The notes under the pieces: model-generated
Seen by the model: the letters and a program-made list of their open reading frames with translations, nothing else
Told to the model about the DNA's origin: nothing
Database searches by the model: none
IMG/VR virus record: IMGVR_UViG_3300018476_000021
Coordinates: 1 to 40,281 of that record
Reading direction: 5' to 3' (one strand)
DNA: 40,281 nucleotides
Source of the DNA: a virus
Made by a program: the position numbers and the translations under genes
Shown: one piece after another, positions 1-40,281 of the stretch
Layout of the letters: each line of letters starts with the position of its first letter
Position numbering within the stretch: position 1 is the first letter of the stretch

Positions 1-123
1 CGGTTCGGCGCGGTGAGAGTGAACACGCGGAATGGGAGTCGAGCCCTGACGCCCAGACCATACACAGTCACTGCTTCGAACGTACCTCCATACACCACGC
101 TTCGGAACGTGGAGAATCCGGCC
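1..123. repeat. Terminal direct repeat, left copy (circular overlap)
   Basis: These bases are identical to 40159-40281. A coding frame runs continuously across the join, so the repeat is most simply the overlap left when a circular or circularly permuted genome was assembled. The unit genome is 40,158 bp. Confidence 0.95.
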
Positions 124-464
124 ACGCTGGGTGTCCGGGAGTTATCGGCATTGGCAAATACGACCACCGAGAGCCTCGCCCCGCCCGGCACGTTGAGCGG
201 TCGCCCCGCAGCCACGTCATACACGACGTCGGTGTACTTGACATCGTAGCCCGGGTTGGCGCCCCGGATGTCGAATACCAAGCGGTCGAAGCAGAAGTTG
301 CGCCCAGCGCGCACGTTGGTGATGTCGCCACCCTGGTGTAGATTCGCCTTCTCCAGCGAGCCCCAGTTCTCGTGCGGGCAGGGCACCGTAGCCTCAGCCG
401 AGGCGGTACCGCCCACCAGAGCGGCCATGATCAGTAGGAATGTTAGTAGGAAACTACGCAGCAT
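1..464 (-). CDS. Secreted AMIN-like domain protein, N-terminal part (continues at 40158-40128)
   Basis: Joined across the contig ends, the frame gives 164 residues. The first 25 or so form a clear Sec signal peptide (MLRSFLLTFLLIMAALVGG, then TASA before the likely cleavage site). The mature part has FDRLVFDIRGANPGYDVKY and, at the end, PFRVFTLTAPNR and RLVIDV. This pattern is known from AMIN-like domain proteins of actinobacteria, which are exported. The ATG lies 8 bases inside the polymerase gene, so the two are translationally linked. An exported protein inside a DNA-replication operon is unexpected. A role at the cell envelope, such as superinfection exclusion, is only a guess. Confidence 0.85.
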   Translation of the reverse strand, partial: MLRSFLLTFLLIMAALVGGTASAEATVPCPHENWGSLEKANLHQGGDITNVRAGRNFCFDRLVFDIRGANPGYDVKYTDVVYDVAAGRPLNVPGGARLSVVVFANADNSRTPSVAGFSTFRSVVYGGTFEAVTVYGLGVRARLPFRVFTLTAPN

Positions 465-2430
465 CGGTCCACCGTTTCTGGTCTATCTTGAACGGAACAT
501 CGAGCCCGCCAATCGCAACCAGTCGGTCACGGAAGGTATTGATGCCGAGGGTCTTGATTTTGTCTAGCTCGTCCTCCTGGCCGTGGGGGACCTCCAGCAC
601 CAGGTCGTCGTGCGTCTGGAGCAACAGCCATCCGGGCCATTGCTCGTTGACCTCGACCATCCAGAGCTTCATCAGCTCGGCCACGGTGCCCTGAATAACC
701 GCGTTCCAAGCCTTGTGCGTGCGCTCCCCGTAGCCGAACACTCGCCTGCGGCCGGTTACCTTCATCGTCAGGTAACCACGACCGCCCAGACCTTTATCTG
801 CGCGCTGCATGGCCTGGTGGCTGGCGCGAGTGAACTCGGGGAACTCGTCATCGTAACGCTTCTTGAGTGCGCGGGTGTCGTTGCGGCTGTAATCCTGGCC
901 GGTGAACAGCCGGATCTGTTCCCGCAGTGTATCGATTCCCGCGCCGTAAAGGATGCCGAAGGTCAGCCGCTTCGCCACGGCTCGCATCGCGTCCCAGTCA
1001 GCGTCGCCCGGCTTTACATTGAACACCTTGGTGGCGGTCTGGCCGTGGACGTCGGTTCCGGCGAGCAGGACCTCTAGCATCCCCTGGCAGCGGCTGATCG
1101 AGGTGGCCACCCGGACCTCGGCCTGACTAATGTCGAGCGAGAACAACTCGGTACCCTCGCGCGCGCGGAAGAATTCCCGAATCGGCACGATCCCCTCGGG
1201 AATCTGGTGCGCGTGGGGGATGGCCTGGAGCTGGACTCGCTCGACGGACAGGCGGCCGGAGACCGCGCCACCCGTCTTACCCCCGGGGCGATCGGACTCG
1301 ATTCGCATCTGCCGATAGTTGCAGCGCAGTCGCCCGTCCTGACCCGTAGCGGCGGGCCATCCCCGGTACCATTTGGAGGCCGCGCTCAGGTAGCCCTGGT
1401 AAGTAATCCACTGGTTGGCGTCGGTGGCGACGCGGGTGTTGGGGGACTTGGCCAGGTCGCGCATGACGTCCTTGGCTACGCTCGGGACGGCGAAGTGCTT
1501 CTGCGCGCCTGGCACCGTGGGTCGGAAGGGCAGAGCATTGCGAGCGTTATCGATCTCGGCTTTGAGACGCAGGTACTCCTCGTACGCCTCATCCTTGGCG
1601 AAGCCGATCCCGCGCCGCTCCATGTCGAACAGACACCGGAACATTCGCAGCTCCAGCATCCGCACGTCCTCGAAGTGCTGAGGGATTGCGCCCTCTTCGA
1701 TAATCTCCCGCTGATATTCCCACAGCCGGTAGGTCTGGTTAGCGTCGCGTGCCGCGTACGGTTCCAGACATCCCCAGGTTAGCAGATCGTAACGCCAGGT
1801 GAGACCCTTACCCTGGCGCTTGAGTTCCCTCTGGATCGCGAGCTGGGCATCGCCTTCGTCCTCGCCGTATAGGCGTTTCAGGGTGGGTTTGAGCGAGCTG
1901 GATTCCAGCGGCCAGAGCAGGCCATTCGCGTGCTGGGTGTCCCAGAACACGGAGCGGCTGAGGTCTCGACCGGTGCTCGGGTCGAGGCGATGCCCGGCCG
2001 CCGCGATGTGGCAATCGAACTTCGCGTGGTGCATGATCAGTGGGTGCTGGCCCAGCCAGTCCAGCAGCGTGCCGAGCGATTCCTGCGGGAGATTGATGCT
2101 GCCATCGTCGAAGTCGGACTCGGCGCCGAACCCCATCGGGCCGGGGATGTGGCGCAGGGCTTCGCGTCGCCAGACTGGCATGGCGGGCAGCGGATAGAAT
2201 CCGGCTTTGCCTGCGGGGGACCAGCCGCAGCGTCCCGGCTTACCGTACAGCCAGCCCTGATCGAAGGCCCAGACCTGCTCTTGGAGCTGGTGGTGCTGAT
2301 CACGCCAGGCCGCAGATACGACAGAGACCCGGGCTCGTGGAGCTTTACCCGGGTCTCCGTCTACGAATAGGCCGCTGGTTTCAGTGTCTACCGCAATGGG
2401 GACCGTCTCTGGCACCAGGGGCAGCAGCAT
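454..2430 (-). CDS. Family A DNA polymerase with 3'-5' exonuclease (DpoZ candidate)
   Basis: This is a 658-aa replicative polymerase of the Pol I family without a 5'-nuclease domain. The DEDD exonuclease shows D15/E17 (DTETSGL), KFDCH near 137-141 and YAARD near 225-229. The polymerase shows motif A LDISQAEVR (D433), motif B R483-K488-FGILYG, and motif C HDD at 607-609 where Pol I enzymes have HDE. In Z-genome phages a family A polymerase near purZ (DpoZ) tolerates or prefers aminoadenine. Here the polymerase is upstream of purZ in the same operon across the contig join, which makes it the DpoZ candidate. Its mRNA appears to be leaderless. Confidence 0.95.
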   Translation of the reverse strand: MLLPLVPETVPIAVDTETSGLFVDGDPGKAPRARVSVVSAAWRDQHHQLQEQVWAFDQGWLYGKPGRCGWSPAGKAGFYPLPAMPVWRREALRHIPGPMGFGAESDFDDGSINLPQESLGTLLDWLGQHPLIMHHAKFDCHIAAAGHRLDPSTGRDLSRSVFWDTQHANGLLWPLESSSLKPTLKRLYGEDEGDAQLAIQRELKRQGKGLTWRYDLLTWGCLEPYAARDANQTYRLWEYQREIIEEGAIPQHFEDVRMLELRMFRCLFDMERRGIGFAKDEAYEEYLRLKAEIDNARNALPFRPTVPGAQKHFAVPSVAKDVMRDLAKSPNTRVATDANQWITYQGYLSAASKWYRGWPAATGQDGRLRCNYRQMRIESDRPGGKTGGAVSGRLSVERVQLQAIPHAHQIPEGIVPIREFFRAREGTELFSLDISQAEVRVATSISRCQGMLEVLLAGTDVHGQTATKVFNVKPGDADWDAMRAVAKRLTFGILYGAGIDTLREQIRLFTGQDYSRNDTRALKKRYDDEFPEFTRASHQAMQRADKGLGGRGYLTMKVTGRRRVFGYGERTHKAWNAVIQGTVAELMKLWMVEVNEQWPGWLLLQTHDDLVLEVPHGQEDELDKIKTLGINTFRDRLVAIGGLDVPFKIDQKRWTDAA

Positions 2431-2465
2431 CCCCCCAGTGTACCACGCGGGCGACTACGTGTCAA
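2428..2465 (-). promoter_or_regulatory. Leaderless promoter of the polymerase gene
   Basis: On the minus strand TTGACA (2465-2460), 17 bp and TACACT (2442-2437) are followed by six G and then ATG at 2430. The -10 to ATG distance of 6 nt puts transcription start at or next to the start codon. The TGA stop of the upstream gene lies inside the -35 box. Confidence 0.8.
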
Positions 2466-2881
2466 GCCCGGTCAGCCGAAAGGGTCGCCCTTTCCTCGCA
2501 GCTGATGCAGAGGGCCGCCTGGACGATGAAAGGCCCCATGAACAGATATAAATAGGTGACCTCGTCGACCGGCATCCGGCAGGCATCGCACTCCTTGAAG
2601 CAGGCGCAGAGCCGGGTGCACGCCCAGTGCTCGTCGCAAAAGATGAATCGCGCGCGCGGTACCCAGTACATCACGCGTGGCGAATCGATCCGGCTGCAGC
2701 ATCGACCGATCTCTGAGGCTCTAAGCTCCAGACCCAGGCGGTGACTGAGCGCGTCGTGGATGGCGACATCCTTCGCCTCAACCAACACGGTACCCGGATG
2801 GGGATCTTCGCGCATTCGATCGAGGCGGGCTCGCACGTCTCGACAGGCGGCTTCGTACTGGTCAGCGTGCGCTACATTCAT
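2462..2881 (-). CDS. Cysteine-rich hypothetical protein
   Basis: This 139-aa protein has a Cys-rich C-terminal half (CC, CDEH, CTRLCACFKECDAC, CISCEE) that looks like a metal-binding, probably zinc, domain. The N-terminal part is charged and helical. I do not recognise the family. The ATG overlaps the stop of the DUF7218-like gene (ATGA), and the stop overlaps the polymerase promoter, so it belongs to the leftward operon. Confidence 0.75.
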   Translation of the reverse strand: MNVAHADQYEAACRDVRARLDRMREDPHPGTVLVEAKDVAIHDALSHRLGLELRASEIGRCCSRIDSPRVMYWVPRARFIFCDEHWACTRLCACFKECDACRMPVDEVTYLYLFMGPFIVQAALCISCEERATLSADRA

Positions 2882-2997
2882 CGGCGGCGTCGCTTCGCGT
2901 TGGAGATCCTAGCGGCCTTCTTCTTCGAGAAGCCCTTGGCACGCAGGGCCTCGTACTGCCTCGGGTGCTTGATGCTTGCGTACTTCTTTCCTGGCAT
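2878..2997 (-). CDS. Small DUF7218-like protein
   Basis: This is a 39-aa basic protein starting MPGKKYASIKHPRQYEALRA and continuing KGFSKKKAARISNA. The pattern (MPGKKYxSIKxPxxYExLRxKGxSKxxAARIxNA) is widespread in actinobacteria and their phages as DUF7218, with no known function. A G-rich site (GGGGGAC) lies upstream of the ATG. Its stop overlaps the next start (ATGA). Confidence 0.8.
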   Translation of the reverse strand: MPGKKYASIKHPRQYEALRAKGFSKKKAARISNAKRRRR

Positions 2998-3018
2998 GGC
3001 AGTCCCCCAAAGACTTGC

Positions 3019-3059
3019 GCGCCCCTCCAGCACAACCCCCGAGTCGGCAGGAGGGGCGC
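3019..3059 (-). other. Perfect 10-bp inverted repeat in a 5' leader
   Basis: GCGCCCCTCC at 3019-3028 is mirrored by GGAGGGGCGC at 3050-3059 with a 21-base loop. It begins where transcription from the promoter at 3095-3066 should start, so the leftward mRNA would open with this hairpin. It could stabilise the mRNA or bind a regulator. Confidence 0.6.
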
Positions 3060-3065
3060 ACTACC

Positions 3066-3095
3066 ATCGTACCCCCGCGCGGGACCGGCTGTCAA
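3066..3095 (-). promoter_or_regulatory. Leftward promoter inside the end of the RecB-like gene
   Basis: On the minus strand TTGACA (3095-3090), 18 bp and TACGAT (3071-3066). It would drive the DUF7218-like, Cys-rich and polymerase genes independently of the upstream regulator region. Confidence 0.65.
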
Positions 3096-3958
3096 TGCCG
3101 AGTGAAGTCCTGCCGGAAATCGAGATCCTTGAGCATGACCCGCACACGTTCGGGTTCAGTCCCCCTGCCAAGGAGACAGGGCGAGGTGAAGCCGCACTTC
3201 CACTTACAGGTGTCCGGGTTGGGGTGCCTCGGCGTCACCTGGGTCTCAGCTAGATCCAAGTTCAGGTACGCGGCGTGAATATCGAGCGCGGTCGAGCGGA
3301 CCTCCTCGGCCATGGTCGCCAGCTCTTGGTCGGTGCGCACCATCTTGATTCGGCAGAAGCGCTCCTCCAGCGGCATGTGTCCCTTGTTGCGCTGAGTGCG
3401 CGCCGCGTTGTGGACGATCCCGAATACCCGCATATCCGGGTTGTATTCGTTGATGATCCACTGGTAGAGCGCGAACTGATCGTCGAGATCAGTCTCCTTC
3501 TCTTTCGGCAGATTTTGGCCGCTCTTGTGGTCCCAAAGCCAGTACTGCCCGTGGCGGTCCTCGACCGAGAGATCGATCCGGCACTTGATGTTGATAAGTC
3601 CCTCGATTAGGGGAACTTCCATCTTCAGCTCGACGTCGACGACGCGCCACTCCTGATCGGCCTGCCACATCTGGACATAGCCGGTGTACATCCAGCGAAT
3701 CAGCTCGACGATTTCCTCGGGGGTTCCGGTGTGCTCTCCCACCGCGTCGAGATACTTATCCACATTGTCCATCGCGATCCCAAGTGAACCCGTATTTCGA
3801 AGGATGCGATAGTGGACTTCGAGGATGGAGTGCCAAAGAGATCCCTTGGCCAAAGCGGGCGAGACGGTAGGCTCGACCCATCGCTCGGCGTAGGCCAGTC
3901 GCCACTTATAGGGACACTGTCGCCAGGCATCGATTTCACTCCAGCTGATCGTAATCAC
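3092..3958 (-). CDS. RecB/Cas4-like PD-(D/E)XK nuclease with Fe-S cysteines
   Basis: This 288-aa protein begins with SWSEIDAWRQCPYKWRLAY, the usual start of Cas4/RecB-family (PDDEXK_1) nucleases. It has H43 in AKGSLWH, D129 in IKCRID, and D143/K145 in LWDHKSG as the catalytic D-(D/E)XK set. C15 with C near 251, 255 and 261 (TCKWKCGFTSPC) matches a 4Fe-4S cluster. The expected role is end-processing in phage recombination or replication, together with the Sak4-like ATPase. The GTG start overlaps the upstream stop (GTGA); longer starts would run further into the upstream gene. Confidence 0.9.
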   Translation of the reverse strand: MITISWSEIDAWRQCPYKWRLAYAERWVEPTVSPALAKGSLWHSILEVHYRILRNTGSLGIAMDNVDKYLDAVGEHTGTPEEIVELIRWMYTGYVQMWQADQEWRVVDVELKMEVPLIEGLINIKCRIDLSVEDRHGQYWLWDHKSGQNLPKEKETDLDDQFALYQWIINEYNPDMRVFGIVHNAARTQRNKGHMPLEERFCRIKMVRTDQELATMAEEVRSTALDIHAAYLNLDLAETQVTPRHPNPDTCKWKCGFTSPCLLGRGTEPERVRVMLKDLDFRQDFTRH

Positions 3959-4170
3959 CGGGCGCTCAGCGCCCCCATCGCACGCAAGAGGGACATTGCC
4001 TCTAGCTGGGCGTCGGAAGCTTTCCACTCGGGAAGAGTGACAACGGCGCAGTGGTAGTAACCGCGCACGTCATCGGAGGTGTGTACGTACCTCCAGACGT
4101 GACGGCTGATCTTGTAGCCGCGAGCCCAGTGTTCGGCCTCGCTCAATCCGTTGGCAAATATGAGCATCAT
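3955..4170 (-). CDS. Hypothetical protein (71 aa)
   Basis: The product starts MMLIFANGLSEAEHWARGYK, and I do not recognise it. A good ribosome site (AGGAG) precedes the ATG. Its stop overlaps the nuclease start, indicating coupling within the leftward operon. Confidence 0.75.
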   Translation of the reverse strand: MMLIFANGLSEAEHWARGYKISRHVWRYVHTSDDVRGYYHCAVVTLPEWKASDAQLEAMSLLRAMGALSAR

Positions 4171-4196
4171 GTGGGGAGTCTCCTAACATGGGGCGA

Positions 4197-4232
4197 CCCC
4201 CGGAGGGGAACCCGACCTGGTACCTCCGGGGG
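4197..4232 (-). terminator. Strong hairpin between operon genes
   Basis: CCCCCGGAGG (4197-4206) pairs perfectly with CCTCCGGGGG (4223-4232) across 16 bases. No T-run follows on either strand, so it may be a partial terminator or an mRNA-end stabiliser after the 222-aa gene. Confidence 0.5.
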
Positions 4233-4268
4233 CCGCATTGGGAGGGGACGACACTAGCCCCCGGGCCT

Positions 4269-4937
4269 CTACTGCTCCTGGAACTCGCCCTCGTCCGTTG
4301 CCCCGGCCGTGCCCTCGGCCGAGTCTCCCTCGGCAGACGATTCGACAGGCGAGACGTCCGTGTTGTCCTGGTCGATGACGAGCTCCTCGAACCCGTCCTC
4401 AAACCGGATGAGCATCTGTGTCGGAGAGATGTGACGCAGGACCGTGGCCTCCTGGCCCTCCCGATCACCCGACGTGCGCATGACCGTGGTCCCCTTCTTG
4501 GGACGCTTGGACTGCGCGGCGCGTTCGGCTGCCTTCTGCTCCTTGCTGGCCGCCTGGGTCTTGGCACGCGTGCTGCGCGCCTCTTCCTTGGCGTCGAACT
4601 TGTCCTTGGCCGTCTCCAGGGTGTGCGCCCAGTGGGAGTCGACCCCCGCCCCACGCTCCTGGTCGAGCCGACGTGCGATATCGATCGCGCTGAGCTGCGG
4701 CCAAGCGTCCGTGCCCTCGGGCAGTTCGGCCTCGACTCCGCCGTGCTCCTGGATGAACCAGGGGTCGGGCAGCGTCTCACCGGCGAGATGGGCCTTGCGC
4801 AGCTTGCTGAGGTAGGACGCGTCACCGCCTGGTGCCCACTTCCGACGCGCGTACTTGCCAGATCCGCTGAAGCATCGCTTGAGGACCGGCTCGGGCGGCG
4901 TCTGGGTTTCGGTCTCGTCGACTTCCGTGCTGGTCAT
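4269..4937 (-). CDS. Charged hypothetical protein (222 aa)
   Basis: The ATG follows a near-perfect ribosome site (AAAGGAGTGG), which decides against longer starts. The middle (about residues 100-145) is a lysine-, alanine- and glutamate-rich likely coiled coil. The C-terminus is acidic and Ser/Glu-rich (SSAEGDSAEG) and looks disordered. A short segment (QMLIRFEDGFEELVIDQD) resembles a beta-strand pair. I do not recognise the family. The gene has its own promoter (TTGTGG-17-TAGGAT). Confidence 0.8.
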   Translation of the reverse strand: MTSTEVDETETQTPPEPVLKRCFSGSGKYARRKWAPGGDASYLSKLRKAHLAGETLPDPWFIQEHGGVEAELPEGTDAWPQLSAIDIARRLDQERGAGVDSHWAHTLETAKDKFDAKEEARSTRAKTQAASKEQKAAERAAQSKRPKKGTTVMRTSGDREGQEATVLRHISPTQMLIRFEDGFEELVIDQDNTDVSPVESSAEGDSAEGTAGATDEGEFQEQ

Positions 4938-4983
4938 TACCACTCCTTTAGTCCCCGGCCCTGGGTACGGGCCGTCTGAGACC

Positions 4984-5012
4984 ATCCTACCACGTACGTC
5001 GGCTGGCCACAA
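4984..5012 (-). promoter_or_regulatory. Leftward promoter of the 222-aa gene
   Basis: On the minus strand TTGTGG (5012-5007), 17 bp and TAGGAT (4989-4984), preceded by TGG as in most promoters here. The leader to the ATG at 4937 is about 40 nt. Confidence 0.6.
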
Positions 5013-5014
5013 TC

Positions 5015-5278
5015 CTACGGGCGGAGCGCTTCGAGCGTACCGATCCAGTAAGCGACGTCAGTCTCGTCTCGGCCGCGCGTTACCAACTTATCGGCCGTGT
5101 CCTTGTGTCCGTCGGACCAAAGTGTGAGGGAACCCTCGCCCATCACGTACGCCAGCTCAATATTAGTTGAGCCAACCCGCCAGGTGGTGCCGCTGCGGTT
5201 AGGCTGGGGGCCGTAGCCTACTTCCAGCCACCGGCGTACGATGGCGAGGGTGTCTAGGACGCGCTCATTCTCCGTCAT
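5015..5278 (-). CDS. Hypothetical protein (87 aa)
   Basis: The product starts MTENERVLDTLAIVRRWLEV and has a compact alpha/beta look. I see no recognisable domain. The ATG overlaps the stop of the upstream regulator gene (ATGA), so it is co-translated with it. Confidence 0.75.
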   Translation of the reverse strand: MTENERVLDTLAIVRRWLEVGYGPQPNRSGTTWRVGSTNIELAYVMGEGSLTLWSDGHKDTADKLVTRGRDETDVAYWIGTLEALRP

Positions 5279-5520
5279 GCGAGCATAGCTCCGGTGTCGT
5301 CGTCGGCAGTGGTAGCGTCGAACACGTGCTTTCGGAGGAAGTCGCTGAACATGACCGCTCCTCCCGCATAGGCGTCAACCGCCTCTTTCGCGTCCAGTTC
5401 GAATACCAGGATGATCCGGGTAAATAGGCTGGTGCTCGGTTTGCGAGTCCCATTCCGGATCTTGCTGGCCATCGTGTAGTCACACCCGGTCAGCCGGGCG
5501 AACTCATTGTTAGTAACCAC
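5275..5520 (-). CDS. Cro/CI-like helix-turn-helix regulator A
   Basis: This 81-aa protein has a compact HTH: EFARLTGCDYTMASKIRNG followed by TRKPSTSLFTRIILVFELD, the usual shape of an XRE domain with recognition helix and C-terminal helices. I place the start at GTG 5520, which follows GAGGAG at good spacing; upstream codons run into the promoter. It is the first gene of the leftward operon and faces the rightward promoter, so it is a candidate repressor of the replication genes. It is clearly paralogous to the regulator at 35345-35638. Confidence 0.8.
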   Translation of the reverse strand: MVTNNEFARLTGCDYTMASKIRNGTRKPSTSLFTRIILVFELDAKEAVDAYAGGAVMFSDFLRKHVFDATTADDDTGAMLA

Positions 5521-5543
5521 TGATAGACTCCTCTCACTCCACC

Positions 5544-5572
5544 AGTATAGCACGCTCGTGACTAGCCGTCAA
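5544..5572 (-). promoter_or_regulatory. Leftward promoter of the regulator operon
   Basis: On the minus strand TTGACG (5572-5567), 17 bp and TATACT (5549-5544). It is divergent from the rightward promoter at 5649. The roughly 75 bp between the two -35 boxes is AT-richer than its surroundings and is the natural place for operators. Confidence 0.75.
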
Positions 5573-5648
5573 CTCAGAGCGATTTGAATTACTCCAATCG
5601 GGTGACATACAGAAAACACCGCGTAAAAATGGCACTCGCTGGTGGCCA

Positions 5649-5686
5649 TTGACACGTGGTCAGCGGTGTGGTACACTGGGTGGGTG
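5649..5686 (+). promoter_or_regulatory. Rightward leaderless promoter
   Basis: TTGACA (5649-5654), 17 bp and TACACT (5672-5677), then six bases (GGGTGG) and GTG at 5684. The spacing equals that at the polymerase gene, so the first codon should be at or near the mRNA 5' end. Confidence 0.8.
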
Positions 5687-6007
5687 AGGTACTATATACA
5701 GGTTCGGCACACGGGGTTCGGGGGAGTCGCCACCGAGGCCGCGATCCGCGCCGCGTTAGAGGGCCTGGTCGGTACGCCACAGGCGCCCGTCACTGTAACA
5801 CTCGACTCCTACGTGGGGGACGAGCCGGGCGTCTATTCGATCGAGCTGGAGGGTAAGCATGAACGAGCTGGCAGCCGGGGCGCAACCAAGGACGACCCTG
5901 GCAGACCAGGAGGACTGGGTCAAGGTGCTGTACTACGGGGAGCAGGGGACTGGGAAGACGATCGATCTGGCCACGCTCGCCCGCCGAGGGCCAGTTATCT
6001 TCGTTAA
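5684..6007 (+). CDS. Hypothetical protein read from a leaderless GTG
   Basis: The start VRYYIQVRHTGFGGVA follows the -10 box by 6 nt, the spacing seen at other leaderless genes. A start further upstream would lie inside the promoter. The first 60 residues look protein-like; the family is not recognised. The frame has no stop until 6007 and so overlaps the ATPase gene by 149 bases. The residues encoded in the overlap (basic, Gly/Arg-rich) look unlike a folded domain, so the end is uncertain. Confidence 0.55.
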   Translation: MRYYIQVRHTGFGGVATEAAIRAALEGLVGTPQAPVTVTLDSYVGDEPGVYSIELEGKHERAGSRGATKDDPGRPGGLGQGAVLRGAGDWEDDRSGHARPPRASYLR

Positions 6008-6698
6008 TGCGGAGGGCGGCTTGAAGAAGCGTCCCCTGCGCACGTTCGACGTCCCGCCCGAGAACCTGTGGTTGGAGCCAGCCCGGGGGTACGAGCAGCT
6101 CGAAGCGCTGTACTGGCAGTGCAGGCGCGACTGCGAGTCCAACAAGGAGGGGCGCGCTATCGGGATCGAGTTCGACTCGATGAGCGAGATCACTAAGATC
6201 TTCACCGAAAACCAGGTGGGGGGCCGTATTGTCCGCGCGCGCGAGAAGGCGGACGCCCTGGGCATCATGCCGAAGGACACCGACATCAACCCGTTCAAGA
6301 CTCACCTGGACGACTACGGGGTGATGACGGAGCAACTGCGCCACCTGTGCCGCCGCTTCCGCGATCTGCCGATGCATGTGGGCTGGTCGGCCCTCAGCCG
6401 ACGGGACGTCGACGCCAGTGGCGGCGAGCAGACGGGCGACGCGGTGACCTACCGTCCGGCCCTGACCCCGGCGTTCGGCAACGATCTGCGCGGCTACGCG
6501 GACATCGTGGTCGCGACCCGGATCACGGCCGATGGACAATACGTGGGGATTACGAAGCCGCGATTCCAGCTCGTCGGCAAGGACCGGTTCGGGATGCTCC
6601 CGACCACGATGGTGAACCCGACGATGGACCGCATCGTGGCGGTGCTGCTCGAGGAAATAGATGCGGAGGAGGTATCCTGGAGGCCACCCACGGATTGA
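5859..6698 (+). CDS. Sak4-like RecA-fold ATPase (single-strand annealing/recombination)
   Basis: This 279-aa protein has Walker A GEQGTGKT at 27-34 and a Walker B-like IGIEFDS (D106), in the arrangement of phage AAA_24/Sak4 ATPases. These are RecA-core proteins that help anneal or exchange strands, usually with a single-strand binding protein. The next gene is a likely partner of that type. The ATG follows GAGGG at normal spacing. Confidence 0.85.
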   Translation: MNELAAGAQPRTTLADQEDWVKVLYYGEQGTGKTIDLATLARRGPVIFVNAEGGLKKRPLRTFDVPPENLWLEPARGYEQLEALYWQCRRDCESNKEGRAIGIEFDSMSEITKIFTENQVGGRIVRAREKADALGIMPKDTDINPFKTHLDDYGVMTEQLRHLCRRFRDLPMHVGWSALSRRDVDASGGEQTGDAVTYRPALTPAFGNDLRGYADIVVATRITADGQYVGITKPRFQLVGKDRFGMLPTTMVNPTMDRIVAVLLEEIDAEEVSWRPPTD

Positions 6699-6724
6699 CA
6701 GCAGGTCCCTACGGCTGGTAGGAT
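6695..6724 (+). promoter_or_regulatory. Promoter of the ssDNA-binding candidate
   Basis: TTGACA (6695-6700), 18 bp and TAGGAT (6719-6724). The -35 box spans the stop codon of the ATPase gene. The leader contains a small hairpin (GGTGGGC ... GCCCGCC) at about 6732-6748. Confidence 0.75.
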
Positions 6725-6769
6725 AGCGCTAGGTGGGCACCGCCCGCCACAACCTGAGAGGCAGAAGCA

Positions 6770-7285
6770 ATGCCGCAACTTAAGCCAGACATCGCCGAGC
6801 GAATCGACGAGCAGGAGTACACCGGTGGGATTCTTGAAAACGGGGTGTACGAGGTCATCCTCAAGGAGGTAGAGGCCCGGCCCGGCAAGGTCGCCCCCGT
6901 CTGGAGCTGGAGGTTCGAAGTGGCTCCCGGACAGAAGGGCGAGGGCCGCACGCTGTACACCAACACGTCGCTAAGCGAGGCGGCCGACTGGAAGCTCAAG
7001 GAGGCGTTCAACGCGTTCGGGGTCCCGGCCACCACGGACACCGATCTCATCCTGGGTCAGCGCTGTAAAGCGCTGGTCTACAAGTCCATCGCGCAGGGTG
7101 GGAAGCGCGAGGGCCAGTACGTGAACGCCATCCAGGAACTGTTGCCCGTGGGGCGCGCCACGCTCGACCCCAACAGCGCCACCAAGCAGGCCAAGTCCGC
7201 CGCACCTGATCCCGAGGACCCGACCGCACGACCGGCGGGTGCAGCTCCCACTGGAGACGGGCTCCCAGACGAGCCCAGGTTCTAG
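6770..7285 (+). CDS. DUF669-like, probable ssDNA-binding protein
   Basis: This 171-aa protein has a beta-rich core (GVYEVILKEVEAR, WSWRFEVAPG, CKALVYKSIAQGG) and a low-complexity acidic Pro/Ala/Asp tail ending DEPRF. The layout, an OB-like core plus an acidic tail, fits phage DUF669-type proteins that act as single-strand binding proteins beside Sak4 ATPases. The assignment rests on this pattern and on position between the ATPase and the primase-helicase, not on an exact motif. Confidence 0.6.
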   Translation: MPQLKPDIAERIDEQEYTGGILENGVYEVILKEVEARPGKVAPVWSWRFEVAPGQKGEGRTLYTNTSLSEAADWKLKEAFNAFGVPATTDTDLILGQRCKALVYKSIAQGGKREGQYVNAIQELLPVGRATLDPNSATKQAKSAAPDPEDPTARPAGAAPTGDGLPDEPRF

Positions 7286-7305
7286 TCCCTGCGCCTGCCC
7301 CAAAA

Positions 7306-7351
7306 GCGACCCCGGCCACCGCCGATTCCCTTCCCCGGTGGTCGGGGTCGC
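7306..7351 (+). terminator. 16-bp stem-loop after the ssDNA-binding candidate
   Basis: The bases 7306-7321 pair with 7336-7351 (one G-U pair, otherwise perfect) around a 14-base loop. It lies 20 bp after a stop codon. No T-run follows, so it is a terminator only by analogy with other GC-rich actinobacterial hairpins. The loop holds ATTCCCTTCCC, the exact complement of the GGGAAGGGAAT element found at several start codons. Confidence 0.6.
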
Positions 7352-7377
7352 CCGTCTCCAAGCCCCACAGGCCCGGA

Positions 7378-7407
7378 TTGACAGGGTGTCGACCCCGGTG
7401 GTAGGCT
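7378..7407 (+). promoter_or_regulatory. Promoter of the primase-helicase gene
   Basis: TTGACA (7378-7383), 18 bp and TAGGCT (7402-7407) with TGG before the -10. Leader length to the ATG at 7447 is about 33 nt. Confidence 0.7.
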
Positions 7408-7446
7408 GGGGCTGTGGTGCCAGTGGGGTGCCGGATTTGAGGACAG

Positions 7447-9603
7447 ATGCTTGAGCACGCGATAGCCAGAGCGCTCGAAGGATGGCGGGTATTCCCGCTG
7501 GCGCCTGGCAGTAAAACCCGACCCCTGATCAGGGATTGGCCGAATCGCGCCACGACCGACGTGGATCTCATCCGCGAATGGTGGTTCGAGTGGCCACACG
7601 CCAACATCGGTGGACTGTGCGGCGAGGATTGGCTCGTCATCGACATCGACATCCGCGACGAGAAGCGCGGAGCCGAATCTCTGGAGCGGTTACAAGCCGA
7701 CTACGACGACCTCATCCCGACCCGTGAGCACAGCACCCCGTCGGGCGGTTGGCACTACGTGTATCGGAAGCCCAGCAACTGGGGAACCAGCGACCACAAA
7801 ATCCAGGACTTTGCCGGTTACGACAACATCGATGTCCAGGTTGGTGGAGCCTACGTGGTACTGCCACCCAGCCGAACCGATGAGGGTGCATACACAGTCC
7901 GCAACAACCGCCAACCCGTCGAAGGCCCACTCTGGCTAGTCCAGGCGCGAAATGGAGCAGTCGGCAAGGGTGCGCATTCGCCGAAGGCAGCGATCGCCAA
8001 TCTCGGCCAGGTGATGCACAAGCGCGACAACCAGCTTTATCGAATGGCGTCGCTGCTCCGACGCGAAGGCCACTCGTTCGAGTACGTGGTCGAGCAGCTC
8101 ACCACGGCTGCGGCCTCACCGCTGGCCTACCCGATGCACGGTCCCAAGCCGGAGCACGATATTAATCGAATCGTGAAGTCAGCGTTCCGGCATCCGGCCG
8201 ACCTGTTCTCGGACTCTAGCGCTGTGGTCAATAACGATCTCAACAACGGCTGGCTGATTGCCGCGATCGCGGGAGGCGAACTACTCTGGAATGACCGGCG
8301 AGGCGCTTGGTACGAGTGGACCGGCAATCGATGGAAGATGAGCGGTTATCGGCTACGTCTGCTGACGGGAGAGGCGATCGAGGCCCTGTGGTCCGCCTGG
8401 CATTTGAGCGACAGCGAAAGCGAGGCCAAGGCGATCTCTAAGCGAGTGGACACGCTCAGCACCTGGACCACTCTAAGGGGAGCCTGGGAGTTTCTCAAGG
8501 GTGAGGTATGGGTCGAGAACGAAGACTTTGATGCGGACCGGTACCTGCTCAACTGCCCGAACGGGACGGTGGATCTGACGACGGGTCTGCTGAGGGAGCA
8601 CCGGCCGCTAGACCGAATCACTCACGTGACCCGAACGGACTACGATCCATCAGCCGATATGAGCGAGTGGGAGGAATTCGTCCTCTGGTGCGGCAAGGGC
8701 GACGTCGAGTGGGCGCGCTGGCTGCAGATCGCGCTCGGTCAGGCGATGATCGGCAAGGTGGACGAGAACATCATGGCATTCCTGTTCGGCGGAGGCGCCA
8801 ACGGGAAGTCGGCCATGATGAGCGCGATTCTGGCTACCATTGGCGACTATGGGTACGAGGCTCCGGTCGAGCTGATCGTCAGCCGAGGTGTGGGCGGCGG
8901 GATCCACGACGAGTACCTGGTCGCGCTCGAAGGACGCCGACTGGTAGTCTGTCCCGAACCGGCGCGAGGCACTCACTGGAACGATGGCCGACTCAAAGCG
9001 ATCACGGGTGGGGACGGTATCCCATGTCGACCGAACTACGGCAAGCCGATGATCGTCACCCCGAAGTTCCTGCTCGTGGTCCACGGCAACAATCGTCCCG
9101 AGGTGCGGGACCGAAGCGACGGCTTCAACCGGAGGATGCGGCTGGTGCCGTTCGACAACCGGGTGCCAGACGCGGTGCGCAACACCGGCATGGCGGAGGT
9201 GCTCGCGGGTCCGGGAGTACTGCGCTGGCTGGTCGAGGGAGCTCGACAGTATCTTGAATCGCGCTTCTTGCCAGTGAGTGCGCGGATTGAGGGAGGCACT
9301 AAGCAGTACCTAAGGGAATCCAACCAGTTGGGACGATTTATCGAAGAGTGTCTGGCCGTAGGGCCGGGTCTCTGGTCGGCTTCTTCGGACATCTACGCCG
9401 TCTATCGGAGCTGGTGCCACGCCAACGGGGAACGATTCATGGAGACGTCGCAGGCCCTGTTTGAGCAGCTCAGACTGGCTCTGCAGCACGGTGACGGAGG
9501 ATCCGTCGTCAAAGCCCACACCCGTGAGCGGGGCGGCATGAGACAGCGCGGATGGGACGGCGTGGAGATCACCTGGGTCACGACGACGGAGGTACCAATT
9601 TAA
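7447..9603 (+). CDS. Bifunctional primase-polymerase / SF3 (D5/P4-type) helicase
   Basis: This is a 718-aa fusion. The N-terminal prim-pol domain has the catalytic VIDIDI (D66, D68) and a later GGWHYVY segment. The central D5_N region leads to an SF3 helicase with Walker A FGGGANGKS near 446-454, and motif C-like KFLLVVHGNN followed by RMRLVPF. Such proteins prime and unwind at phage origins. Together with the polymerase, the Sak4-like ATPase and the adjacent non-coding island, it completes a self-contained replisome core. Confidence 0.93.
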   Translation: MLEHAIARALEGWRVFPLAPGSKTRPLIRDWPNRATTDVDLIREWWFEWPHANIGGLCGEDWLVIDIDIRDEKRGAESLERLQADYDDLIPTREHSTPSGGWHYVYRKPSNWGTSDHKIQDFAGYDNIDVQVGGAYVVLPPSRTDEGAYTVRNNRQPVEGPLWLVQARNGAVGKGAHSPKAAIANLGQVMHKRDNQLYRMASLLRREGHSFEYVVEQLTTAAASPLAYPMHGPKPEHDINRIVKSAFRHPADLFSDSSAVVNNDLNNGWLIAAIAGGELLWNDRRGAWYEWTGNRWKMSGYRLRLLTGEAIEALWSAWHLSDSESEAKAISKRVDTLSTWTTLRGAWEFLKGEVWVENEDFDADRYLLNCPNGTVDLTTGLLREHRPLDRITHVTRTDYDPSADMSEWEEFVLWCGKGDVEWARWLQIALGQAMIGKVDENIMAFLFGGGANGKSAMMSAILATIGDYGYEAPVELIVSRGVGGGIHDEYLVALEGRRLVVCPEPARGTHWNDGRLKAITGGDGIPCRPNYGKPMIVTPKFLLVVHGNNRPEVRDRSDGFNRRMRLVPFDNRVPDAVRNTGMAEVLAGPGVLRWLVEGARQYLESRFLPVSARIEGGTKQYLRESNQLGRFIEECLAVGPGLWSASSDIYAVYRSWCHANGERFMETSQALFEQLRLALQHGDGGSVVKAHTRERGGMRQRGWDGVEITWVTTTEVPI

Positions 9604-9810
9604 TGCGCCCCCCACCCCCCACTGGTCTCTATATATGGTCGGAGCAGAGAGATAGTCTCCGGACGCCGTATATAGGCCCTAGTGCGGGGTGGGGGCGGCC
9701 GTTAGGGGCCGTCGAATCGAGGGGTACCGGGCTGCGCATCCTCCCGCGCTCAGCCGCATTCGAGGGGGGTTCAGACGGGGGCCCGGACGGGTTGTCTACG
9801 GGCGGCAGGG

Positions 9811-9827
9811 GCGCGCGCACTCCTGGC
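9811..9827 (+). repeat. GC-rich intergenic motif, copy 1
   Basis: GCGCGCGCACTCCTGGC differs by one base from the copy at 17778-17794. This copy has no T-run in front of it. Confidence 0.6.
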
Positions 9828-9918
9828 GGGGGGCGGCGTCATTTGCCAAACCAACGAAGTGAAACCCCCGTCCTCTACCACCCTTTGCACATGCAGTTTA
9901 CCATAACCTAACCTAACC

Positions 9919-9986
9919 CAATATGATATTGTGCGGAGGGTACCTAATATGGTATAATTGTATTTTGCACCGAGGGAAGGGAACCC
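9919..9986 (+). promoter_or_regulatory. Promoter with overlapping palindrome and start-associated element
   Basis: TTGTGC (9929-9934), 18 bp and TATAAT (9953-9958). The palindrome CAATATGATATTG (9919-9931) overlaps the -35 box and is a likely operator. GGGAAGGGAACCC (9974-9986) abuts the ATG at 9991. Confidence 0.75.
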
Positions 9987-9990
9987 CCAA

Positions 9991-10215
9991 ATGTACGAGA
10001 TCAGCATTAGCAAGGGCGTCAAGCCGGTCACCGAAGAGGACGTCGCAACCGAGGCCGTCAGGGGCACCGGAATCGCGCTCGTGGAAGAGGGAGGCGTGGA
10101 TGGCAACTGGATGGTGCAGCTGCCCCGGGACCTGGTGCGCGAAATGCAGGTGTTCGGCTACTTCGAGCTGGACGTGGACGAGGGCCTCTATCGCCTGAGG
10201 GGAGAGTACGCCTGA
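9991..10215 (+). CDS. Hypothetical protein (74 aa) with start-associated element
   Basis: The product starts MYEISISKGVKPVTEEDVAT and contains WMVQLPRDLVREMQVFGYF; it looks like a small folded alpha/beta protein. It has no recognised domain. The start is fixed by the GGGAAGGGA element just upstream and a TATAAT promoter, both suggesting strong expression. Confidence 0.75.
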   Translation: MYEISISKGVKPVTEEDVATEAVRGTGIALVEEGGVDGNWMVQLPRDLVREMQVFGYFELDVDEGLYRLRGEYA

Positions 10216-10218
10216 GGG

Positions 10219-10274
10219 TTGCGTCGCAGGCAACTCGTGTGGTAGACTGGGTGCCAGCCAGGGAAGGGAAGCCC
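10219..10274 (+). promoter_or_regulatory. Promoter and start-associated element
   Basis: TTGCGT (10219-10224), 18 bp and TAGACT (10243-10248) preceded by TGTGG, then GGGAAGGGAAGCCC (10261-10274) one base before ATG 10276. Confidence 0.75.
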
Positions 10275-10275
10275 A

Positions 10276-10440
10276 ATGGTTATCTTCGATTTCCGCCAGG
10301 CATTTGATATTTTCGTCGGCATCGTGATCGGCGCGGTTGCCGCCATCGCTGGGGCAGCCAGTAGCCCGATATTTTGGGTGATCGCGTTCGTGCTGTGCTT
10401 GGCCACCGCATTCCGCGCACGCAACGTCCGCAGGAGGTAA
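10276..10440 (+). CDS. Small membrane protein (54 aa)
   Basis: The sequence MVIFDFRQAFDIFVGIVIG and SPIFWVIAFVLCLATAF gives two hydrophobic segments with a short Gly/Ala/Ser turn and a basic end (RARNVRRR). It is a likely two-pass inner-membrane protein of unknown role. The start follows a GGGAAGGGAAGCCC element. Confidence 0.7.
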   Translation: MVIFDFRQAFDIFVGIVIGAVAAIAGAASSPIFWVIAFVLCLATAFRARNVRRR

Positions 10441-10447
10441 GCCCTTG

Positions 10448-10627
10448 ATGGCCGACGTACCCGAGCATTGTCAGGAAATCATGACCGAGCTGGGCGCCCT
10501 CGCGCACAGCCTGGTCGCGGTCAACATGACCCCTCAGGCTAAGGAAGTGCAGCAGATGCGCGTCCGCCTGGAGCAGATCGCGGCCTCGTATCCGGCAATG
10601 GCAGAGTACCGGAGTCGCGATGAGTAG
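10448..10627 (+). CDS. Hypothetical helical protein (59 aa)
   Basis: The product starts MADVPEHCQEIMTELGALAH and is mostly helical. AGGAGG, shared with the end of the previous gene, lies upstream of the ATG at good spacing; TTG at 10445 is an alternative start. Function is not known. Confidence 0.65.
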   Translation: MADVPEHCQEIMTELGALAHSLVAVNMTPQAKEVQQMRVRLEQIAASYPAMAEYRSRDE

Positions 10628-10793
10628 AGTGCAAGGGATCGTCTACACACCGGAGGCAGTCGACGCTATCCGGGAGCAAATGATCCTGCTGCGCCTGGCA
10701 GCGTTGCGTGACATGGAGCTGGAATGGTCCATCTCCTTGAGCTGGGTGATCGCTTACCTGGCCGACTACAAACGCACACTGGAGCCGATATGA
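10620..10793 (+). CDS. Hypothetical protein (57 aa), paralogue of the 12593 gene
   Basis: It contains VQGIVYTPEAVDAIREQM and VIAYLADYKRTLE. These align with VEGIDYSPEGIVGLREAL and AIALMADYAVMRQLE of the protein at 12593-12796, so the two are duplicates. The ATG overlaps the previous gene by 8 bases. No known function. Confidence 0.7.
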   Translation: MSRVQGIVYTPEAVDAIREQMILLRLAALRDMELEWSISLSWVIAYLADYKRTLEPI

Positions 10794-10936
10794 CGCAAGC
10801 CGAGCTGATCGTCCAGACCATCCTGACCGATCTGCACCTGCGCAAGGGCGTGGGCGACGAGCTGGACGCCATCGATCCCGACGTCTACCAAGAGATGAAG
10901 GGCGAGCTGATTCGCAAAGTGAGGGCGCTGTTATGA
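10790..10936 (+). CDS. Hypothetical protein (48 aa)
   Basis: The product starts MTQAELIVQTILTDLHLRKG and is helical. Both ends overlap neighbours by ATGA, placing it in a tightly coupled run. Not recognised. Confidence 0.65.
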   Translation: MTQAELIVQTILTDLHLRKGVGDELDAIDPDVYQEMKGELIRKVRALL

Positions 10937-11421
10937 GCGACGACGAGCGCACCACGCAAGAGCGAGCCGACGAGGCTATGGCGCTAATCAGGGAGATCAG
11001 CCAAGACGAGGCATTCGCTGCCGAGGCCAAGGCGTTTGCGAACATGGCAAGCTACGCCATCCTGAAGATCAACAACCGGCTGCACGATCAGGGCGAGCAC
11101 GAGGCCGCCGCTGCGGTCTCCCGTTGCTGGAATCTGTTCGTCCAGGTGATCCAGCCACTGTGGATGGACGGCCCTTGCACCAACCCCATCCATCAGGCGG
11201 CTGACGAGAACAACTGCTATTGCTGCACTTGTGAGTTTGACGGAGATGGAAATCTGATGTTGTGGGCGGCCGACTGCCGCTTGCACGGCGCTCACGGGGC
11301 CGCTGCCTGTGAAAAGCACGGCCTGTCTGCCGAAAGATGCGACTGTGGATGCGACGACAACGACAGCCCAATTGGGACAAGCGCGGGAGGCACTGGCCCA
11401 AGCGAAGAATCACCTGATTAG
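10933..11421 (+). CDS. Cys/His-rich hypothetical protein (162 aa)
   Basis: The N-terminal 80 residues are helical and acidic. The second half is metal-site-like (NNCYCCTCEFDGDGN, CRLHGAHGAAACEKHG, CDCGCDD). The C-terminal tail is Gly/Ser-rich. It is probably zinc-binding; the family is not recognised. Its ATG overlaps the previous stop. Confidence 0.7.
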   Translation: MSDDERTTQERADEAMALIREISQDEAFAAEAKAFANMASYAILKINNRLHDQGEHEAAAAVSRCWNLFVQVIQPLWMDGPCTNPIHQAADENNCYCCTCEFDGDGNLMLWAADCRLHGAHGAAACEKHGLSAERCDCGCDDNDSPIGTSAGGTGPSEESPD

Positions 11422-11605
11422 AGCGTACGACGATGTGCTGGCCGACCACGGCGACCAGGGTGCTGCCCACCAAATCTACGCGGTCCAGCTCACGATAATG
11501 GGGACGGAAGCCACATTACTGGAGCTGCACCAGAGGGAGACTCGTCGAGATGGTACCCGTCGAAGCGCAAAGCCAAATCGCCCAGGCCAGGACCGCACTG
11601 GTTGA
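11345..11605 (+). CDS. Hypothetical helical protein (86 aa), tandem paralogue 1
   Basis: QLGQAREALAQAKNHLIRAY aligns with QIAQARTALVEARRCLEEA of the next gene. Choosing GTG 11345 gives both proteins exactly eight residues before the shared Q, and GAAAG lies 8 bases upstream. It overlaps the previous gene by 77 bases and the next by 56, and the residues in the second overlap look unstructured. GTG 11309 is an alternative start. Confidence 0.55.
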   Translation: MDATTTTAQLGQAREALAQAKNHLIRAYDDVLADHGDQGAAHQIYAVQLTIMGTEATLLELHQRETRRDGTRRSAKPNRPGQDRTG

Positions 11606-11762
11606 GGCCAGGCGCTGCCTAGAGGAGGCGGCCGGTTCAGCTTACGCGTCGGGCGACCTACGCGCCTTCCAGGCAATCGACGTTGCCCGAATCACCCTTG
11701 ATGGGCTGGGACGTCAGCTGGTCCAGGCCGACCAGATACTTGCGTCTCGGGCCCAGGCGTGA
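11550..11762 (+). CDS. Hypothetical helical protein (70 aa), tandem paralogue 2
   Basis: This is a mostly helical protein (SQIAQARTALVEARRC, ARITLDGLGRQLVQAD), a tandem duplicate of the preceding gene. Its stop codon touches the -10 box of the next promoter. Function unknown. Confidence 0.65.
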   Translation: MVPVEAQSQIAQARTALVEARRCLEEAAGSAYASGDLRAFQAIDVARITLDGLGRQLVQADQILASRAQA

Positions 11763-11813
11763 TATAATTGTAGTTGTGGGGCCATCCAGGCCCCGAATCG
11801 GGAAGGGAATCCC
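11740..11813 (+). promoter_or_regulatory. Promoter, leader hairpin and start-associated element
   Basis: TTGCGT (11740-11745), 17 bp and TATAAT (11763-11768). The leader has a hairpin GGGGCC-ATCCA-GGCCCC (11778-11794), then GGGAAGGGAATCCC (11800-11813) one base before ATG 11815. Confidence 0.8.
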
Positions 11814-11814
11814 A

Positions 11815-12591
11815 ATGCCACGCAGCACCAAATCCCGTCAGCTCCGCGAGAAGGCCGAAGCCGCAGCCGAGCAGGAGACACTGCACCCGGATGGCAGCGC
11901 CATCACGATCGACCAGGACGCCACCGAAGCCGAGCGCGCCGCCTACGAGGAGATGCTGGGCGTCCCCGTCGAGCACACCCCCGACTGGAACACCGCCCCG
12001 GGCGCCACCGACGAGGGGACTGTGGTGTTCCCCGACGCACCAGCCACCGACGAGGCCGTCGACGTGAACGAGCTGAGCGACGCGGAAGTCAAGGCCCTGC
12101 ACGCTCGCGACTTCGACTGGGACACCATGCGCTGGTCGCCGCCCAAGGGCAACGGTGGCGGCAACCGGCTCTGCATGTGCAATCGGATCGCGGGCGAGGA
12201 GTGCGATCTCACCACCAAGTCGCGATTCAGCATCGGTCACGACGCGCGCTTCAAGAGCATCCTCCAGAAGGCGTGGCGCGAGGGCCGGAACGTGAAATTC
12301 TCGTTCGTGCCCGAGGACAACGCCGTCGTGACCGCAGCCGACGGCTCCGAGATCAAGCTCTCGGGCGAGGTGGAGCTGGCCGCCGACGCGATCGCGCGCC
12401 TGGTCGCACCCAAGCTCCTGCCCCACGTCACCCACCAGTCCCGCGCAGCCAAGCTCCAGATCCTGGACGCCGAGGCGGGCACAACGGTTCCGCAGACCGC
12501 CGTCGAGCACAAGGCCGACGAGGAGCTGACCGACGCCGACGTCGCCGCCCAGCCCGACGACACGGCCGACGCCGGTTTCCAGGAGGCGTGA
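11815..12591 (+). CDS. Acidic hypothetical protein (258 aa), likely highly expressed
   Basis: The N-terminal 100 residues are acidic and Ala-rich, probably disordered. A central part has CMCNRIAGEEC and FSIGHDARFKSILQKAWREG. This short C/H/D pattern (CxCxxxxxxxC ... GHDARxK) recurs in actinophage proteins and is also seen at 35691-36110. The acidic tail ends GFQEA. TATAAT, a hairpin and a start-associated element suggest strong expression. A DNA- or RNA-associated role is possible but not shown. Confidence 0.8.
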   Translation: MPRSTKSRQLREKAEAAAEQETLHPDGSAITIDQDATEAERAAYEEMLGVPVEHTPDWNTAPGATDEGTVVFPDAPATDEAVDVNELSDAEVKALHARDFDWDTMRWSPPKGNGGGNRLCMCNRIAGEECDLTTKSRFSIGHDARFKSILQKAWREGRNVKFSFVPEDNAVVTAADGSEIKLSGEVELAADAIARLVAPKLLPHVTHQSRAAKLQILDAEAGTTVPQTAVEHKADEELTDADVAAQPDDTADAGFQEA

Positions 12592-12592
12592 C

Positions 12593-12796
12593 GTGGCTGA
12601 CCGCACCAAGGTCGAGGGCATCGACTACTCGCCCGAGGGAATCGTGGGCCTGCGCGAGGCGCTGATTGCGATGCGCGGTCGGGCCATGGGCAACTGGCCC
12701 GAGGGCATCGATGACACGGTGGTCCTCAGCCACGCGATCGCCCTCATGGCCGACTACGCCGTGATGCGGCAGTTGGAGGACCAGAGTCATGCCTAA
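12593..12796 (+). CDS. Hypothetical protein (67 aa), paralogue of the 10620 gene
   Basis: VEGIDYSPEGIVGLREAL and a C-terminal ALMADYAVMRQLE match the protein at 10620-10793. The GTG start follows AGGAGG and lies 1 base after the previous stop. Function unknown. Confidence 0.7.
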   Translation: MADRTKVEGIDYSPEGIVGLREALIAMRGRAMGNWPEGIDDTVVLSHAIALMADYAVMRQLEDQSHA

Positions 12797-12971
12797 GTGG
12801 GTGAAGCCGGATTCCCAGTTCGCGACGGGCACGCGGGGCCGGGTGAGCGCCAGCATTCGGCGCCAGCAGGCCGACGCAGACGCGGACGCTGCAGCCAAGG
12901 CCAAGCAGGACAAGCAGCTCTCTGGCAGCAAGGCCGACAAGGCGGTGAGACAGCAGCGTCGCCGTGGATGA
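12789..12971 (+). CDS. Basic small protein (60 aa)
   Basis: The N-terminus MPKWVKPDSQFATGTRGRVS is followed by an Ala/Asp/Lys/Gln-rich helix with a strongly basic end (QQRRRG). This suits nucleic-acid binding or a short scaffold. It overlaps its neighbours by 8 bases on each side. Confidence 0.65.
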   Translation: MPKWVKPDSQFATGTRGRVSASIRRQQADADADAAAKAKQDKQLSGSKADKAVRQQRRRG

Positions 12972-13098
12972 GACGAAGCGAGCGGCGGCGAAAGCCGCCC
13001 TCGACGCCAAGCGGGCGGCAGCGCTCAAGGAGATCAAGCAGGCCAAGGCGCGAGCCAAGATTGACAAGGCAGTCAAGCGAAGGTGTGGCGGAGGATAG
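12964..13098 (+). CDS. Lys/Ala-rich small protein (44 aa)
   Basis: A GTG start gives a single highly basic helix (KRAAAKAALDAKRAAALKEI) ending KRRCGGG. The composition resembles histone-tail-like or DNA-coating peptides. It is tightly packed between overlapping genes. Function is inferred from composition only. Confidence 0.5.
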   Translation: MDETKRAAAKAALDAKRAAALKEIKQAKARAKIDKAVKRRCGGG

Positions 13099-13284
13099 AT
13101 GCGACGGCGACTTCGGCTCTGCAATGGTGACGACAGCAGCTGCCCGTGCGATTGCTACGGCTGCGAGGGGTTCGACCATTGCAGGCCGAAGGACCCCGCA
13201 CCCCCTTGGTTTAGGGCCGCCATCAGCCTCGTGATCCTCGGCTACCTGGTGCTGGCCGTGTACGTCCTGTATCTACTCGTCTGA
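13099..13284 (+). CDS. Cys-rich single-pass membrane protein (61 aa)
   Basis: The N-terminus has CNGDDSSCPCDCYGCEG and C-terminal to it is one strong hydrophobic segment (AISLVILGYLVLAVYVLYLL). It is probably a metal-binding domain tethered to the membrane. GGAGG lies just upstream of the ATG. Confidence 0.7.
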   Translation: MRRRLRLCNGDDSSCPCDCYGCEGFDHCRPKDPAPPWFRAAISLVILGYLVLAVYVLYLLV

Positions 13285-13294
13285 GGGGGTTGTG

Positions 13295-13381
13295 ATGACC
13301 CGCTGGCTAGGGCCAATGCTGCGCGCCGCCTTGATCATGTACGTGGCCGTCGCCATCTTCTTGCTGATTTGGAGGCTGTGA
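13295..13381 (+). CDS. Tiny membrane peptide (28 aa)
   Basis: MTRWLGPMLRAALIMYVAVA continues as IFLLIW, a single transmembrane helix with a basic N-terminus. GAGGGGG precedes the start, and the stop overlaps the next ATG. It is short, so the call is moderate. Confidence 0.5.
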   Translation: MTRWLGPMLRAALIMYVAVAIFLLIWRL

Positions 13382-13989
13382 TGGCCTGGGGTTGGGGCGG
13401 ACGAGGCGCCAACGCGCCCACCAGCAAGACCGAGCGCTCACGTCGCGAATGGCTGGAAGAGCACGGCATCACGCCCATGAACCGGAGTACCCGGTTGTGG
13501 GACATGGAGATCACGGCCCATCGGTTCATGCCCCACCGAATCGAGCGGGTGGGCTCTAAGGACATGGCTCAGCACGCGCTCAATCAACAGCGCGCGGGTG
13601 AGCGTATTGACCCAATCAAATGGGTTGGCTCGCAGAGCATGGCCACCGGTCGGGCCTACGACTGGTGTTACTGTATCGAGGCCGTGAGTGAGGATATCGA
13701 CGGCCGAACTGGCTGTGTCTGCGGGTGCGTCGATTGCAAGGAAGGCAACCACTGGCGCAAGCGTAACCACGCTTCGCGCATTCGTGCCGAGATGATTCGG
13801 CACGAGGCCACCAAGCGCACCTGGCGTCAACGCGCCTGCGATCGCTGGGAGGACTGGGTCTGGGCCTACGAAGCCTGGAAGCGCGGCGACGTCGAATGGC
13901 GTTGGGAAATCCTGAACCGTACCCCCGAGATGACCGATGCGGATTACCCGACGGTCCCACTCGACGAAGAGAAGGATGGGAATGGCTAA
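13381..13989 (+). CDS. Hypothetical protein (202 aa)
   Basis: This is a Trp-, Arg- and His-rich protein with a CVCGCVDC cluster in the middle and a C-terminal region rich in WxxW patterns (WEDWVWAYEAWKRGDVEWRW). I do not recognise it. The ATG follows TTGGAGG and overlaps the previous stop (TGATG). Confidence 0.75.
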   Translation: MAWGWGGRGANAPTSKTERSRREWLEEHGITPMNRSTRLWDMEITAHRFMPHRIERVGSKDMAQHALNQQRAGERIDPIKWVGSQSMATGRAYDWCYCIEAVSEDIDGRTGCVCGCVDCKEGNHWRKRNHASRIRAEMIRHEATKRTWRQRACDRWEDWVWAYEAWKRGDVEWRWEILNRTPEMTDADYPTVPLDEEKDGNG

Positions 13990-14293
13990 ACGGTCAAAGA
14001 TCAAGGGCCAGGAGATGGAACGGTGCCGCGCGTACGGGCACCCGTGGATCGACTACGGCTGGCTACCCATCATTGCGGGTGGGCTGCGACTGTGGTCCCA
14101 GGACTTCCAGTGCGGTCGGTGCGGGGCGACCCGCCACGATCGGAGAGCACGCGGCACCTTCAAACTGGCTCGCCGTTGGTACGACCTACCGACCGGGTAC
14201 CCGGGTAGCTTGTCCCAGGCCGAAGCGCTACAGGTTCTGATCGATGAAGGATCGCCTATGAGTGAGCAGCAGGAGGCGGTGATTGGCGCCTGA
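13982..14293 (+). CDS. Zinc-ribbon-like hypothetical protein (103 aa)
   Basis: Two half-sites (CRAYGHPW and CGRCGATRHDRR) suggest a single metal-binding fold, followed by RRWYDLPTGYPG. Proteins of this outline are common small genes in actinophages, without known function. It overlaps the previous gene by 8 bases. Confidence 0.7.
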   Translation: MAKRSKIKGQEMERCRAYGHPWIDYGWLPIIAGGLRLWSQDFQCGRCGATRHDRRARGTFKLARRWYDLPTGYPGSLSQAEALQVLIDEGSPMSEQQEAVIGA

Positions 14294-14514
14294 TGAACGG
14301 TAATCGAGTACGAATCGAGGTACGGATAGTCAATCCGGACACCGGGAAGGTACTGGGCGAGGCGAGTCAGGAGACCCAACTCCGCACCGACCTACTCACC
14401 TCGGCATTCGCTTCAACTGCGCAAGACTGGTTTGTCACGACGTGCGGAGCGGTGGGCACGACAGCCTATCGCTCCGCATTCCCCCGAAGTGGACAAGGAG
14501 AGGCGCGCCCATGA
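14293..14514 (+). CDS. Hypothetical protein (73 aa)
   Basis: The product starts MNGNRVRIEVRIVNPDTGKV with beta character, then a Thr/Ser/Ala-rich tail. It overlaps both neighbours and has no recognised domain. Confidence 0.6.
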   Translation: MNGNRVRIEVRIVNPDTGKVLGEASQETQLRTDLLTSAFASTAQDWFVTTCGAVGTTAYRSAFPRSGQGEARP

Positions 14515-14912
14515 CTGATCCAGGCGATCGTATCCGCGAAGTGACAGAGATGTTGGCCAACGATCGCACAGATGCCGCCGCTTGGCAGTTGCGGGTGGCT
14601 TCTCTCGACGCCATGGTCGCGATGCGAGTCGCTGACCAGGTGATTCGAGTCTCGGCTCTGCAATACGCAGTGCTGATCGGCAAGTACATCCGGATGGAGC
14701 GCGACGCGACGCCGGATGAGCTGCTGTTGGTCGATGAACCGACGGTCGGCATGGAGTGTGTGGTCACCAGCGTGATCGACGTGCCCGATGGCGTCGAGAT
14801 CCGAGGCGAGACGCACGAAGTCTGGACGATCACCCAACGCGACGCCCATCTCTGGCGCTGGCACGTTTGGGACAGTGAGATGGTGCGGCGCGACTACAAG
14901 TATCGAGGCTAG
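14511..14912 (+). CDS. Hypothetical protein (133 aa)
   Basis: An N-terminal helical part (DRIREVTEMLANDRTDAAAW) is followed by a beta-rich part (LLLVDEPTVGMECVVTSVID, HEVWTITQRDAHLWRW). AAGGAGAGG precedes the ATG, which overlaps the previous stop. Family not recognised. Confidence 0.7.
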   Translation: MTDPGDRIREVTEMLANDRTDAAAWQLRVASLDAMVAMRVADQVIRVSALQYAVLIGKYIRMERDATPDELLLVDEPTVGMECVVTSVIDVPDGVEIRGETHEVWTITQRDAHLWRWHVWDSEMVRRDYKYRG

Positions 14913-14921
14913 GAGAGGATC

Positions 14922-15149
14922 ATGCCGTTTGACCCGGGTGGCTGGGAGTCGGCCGGATGGCCGGTCTGGAATTCGCAGCGCTGGCGCCTGTGGGTACCTC
15001 TCGGCGCCCGGGTCAGCCCCCGCTGGGGAATCCTGGTTCGGGATAACGTGAGCCCCCGAGGCACCATCGCGATCCTTAACGCGATCCCCAACATGGACCT
15101 CAACGACGCGGGACAGGTGATCCTGCCGATTCGGAGTCGTCGTGCCTGA
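14922..15149 (+). CDS. Hypothetical protein (75 aa)
   Basis: This is a Trp/Pro/Arg-rich small protein (MPFDPGGWESAGWPVW). AGGAGAGG lies upstream at good spacing. No known function. Confidence 0.65.
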   Translation: MPFDPGGWESAGWPVWNSQRWRLWVPLGARVSPRWGILVRDNVSPRGTIAILNAIPNMDLNDAGQVILPIRSRRA

Positions 15150-15342
15150 CATCGGTGACGGTATCTCAGTTGAGGAGTGGGCCTGGCTCGAAGCGCTCCC
15201 CCGTCGTACTCTCCAGAACCGCGTCGACTACTGGGAGGCGCGTCATCGACTGGAGGATCGCGAGCCCAGCCGCGTGCGCCCCTACGTTTACAGACACCGG
15301 CACGCGGGCTGGTTTGACACGGGGTCCCCTCGTGTGGTATAA
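15142..15342 (+). CDS. Hypothetical protein (66 aa)
   Basis: GTG start; the product begins MPDIGDGISVEEWAWLEALP and is charged and helical. The TAA stop is embedded in the TATAAT box of the next promoter. Not recognised. Confidence 0.65.
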   Translation: MPDIGDGISVEEWAWLEALPRRTLQNRVDYWEARHRLEDREPSRVRPYVYRHRHAGWFDTGSPRVV

Positions 15343-15370
15343 TGGTAGTACACAGCGGGAAGGGAGCCCC
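15314..15370 (+). promoter_or_regulatory. Promoter and start-associated element
   Basis: TTGACA (15314-15319), 18 bp and TATAAT (15338-15343) preceded by TGTGG. This is the closest to consensus in the accessory zone. GGGAAGGGAGCCCC (15357-15370) abuts ATG 15373. Confidence 0.85.
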
Positions 15371-15372
15371 AA

Positions 15373-15606
15373 ATGGCCACGTACGGACTGAAGATCACGC
15401 GCAAGGGCGAGATCGTCACCGACGCCAACATGGCGCAGCAGATCATCATCAACATCTTCGGTGGCGGTAGCGTGGAGGAGTTCTTCGCCGAGTCGGGCCG
15501 CTGGAACGTCAGCGTGCCACGCCGGATCGAGGACCACATCGACTGCCAGGGCTACCAGAGGGCCCTGGCTAAGACGGTTGGCGACGACGCCACGGAATGG
15601 AAGTGA
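15373..15606 (+). CDS. Hypothetical protein (77 aa), likely strongly expressed
   Basis: The product starts MATYGLKITRKGEIVTDANM and contains QIIINIFGGGSVEEFF. A consensus promoter and a start-associated element decide the start. It looks like a small alpha/beta fold; no family recognised. Confidence 0.75.
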   Translation: MATYGLKITRKGEIVTDANMAQQIIINIFGGGSVEEFFAESGRWNVSVPRRIEDHIDCQGYQRALAKTVGDDATEWK

Positions 15607-15776
15607 GCCGCTATCTCGGTATCGCCGTCGCCTATCTGCTCGGTTTGGGCGGTGGGGTCGTTATCGGTACCACGGGAATGTGGACGCACCCCTGGTTTTG
15701 GGTCGGCCTGATTGTAAGCGCGGCAGTCGGGTTTTGGCAAAGTAATCGCCGCGCACGAGGAAGGGAAATGCAATGA
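15603..15776 (+). CDS. Small membrane protein (57 aa)
   Basis: GTG start overlapping the previous stop (GTGA). There are two hydrophobic segments (YLGIAVAYLLGLGGGVVIG and FWVGLIVSAAVGFW) and a basic end. It resembles the two-pass protein at 10276 in design. Role unknown. Confidence 0.65.
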   Translation: MSRYLGIAVAYLLGLGGGVVIGTTGMWTHPWFWVGLIVSAAVGFWQSNRRARGREMQ

Positions 15777-15850
15777 CACTGTTGGACTGCGACAAGTGCG
15801 GGGCGGCAAGCGGTCACTGGCCGTCGTGCCCACACTACCCGTTCGCGTGA
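15773..15850 (+). CDS. Zinc-knuckle-like mini protein (25 aa)
   Basis: MTLLDCDKCGAASGHWPSCP then HYPFA. The C-x2-C ... H ... C-x-H spacing makes one metal site. The start follows GAGGAAGGGAAATGCA, a decayed form of the start-associated element. Both ends overlap neighbours. Confidence 0.5.
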   Translation: MTLLDCDKCGAASGHWPSCPHYPFA

Positions 15851-16056
15851 ACGCCACCGACATCAAGTGGACCCAAGCCGTGACCGTGGTCGGTCACTGC
15901 ACCAAGCACGACAAGAAGCTGTCCGTCACGGTGGAGGTGCCCAAGTCGGGTGACTCGCACTTCGTGATCTGGCGCTGCGAGTCGACCATCGAGACGCCGT
16001 GCAGCCCGATGCAGTGGGCGATGGAGTTCGACCGCTCGGGCATGCTGCCGGTGTAA
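15847..16056 (+). CDS. Hypothetical protein (69 aa)
   Basis: GTG start overlapping the previous stop. The sequence contains VVGHCTKHDKKLSVTVEVPK and WRCESTIETPC, suggesting a small beta-rich metal-binding protein. Not recognised. Confidence 0.65.
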   Translation: MNATDIKWTQAVTVVGHCTKHDKKLSVTVEVPKSGDSHFVIWRCESTIETPCSPMQWAMEFDRSGMLPV

Positions 16057-16078
16057 CCAGTGACATACCGGGTTGGGG

Positions 16079-16132
16079 TTGCGCAGGTGGCCCCAGCCTG
16101 GTATACTGGAAGTTTAGAGGGAAGGGAACCCC
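16079..16132 (+). promoter_or_regulatory. Promoter and start-associated element
   Basis: TTGCGC (16079-16084), 17 bp and TATACT (16102-16107) preceded by TGG. GGGAAGGGAACCCC (16119-16132) lies two bases before ATG 16135. Confidence 0.8.
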
Positions 16133-16134
16133 AA

Positions 16135-16437
16135 ATGAAGACCTGCACCGTAAACGTCACGGGCCACGAGTGCGGCCTGCCCGTCGCGGGCAAGATCCAC
16201 TGGGAGGGCGAGGAGTACGACGACGAGGCGTGCGCTCACCACCTCGCGCTGTTCGCCGATGTTACCGAGCACAACGTGGAGTACTACCCGATCTGCGACG
16301 TCGAGATGCTGGACGCTTACACCCGGGTCACGCTGGTGAGCTGCGGCGAGCTGGCCGTGGCCAAGATGGCGTGGAACGGGGAAGGCGCGGCCTGGGTCTG
16401 CCCCGGCCACCTGGCCCAACTGGCGGAGTGCAACTGA
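16135..16437 (+). CDS. Cys/His-containing hypothetical protein (100 aa)
   Basis: The product starts MKTCTVNVTGHECGLPVAGK and includes DEACAHHLALFAD and CPGHLAQLAEC, a spread of Cys/His typical of a zinc-stabilised small domain. Promoter plus start-associated element fix the start and suggest strong expression. Confidence 0.75.
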   Translation: MKTCTVNVTGHECGLPVAGKIHWEGEEYDDEACAHHLALFADVTEHNVEYYPICDVEMLDAYTRVTLVSCGELAVAKMAWNGEGAAWVCPGHLAQLAECN

Positions 16438-16622
16438 TGAAAGAGCTGACGGTCACGGTAACGATCGCCGACGAGACGAGGACCATCGGCACGTCCGAGC
16501 TGACTGTGCCTCTGGCCGTGGGCTACGATCGCGATGGCGAGGACTGGCTCAAGGATAAGTACCGAGCCGTGGCCAACTTCGTGGTTGACGACGCCTGGCA
16601 CCACATCCGGTGGTCGCCGTGA
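16437..16622 (+). CDS. Hypothetical protein (61 aa)
   Basis: The product starts MKELTVTVTIADETRTIGTS, beta-rich. It overlaps the previous stop (TGATGA). No recognised domain. Confidence 0.65.
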   Translation: MKELTVTVTIADETRTIGTSELTVPLAVGYDRDGEDWLKDKYRAVANFVVDDAWHHIRWSP

Positions 16623-16858
16623 ACCGCGAGGAGGTGGAGGCAGCGGTGCGATTGGCCGATAGCTACCCGCACCTCAATAGCCCGATGGCCAATGCGATCC
16701 ACACACTAGCGGACGCGGCCAAGCGCAAGATCGATACTGACACCCTAATCACCGAGGCGAGGGACCGGTTCCCGATGGATCCGTCGACCCCGCTCGGCGA
16801 GTATGCCAACGGCTGGATCGACGCGATCCGCTACGTGCGGGGCGAGTACGAATGGTGA
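16619..16858 (+). CDS. Hypothetical protein (79 aa)
   Basis: GTG start overlapping the previous stop (GTGA). The product is helical (NREEVEAAVRLADSYPHL), with DTLITEARDRFP later. Function unknown. Confidence 0.65.
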   Translation: MNREEVEAAVRLADSYPHLNSPMANAIHTLADAAKRKIDTDTLITEARDRFPMDPSTPLGEYANGWIDAIRYVRGEYEW

Positions 16859-16944
16859 ATGTCACGCACTGGTTCAAGGTGTGGAAGATCCGCATTCGGC
16901 TAAGCGTGCGGAAACCGCACATCATCGCGACCTGGAGAAGCTAG
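16855..16944 (+). CDS. Tiny basic protein (29 aa)
   Basis: GTG start overlapping the previous stop; the product is VNVTHWFKVWKIRIRLSVRK plus a short end. It is kept because it fills the gap exactly between two coupled genes. ATG 16852 is an alternative start. Function unknown. Confidence 0.4.
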   Translation: MNVTHWFKVWKIRIRLSVRKPHIIATWRS

Positions 16945-17246
16945 TGGTACAACGTATCGAGATGACGCTGGCTGAGAAGCTGGTCACCGCCTGCATCGGC
17001 GAGCTGCGGAAAAACGAGGTGTTCGCCGCCTGGTGGCGCAGCGAGCGTCGAGCCAAGCAGGGCATCATGAACGACTTGCGGCGTGAGGTGCAGTACGTCC
17101 TCGACCGGGAGTTACTGGCACAGATGGGACAGCCGGAAGTTCGCGTGGCGGACAACTCCACCGTTATCCAAGACTTGATCGACAAGATGAAGCCGCCCGA
17201 GGACGAGTGGCGCGGCGTGACCGTGGTGCGAGACCCGGACGAATAA
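16944..17246 (+). CDS. Hypothetical protein (100 aa)
   Basis: GTG start at 16944, preceded by GGAGAAG and sharing one base with the previous stop. The product is helical (EKLVTACIGELRKNEVFAAW, RRAKQGIMNDLRREVQYVLD). Not recognised. Confidence 0.7.
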   Translation: MVQRIEMTLAEKLVTACIGELRKNEVFAAWWRSERRAKQGIMNDLRREVQYVLDRELLAQMGQPEVRVADNSTVIQDLIDKMKPPEDEWRGVTVVRDPDE

Positions 17247-17281
17247 AGCCTGTCTGCCGTGGATCTAGTAGAAAGGTATCT

Positions 17282-17650
17282 ATGGGAGTGGAATCCGGCT
17301 GGTTTCGGCTGACCGGCATCGCAGCAGTGATGGTACTCGTCAAACAGACAGGAGATCAGATCATGACAGCACTCGAAGACATCCAGGTACAGATCGGGCA
17401 GATCAACACCGCGACCAACGACATCGCCGATGACATCAAGGGGCTCAAGGAGCAGCTTGACCAGGCGATCACCTCGGGCGACGTTGAGGCGCAGCTGGAA
17501 GAGAAGCTGCGGACGGTGAGCGACGCACTCGCGCCGCTGGTCACCCGATTGGAGGACGTGGCCAGTCAGACCGACACCACGCAGCCGACCACGGACGAGG
17601 GTGCCCACGTGGACAACACGTTGCCCGAGCCGGAGACCCCGACCCGATAG
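17282..17650 (+). CDS. Coiled-coil protein (122 aa)
   Basis: The core is a long amphipathic helix (EDIQVQIGQINTATNDIADD onward) followed by a Thr/Asp/Pro-rich tail. AGAAAGG before ATG 17282 is a strong ribosome site. ATG 17363, after AGGAG, would give the core alone (95 aa) and is a real alternative. Proteins of this kind often lie just before the terminase in actinophages; the role is not known. Confidence 0.65.
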   Translation: MGVESGWFRLTGIAAVMVLVKQTGDQIMTALEDIQVQIGQINTATNDIADDIKGLKEQLDQAITSGDVEAQLEEKLRTVSDALAPLVTRLEDVASQTDTTQPTTDEGAHVDNTLPEPETPTR

Positions 17651-17745
17651 GATTCCGGGAACATAAACCCGGATAGTCCCCCGTCTGGTAGCGCTGCTGA
17701 CGTGCGGGATGCGGACAGCCCCTCGGACCCCATGGTAGGCAACCC

Positions 17746-17771
17746 GGGGGGCTGATCCGTACCCCCTTTTT
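17746..17771 (+). terminator. Rho-independent terminator before the structural module
   Basis: GGGGG (17746-17751 region) pairs with CCCCC (17762-17766), followed directly by TTTTT (17767-17771). It separates the accessory operon from the terminase promoter. Confidence 0.7.
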
Positions 17772-17794
17772 AGATCCGCGCGCGCACCCCTGGC
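17767..17794 (+). repeat. GC-rich intergenic motif with T-run, copy 2
   Basis: TTTTTAGATCC followed by GCGCGCGCACCCCTGGC (17778-17794). It lies between a terminator and the -35 box of the terminase promoter. Matching copies are at 9811, 25487 and, inverted, 35259. Confidence 0.65.
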
Positions 17795-17805
17795 TGGGGC
17801 GCGTC

Positions 17806-17844
17806 TTGTGCCCGCGTCAAATGGCGTGCTAGAATGGCGGTATG
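17806..17844 (+). promoter_or_regulatory. Leaderless promoter of the structural module
   Basis: TTGTGC (17806-17811), 18 bp and TAGAAT (17830-17835), then six bases and ATG 17842. The 6-nt distance matches the other leaderless starts. Confidence 0.7.
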
Positions 17845-18336
17845 GGCGACTATCCGGAGGCTCCTAACCCCGAGAATCCCCGGCGTGAACTTGAGCTAAT
17901 GACTCAGGTGCAGGCTGAGAAGGACGCCCTCGGGCTGCGGTTGGCGCACTGGAGCTACCGCGATATCGCCGACATCCAGCATGTCAGCATCCCCACGGTG
18001 CGAGCGCGGATCCGACGCGCCATCCAGGCCAGCATCCCCAAGGAAACCCGCGACCAGGCGAGGAAGCTGGAGACCACGCGGCTCGACGCGATGCAGCGGT
18101 TCAACCAGATGGTGATTGAATCGCCGAGCACGACCCTGGCCGAAAAGATGACGGCTCAGGCGATGTGGATCCGCAACCTCGAAGCACGGGCCAAGCTCCT
18201 GGGACTCAACGTCCCGGTCGAGCTGGAAATCAAGTACTCCGGCGCGCTCGACCACGAGATCGAGCAGCTGATGGCTCAGATGCACGCCCAGGCCGAATTC
18301 ATCGAGGCCGAGGGCGAGGCCGAGTCGATCGAATGA
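17842..18336 (+). CDS. terS: Terminase small subunit
   Basis: This 164-aa protein has an HTH-like segment (WSYRDIADIQHVSIPTVRAR) that would bind the packaging site, then long helices for oligomerisation. The acidic C-terminus presumably contacts TerL. It is directly followed by, and overlaps, the large subunit. The ATG is 6 nt from the -10 box. Confidence 0.85.
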   Translation: MGDYPEAPNPENPRRELELMTQVQAEKDALGLRLAHWSYRDIADIQHVSIPTVRARIRRAIQASIPKETRDQARKLETTRLDAMQRFNQMVIESPSTTLAEKMTAQAMWIRNLEARAKLLGLNVPVELEIKYSGALDHEIEQLMAQMHAQAEFIEAEGEAESIE

Positions 18337-19766
18337 GTGACGAGGAGCGCGGTGCTTGGCGTGAGGGCTACGGCCCTGACGGTGGGGATTGGCGCTCCTG
18401 GGATCCCGAGCGTAAGGCTTTCCTTAAGGAGCAGCTAGAGAAGGCGATCGAGAAACGCCGAACCACCTGGCGCTGCGATCGAATGGGATGTGACGGGCGA
18501 CCCCACGGCCAGTATGTGATGCCGCACGCCCGTTGGACACAGCTTCCCCCACCCGACTTGCCTAGACAGGTGCGTGATCCACGCCAGGCCATACCTGTCA
18601 CGGTCACTCTTCCATGGTTAGAGTGGCTGATTATGGCGGGGCGCGGGTGGGGGAAGACCCGTACCGGAGCCGAGTTCATCCGCGAGAAGGTGGGTCAGCT
18701 CGGCGGTAAGGGTCGAATCGCGCTCATTGGTCGCACTGCGGCCGACGTGCGCGATGTTATGGTGGAGGGCGAGTCGGGGATCCTGGGTTGTTTCCCAAGC
18801 TGGGAGCGCCCCGACTACCAGCCGTCCAAGCGGAGGGTAGTATTCCACAACGGGGCGGTAGCGTACTGCTACAGCTCCGAGAAGCCGGATCAACTGCGCG
18901 GTCCTCAGCATCACGCCGCGTGGATCGACGAGATGGCGACTTTCTACAACTTGGCTGATGTGATCTCGAACTATCGGCTAGGTCTGCGGCTGGGCGACGA
19001 TCCCCGCTGCATCATCACCACAACCCCGCGTTCGCGTAAAGAGATTCGCGATCTTCGGTTCTCCCCAACGACGATCACGACGTCCGGACGTACGTACGAC
19101 AATCTGCACAACCTCTCCCACGTCTTCAAGGACGTTGTAGTCCGCAAGTACGAGGGCACTCGGCTTGGCCGCCAAGAGCTAGAGGGAGAGTTCCTCGACG
19201 AGGTCGAGGGCGCACTGTGGACGATCGCCCTGCTCGACGAACACCGCGCCGAGCTGACAATGGTCGAGCCGTTCTTCAAGCAGATGGAAATCGTGGTCGC
19301 CGTCGACCCGGCGGTGACCTATGGTGGCGACGAGACGGGCATCATGGTGTGTGGCCGTCTCGACCACGAAGGCTTCGTGTTGGCTGATCTCAGCGGACAC
19401 TATACCCCCCATGGTTGGGCTCAGACAGTAATTCAAGCAGCCAGCGCCTGGGGCGCAAGCTATATCGTCGCCGAAGTGAACAATGGCGGCGAGATGGTCC
19501 GCGCCACACTAGAATCCCTTCGTCTGCCGCGAGGAGTGAGGTACAAGCCCGTAACTGCAAGTCGGGGCAAGCGACTTCGAGCTGAACCGGTGAGTACCCT
19601 GTACGAACAGGGACTGTGTCACCACGTTGGAATTCATCACGCACTCGAAGACCAGATGACCACGTGGACGCCGGAAGACAAGATGTCGCCCGATCGTCTC
19701 GATGCGCTAGTTTGGGGCATGACTCACCTATTCTTCCGGAGGCGTGGGATGGCGGATGTCGCCTGA
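18333..19766 (+). CDS. terL: Terminase large subunit
   Basis: This 477-aa packaging motor has Walker A AGRGWGKTRTGAEF near 101-115, Walker B AAWIDEMA near 195-202, coupling motif ITTTPR, and a RNase H-like nuclease domain starting VVAVDPAVT near 319-327. The ATG is chosen because it overlaps the terS stop by ATGA. Confidence 0.95.
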   Translation: MSDEERGAWREGYGPDGGDWRSWDPERKAFLKEQLEKAIEKRRTTWRCDRMGCDGRPHGQYVMPHARWTQLPPPDLPRQVRDPRQAIPVTVTLPWLEWLIMAGRGWGKTRTGAEFIREKVGQLGGKGRIALIGRTAADVRDVMVEGESGILGCFPSWERPDYQPSKRRVVFHNGAVAYCYSSEKPDQLRGPQHHAAWIDEMATFYNLADVISNYRLGLRLGDDPRCIITTTPRSRKEIRDLRFSPTTITTSGRTYDNLHNLSHVFKDVVVRKYEGTRLGRQELEGEFLDEVEGALWTIALLDEHRAELTMVEPFFKQMEIVVAVDPAVTYGGDETGIMVCGRLDHEGFVLADLSGHYTPHGWAQTVIQAASAWGASYIVAEVNNGGEMVRATLESLRLPRGVRYKPVTASRGKRLRAEPVSTLYEQGLCHHVGIHHALEDQMTTWTPEDKMSPDRLDALVWGMTHLFFRRRGMADVA

Positions 19767-21126
19767 TAGAAGCTCCCCGTTTGAGCCCGGGGGAGGCTGG
19801 GTCGGCGCGTTCGTAGGCGCGGCAAGCCTGCTGGCAGACCAGGCGAAACGTAGCTGGGCGCGTCGATCCATGCCGCGAAACTGGTCCACACGTGGTGCAC
19901 CCAATCCCCCGGTCACCGGGAGTACGGGCATCCAGGTGACAATGGGTCCAGATGGCCTATACCAGTGGTTGGCGGAGGGCAATCCGGCAGACTGGCGCCA
20001 TTCGGCCATCGCCTACCGCTGTATCGTGGCGATCGCGTCGAACGCAGCAACCTGTCCGTTGGAGATCGTCAACGAAGACGAAGAGCCGGTCGACGACGAT
20101 ATTGTCCAACTCTGGAACCATGCGCCCAACAGCTACATGTCAGCCAGGGTCCTGCGCGAGATGGCCTGGCTTCGGCTTGAAACCAAAGGCCAATGCTTTG
20201 TGTTTATGGACCGAGGCGACTCGGGAGTCGGGCCAGTTGCTAGCCTGCATATCCTCGATTCAAGCTGGGGTGTCGAGCCCATCATTGACGACACCGGACC
20301 CGAGGGAATAGAGGTCCTGGTCGGCTACCGGGTTCACGGCAATGGTGGCAAGACGGGTGCACTCCTGCCCGATGAGATGCTGTGGCTGCGCTATCCAGAC
20401 CCGGACGACGCCTGGGGTTGCCTGCCCCCCTTGAAGGCGGCCTCTTTCGCGCTGGAGCTGGACGACTACAGTCGCCGATTCCAAACCGCGACGATGGCGC
20501 GAGGCGGGACACCGGCCGGTGTGGTCTACCTTGGCGACGTCGACGAGGAGACGCACAAGCAGGTCCGCGCCGATTTGGCCGCGCGGCACGAGCGACCCGA
20601 AGACGCAGGTCGCCATCTCGTCCTGAGCGGGCCGATTCAGTCGAAGTACGATCGCATCTCGTTCAGTAGCGAAGAAGTCAGCTACCTAGACACGCGCATT
20701 CGCACGGCCGAGGAAATCATGATCGCCTTCGGGGTGCCGCGCGATTACCTGATGGGAGGGGTTACTTACGAAAATAGGGCAGCCTCACGGGCTACGCTCT
20801 GGTCGGACACAATTCTCCCCAAGTTGCAGGTCGTCGCTTCCGAAATCGACCTGCAGACGGTGCCCAACCCCCAACAGACTGCCCAGTTCAACACGGATCA
20901 CGTAGAAGCATTGCAAGAATCGGCCGATCAGCGGGTTACCCGTGCGGTCCTGCTGGTCGATGCCGATGTACTAACAATCGACGAAGCCCGAGCAGAGGTC
21001 GGTCGTGACCCCCTGCCGGGAGGCGCGGGTGTCCTTACGCAGACTCCATATCGACAGCGCGCCCAAGCGCCGCCCGTTCGCTCCAACGGGCATCCGCTAC
21101 CGTTGCCGATTGGATCTGCCCCGTGA
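19756..21126 (+). CDS. Portal protein (HK97 family)
   Basis: A 456-aa portal placed between terL and the protease. Conserved blocks include YRCIVAIASNAATCPLEIV and ALELDDYSRRFQTATMARGG, the Phage_portal pattern. ATG 19756 overlaps terL by 11 bases; GTG 19744 is possible. The Pro-rich end is likely disordered. Confidence 0.92.
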   Translation: MSPDRSSPFEPGGGWVGAFVGAASLLADQAKRSWARRSMPRNWSTRGAPNPPVTGSTGIQVTMGPDGLYQWLAEGNPADWRHSAIAYRCIVAIASNAATCPLEIVNEDEEPVDDDIVQLWNHAPNSYMSARVLREMAWLRLETKGQCFVFMDRGDSGVGPVASLHILDSSWGVEPIIDDTGPEGIEVLVGYRVHGNGGKTGALLPDEMLWLRYPDPDDAWGCLPPLKAASFALELDDYSRRFQTATMARGGTPAGVVYLGDVDEETHKQVRADLAARHERPEDAGRHLVLSGPIQSKYDRISFSSEEVSYLDTRIRTAEEIMIAFGVPRDYLMGGVTYENRAASRATLWSDTILPKLQVVASEIDLQTVPNPQQTAQFNTDHVEALQESADQRVTRAVLLVDADVLTIDEARAEVGRDPLPGGAGVLTQTPYRQRAQAPPVRSNGHPLPLPIGSAP

Positions 21127-21401
21127 AGCTCGTTATTCCTGCCAACCCGATGACTGGCAACCGGGAAGGCACCGCTATTCTCCTCCGAGACGGACCGCTT
21201 GACGGCCAGACCGGGGAACACATCGGTACGCTGCCCCTACGGTTAGAACTAGCCGTAGGCCGATGGGGGACCTGGACCTACCTACGAACACGAGACACTG
21301 CTGTTGTGACTGATTTTGTCCCGGGCTCTACCAAGACGCGCACCCGCGAGGGTCACGTCTATGAATGGAATGGTAGAGACCCGGATGGAAATCCAATCTG
21401 A
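21123..21401 (+). CDS. Hypothetical protein between portal and protease (92 aa)
   Basis: GTG start overlapping the portal stop (GTGA). The product is beta-rich (KLVIPANPMTGNREGTAILL, WTYLRTRDTAVVTDFV). It is an insertion in the usual portal-protease order; function unknown. Confidence 0.75.
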   Translation: MKLVIPANPMTGNREGTAILLRDGPLDGQTGEHIGTLPLRLELAVGRWGTWTYLRTRDTAVVTDFVPGSTKTRTREGHVYEWNGRDPDGNPI

Positions 21402-21933
21402 GCGCTACTGTAACGTAGCTTTCGCCGACCTACAGGTCCGTGCGGCAGGGGATGACTCCGGCCCGCACTTCGAGGGATGGGCCTGTAGGGCAAATACCCT
21501 GGATGCCTACGGCACCGAGTTCGCTCCTGGTGCCTGGGCGGCCGGTGGGCTCGACGGTGATCTGTACGCGCTTTGCTGGATGCACGATCCGACGGTACCC
21601 GCTGGTACGTTCAGTGGCGAGGATCGGTCCGACGGGCTGTACATCAAGGGTTGGTGGGACGACACCGCCGACGGTCGAGATTGTCGAGCCAAGGCACTCA
21701 GCGGTTCCGCTCCGGCGCTGAGCGTAGGCTTCCGTCAGGCCATCTTCGACGAGGACAAGCCTAACCGCATTGTAGCGGTCAAGCTAGTTGAAGTTTCACA
21801 GATCACTGCGCGCATGGCTGCGGTGCCAGGCGCAGAACTCACATCCGCACGATCGGCAACTGCCACCGGTCGTCGTCAGGTCGCCGCTGCGCGACTCCGT
21901 TTGCGCTCCACCACTCTGAAAGGACGACCGTGA
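21361..21933 (+). CDS. Prohead protease (HK97-type)
   Basis: This 190-aa serine protease of the U35/S78 family cleaves scaffold and capsid protein during head maturation. WMHDPTVPAGTF carries the likely catalytic His and ALSVGFR the catalytic Ser. ATG 21361 follows GAGGG but overlaps the previous gene by 41 bases. ATG 21385 (MEIQSERY) also fits the family start. Confidence 0.88.
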   Translation: MNGMVETRMEIQSERYCNVAFADLQVRAAGDDSGPHFEGWACRANTLDAYGTEFAPGAWAAGGLDGDLYALCWMHDPTVPAGTFSGEDRSDGLYIKGWWDDTADGRDCRAKALSGSAPALSVGFRQAIFDEDKPNRIVAVKLVEVSQITARMAAVPGAELTSARSATATGRRQVAAARLRLRSTTLKGRP

Positions 21934-23231
21934 CTAGGCAGATTACCGAGGCCCAGATCGCGCGTGCACGTCGACGCGCGTTCGGCGCCACCGACTGGCG
22001 TTCCGCGCCAGTGGCAGTTGACTACACCCAGTTCACCGACGCCGAGCTGCGGGCAGCCCGAGACGAGGTCCTCGAAACCCTAGCGGGTGAGGACGCGAAC
22101 GAGGATGCCGCAACTCGCGCCGACCAGATCTCCGCCGAGGTCGAACGGCGCAACACCGTCACCGAGGCCACCAACGCCCGCAGGCAGCGGCTGGCCAACG
22201 TGACCGTGGTCGAGCGCTGGCGTCCCGAGCAGGGCAACACCACCCCACCGCGCGGTCAGCAGCGCCAGGAGGAGCGCGACGACACACCCCCCGAGGTTCC
22301 GTCCGACTGGCGCGCCCAGCTCATCGCGGGCGCCAACAGCTACCGCGCGGGTGGAATGCACGGTTCGGCCGAGGTGCTGCACCTGCCGAACGCGACCGAT
22401 CTCCGCACCCTGGTCACCACCACGACCAACCCCCCGCAGCCCGCGCGTAAGCCGGGTATCCTGCGTCCCCCGGACGCGCCGCTCATGGTGGCCGATCTGG
22501 TCGACCAGCAGACCGCGACGTCGAACGTGATCGAGTGGGTCGTCGAGACATCGTTCACCAACGCGGCAGTGGAGGTCGCGGAAGGTCAGCCCAAGCCAGA
22601 AGCCGCGATCGCATTTGCCGTCAACAGCGCCACGCTGGCGACGATCGCGCACTGGGTGCCGCTTACCCGGCAGGCTGCTGAAGATGACGCGCAGCTTGTC
22701 GGGTATCTCCAGGGTCGTCTGACGTGGGGTGTCGAGAAGCGAGTCGACGCCCAGACGCTCACCGGTAACGGCACCGCACCCAACATGCGGGGCATCCTCA
22801 ACACGGCGGGTATCCAGACCCAGGCCGTCGCCCCCGACGGGATGTTGATCGCAATCCGCAAGGCGATCACCAAGGTGCAGATCGCCCAGTACAGCCCATC
22901 CGGTGTGGTAATGCACCCCATCGACTGGGAGGGCGTTGAGCTGACCCGCGACACGACCACGGGGACGTTCCTGTTCACGAAGGACCCGGCCTCACTCCAG
23001 CAGCCCCGTGTTTGGGGCCTGCCCGTGGTGCCGACGGTCACGATCGCGGCGGGCACTGCACTGGTCGGCGCATTCAAGGAAGGTGCCACCCTGTGGCGTA
23101 AGCCGGGCGTCCGCATCCTGATGTCGGACTCCCACGACGTCAACTTCACCAAGAACATCCTGGTCCTCCTCGCGGAGACCCGTTGCCAGCTGGCGGTCTA
23201 CCTGCCTCCGGCATTCGTGAAGGTGGCATGA
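21930..23231 (+). CDS. Major capsid protein (HK97 fold)
   Basis: This 433-aa protein has an N-terminal delta/scaffold region of charged helices, removed by the protease in this family, and a Pro/Gln-rich linker near 105-125. The mature HK97 core includes VAEGQPKPEAAIAF, WVPLTRQAAEDD and LTGNGTAPNMRGILNT. GTG start overlapping the protease stop. Confidence 0.95.
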   Translation: MTRQITEAQIARARRRAFGATDWRSAPVAVDYTQFTDAELRAARDEVLETLAGEDANEDAATRADQISAEVERRNTVTEATNARRQRLANVTVVERWRPEQGNTTPPRGQQRQEERDDTPPEVPSDWRAQLIAGANSYRAGGMHGSAEVLHLPNATDLRTLVTTTTNPPQPARKPGILRPPDAPLMVADLVDQQTATSNVIEWVVETSFTNAAVEVAEGQPKPEAAIAFAVNSATLATIAHWVPLTRQAAEDDAQLVGYLQGRLTWGVEKRVDAQTLTGNGTAPNMRGILNTAGIQTQAVAPDGMLIAIRKAITKVQIAQYSPSGVVMHPIDWEGVELTRDTTTGTFLFTKDPASLQQPRVWGLPVVPTVTIAAGTALVGAFKEGATLWRKPGVRILMSDSHDVNFTKNILVLLAETRCQLAVYLPPAFVKVA

Positions 23232-23413
23232 CCGAGTGCCGTTGCTGCGGGATGGGTGGCCCGACCGACCGGGTCCCCATCCCGCCCAAGAAGTATAAGA
23301 GTCCGGGCGAGAACTGCACGTGTGAGGGACACAAACATGCAGTACTGCACGATCGACCTGGCGAAAGCAGCGGGAGCGACCGGGACCGACCAGGAGATTA
23401 CCACGGCGATTGA
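23228..23413 (+). CDS. Cys-rich hypothetical protein (61 aa)
   Basis: The ATG overlaps the capsid stop (ATGA). ECRCCGMGG and CTCEGHKH suggest a metal-binding N-terminal part. The last 25 residues come from overlap with the next gene and look unstructured. The start context supports translation; the end is less sure. Confidence 0.5.
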   Translation: MTECRCCGMGGPTDRVPIPPKKYKSPGENCTCEGHKHAVLHDRPGESSGSDRDRPGDYHGD

Positions 23414-23867
23414 AACGGCTTCCCGAGTAGTTGACGACTACTGCCGTTGGGCGTTCGGTCCGCGCGACACCACAATCGAGATCGTCTGTGGTAACAACGG
23501 GCTGGGTCGCTTCAATCGTCCCGTGACTGCCGTAACCGAGGGCACCCTCTTGCCTGAGCGCTATTGGATCGCACCCGCACTGCTACCCGGCAGCTATTTG
23601 GTCGAGGTGACGCTGGGCGAGCTGGCTGTGCCCGAGGGCGTCAAGCACGCCACGGCTCGACTCGCCGGAATCTATTGTCCCACCGCATTTACCGCCGAGG
23701 CGGACGCGGAAGGTCAGGCCGTGGGTCAGCCCCCGACTTCCAACCCGCAAGACGAGACCGATCCCTCACCTCCACAGAAACGCGGCGCAGGGGACCGGAC
23801 CACAGGCGATCCCATCGTTGACGCCTGGCTCGAACCCTATAAGGCCAACCGAGTGATGATCGGATAA
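23337..23867 (+). CDS. Head-tail connector (gp6-like adaptor)
   Basis: This 176-aa protein has the adaptor pattern (TTAIETASRVVDDYCRWAFG, VKHATARLAGIYC) of HK97 gp6-like connectors, which dock under the portal. A long Pro/Gln/Glu-rich loop precedes the C-terminal helix (VDAWLEPYK). GAGGG precedes ATG 23337. Confidence 0.85.
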   Translation: MQYCTIDLAKAAGATGTDQEITTAIETASRVVDDYCRWAFGPRDTTIEIVCGNNGLGRFNRPVTAVTEGTLLPERYWIAPALLPGSYLVEVTLGELAVPEGVKHATARLAGIYCPTAFTAEADAEGQAVGQPPTSNPQDETDPSPPQKRGAGDRTTGDPIVDAWLEPYKANRVMIG

Positions 23868-23869
23868 CT

Positions 23870-24103
23870 ATGGCAAAGCCGAAGCACGAAGCCGCCGAAG
23901 CGCCCAAGGCACAGCAGTCCTCGGTGGACGTGGCAACCGAGCCGATGCTGGCCCCAGTTCAACGGGGATACGTCGACCAGGACGACCCGTCAACCTACCC
24001 GGACTGGTACACAGTCGACGTGCCGGCCGAGGTACATTCGGCACAAATCGACCCGCCCGATCTGCCGTTCGGGGCGCAGCCGCCACCTGAGCCGGAGCAA
24101 TGA
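23870..24103 (+). CDS. Hypothetical protein in the connector cluster (77 aa)
   Basis: It is Pro/Ala/Gln-rich and acidic, starting MAKPKHEAAEAPKAQQSS with DDPSTYPDWYTVDV in the middle. It probably lacks a stable fold at both ends. It may decorate or connect; function not known. The next ATG overlaps its stop. Confidence 0.7.
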   Translation: MAKPKHEAAEAPKAQQSSVDVATEPMLAPVQRGYVDQDDPSTYPDWYTVDVPAEVHSAQIDPPDLPFGAQPPPEPEQ

Positions 24104-24438
24104 CTGCCAAGATCGAGTGGGTCAATGAGGCCCAGTGGGCACGCGCTGTGGTGGATCACCTCCAAGAGTGGGAGGTCCAGTTCGGGCGCAACATTGCGGA
24201 CGTGGCCGCGCTTGCGGAGAGAGAAGCCAAAGCGCGTGCGCCCGTACGTACTGGTAAGCTCCGAAACGGGATTACTGGACGCCATGAAGATACCACGGCC
24301 ATTCTAGAGAATGGGGTGGAATACGCGCCGCACGTTGAGTTCGGCACGCGGCACACACGGGCTCAGCCGCACATGCGGCCTGGAATGGAAGCCGCAATTG
24401 CGGCCTGGGTAAAGACAATGACACAAGGCCTGAAATGA
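24100..24438 (+). CDS. HK97 gp10-like head-tail joining protein
   Basis: This 112-aa protein contains ALAEREAKARAPVRTGKLRN, the APVRTGxLRxS-type motif of the gp10 family, and YAPHVEFGTRHTRAQPHMRP, the usual YAxxVEfGT ... PyMrP end. It is part of the neck. Confidence 0.9.
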   Translation: MTAKIEWVNEAQWARAVVDHLQEWEVQFGRNIADVAALAEREAKARAPVRTGKLRNGITGRHEDTTAILENGVEYAPHVEFGTRHTRAQPHMRPGMEAAIAAWVKTMTQGLK

Positions 24439-24869
24439 CCTCGTCCAACGCCACGCTGAGCGGCGCGATCAAAACCGTGATCGAGCAACTCGGGCTTGGC
24501 GTGCAAGTGTTCCGCGACGTCGCCCCGCCCAAGGCCCACCTACCCTTCGTGGTAGTGACCGAAGGCGTGGCCTGGCAGATCCTGCGCCACGGCGACACCG
24601 ACGCATCGGACGAGGACGCGATTCGCGAACAGGCCCAGCTCGACGTATATCAAGCGAAGCGGGCACCGGACGGTACCCGAATCGAGGACTACGCGCTAGA
24701 AGACGAAATCTGTCACTCGTTACAGCACACCCGTCTGCCTACCTGGGTTCACCACGTCGACGGCCTACGCGTGATCATGCGGTCCACTGGTCCGCAAGGC
24801 ACGTTGCGTAGGACGATCGTGACCATCGAGATCGATAGGCGATACGTATCCCGTTTCGCCACCCAATAG
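24435..24869 (+). CDS. Tail terminator / tail completion protein
   Basis: This 144-aa protein has the gpU/gp17-like outline: LPFVVVTEGVAWQIL, IREQAQLDVYQAKRAPDG, then a final beta strand RRTIVTIEIDRRY. It lies between the gp10-like and tail tube genes, as the family requires. ATGA overlap with the previous gene. Confidence 0.8.
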   Translation: MTSSNATLSGAIKTVIEQLGLGVQVFRDVAPPKAHLPFVVVTEGVAWQILRHGDTDASDEDAIREQAQLDVYQAKRAPDGTRIEDYALEDEICHSLQHTRLPTWVHHVDGLRVIMRSTGPQGTLRRTIVTIEIDRRYVSRFATQ

Positions 24870-24883
24870 GAGGTTAGGCGCGC

Positions 24884-25480
24884 ATGACTACTCCGACCCC
24901 GATCGCCGAACAGGGCATCACCAAGGTATACGCCGTACAGCATTGCCAGATCGCCAGCGTGCTCACCGATGACGTGGGCGCGGCCATCACCTATGGTGAA
25001 TGGTTCGACGTCCCCGGCATCAAGTCATTGGCCATCTCGGGCGACATGGACACCAAGCAGCTACGCGGCGACAACCGGCTAATCGACCAGCAGTCCATGA
25101 TCACTGGCTTGACCGCAGCGTTCGAGCACGCCAAGCTCAGCCTGCAGAACCTGGCCGTGATGCTGGGTGGTGCAGTCGAAGACAAGACGTTGCCCTATGC
25201 CGGTACCGGATGGTCGCTGGAATCGAACGCGTTCCCCCTGTCGTTCGGCATGCGTGCCATCTCGGCGGCATCCGACTCCCCCGGTGGCGCGGTCGCGTTC
25301 GTCATGGCCAAGTGTTCGCTGTCCGGCTTCCCCGAGATCGGCGCGGCCGAGGAGGACTACCAGACGGTCACCGGCGAGGTCAACGTCAACCCGCCCACTG
25401 GCACTACAGCCTGGCTCGACGTGATCATCCTAGACACCTACACCGCGCCTGCGCCTTGGACGCCGGACGACAGCGAGTAG
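24884..25480 (+). CDS. Major tail (tube) protein
   Basis: This 198-aa protein has the tail-tube pattern (WFDVPGIKSLAISGDMDTKQ, KLSLQNLAVMLGGAV, YQTVTGEVNVNPPTG). It polymerises into the tube. AGGAGG precedes the ATG. It is followed by a T-run motif that may be a terminator, as is common after tail tube genes. Confidence 0.9.
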   Translation: MTTPTPIAEQGITKVYAVQHCQIASVLTDDVGAAITYGEWFDVPGIKSLAISGDMDTKQLRGDNRLIDQQSMITGLTAAFEHAKLSLQNLAVMLGGAVEDKTLPYAGTGWSLESNAFPLSFGMRAISAASDSPGGAVAFVMAKCSLSGFPEIGAAEEDYQTVTGEVNVNPPTGTTAWLDVIILDTYTAPAPWTPDDSE

Positions 25481-25486
25481 TACCCC

Positions 25487-25515
25487 TTTTTTAAGGGCGC
25501 GCGCCACACCCTGGC
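25487..25515 (+). repeat. GC-rich intergenic motif with T-run, copy 3
   Basis: TTTTTTAAGG then GCGCGCGCCACACCCTGGC, a slightly diverged copy. CCCTT-TTTT-AAGGG could also fold as a small hairpin. It lies between tail tube and chaperone genes and may lower read-through. Confidence 0.5.
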
Positions 25516-25544
25516 ACGCAGGCTGCTTTAACGGAAGGCAAATT

Positions 25545-26030
25545 ATGCCTGGTACTTCCAACGGCTCCGGCCAGTGGATCGAGATCGACGGCGAGAAATA
25601 TGAGCTGATCTACTCCATGTTGAGTCTGGAGAAGATCGAAGCCCAGTTTGGCTCGGTAGCCGCGATGCAGGCCCTGATCACCAACGAGGCGGGCCAAGTG
25701 ATGCTCGATAAGCCCGTGGTCAAGATGTTGATGGACATCTTGCACGCGGGCCTCTTGCATGTGTTCGCTGACACACCCGAGGCGAGGCGCGCCCTGGCCA
25801 CTTCACTGCGACCAGCCGATCTGGAGCACGTGGTCGAGGCCTTCACCATCGCATTTACCGACGCGTTCGGCGATCTGGGCGAGAAGGTGATGGCCGAGGG
25901 TGGTGAGAGTGTCACCCCTCAGCTGCGCCCGGCGAATCGAGCGACACGCCGGGCCGATTCCCATTCGGCGAATGGTACTACATCGCCACCGTCACCCTTG
26001 GTCGTTCGCAAGAAGAGTGGGAAGAAATGA
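25545..26030 (+). CDS. Tail assembly chaperone (G product)
   Basis: This 161-aa protein (MLSLEKIEAQFGSVAAMQAL, EARRALATSLRPADLEHVVE) lies between tail tube and tape measure, the fixed position of gpG-like chaperones. The last part of the frame overlaps the T frame and has low-complexity Ser/Pro/Lys residues, typical of a zero-frame end after a shift site. Confidence 0.85.
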   Translation: MPGTSNGSGQWIEIDGEKYELIYSMLSLEKIEAQFGSVAAMQALITNEAGQVMLDKPVVKMLMDILHAGLLHVFADTPEARRALATSLRPADLEHVVEAFTIAFTDAFGDLGEKVMAEGGESVTPQLRPANRATRRADSHSANGTTSPPSPLVVRKKSGKK

Positions 26031-26197
26031 CCCCACGACAGCTACTCGCCCTGGTCACCCAGCATCGCATATTCAATACGGGGGAGTCGCCCGAGGCAAT
26101 GCACGCCACTCCTCAGCCCAGTAAGAAGCAGGGATCGGCGGGCTGGCTGATGGCGGTCGCTCACGATCTCAACCGTAAGAAGACTGGAGTCGGCTAA
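25907..26197 (+). CDS. Tail assembly chaperone T extension (-1 frame)
   Basis: The -1 frame relative to G is open from 25907 to TAA 26195-26197. It encodes FPFGEWYYIATVTLGRSQEE and later MTPRQLLALVTQHRIF, the usual shape of a T domain. Its stop overlaps the tape measure ATG (TAATG). A GT fusion from 25545 by -1 frameshift is expected between 25907 and 26030. I do not see a canonical XXXYYYZ site. Confidence 0.7.
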   Translation, partial: ECHPSAAPGESSDTPGRFPFGEWYYIATVTLGRSQEEWEEMTPRQLLALVTQHRIFNTGESPEAMHATPQPSKKQGSAGWLMAVAHDLNRKKTGVG

Positions 26198-28407
26198 TGG
26201 CGTTGCTCCCCGATCTGGTCGGTCGCCTTAGGCTCGACATGTCCGAAATGGACCGAGCCCAGGGTGAAGCGACCAGACGGGGAGCGGCTATCGGTTCTGC
26301 GCTCGGCAGCGCGGTCGGGAACCTGGCTGGTGGGGCGCTAGCCGCAGCCGGACAAAAGGTAACCGAGTTCGTCACCGGATCGATCGACGAGTACGCCAAG
26401 CTCCAGGACGCGATCAGTGTCACAGGTGTCAAGTTCGGGGAGCAGTCCGCTTCGGTCGAGCAATTCGCCCAGGGCGCGGCCAAATCGTTCGGTCTCTCTA
26501 ACTCGGCTGCACTCGAAGCGGCCAATACCTTCGGCACGTTCGGCAAGGCTGCTCAGCTCACCGGTCAGCCGCTAGCCGATTTCAGTACTCAGATGGCTGG
26601 GCTAGCCGGGGATATGGCGTCGTTTGCGGGGACCACCCCGGACGAGGCGGTTACTGCACTGGGCGCGGCTTTCCGTGGGGAGTACGACCCGATCGAGCGC
26701 TACGGCGTACTGATCAACAAGGAGATGGTCAACCAGAAGGCCCTACAGATGGGCCTGGCGGCGACCAAGGATGAGATTACCAAGGGCGACGAGGTCATGG
26801 CGACCCGTCAGCTGATCTTGGAGCAGACGGGCCAGGCGCAGGGCGACTTCGCTCGAACGTCCGATAGTGTGGCTAATAGCCAGAAGCGGGTCGCGGCCGA
26901 GACCGCAAACTCTCAGGCTGCGCTCGGTGAGAAACTGGCGCCTGCCTACCTCGCGTTGCTCCAGGCGGTCGGGCCGGTGGTGGACGCGATTACCGCGTTC
27001 GTCGATGTAACGATTCGCGTGGTCACGGCGATTTGGCAGTGGAAGGATGCCATTGCCGCCGTGCTTATTGTGATCGGCATCCTGAACGCTCAGACCATCG
27101 CGTTCAACGTGGCAATGGCTGGGGCCCTGATCGTCAACGCCGTGCGAAACGGGATCTCCCTGCTCACCGCAGCGTGGTGGGCGCTCAACGCGGCGATGAT
27201 CGCCAACCCGATCGGTGCGGTGATCGCGGTGATTGCGGCTTTGGTGGCCGGAATCATTGTCGCCTACAACCATAGCGAGACGTTTCGGCGCATCGTAGAT
27301 GGGTTGTTCGCCAAGCTCAAGGAGTTCATCGAGTGGTGCGGGCCCGCGATCGAGGCGTGGGTGACCAAGGTCTCGACGTCGTTCGGCCAGGCCGTTACCG
27401 ATCTTGATAATTTCGGTACTGCGGTCAACAACTGGATCACCAAGATGCGGGACTCGCTGGTCCAGGCGGGCACCGATATCGGTGCCTGGGGCACCAAGAT
27501 GAAAAACTCCTTGGTCCAGGCCGGGACCGATATGGACACCTTCGGGACCAAGGTCAACGAACTGCCGGGTAAAGCTAAGGCCGGGCTCTCGTCCTACGCG
27601 CAGATCATGCAGGATTCGATCGTCACCGGTTGGAACCGGGCTCGCGACGGCGCGGTCTCGGCCATCGGCTCCTTGGTGGCCGAATCCGGGGCCGTGGTCG
27701 GCAAGGTGAAAGCGGCCCTGGCTCCCTACGCCGGGATGCTGCGCGACGCCGTGGTTAACGCCTGGAACGCGCTACCGGCCGGTATCCGGGTGCCCATCGA
27801 GCAGATGGTCGCCGCGACTCGTAAGCTGGCGACCGATATCATCAACGCGCTGGCCAATCTGCCCAGCGAAATGGTTACCATGGGCAACCGAATCATCCAG
27901 GGTCTGCTGCAAGGGCTGCAACAACTCGGACCGCAAATTGTCAGCTATCTCACCAACCTGATTCCGGAACCGGTGCGCCGCGCGCTCAACATCCACTCTC
28001 CGTCGGGGATCATGCACGACATCGGCGTACAGGTGATGCAGGGTTTGGACAACGGGATTAGTTCCCTGATTCCGAAGCTCAAGGCTAAGATGGCGCAGAT
28101 CGCGCAAATGCTGCAGGCGCAGGGCCAGGAGGCCGCAGCCAACGCGGCTACCGCGCTGGGCAATCTGGACCTAGGCGCGATCAGCAACGTCAAGGCCCAG
28201 ATCTCCAAGTCGGGCGCCTCGGGTTCGGCGACTATCGGCGGACAGCAGGTCTCCGGCTCGGTCAGCTCCAGTGGCCAAATCAGCGGTTCGATTGGTGGAC
28301 AGACGTTCAACGTGGACGCTCGGAGCTTTGGTACGCAGCTCAAGCCCCAGGATGTCAGCGACGCCATCAAGTGGGCGTCTAAGATCGGCGGGCTGGTCCC
28401 CGCTTAG
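26197..28407 (+). CDS. Tape measure protein
   Basis: This 736-aa protein has a tape-measure N-terminus (ARRAIGS-like GAAIGSALGSAVGNLAGGAL and ADFSTQMAGLAGDMASFAG), hydrophobic helices about residues 270-355 (AAVLIVIGILNAQ, AVIAVIAALVAGIIVAY), and imperfect repeats with DSLVQAGTDIGAWGTKM and NSLVQAGTDMDTFGTK. Its length sets tail length; at the usual 0.15 nm per residue, roughly 110 nm is expected. Confidence 0.95.
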   Translation: MALLPDLVGRLRLDMSEMDRAQGEATRRGAAIGSALGSAVGNLAGGALAAAGQKVTEFVTGSIDEYAKLQDAISVTGVKFGEQSASVEQFAQGAAKSFGLSNSAALEAANTFGTFGKAAQLTGQPLADFSTQMAGLAGDMASFAGTTPDEAVTALGAAFRGEYDPIERYGVLINKEMVNQKALQMGLAATKDEITKGDEVMATRQLILEQTGQAQGDFARTSDSVANSQKRVAAETANSQAALGEKLAPAYLALLQAVGPVVDAITAFVDVTIRVVTAIWQWKDAIAAVLIVIGILNAQTIAFNVAMAGALIVNAVRNGISLLTAAWWALNAAMIANPIGAVIAVIAALVAGIIVAYNHSETFRRIVDGLFAKLKEFIEWCGPAIEAWVTKVSTSFGQAVTDLDNFGTAVNNWITKMRDSLVQAGTDIGAWGTKMKNSLVQAGTDMDTFGTKVNELPGKAKAGLSSYAQIMQDSIVTGWNRARDGAVSAIGSLVAESGAVVGKVKAALAPYAGMLRDAVVNAWNALPAGIRVPIEQMVAATRKLATDIINALANLPSEMVTMGNRIIQGLLQGLQQLGPQIVSYLTNLIPEPVRRALNIHSPSGIMHDIGVQVMQGLDNGISSLIPKLKAKMAQIAQMLQAQGQEAAANAATALGNLDLGAISNVKAQISKSGASGSATIGGQQVSGSVSSSGQISGSIGGQTFNVDARSFGTQLKPQDVSDAIKWASKIGGLVPA

Positions 28408-28415
28408 GAGGAACC

Positions 28416-28589
28416 GTGTACACACTTCACATCATCCTGACGATTCTGGCATTCTTGCTAGCCGTAGGTGCGGCGGCCGTGGCGTCTCGACCTAATCCCG
28501 TTGCCCACTATGGTCTGCCTCTGCTGGCGGCTGCGATCGCCGTCTACTTCTTTGATCTGGTGCTCGTCGCCGCGCAAGTGTACTCATGA
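28416..28589 (+). CDS. Small membrane protein in the tail module (57 aa)
   Basis: A GTG start follows AGGAGG. There are two hydrophobic segments (LTILAFLLAVGAAAVAS and LLAAAIAVYFFDLVLVAA). It overlaps the distal tail gene by ATGA. Position between tape measure and tail tip is unusual for a membrane protein; it may act in lysis control or DNA entry, but this is not shown. Confidence 0.65.
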   Translation: MYTLHIILTILAFLLAVGAAAVASRPNPVAHYGLPLLAAAIAVYFFDLVLVAAQVYS

Positions 28590-29452
28590 GATCTACTCAG
28601 CAAGGGCAGTGGCGGTCGCTGTTCTTCGGTCCGGGGACCGACTATCCGGTTATCGCGATCGACGGAATCGACGGACTCCCCAACATCCAAGAGGCGGACG
28701 TCGACCGGCCACAGATCGACGGCGCCTGGAGTGGTACCGATCAAGTCGGGCCTCGGGTGATCATGCTTTCGCTCGGCATTCGGGGTGACGACCCGGCCGA
28801 TCTGGAAGCCAAGCGTCGAGCCGCGTTGTTCGTGCTGGGTCCCTCACGCAAGGCCGTGGAGTCGCTGGTCCTAACAGACGGACGTACCGTCTACGGTAAG
28901 CTGCGCCAATCGGCCATGCCCAGCGAGATGGGCTATGATCATCGCTTAGGGGAGATCCATCTCCAATTCTGGTGCCCCGACCCCAGGGTGTACACGGGCG
29001 ACTATCAATCGGCGATGCTGATTGCGGGCTCCGCGCGGTTGACGGGCCGTACCTACAAACGCGGCTACACGCTAGCCTCCGGTGCACCGAACTACATAGC
29101 GCCGAAGGGCTGGCAGTACCCGCCCGCGAGCCAGATGGTCAGCCAGGCCCTGCTCACCAACACGGGCAACGTACCCGCACCGGTTGACTGCACCCTGACG
29201 GGGGTGCTTCTCAACCCGCAGATCGAGGTGGTGGGCCAAAGCCTATTCCCAATCAATGCTTCGCTCGGAGCGGCTGACGTCCTGAAAATCACCCGCGACT
29301 ACCATGTGCTGCTAAACGGAGTGGAGCGTCGTGACCTGATCGGCATTGGCGCCCAGTGGCCGGTCATCCCACCTGGCACCTGGACCATCCGGCTGTTCGC
29401 CCAGGCCGGTAGTGGTACCTGCTTCGTCGAGACCCGATCGGCGACTCTATGA
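28586..29452 (+). CDS. Distal tail protein (Dit-like)
   Basis: This 288-aa protein has the Dit-type N-terminal beta domain (RQ-like VGPRVIMLSLGIRG, then LGEIHLQFWCPDPRVY, the conserved strand before the galectin-like part). It follows the tape measure and precedes the hub protein, as in siphoviruses. Confidence 0.85.
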   Translation: MRSTQQGQWRSLFFGPGTDYPVIAIDGIDGLPNIQEADVDRPQIDGAWSGTDQVGPRVIMLSLGIRGDDPADLEAKRRAALFVLGPSRKAVESLVLTDGRTVYGKLRQSAMPSEMGYDHRLGEIHLQFWCPDPRVYTGDYQSAMLIAGSARLTGRTYKRGYTLASGAPNYIAPKGWQYPPASQMVSQALLTNTGNVPAPVDCTLTGVLLNPQIEVVGQSLFPINASLGAADVLKITRDYHVLLNGVERRDLIGIGAQWPVIPPGTWTIRLFAQAGSGTCFVETRSATL

Positions 29453-30558
29453 CCGGATTCGGCAGCGGCACCTCCACCACGCTCATCGTACGAGCGATTC
29501 AGAATAAACAGGTCCTGGCGACCGCACCCTGGTCGGATCTCAACTATGAGGCGCGGATTAACTCCCCCGGGCCGCTGACGGCGACCATCCCGGTCTTCGA
29601 CGGCGGACTCGTGGACACCATGCTGCCCGGTCGGGTGATGATCGGTGTACTACGCGGCTCGATCCCCATCTGGTCCGGGATCTTGTGGAAACGGTCCTGG
29701 AATGCCGAGGGCCTGATGATGATTCGGGCCGACGAGATCATGTCATACTGGGATCGACGTCGGATTCGCCAGACGATGATCTTCACCCAGATTGACCAGG
29801 CCGCGATCCTGGCCGCGCTGATCGACCTGCCGCAACGCGACCCCTACGGCGCGCTCGGCGTGACCACCATCGGCAACGCCAACACTGGGCAGAAGCGCGA
29901 CCGCACCTATTACGGTTACGATCGCAAGTCCTACGGCGAGATGATCCGCAACCTGTGTGGCGTCGTTAACGGGCCGGACATAAAATCCAGCCCCATCTAC
30001 GCCAATGGGATCTGGTCTGATCGGTTCGAGGTGGGGTACCCCAGGCTTGGACGCAGTCTGGCCCAGAGCCACCTTACGTTCATCGTTGGAGTGAACTGCT
30101 CGATTGATAGCTGGGAGGAGGACGCGGCGGCCTCCACCACGTGGATCGATTGCACATCGACCAACCCGGCAGATGCATCCAACCCGCTGATGTCCTCCTA
30201 CGAGGCCCAGTTCATGTACGGCGCGGGATGGGTTCGGCTGGAGGACGCGCTCAGCTTCACCGATATCAGTGTCCAGGCGACCCTCAATGAGAAGGCTCGG
30301 GCCGAGCAAGCCGCTAGGAGCGGGGTCATCCTCTCCATTAAGATCAAGTGTCCGGACGCGGACGAGGACCCGATCCTGGGATCTTACGGGGTGGGTGATG
30401 ATTGCCGCCTAATTGTGCCTCCGGGCGCCACATTCACCGACGGATACGACCTCCAACTCCGGATCGCCGCGATCTCGGTTAACGCAGGCCAGATGGACGA
30501 GGTCACTATCACCATGGTTCCGGCCTTGCTTGACGGTAACGTAATCATCCCGATGTAG
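29449..30558 (+). CDS. Tail-tip hub / minor tail protein (Tal/gp27-like)
   Basis: This 369-aa protein starts TTLIVRAIQNKQVLATAPWS and has PGPLTATIPVFDGGL and PGRVMIGVLRGSIPIWSGIL, the N-terminal pattern of siphovirus hub proteins. It ends with strands of the same fold. ATGA overlap with the Dit gene. Confidence 0.82.
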   Translation: MTGFGSGTSTTLIVRAIQNKQVLATAPWSDLNYEARINSPGPLTATIPVFDGGLVDTMLPGRVMIGVLRGSIPIWSGILWKRSWNAEGLMMIRADEIMSYWDRRRIRQTMIFTQIDQAAILAALIDLPQRDPYGALGVTTIGNANTGQKRDRTYYGYDRKSYGEMIRNLCGVVNGPDIKSSPIYANGIWSDRFEVGYPRLGRSLAQSHLTFIVGVNCSIDSWEEDAAASTTWIDCTSTNPADASNPLMSSYEAQFMYGAGWVRLEDALSFTDISVQATLNEKARAEQAARSGVILSIKIKCPDADEDPILGSYGVGDDCRLIVPPGATFTDGYDLQLRIAAISVNAGQMDEVTITMVPALLDGNVIIPM

Positions 30559-30565
30559 GAGACCC

Positions 30566-31750
30566 ATGACCCGAGTAGCGCGATCGTTGGAGTTGGCCGA
30601 GTGGCTGACTCGCACGGAGGAGCGGCTATCCTCAGCTGAGCGTCGATTAGCGGCTGCCGCGCGTCCCGCCCAGGGAGCGACTGCCGTTGTTACCGGTCCC
30701 AACCTACTGCCGAACCCGGGCTACGAGGCTAAGCGGGTAGACGGCTGGCAGGTCCCCTACATCGGAATCTTGGTCGGCACTCCCGACGCCATCTCGGGTG
30801 AGTGGTCCTACAAGATGAGTCACGTGCCCGGCGTGCTCACCGTCAACCGAGAGCGCGACTCCTTCGACGTCAGCCCGTACGCCTGGCGCACCTACAAGGG
30901 CGACGGCAGCTACGTTACGTCGACCGGCTCGGACAACGTCGACCACGCGTTTCAGGGCCAGTTCGACGGGCTGCTCGGTAACCAGCGCACCATACTTTGG
31001 TACGATCCCGCCCAGTTCGCCGATGCGGTTAACACCATCGCAGGTGACTGGGAGCTCTGCGATCTGCTGATCTTCTGGGAGCACTGGTTCCAGTCCGAAG
31101 GCGGCTCCGCGATCTTCGGCGCGCACACGGTGAATACCCCTCCGGCCATCGGTGCGGCGATGCCCGGCTCGGGCCAGTTCCCCGACCTGATCCGCTACTC
31201 CTGGCCAGGCCGCTATCTCATGGGCTCTGCCAACATGATTGCCGTTGCCGGGATCTGTGACCGGATCCGGGATGGCACGTTCCGTGGGCTCATCATCGGT
31301 CCCGGTCCGACCACTAGCCCCAACTACTACGGCTACGCCCGGCCCTATGACGCGCGCCTCCGCGCCACGTTCACCAAGACGACCAGCATCTCGCAGACCG
31401 GTCTGTCGAGCGAAGTACGCTCGGTTGGAGCCGGGGTCTCGGGCGGCAATACCAAGTGGAACGCGCAAGTGGCGGTCAGGTGCAGCGTTCCAGCCGTAGC
31501 CAAACTGGGTGTCTGGTGGCGCAACGCAGCAAGCATAATCACCGACGTCGACGTCGCGACTGTAAACCTGCCTGCTAACGCCATCACCCCGATAGCTGGC
31601 ACCACGGGTGCCGCATTCTCCGACGTCGCCGTGGACCTCGGGGTTTACCTCAAGGTAACGGGCTCTCCTCCAAATGACAGCTCGGGTACGACGATCCCGT
31701 GGAACTACGTAGTCGATGACTGGGTTCTGCGTCAGCAGATCGCCGGATAG
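30566..31750 (+). CDS. Minor tail protein (394 aa)
   Basis: A short N-terminal coiled coil (TRTEERLSSAERRLAAAA) is followed by a beta-rich carbohydrate-binding-like region (NLLPNPGYEAKRVDGWQV), then large soluble domains. It is probably a tail fibre or receptor-facing protein. AGGAG lies upstream. Confidence 0.75.
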   Translation: MTRVARSLELAEWLTRTEERLSSAERRLAAAARPAQGATAVVTGPNLLPNPGYEAKRVDGWQVPYIGILVGTPDAISGEWSYKMSHVPGVLTVNRERDSFDVSPYAWRTYKGDGSYVTSTGSDNVDHAFQGQFDGLLGNQRTILWYDPAQFADAVNTIAGDWELCDLLIFWEHWFQSEGGSAIFGAHTVNTPPAIGAAMPGSGQFPDLIRYSWPGRYLMGSANMIAVAGICDRIRDGTFRGLIIGPGPTTSPNYYGYARPYDARLRATFTKTTSISQTGLSSEVRSVGAGVSGGNTKWNAQVAVRCSVPAVAKLGVWWRNAASIITDVDVATVNLPANAITPIAGTTGAAFSDVAVDLGVYLKVTGSPPNDSSGTTIPWNYVVDDWVLRQQIAG

Positions 31751-31757
31751 GAGAATC

Positions 31758-31958
31758 ATGACAACGCCCGTGTTCATGTGCGCCGAGTGTGCCAAGCTCG
31801 ACCCTGCAGACCGGCCCAAGGACCCCAACCCGCCGCACGACCCGCTGAGTACGGACGCCGTGGAGCTGGTCAACGGCAAACCGATCTGCGCCTTCCATCG
31901 CGATCAGCGAGCCAACACCCTCTTGAAGGGCGTTGTGCCGGGCGGTCGGGGCCGATGA
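31758..31958 (+). CDS. Small zinc-finger-like protein (66 aa)
   Basis: MCAECAKLDP and PICAFHRDQRAN give a C-x2-C ... C-x2-H site. It resembles small proteins that sit between tail-fibre genes in actinophages. AGGAG before the ATG; its stop overlaps the next gene. Function unknown. Confidence 0.7.
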   Translation: MTTPVFMCAECAKLDPADRPKDPNPPHDPLSTDAVELVNGKPICAFHRDQRANTLLKGVVPGGRGR

Positions 31959-32920
31959 CGCTCAAGGCACTATATCTCCAGAACTCCGCGTACAACGCGC
32001 TCGACGATCGCCTGCTGGCCGGAATGCTGCTCGACGTATCGTCGGACCCGCTGTCTGGAGTAGGCCGCATCGTATCTGGTCTGCTGACGAGCCAGCAGGG
32101 CACCCCCAACATGACCGTGCAGGTGTCGCCCGGTCGAGCCATCGTCCCGACTCCGGCTTCGGATGGCGGTGGCTACGCCGTGATCAGCGACGCCGCGGTC
32201 AACGTGACGATCTCGCCCGTATCGTCGCTACCCCGATACGATTTGATCCTGATGGCGGTGGACGACGCCGACTATTCGGGCGCCATCTACGGACCCAAAA
32301 TCTACGCGCTGGCCGGGACCCCGGCCGCGTCTCCGACGCTACCAGCGCAACCGGCAGGCACGCTGCTCCTGGCTACGCTGAGCCTATTGGCGAACGCGAC
32401 GAGCGTGGTGCAGTCGGCTATCGCGCGCAACCTGTGGACCAGCCACGAAGTCGAGTACTACAACGGGGCGGTTCAGTCCATAGCCCCAAACGGGGACCGG
32501 CCGCTAGCGTTCCCGACTGCGGCACAACTTTCATCAGACGTCACCAAGGGCACTTCAACAACTGGTGCCGTTCCGGACGCGAGATTCCTTCTGAACCGCG
32601 ACGGGGTCTATGCGATCGATGCTGGATTCCGGCTCAACGGTCTGCAAGACGGCTACTCGGCGGGTATCTGGGTTGGCCTTGACGGCACCACGGCATTCCG
32701 GTTCGCGGGTAGCTTCACTGCGGGCGCGGTCCTGGCTAACACGGTGAGCGCGTCCGGCGGTCCGGCCGGACCCACTCAAGAATGGACGGTATCGTTTACC
32801 CGACGATTCGGTGCGGCTACTCCGCTCGTGGTCTACGCCTGGCACAACTCGCAGCTAGCCAAGAACTCTGAGCCGCTGGGCCAGACGATCCACTTCCGAG
32901 CGGCCTGGCTGCGATCATAA
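31955..32920 (+). CDS. Minor tail / putative receptor-binding protein (321 aa)
   Basis: The N-terminal half (GLLTSQQGTPNMTVQVSPGR, PRYDLILMAVDDADYSGAIY) matches the tail-attachment part seen in actinophage fibre proteins. The C-terminal half is a jelly-roll-like beta domain (GVYAIDAGFRLNGLQDGYSA). It is last in the tail module, which is typical of the adhesin. Confidence 0.75.
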   Translation: MTLKALYLQNSAYNALDDRLLAGMLLDVSSDPLSGVGRIVSGLLTSQQGTPNMTVQVSPGRAIVPTPASDGGGYAVISDAAVNVTISPVSSLPRYDLILMAVDDADYSGAIYGPKIYALAGTPAASPTLPAQPAGTLLLATLSLLANATSVVQSAIARNLWTSHEVEYYNGAVQSIAPNGDRPLAFPTAAQLSSDVTKGTSTTGAVPDARFLLNRDGVYAIDAGFRLNGLQDGYSAGIWVGLDGTTAFRFAGSFTAGAVLANTVSASGGPAGPTQEWTVSFTRRFGAATPLVVYAWHNSQLAKNSEPLGQTIHFRAAWLRS

Positions 32921-33144
32921 TGCGAACCGGCCAGATCTTATTCACGGTAGCGCTAACGCTGATCGTCATTACCGCGATGATCATCGTGGGCGTACCGACC
33001 CTGGCCACCACCGATCAAGATCGGCAAGCGATCCTCGCGCTCGGCTCATCCGCACTCGGTGTGCTGGTGACCCTGGGGGCGCAAGCGTTCTTCCGAGATC
33101 AGAAAGAGAAGCGTAAGAATGGCGATGTGGACGGACCTCCCTAG
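32920..33144 (+). CDS. Putative holin (74 aa)
   Basis: Two hydrophobic segments (ILFTVALTLIVITAMIIVG and LGSSALGVLVTLGAQAFF) are followed by a charged, basic tail (RDQKEKRKNG). Size, topology and position just before, and overlapping, the endolysin support a holin role. Confidence 0.75.
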   Translation: MRTGQILFTVALTLIVITAMIIVGVPTLATTDQDRQAILALGSSALGVLVTLGAQAFFRDQKEKRKNGDVDGPP

Positions 33145-34015
33145 AGCCTTCGCGGGCTCGGGTCTTCCCGTAGTCGAGTATGGAGGGTGGAAAGGACGTG
33201 GACACGGAACACCAGGGACGGCCCTTTGCGTGGTTTGCCACCACACAGCCGGTCCGGCGACCGGGAATACTCCGTCGCTCAATGTTTGCGTTAACGGGCG
33301 GCCTGGTCTACCTGGGCCTCTATGCAATCTGTATCTCGCTAGAGACGGTACTGTCTATATTATCGCGGCTGGCATCGCTTACCATGCGGGTGCGACCAAC
33401 GCTAGTTGGGCTAACAATTCGCACGCCCTTGGGATCGAGGCGGAGGCGACAGGTGTATCTAGTTGGCCAGAACCGCAGTACTCCAATTTCGCAAAGATGT
33501 GCCGGTGCCTGAGCGATTATTATCGCTTCCCGATCGATAAAATCGTCGCCCACAAAGAGATCTGCTCCCCTGCCGGTCGCAAGATCGATCCCAACTTCGA
33601 CATGGTCGCCTTTCGTCGACTGTGCGCGACGGGCGCACCTGTCGCACCGCCACCTCCCCCACCGCCACTCGACTTCCCAGACGACGAGGAAAATCAGATG
33701 CTGATCATTTTCGACACCGCTGGCGGGAAAAACAACTTCCACGGTCAGCGGACGTGTGAAGCCGGGGGCAACGTCGCCAAGGAGGCGTGGGCTAGCTTCT
33801 CCACGGCGTGGGGCGACTGTCACGTGATCATCAGCGCGCTCGACGGTAAGGGCGGGGCCAAGTTCATGTTCGGATCAGCGGGTAAGCCGGGGGTCGTCAA
33901 GAACAACTGTCAGATCGGGATGAAGCTACCCGACGGCACGCGCGTGGTTACGATTGAAGGAACCCGCGCCAACCCGGGCACGATCCCCGCGTGCGACATC
34001 TACAACCTCCGCTAG
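33119..34015 (+). CDS. Endolysin, N-acetylmuramoyl-L-alanine amidase
   Basis: This 298-aa protein has an amidase_2/PGRP domain with CHHTAG (H41-H42), later VAHKEICSPAGRKIDP with the second zinc His and the Lys/Cys-Asp end, and GIEAEATG in between. A Pro-rich linker (PPPPPPPLDFPDDE) near 178 joins a C-terminal Cys-containing domain of unknown type, probably cell-wall binding. No signal peptide is seen, so a holin is needed. I see no separate mycolic-acid esterase (LysB) gene. Confidence 0.9.
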   Translation: MAMWTDLPRAFAGSGLPVVEYGGWKGRGHGTPGTALCVVCHHTAGPATGNTPSLNVCVNGRPGLPGPLCNLYLARDGTVYIIAAGIAYHAGATNASWANNSHALGIEAEATGVSSWPEPQYSNFAKMCRCLSDYYRFPIDKIVAHKEICSPAGRKIDPNFDMVAFRRLCATGAPVAPPPPPPPLDFPDDEENQMLIIFDTAGGKNNFHGQRTCEAGGNVAKEAWASFSTAWGDCHVIISALDGKGGAKFMFGSAGKPGVVKNNCQIGMKLPDGTRVVTIEGTRANPGTIPACDIYNLR

Positions 34016-34200
34016 GCTACGTCGAGTACTGCGTAGTCCAGAGTAACCGGGACTGGCATCGGGAATGCGGCGTCATTCGTAGCCTGCCCACGCCGGATCC
34101 GACAGACCTGTTGATTCTGGTGTCCATCGTCGTGGTCGGGTCGCTGGTTTGCCTGATGCTATACGTAGTGGTACTGTTGCTGACAAGGAATCGTCGTTGA
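33991..34200 (+). CDS. Single-pass membrane protein after the endolysin (69 aa)
   Basis: The C-terminal half is a clear membrane anchor (LLILVSIVVVGSLVCLMLYV, then LLLTRNRR). GTG 33991 overlaps the endolysin by 25 bases and lacks a clear ribosome site; a later start is possible. It could be a second holin-like or spanin-like component. Its end overlaps an opposing membrane-protein gene by 128 bases. Confidence 0.5.
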   Translation: MRHLQPPLGYVEYCVVQSNRDWHRECGVIRSLPTPDPTDLLILVSIVVVGSLVCLMLYVVVLLLTRNRR

Positions 34201-34471
34201 CCCAGTCGCCCTCGGTGATCCACTCCTCCTCGGCGTGCTCGGGCTCGCTGATCGTCTTCAAATCGGGCTCGTGGATGACCAGCTCCCAAAAGAACACCAT
34301 CACCGAAACTAGGTAGAGGATCATCAAGAGCAGGCCGATGATCCCGGCCATCAATCCCGCCAGCGCGAAGATCGCGCCAAGCAACAGCGCGACGAACATT
34401 CCGATCAGCGAAATGATTAGGGTCACGAATCCCCGCATCCAGTGAAACCGGGGCGCGCTGTGCCTACCCAT
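34073..34471 (-). CDS. Membrane protein (132 aa)
   Basis: Two or three hydrophobic segments (GFVTLIISLIGMFVALLLGA, LAGLMAGIIGLLLMILYL) are followed by an acidic part (EPEHAEEEWITEGDWVNDDS). ATG 34471 overlaps the upstream gene by 8 bases. The last 40 residues are antisense to the plus-strand membrane gene. Function unknown. Confidence 0.65.
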   Translation of the reverse strand: MGRHSAPRFHWMRGFVTLIISLIGMFVALLLGAIFALAGLMAGIIGLLLMILYLVSVMVFFWELVIHEPDLKTISEPEHAEEEWITEGDWVNDDSLSATVPLRIASGKPATRPRRWTPESTGLSDPAWAGYE

Positions 34472-34664
34472 GGTCCACCGACCGGAATTGGCGGCACTCG
34501 TCGCAGTCGGCACAGTCGGTACCCGGTCGGTAGTGCCAATGTGCATCGGCCCGGTGGCCACACCAGCACACCGGGCCTTGACGCAAGCGGAATATATTAC
34601 CCGTTAGTACAGCCAGGCACATCACCACCAGCACGTAAAATGCAATCCACTCGACAACAGACAT
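34464..34664 (-). CDS. Membrane-anchored zinc-finger-like protein (66 aa)
   Basis: An N-terminal membrane helix (IAFYVLVVMCLAVLTGNIF) is followed by CWCGHRADAHWHYRPG and CADCDECRQF, a compact metal site. This design is common among small actinophage proteins. The ribosome site GGAGG and the start codon are locked in a 10-bp hairpin. Confidence 0.75.
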   Translation of the reverse strand: MSVVEWIAFYVLVVMCLAVLTGNIFRLRQGPVCWCGHRADAHWHYRPGTDCADCDECRQFRSVDHG

Positions 34665-34698
34665 GCTGACCTCCGGGGGCGAGCCCGTGAGGTCAGCA
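34664..34698 (-). promoter_or_regulatory. Hairpin masking the ribosome site and start codon
   Basis: On the minus strand TGCTGACCTC (34698-34689) pairs perfectly with GAGGTCAGCA (34673-34664), which contains the ribosome site and the A of the ATG. The loop can form an inner GGGC/GCCC pair. Translation of the 66-aa gene should depend on opening this stem, or the hairpin may also act as a terminator for the upstream gene. Confidence 0.7.
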
Positions 34699-34721
34699 GA
34701 CTGCGGGGAGCGGGGGTTGTC

Positions 34722-35171
34722 TTACTTCGGGATCGGTGAAACTAGGGTGAGCGTTTGGCAGCTGCGCACCTCGACCGTCTGGCCGTTGTGCACGTCTACA
34801 ATCATCTGGCCGTCACCGTACTTGAAATCAGCAGTGCCACCCTGTGCGTTTCGGGTGTGGATCGAGCAGCCCATCGGGCCATCGACCTTGCCTGCGGTCT
34901 TCCACTTGCCTTCGTAGATGTCCTTACCGACCTCGTACTGGCCGTCCTTGTAGACGTGCTCGACGTCCCAGGCCAGGTCCGGCGCGGCCGGTTGGGGAGC
35001 GGGCTGTGGGACGATCGGCATCGGCATCGTGGGGACCGTCCCCACCCGGTACTGCTCAGGATGCGGCACGGCGACCACTAGCGCCGAGCAGGCGACGAGG
35101 AATGCGGCGACTGCCAGGCAGATCGACGTGATGGCGACCCATCTACCGGTCTTGGGGGCTTGCGTTTCCAT
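34722..35171 (-). CDS. Membrane-anchored exported protein (149 aa)
   Basis: The N-terminal helix (WVAITSICLAVAAFLVACSA) is a signal anchor with a lipobox-like LVAC. A Pro-rich spacer (PMPIVPQPAPQPAAPD) follows, then a beta domain with GKDIYEGKWKTAG, CSIHTRN and VEVRSC. GxYxxGxDIxPGxYxT-like domains occur in secreted actinobacterial proteins. A consensus promoter, leader hairpin and start-associated element indicate strong expression. A host-envelope or superinfection role is possible. Confidence 0.75.
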   Translation of the reverse strand: METQAPKTGRWVAITSICLAVAAFLVACSALVVAVPHPEQYRVGTVPTMPMPIVPQPAPQPAAPDLAWDVEHVYKDGQYEVGKDIYEGKWKTAGKVDGPMGCSIHTRNAQGGTADFKYGDGQMIVDVHNGQTVEVRSCQTLTLVSPIPK

Positions 35172-35172
35172 T

Positions 35173-35247
35173 GGGATTCCCTTCCCTTGCAGGGCGTGTC
35201 TCGCCCTGTATGTTACTATTATACCACACAAAACGACCCCCTGTCAA
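35173..35247 (-). promoter_or_regulatory. Leftward promoter, leader hairpin and start-associated element
   Basis: On the minus strand TTGACA (35247-35242), 18 bp and TATAAT (35223-35218) preceded by TGTGG. The leader hairpin CAGGGCG-AGACA-CGCCCTG spans 35208-35190. GGGAAGGGAATCCC (35186-35173) lies one base before ATG 35171. Confidence 0.85.
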
Positions 35248-35258
35248 GTCGCGTCCAT

Positions 35259-35288
35259 GCCAGGGGTGCGCGCGAGGTCTTAAAAAGG
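35259..35288 (-). repeat. GC-rich intergenic motif with T-run, copy 4 (inverted)
   Basis: On the minus strand TTTTTAAGACCT then CGCGCGCACCCCTGGC, ending 11 bp before the -35 box of the leftward promoter. This is the same arrangement (T-run, motif, -35) as at 17767-17811. Confidence 0.65.
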
Positions 35289-35308
35289 TATGACCCTACG
35301 GGTCGGTC

Positions 35309-35347
35309 TTGTGCCCAACGAGGCAGGTGTGGTATACTGGTAGCATG
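35309..35347 (+). promoter_or_regulatory. Rightward leaderless promoter of regulator B
   Basis: TTGTGC (35309-35314), 18 bp and TATACT (35333-35338) preceded by TGTGG, then six bases and ATG 35345. It is divergent from the promoter at 35247. Confidence 0.8.
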
Positions 35348-35638
35348 AATACCAAACGCACCAATCGCGTGGTCTCGGAAGAGGTCCACATCTCGCAGGC
35401 CACCCTGTCCAAGCTGCGGACCGGTGGCCGCCTGCCCTCCATCGAGCTGCTCATGCGTCTGATCGTCTTCTACGATCTGGATCCCATGGAAGCGATGCGC
35501 GCCTGCGTCATGGGTAGGGCCGTGTTCGCCGCCTACATCCGGGTGAAGGTATTCAACGACCCACGCCCTCGCGATGGGGACATTGTGGCAAGGGTTACAT
35601 CCCAAGATATTGTGGCGGGGTCCTCTCAGCTGATATAA
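35345..35638 (+). CDS. Cro/CI-like helix-turn-helix regulator B
   Basis: This 97-aa protein has EVHISQATLSKLRTGGRLPS and LLMRLIVFYDLDPMEAMRA, an XRE domain. SKLRTGGRLPS...LIVFYDLD...EAMRA...GRAVFAAYIRVKVFND aligns along its length with regulator A (SKIRNGTRKPS...ILVFELD...EAVDA...GAVMFSDFLRKHVFDA). Its leaderless promoter is divergent from a second promoter. Its TAA stop is inside the next TATAAT. Confidence 0.82.
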   Translation: MNTKRTNRVVSEEVHISQATLSKLRTGGRLPSIELLMRLIVFYDLDPMEAMRACVMGRAVFAAYIRVKVFNDPRPRDGDIVARVTSQDIVAGSSQLI

Positions 35639-35687
35639 TTGTATTACGAGGTCGGGGAGCCCCCCGGCCCACTGGGAAGGGAAACCC
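35610..35687 (+). promoter_or_regulatory. Promoter, leader hairpin and start-associated element
   Basis: TTGTGG (35610-35615), 18 bp and TATAAT (35634-35639). A leader hairpin pairs 35650-35657 with 35662-35669 (one G-U pair). GGGAAGGGAAACCC (35674-35687) lies three bases before ATG 35691. Confidence 0.8.
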
Positions 35688-35690
35688 AAA

Positions 35691-36110
35691 ATGTCGAAGT
35701 CCACCGAAACCGCACTCGCCCCCTGCTCCTGCCTGCGCTTCGGCGTGAACTGCGGGCGGGTCACCGCCAAGACCTGGGCGCCCGGCCACGACGCCAAGGC
35801 CAAGTCGCTCCTGCAGACCGCCCACCGCAACGACGAGGAGGTCGTCGTGGATGGTGAGATCATGTCGGCCCGTTCGGCCGCCGAGATGGTCATCCCCGCG
35901 CTGGTGCCGTTCCTTTACTACCGTCGGGGGACCCTGCAGGCCCGGTTCGCCGATGACAGTGCGGCGATGGCCCACTCGGCGATCACCGCCCAGATCAAGG
36001 TCGGACGCTGGACGTACAACGCGCTGATCGCCGGCAGCAAGGTGACCTACGTCACCCGCAGTGGCGAGTCGCGGACGATGGACGTGGCCGAGGCCAACTT
36101 CGTCGCCTGA
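35691..36110 (+). CDS. Hypothetical protein with a CxC/GHDAK motif (139 aa)
   Basis: PCSCLRFGVNC and WAPGHDAKAKSLLQTAHRN form a short Cys/His/Asp motif similar to CMCNRIAGEEC and GHDARFKSILQKAWREG at 11815-12591. The C-terminal part is beta-rich (GRWTYNALIAGSKVTYVTRS). Both proteins carrying the motif have strong promoters and start-associated elements. Function not known; nucleic-acid binding is plausible. Confidence 0.75.
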   Translation: MSKSTETALAPCSCLRFGVNCGRVTAKTWAPGHDAKAKSLLQTAHRNDEEVVVDGEIMSARSAAEMVIPALVPFLYYRRGTLQARFADDSAAMAHSAITAQIKVGRWTYNALIAGSKVTYVTRSGESRTMDVAEANFVA

Positions 36111-36120
36111 CCGACAAGCG

Positions 36121-36148
36121 GACCCCCCACCCGATGAGGTGGGGGGTC
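36121..36148. terminator. Bidirectional terminator between convergent transcripts
   Basis: GACCCCCCACC (36121-36131) pairs perfectly with GGTGGGGGGTC (36138-36148) around CGATGA. It lies between the rightward gene ending at 36110 and the leftward operon ending at 36172, the expected place for a two-way terminator. Confidence 0.85.
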
Positions 36149-36171
36149 TCGCTGTCTGGGAAGCGGCAGAC

Positions 36172-36339
36172 TTACTGATCAACTGCTCCGCCGATGTTGA
36201 CGACCACATTCTCGTCGCCGACCTGGACGTCGTACTGCTTGGCGTTGTCGCCCACGTCCTGCTCGCTGACCGTCGAATCAGCCATCGACGTCAGCGCGTC
36301 GTTGACGGCTCGGCTCACTCGCTCGAATCCTGCGCTCAT
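36172..36339 (-). CDS. Hypothetical protein (55 aa)
   Basis: MSAGFERVSRAVNDALTSMA then an acidic beta part (VQVGDENVVVNIGGAVDQ). GGGGAGGTGAGAAC before the ATG is an excellent ribosome site. It is the last gene of the leftward nucleotide operon. Not recognised. Confidence 0.75.
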   Translation of the reverse strand: MSAGFERVSRAVNDALTSMADSTVSEQDVGDNAKQYDVQVGDENVVVNIGGAVDQ

Positions 36340-36425
36340 GTTCTCACCTCCCCCCGCTAGGGGCCACTACTCCATCCGGGTGTACTCCGCTGGACTCCCC
36401 GCGACCGCTCTTAAATCGGCCGGTA

Positions 36426-37241
36426 CTAGGCGCCCGTGCTGCCGAATCCCAGCGCGCCCCGCGCGGTTATCCCGGGGGTCACATCGACGTCCCAAACCGG
36501 CACGGGTGTGATCGCGGGCATCAGGATCAGCTGACCGAGCCGGTCGCCCACCCTGACGTCGTGGGTCGCCCCGCCCACGTTCCAGATCCCAACGAACAGT
36601 TCGCCCCGGAAGCTGGGATCGATCACGCCGGGCGTCACCCACAACCGGTGCTTGCGCATCGTCGACGAGCGCGATGTGATGTAGCCCCACATTCCGGGCG
36701 GGAGATTGCAGATGACCCCGGCGGGCACGTCACGGAACTGCATCACAGGGACCCGCATCGGCTCCGAGGCGAACAGGTCCAGCCCCACATCGTCACTGAA
36801 TCCGCGCCTGGGCAGCTCGGCGTTGGCTCCAGTCCGCACGAACCCGATCTCGCCCTTGTTTGGCGCGTGGCGCAGGTCCTCGTTCAGCACCTTCACCGCG
36901 TCGGCCGCGCTATCCGTGACGTACGCGCCCCGCGCCGCGAAACCCTGGATGGCCACCGATCGGTCGATATCGGTGACGATCGCGGTCGGGATCCCGTGGG
37001 ATAGAGCGTGTTCGATCTCGGCTGGCACCCCGATCGTGGGAACGCCCACCGGGAGGAAGGCGAGCAGTCCGTCGATGGTGGTCATTACCGCGCGGTTGCA
37101 GTCGTCCAGGTTGGGTCCGAACGGTCCGGCGAATGCCTGACTCGGCCGGTAAAGGGTCCAGTCCTCGGGCGCCCGCCAGGTGTGCTGGATACGGTTAGGC
37201 GACTGGTCCATCGGCTCAGCGACGTAAACAAGGTAGCTCAT
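36426..37241 (-). CDS. dut: Fusion: deoxyribosyltransferase-like domain plus dUTPase
   Basis: This 271-aa protein has two domains. Residues 1-115 resemble nucleoside 2-deoxyribosyltransferases: YVAEPMDQ, D57 in TTIDGLLAFL and PTIGVPAEIEHALSHGIPTA with the catalytic-type Glu. Residues about 130-271 are a trimeric dUTPase with all five motifs: DDVGLDLFA, SRSS, GVIDPSFRGELFVGIWN, GDRLGQLIL and GALGFGSTG. It hydrolyses dUTP to dUMP; the first domain may handle base exchange or degrade N-glycosides. The ATG overlaps the purB stop. Confidence 0.9.
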   Translation of the reverse strand: MSYLVYVAEPMDQSPNRIQHTWRAPEDWTLYRPSQAFAGPFGPNLDDCNRAVMTTIDGLLAFLPVGVPTIGVPAEIEHALSHGIPTAIVTDIDRSVAIQGFAARGAYVTDSAADAVKVLNEDLRHAPNKGEIGFVRTGANAELPRRGFSDDVGLDLFASEPMRVPVMQFRDVPAGVICNLPPGMWGYITSRSSTMRKHRLWVTPGVIDPSFRGELFVGIWNVGGATHDVRVGDRLGQLILMPAITPVPVWDVDVTPGITARGALGFGSTGA

Positions 37242-38329
37242 CCCTGCAGCCCCTTGTAAATGTCGGCCCAGGCGTCCGGGTTCGCCGATTGCTCGGCTAG
37301 CCAGCGATCCCAGGTACCCGCGTGCTCGATGTGGGCTTGCATTCGATCCGGCGCGACCACGAGATGGGCAACTATATCAATAGCCTCACGTAGTGCAAAG
37401 CCAGTAAGCCCGGTGACAAGTGGTAGACAGATCCTCTCGACAGAACTATGACTGATGTCGTGCTCGCCCCACCAACCTGTAGATTCGGCCAAGGCGCCCA
37501 CCTGAGCGCGCACCACGCGAGCCAGACCGCATATCCTCTCTGAGCGAACTGGATTTCGCTTATGCGGCATGGAAGTCGAACCCCACTGATCGGGCGCGAA
37601 CCATTCAGCCATCTCACCGTAGGTGGCTCCTAACCGCACCTGCAGAGCCAGATGCTCGACTGCTCCCATCAACCCGGCTACCGAGGCGGCCCAGCCGACT
37701 AAGCCTTGACGATCGTTAGCCTGGGCCTTCCGGTATCGTCCCGGCTGCAAGCCGAGCAGAGCCCCAAGTCGCACGGGGTCATGCACTCGGGCGTCGCCGA
37801 TGGGCCCACCGAGTACAATCTCGGTGGCGGGTCCAGTTGCACCAGCCAGCAGTTCAGCCGCCTTCGCCACGCGATCGCCCCATATACCAACTTGGCGCCC
37901 AAAAGCGTCCGGCTCAGCGAATACACCGTGCGTTCGAGCAGCGCGTGGCGTATCGGCATGTTGCACCCCCAGCAGCTCCAGTGATTGGGTTAGAAGACGA
38001 GCCTCGCGGCACAGGCACTCGGATACTTCCGACACAGCCAGGGCTTGACCCGCGTCCACAAGATCAGATGATGAAAGACCCCAGTGCGCAAGCGGAACGC
38101 CGCGCACCTCCCGCATCCAACGGACAAAAGCTCCCACGTCGTGACGGGTGATAGTTTCATACTTGGCGATTTGCGCGAGATCATGCGAATCGAGTTCCTC
38201 ACCTAGAGCCTTCGCGGTCGGCGCGTCACCCGCTGCCGTCGAGGCCGCCCATTCCACCCGTAGCCAGTAGGCGTACTTTCCCTGTGGCGACCAAACGTGA
38301 TCGATGACCGGGTGCGCGTATCGGTTCAC
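37238..38329 (-). CDS. purB: Adenylosuccinate lyase (PurB), phage-encoded
   Basis: This 363-aa member of the fumarase/aspartase superfamily has HWGLSSSD (H82), RTHG (H134, the general acid/base) and the signature GSTSMPHKRNP with the loop Ser near 253 and K257, then WGEHDISHSSVERI. Bacterial PurB is usually 430-475 aa, so the C-terminal domain is short here. In the Z pathway PurB cleaves N6-succino-2-amino-dAMP to dZMP and fumarate; most known Z phages borrow the host enzyme. GTG start overlapping the MazG-like stop. Confidence 0.92.
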   Translation of the reverse strand: MNRYAHPVIDHVWSPQGKYAYWLRVEWAASTAAGDAPTAKALGEELDSHDLAQIAKYETITRHDVGAFVRWMREVRGVPLAHWGLSSSDLVDAGQALAVSEVSECLCREARLLTQSLELLGVQHADTPRAARTHGVFAEPDAFGRQVGIWGDRVAKAAELLAGATGPATEIVLGGPIGDARVHDPVRLGALLGLQPGRYRKAQANDRQGLVGWAASVAGLMGAVEHLALQVRLGATYGEMAEWFAPDQWGSTSMPHKRNPVRSERICGLARVVRAQVGALAESTGWWGEHDISHSSVERICLPLVTGLTGFALREAIDIVAHLVVAPDRMQAHIEHAGTWDRWLAEQSANPDAWADIYKGLQG

Positions 38330-38631
38330 GGCCACTGGCCCGTCTCGCGGATACGCCGGACCATCATACCGTAGACGACAATATCGTGCCAAGTGTCGTC
38401 GCTGGGACGTCGGCCCCCACTAACCGCGCTGATGCAGCGAGCCAGCTTACCGAGCTGGTAGAACATGATGCCGATCTCGGCGTCGGACAGGATGTCCGGC
38501 CCGATTCCGATCAGCTCACGCAATGTGCGGCCAATGATCACTAGGTCGAGTGACCCGTACTCCTTGGCCTTGATCTCGGCGGCGTCGACGTCGTCTTTCG
38601 ACAAGTCGACCCACCATTCAGGCAGTCCCAT
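38326..38631 (-). CDS. MazG-like / DUF1599-like protein (MazZ candidate)
   Basis: This 101-aa helical protein has AAEIKAKEYGSLDLVIIG, a core DAEIGIMFYQLGKLARCISA and SDDTWHDIVVYGMMVRR. The acidic helices and the DDxxxD pattern fit MazG-like or nucleotide-modification-associated (DUF1599) proteins of phages. Between purZ and purB it is the candidate MazZ, which would convert dGTP to dGMP to feed PurZ. Sequence evidence alone is not decisive. Confidence 0.65.
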   Translation of the reverse strand: MGLPEWWVDLSKDDVDAAEIKAKEYGSLDLVIIGRTLRELIGIGPDILSDAEIGIMFYQLGKLARCISAVSGGRRPSDDTWHDIVVYGMMVRRIRETGQWP

Positions 38632-39658
38632 GGTTGACGCCCATCCTAACCTGTGTGTAAGGGCCAGTCCCGACCATATCGACGGGAAGGCCCAGTTCCT
38701 TCTCCCTTTGCTCCAGCCAAGCCCGTGATCCGTGGCTCAGCTGGGAGATTTCGGTTGCTCCGGCCACGTCGGGGAACAGGTGGTCGAGCATCGTGATCGC
38801 AATGCGGGTCGCCTGGCTGGGCGCACCATTGGCAGCGAGGGCTTCCATCGCCAGCTCGGGGTCCCATTCGCCCACCCGACGGACTCGTTTCGTCACGGTG
38901 GTGTACTCCTCGGGGAGGCCAAGCTCCTTCCAGGAAGTCTCGCCGTAGAGTGGCCCAGAATTGCCCGCGACCCGGATCGGGCGGGTGCGAAAGACGATCC
39001 ACACCTCCAACCGGTCGGCAGGCCATCGCCACGGAACCGCCCCAGCCTGCGCCATCATATCGATCGCCCGTGCGTCACCGGACGTGCAGAATGGGTACTG
39101 TCCCGCGTGCAGGCCCAGCCCCCAACCCTGGGTGCCTTCGATGATGACGTCGCGATCAACGGTGTAGCTGTCCTCGATCAGCTCGGTGACGGACACGGGG
39201 TTTAGGATGCCACCGGCGAGATCGGCTGTGCGCCAGATTCGATCGGCTCGCGCCGCACCGACACCCTTGGCCGTGGAGCCGAGCCGGTCGTTGAGGGTAC
39301 TGGCCACCTCCATCGCGATGTGGTTGTCGTCGAGCAATGTCGCCTGGGGATCGATGTGCAGGCGCGACGTGATGTCGTAGCCCGCTACCTCCAAATCGTT
39401 GATCTCCTTGAAGAGGACCTCGGCATTTACCTCGGATCCGGCCGCGAGGGCGAGGTGTGCGCGGGGATTGATGAAACCGACGGGCACGTGCCGCAGCTTC
39501 CATTCCGTCGCGTTCGCGTCGAATACCGTGTGCCCCGCGTTCGGTCCACCGACCCGGACAACGAGGGGCGTCTCCGATTCCAGCGCCAGGCGACCGGTAA
39601 TCGCCCCCTTAGCCTCCGAGCCAAACTGCCCTCCCACGACCACTTGTAGCCTGCTCAT
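38618..39658 (-). CDS. purZ: 2-aminoadenylosuccinate synthetase (PurZ)
   Basis: This 346-aa PurA-family enzyme starts VVVGGQFGSEAKGAITG. The catalytic Asp of PurA (in GDEGKGK) is Ser14 here, the residue that marks PurZ, which uses dGMP instead of IMP. GGPNAGHT (H43) and the Arg-rich loop KRVRRVGEWD for aspartate binding are kept. The enzyme condenses dGMP and Asp, with a nucleoside triphosphate, to N6-succino-2-amino-dAMP, the first committed step to 2-aminoadenine. The ATG overlaps the RuvC-like stop. Confidence 0.93.
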   Translation of the reverse strand: MSRLQVVVGGQFGSEAKGAITGRLALESETPLVVRVGGPNAGHTVFDANATEWKLRHVPVGFINPRAHLALAAGSEVNAEVLFKEINDLEVAGYDITSRLHIDPQATLLDDNHIAMEVASTLNDRLGSTAKGVGAARADRIWRTADLAGGILNPVSVTELIEDSYTVDRDVIIEGTQGWGLGLHAGQYPFCTSGDARAIDMMAQAGAVPWRWPADRLEVWIVFRTRPIRVAGNSGPLYGETSWKELGLPEEYTTVTKRVRRVGEWDPELAMEALAANGAPSQATRIAITMLDHLFPDVAGATEISQLSHGSRAWLEQREKELGLPVDMVGTGPYTQVRMGVNHGTA

Positions 39659-40110
39659 GCGTAACCCGCTCTCTGCATCTCCAGTTGGGAAACTATCCTA
39701 AGCCCGTGCGCCTCAGCATCCCGCGCGTGCTTGCCGTGACCTATCGACCGATGCAACCGCCCGGACAACTCTGGGTTCCGGTACACATCGTTCAGTTTGC
39801 TGGCCTGTGGCTTCTCGAACGGGATGTTGTGGCGTCGTGCGACGTGATGCAGCGCCCCGATGAGCTGGGGTGTGTACAGCTCGGAGTGCGACAACTGGGC
39901 GGCCATCCAGGGGTACAGGGTGAACCGCTCGACTACGAGCAGACCGATGACCCCGAATGTGGCTAGGTCGCATATCGTATCGACCACCTCATCCGGGGTC
40001 ATCTCAACAGCAGCGGAGCACTCCTCGTAGTCCCAGCTCGCGTAACCCACATGCTTGTCACCCGGGTCGATCGAGATCCAGAATTGGGGGAGAGCGCCCC
40101 GTCGCGGCAT
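39655..40110 (-). CDS. RuvC-like Holliday-junction resolvase
   Basis: This 151-aa RNase H-fold nuclease has ISIDPGDKHVGYA (D15), LLVVERF (E61) and GHGKHARDAEAHGL (D131), the D-E-D set of RuvC-type resolvases. It probably resolves branched phage DNA before packaging. AGGAG before the ATG. It lies between the AMIN-like gene and purZ. Confidence 0.88.
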   Translation of the reverse strand: MPRRGALPQFWISIDPGDKHVGYASWDYEECSAAVEMTPDEVVDTICDLATFGVIGLLVVERFTLYPWMAAQLSHSELYTPQLIGALHHVARRHNIPFEKPQASKLNDVYRNPELSGRLHRSIGHGKHARDAEAHGLRIVSQLEMQRAGYA

Positions 40111-40127
40111 GGCAGACTCCTATTCGA

Positions 40128-40281
40128 TCACCAATGGTTGGCGACGTCAATCACGAGGCGGTTCGGCGCGGTGAGAGTGAACACGCGGAATGGGAGTCGA
40201 GCCCTGACGCCCAGACCATACACAGTCACTGCTTCGAACGTACCTCCATACACCACGCTTCGGAACGTGGAGAATCCGGCC
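40128..40281 (-). CDS. Secreted AMIN-like domain protein, C-terminal part
   Basis: This is the continuation of the gene at 464-1. From the junction the frame runs RLVIDVANHW and ends at TGA 40130-40128. Bases 40159-40281 duplicate the left end. The RuvC-like start is 18 bases further on. Confidence 0.85.
   Translation of the reverse strand, partial: AGFSTFRSVVYGGTFEAVTVYGLGVRARLPFRVFTLTAPNRLVIDVANHW
40159..40281. repeat. Terminal direct repeat, right copy
   Basis: Exact copy of bases 1-123; see the left copy. It should be removed when the genome is circularised. Confidence 0.95.

Follow-up and report, generated by a model that had tools for sequence, protein, structure and literature searches.

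The window analyzed here is a 40,281-nt stretch of viral DNA (IMG/VR record IMGVR_UViG_3300018476_000021). An exact 123-bp direct repeat is common to both window ends, with positions 40159–40281 duplicating positions 1–123, and the record is therefore considered to close to 40,158 bp. One leftward operon runs over the circular join and encodes, in order, a family A DNA polymerase (PolA), an AMIN-like protein, a RuvC-like protein, PurZ, a 101-aa protein, PurB, and a DmtZ-DutZ fusion, all on the minus strand and with intact frames. The RuvC-like/PurZ and PurB/DmtZ-DutZ junctions are ATGA overlaps, the junction between the 101-aa gene and PurB is a GTGA overlap, and PurZ and the 101-aa gene overlap by 14 nt. 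In the reconstruction across the join, the PolA stop overlaps the AMIN-like start by 11 nt, and 17 nt separate the AMIN-like end from the RuvC-like start. A leftward operon with coupled overlaps, physically linked across the join to the polymerase at 454–2430, had been proposed from a sequence-only reading; the gene layout bears out the former, and the end repeat together with the 11-nt overlap establishes the latter. The identical gene order is found in approximately 17 IMG/VR contigs, with PurZ identities of 69–88%, and the operon is hence regarded as a conserved unit. No close relatives were found by nucleotide search of phage records, and no tRNA genes were found in the genome; the phage additionally encodes a PrimPol-type primase.

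The AMIN-like protein (3–464, continuing over the join at 40128–40281, of which 40159–40281 repeats 1–123) comprises 164 aa when reconstructed at full length, carries a signal-peptide-like N-terminus, and matches PF24837 (E 1.2e-29); it has no evident role in the Z pathway. The RuvC-like Holliday-junction resolvase (39655–40110, 151 aa, phrog_5202) was modeled by AF2 with a pLDDT of 90.5, and the best Foldseek matches of the model are Thermus thermophilus RuvC (E 2.2e-6, TM 0.66), consistent with an RNase H-like fold.

PurZ (38618–39658, 346 aa) scores 308.2 bits against the NCBIfam PurZ model NF038379, which exceeds the cutoff of 300, and has Ser in place of the catalytic Asp13 of PurA, within the motif GSEAKG. 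Its nearest solved structure is 7VF6, the PurZ0 of phage Archimedes (E 8.6e-85), and its identity is 45–53% to PurZ0 proteins versus approximately 28–30% to PurZ of the S-2L/phiVC8/SH-Ab 15497 type. Judged by sequence, the window enzyme is closest to the "PurZ0" enzymes of actinophages and is assigned to the PurZ0 type as a succino-2-amino-deoxyadenylate synthase. In the tree, the long branch of PurZ proteins is nested within PurZ0, and a single PurZ0 clade is therefore recovered in just 16% of bootstrap replicates.

The open reading frame of the PurB-like adenylosuccinate lyase was listed from a TTG at 38392; its probable start is a GTG at 38329 or 38335, which yields 363–365 aa, similar to its relatives, and gives the coordinates 37238–38329 for the 363-aa form. 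The protein lacks the C-terminal region (approximately 363 versus 430 aa) and scores 203 bits against TIGR00928, under the equivalog cutoff of 326. The solved structures that it matches best are those of adenylosuccinate lyases (E 1e-44), it carries RTHG and the signature loop GSTSMPHKRNP, and H63, T133-H134, S251, K257, and N259 are invariant in the alignment. A phage-borne PurB within the operon, as previously suggested, is thus upheld by its intact frame and catalytic residues. Recent acquisition from a host was considered and set aside because the phage enzymes group apart from the cellular PurBs that were sampled, a weak argument given the long branches and cellular sequences picked by similarity; with the same long branches and sampling, a single phage PurB clade is not rejected (p-AU 0.61).

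The last gene (36426–37241) encodes an NDT-like domain (residues ~1–125) and a dUTPase-like domain (~133–271; PF00692, E 4e-20). The DmtZ triad Y6, N77, and E103, together with D12 and P57, is intact in the window as Y6, N49, E75, D12, and P33; Y6, D12, P57, and E103 do not vary across the 77 aligned sequences, and N77 is kept in 74 of them. The site-closing lid residue Trp124 is replaced by Val at window position 96; since Trp occupies this position in only 12 of the 77 sequences, it does not define the DmtZ family at large. The sequence RSS[TSA] is found in dUTPase motif 2 of all 70 sequences spanning the motif, and the dUTPase domain is fused to DmtZ in a PurZ0 genome, the arrangement (fused to or beside DmtZ) by which DutZ is recognized. 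In phages Wayne and Ghobes, as described in 2026, DmtZ-DutZ degrades dATP via dAMP to adenine and is able to transfer deoxyribose-phosphate to Z, and Ghobes DmtZ mutants of Y6, D12, or E103 lose dAMP hydrolysis (PMC12884076). The deoxyribosyltransferase-dUTPase fusion matches these characterized relatives and would, by analogy, stand in for DatZ. The absence of DatZ noted earlier was confirmed insofar as neither the VP2 nor the S-2L DatZ query detected a homolog in the genome, whereas the VP2 query does find the S-2L and Acinetobacter DatZ proteins; likewise, MazZ (PF04447) and DUF5664 (PF18909) have no match in the genome up to E 1. Because the fusion matches characterized DmtZ-DutZ, no unexplained route of dATP exclusion is required. 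The expectation that exclusion proceeds by another route thereby holds, with DmtZ-DutZ as the probable route (PMC12884076), whereas polymerase choice, which had been offered as one example, is less supported since the Tyr-to-Phe change described below is absent.

PolA (454–2430; PF00476, 142 bits) is a DpoZ-related enzyme with a "Tyr-type" helix O, in which Tyr495 lies at the position of phiVC8 F459; both known DpoZ clades have Phe there. It scores 258.8 bits against the Wayne-like NCBIfam model DpoZ_2 (NF038381), under the cutoff of 350. The Galactica polymerase also falls under this cutoff, at 202 bits, and the cutoff therefore misses members from PurZ0 phages. Phylogenetically, PolA lies inside a PurZ0-phage polymerase clade of 28 sequences (SH-aLRT 100) relative to six polymerases from non-Z phages and two of the phiVC8-like type, and Phe was derived once within the PurZ0-phage polymerases. 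No single residue accounts for Z selectivity, according to PMC8599892; because the helix-O Tyr is kept, PolA is only putatively Z-selective, and a larger share of adenine exclusion may fall to control of the nucleotide pool.

The 101-aa protein (38326–38631) follows purZ0 in 82 of 82 loci examined, and the reverse search recovered purZ0 in 68 of 70 cases, the two exceptions being cut by the contig end. Its AF2 model comprises four helices (pLDDT 91.5). No family in Pfam, PHROG, or NCBIfam includes it; a Pfam search at E up to 10 with ten proteins, including seven of this family, returned no significant family for those seven, and neither MazZ (PF04447) nor DUF5664 (PF18909) matched it up to E 10. 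Sequence and fold searches of the PDB gave nothing significant, and Foldseek against BFVD gave weak matches (E 0.08–1). A weak hhalign match to DUF6378 (probability 36%) scores 25.8, whereas 30 column shuffles reached at most 19.8, and comes with the common pattern K-x2-R ... D-x3-D-x3-Y. The "MazG-like" label initially given to this protein therefore lacks database support, although it looks distantly DUF6378/MazG-like, and it is best described as a conserved PurZ0 partner and candidate MazG-like nucleotide pyrophosphohydrolase. A shortened DUF5664 was also considered and rejected, as Wayne gp51 fails to align over the conserved motif.

As read from the sequence, the set of enzyme genes is complete, with intact catalytic residues, and the genes are translationally coupled and adjoin the replication genes. 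The earlier proposal of an operon for Z biosynthesis is supported, with the correction that it is in all likelihood of PurZ0 type, and adenine in the phage DNA is very probably replaced by 2-aminoadenine (Z) via this recently described route. By analogy with characterized relatives, PurZ0 would join dGMP and aspartate into succino-2-amino-dAMP, phage PurB would remove fumarate to yield dZMP, usually a host step, and host kinases would convert dZMP to dZTP. DutZ would hydrolyze dATP to dAMP and, more slowly, dGTP to dGMP, and DmtZ would release adenine from dAMP or transfer deoxyribose-phosphate to free Z base; together they would remove the competitor dATP and recycle Z, replacing DatZ. For the 101-aa partner, the likeliest role is that of a small MazG/DUF6378-like pyrophosphohydrolase supplying dGMP to PurZ0, which is the least certain step, and PolA and the PrimPol-type primase would copy the Z-rich pool.

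It is scarcely credible that PurZ is an archaeal-type PurA engaged with PurB in ordinary adenine synthesis within a purine-supply operon. The PurB partner is present and the archaeal-type PurA model gives the window enzyme 264.5 bits, above Ghobes (172) and Wayne (189); nevertheless, the PurZ model scores higher and over its cutoff, Ser replaces the catalytic Asp, the closest proteins include the PurZ0 of 7VF6, and the tree, with only two PurA sequences, separates the window enzyme from PurA (support 100/99). The phylogeny thus does not place it inside true PurA, in agreement with the sequence-only reading. It is also improbable that the fusion is an ordinary dUTPase plus salvage transferase for dTTP supply rather than adenine exclusion. 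Pfam detects only the dUTPase, and the highest apparent kcat of Wayne DmtZ-DutZ is still on dUTP (PMC12884076), whereas the full-length matches among those listed are PurZ0 phages, the DmtZ-specific Asp12 and Pro57 are conserved, and the fusion is translationally coupled to PurB and PurZ.

A more serious contender, if still unlikely, is a working pathway with partial or unselective substitution, in which the Tyr-type PolA does not discriminate between dATP and dZTP, so that the A/Z ratio follows the pool. Retention of the helix-O Tyr throughout the immediate clade of PolA is consistent with this, as are the single origin of Phe among the PurZ0-phage polymerases and the case of phage S-2L, which has an unselective PrimPol and depends on dATP removal (PMC8065100, PMC8599892). 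However, PMC8599892 attributes selectivity to no one residue, PolA shares a clade with selective Wayne-like enzymes, and S-2L attains full substitution with no selective polymerase, indicating that pool control alone can suffice. In the favored PurZ0-type pathway, the nucleotide pool may matter more than the polymerase for keeping A out, as PolA is Tyr-type. A bolder proposal, which we put at somewhat below an even chance, is that the 101-aa protein founds an uncharacterized enzyme family found in essentially every PurZ0 phage outside the Arthrobacter group, in which DUF5664 occupies the slot; in this branch it would convert dGTP to dGMP or remove dATP and, with a dedicated phage PurB and DmtZ-DutZ, would allow a Z genome to be made via pool control by a Tyr-type PolA that may be unselective.

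The locus thus appears to be an unusually complete Z-DNA cassette, combining synthesis, its own lyase, competitor removal, and a polymerase. The published accounts of the pathway consulted here leave the PurB step to the host. Not reported before for the PurZ0-type route are a lyase for the next synthesis step within the operon, a polymerase without the one residue change common to known Z-selective polymerases, and the small uncharacterized partner, which co-occurs strictly, has no assigned function, and is absent from the main text of the published PurZ0 scheme. The Phe and Tyr types in one clade, separated by one change, provide a natural experiment on whether the helix-O Phe matters for Z over A; the operon-borne PurB provides another, on whether some phages rely on a dedicated lyase for succino-2-amino-dAMP in place of host PurB.

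Among known systems, Arthrobacter phage Wayne encodes PurZ0, DUF5664-1, a DmtZ-DutZ fusion, and a Wayne-like DpoZ (PMC12884076). It shares with the window the Ser13 equivalent in PurZ0, the fusion with the same catalytic residues, a PolA of one clade, a PrimPol-type primase, and the lack of DatZ, whereas the window has PurB in the operon, the 101-aa partner where Wayne has DUF5664, a helix-O Tyr, and Val for the lid Trp of DmtZ. Gordonia phages Ghobes and Archimedes likewise encode PurZ0, their own PurB-like gene, and a partner-domain protein directly after purZ0 (gp51, annotated as hypothetical); by contrast, their DmtZ and DutZ are separate genes, their PurB lies 6–8 kb away on the opposite strand, and their PolA, which carries Phe, scores above the DpoZ_2 cutoff. 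Streptomyces phages Galactica, Hiyaa, and Keanu encode PurZ0, the partner domain, fused DmtZ-DutZ, and PurB, and Galactica and Hiyaa also have a Tyr-type PolA, although their genome is approximately 82 kb, PurB lies approximately 5 kb downstream of purZ, and the partner domain is the end of a 315–450-aa protein. The PurZ-DatZ-MazZ cluster of S-2L, phiVC8, and SH-Ab 15497 shares the predicted end product and a homologous PurZ, albeit a distant one, and differs from the window in possessing DatZ and MazZ.

The ends of the 40,281-base virus record carry an exact 123-bp direct repeat (1–123 = 40159–40281), and the sequence can therefore be joined into a circle of 40,158 bp; the contig represents either a closed circle or a permuted genome. 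A single minus-strand run of genes crosses this join, comprising an exonuclease (4027–3092, the first gene), a hypothetical protein of 139 aa, a family A DNA polymerase (PolA, 2430–454), an AMIN-like protein of 164 aa that reads from 464 across the join to 40128 (3–464 plus 40128–40281), a RuvC-like protein (40110–39655) whose RuvC identity is confirmed by its fold, PurZ (39658–38618), a 101-aa protein (38631–38326), PurB (from 38329 or 38335 to 37238), and a deoxyribosyltransferase-dUTPase (DmtZ-DutZ) fusion (37241–36426). From PolA onward adjacent genes overlap by 4–14 nt, the sole exception being the AMIN-like and RuvC-like genes, which lie 17 nt apart. The sequence-only reading had proposed a nearly complete operon for 2-aminoadenine (Z), overlaps joining its nucleotide genes and RuvC, and linkage to the polymerase across the contig join; all three are borne out, with PolA at the head of the overlapping run and the AMIN-like gene spanning the join. 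The same order recurs, as far as the contigs extend, in about 17 IMG/VR contigs with PurZ 69–88% identical. The AMIN-like protein has a hydrophobic signal-like N-terminus and looks secreted. In the window's clade its gene is conserved at this place, with PolA on one side and RuvC on the other, within an operon of nucleotide and replication genes; no role in Z synthesis is seen for it.

The expected separation of PurZ from PurA was recovered by profile search, in which the enzyme scores 308.2 bits with the NCBI PurZ model (cutoff 300) and falls under the cutoff of every PurA model, and by a tree placing it apart from PurA with support of 100/99, albeit with only two PurA sequences. Ser occupies the site of the essential Asp13 of PurA (GSEAKG), and the closest solved structure is 7VF6, PurZ0 of Gordonia phage Archimedes (PMC12884076). 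Identity is 45–53% to PurZ0 of Gordonia, Streptomyces, Microbacterium, Curtobacterium, and Arthrobacter phages, versus about 28–30% to phiVC8/S-2L-type PurZ. Together these results make the enzyme a PurZ, of the PurZ0 type by similarity; in the same tree the long PurZ branch joins within PurZ0, and PurZ0 monophyly is not recovered.

DatZ is absent from the window genome, as had been noted: no homologue was found by the kind of query that does recover DatZ of S-2L and of an Acinetobacter phage. For the PurZ0 branch, dATP exclusion has a published answer in DmtZ and DutZ (Poubanne et al., PMC12884076), which are fused in the window as in Arthrobacter phage Wayne. In Ghobes DmtZ, mutation of Y6, D12, N77, or E103 abolished or strongly cut activity (PMC12884076); these residues and P57 are all present in the window (Y6, D12, N49, E75, and P33). 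Y6, D12, P57, and E103 are invariant in 77/77 sequences and N77 is found in 74/77, and the modelled lid residue Trp124, Trp in only 12 of the 77, is Val in the window's clade. DutZ motif 2 reads RSS[T/S/A] in all 70 domains that span it, and the dUTPase of Salmonella phage 9NA has RSG at this position. All of the fusion's best full-length cultured-phage matches, among those listed, belong to PurZ0 phages. Within the locus DNA, DutZ is present and DmtZ undetected in PurZ0 loci L055, L063, L090, and L095, and the reverse holds for L079, L087, and L094.

The 101-aa protein was labelled MazG-like in the earlier reading; searches of Pfam, PHROGs, and NCBIfam placed it in none of their families and give that label no support, and a distant MazG-type relationship is a possible reading suggested by similarity to DUF6378, which we take to be MazG-like from its motif. 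The AlphaFold2 model has four helices (pLDDT 91.5), and K21, Y25, G34, E52, K62, R65, D79, D83, Y87, and R95 are invariant in the family. Foldseek against viral models returned seven clear relatives, namely proteins of Gordonia phages Archimedes and Ghobes, two from uncultured phages, and three that match proteins of Keanu, PermaG, and Galactica by length, followed by DUF6378 and "nucleotide modification associated" proteins (E 0.08–1, probability up to 0.99). Profile comparison with DUF6378 aligned the pattern K-x2-R ... D-x3-D-x3-Y (probability 36%, score 25.8; highest score in 30 column shuffles, 19.8). Against PDB structures the model gave no significant match, E. coli MazG being among the weak ones. 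The protein may be a distant MazG-type pyrophosphohydrolase, which would supply dGMP to PurZ0. A domain of its family follows purZ0 in 82/82 loci examined, and the reverse search found PurZ in 68/70, the other two contigs ending at the small gene; the two sets share loci and should not be counted as independent. The family occurs in 31 cultured-phage records (host genera Microbacterium, 18; Gordonia, 6; Streptomyces, 5; Curtobacterium, 1; Micrococcus, 1), and these genera and counts agree with those of PurZ0 phages among the records listed. Arthrobacter phages have no detectable copy; in Wayne the slot after purZ0 (gp51, L010:12627–13223) is occupied by DUF5664, an apparent replacement of the family found in other PurZ0 phages. 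In three loci (L007:15771–16334, L008:11618–12565, and L018:1671–3023) the domain is C-terminal in proteins of 187, 315, and 450 aa with variable N-terminal extensions.

PurB and the fusion had both been placed in the operon, and the catalytic residues of DmtZ and PurB are present, the latter being H63, T133-H134, and S251 in GSTSMPHKRNP. The best solved matches of PurB are adenylosuccinate lyases; it falls below the PurB equivalog cutoff and has about 363 aa, versus about 430 aa in sampled cellular PurB. Within the locus DNA covered, PurB occurs in 31/82 PurZ0 loci, 18 in the window-type arrangement and the remainder upstream, downstream, or divergent; in L059, L081, and L086 it is divergent just upstream of purZ0, unlike in the window. 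Annotated PurB-like genes are also present in PurZ0 phages of Gordonia and Streptomyces, where they lie elsewhere in the genome. In a tree with long branches, the PurBs of phages branch outside the clade of sampled cellular sequences, and their forming one clade is not rejected (p-AU 0.61). The lyase step on succino-2-amino-dAMP is given to host enzymes in PMC12884076 and PMC12783734, and PurB is nowhere mentioned in the former. A phage-dedicated lyase is thus a plausible candidate addition to the Z pathway.

The strongest cultured relatives of PolA, among the records listed, are from PurZ0 phages (194–281 bits), and scores for other phages drop to roughly 100 bits or below. In a tree that also holds six non-Z and two phiVC8-like phage polymerases, the 28 from PurZ0 phages group together in a single clade (SH-aLRT 100). 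The window PolA belongs to this clade, yet it falls short of DpoZ, the Z-phage family A polymerase, in both model cutoff and helix-O Phe. Phe459 in place of Tyr is the sole change common to both DpoZ clades, and no single residue explains Z selectivity (PMC8599892); the Tyr is therefore a question rather than a verdict on selectivity. Tyr is kept in the window's clade, Streptomyces phages, and several other lineages, and the Phe types (Wayne, Ghobes, PermaG, and relatives) form one nested group, Phe having arisen once in the tree. The Tyr/Phe split separates polymerases of L034, L055, L063, L076, L084, L088–L090, L092, and L095 from those of L073, L079, L082, L087, and L094. Because a PrimPol-type primase (7447–9603, plus strand) sits beside PolA, both enzymes may face the dATP/dZTP choice. 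With a Sak4-like annealing protein and the exonuclease, this primase completes a replication module resembling that of Ghobes. The operon core is of an already known kind; more interesting are the phage PurB coupled to it, the unnamed but universal partner, and the polymerase of Tyr type.
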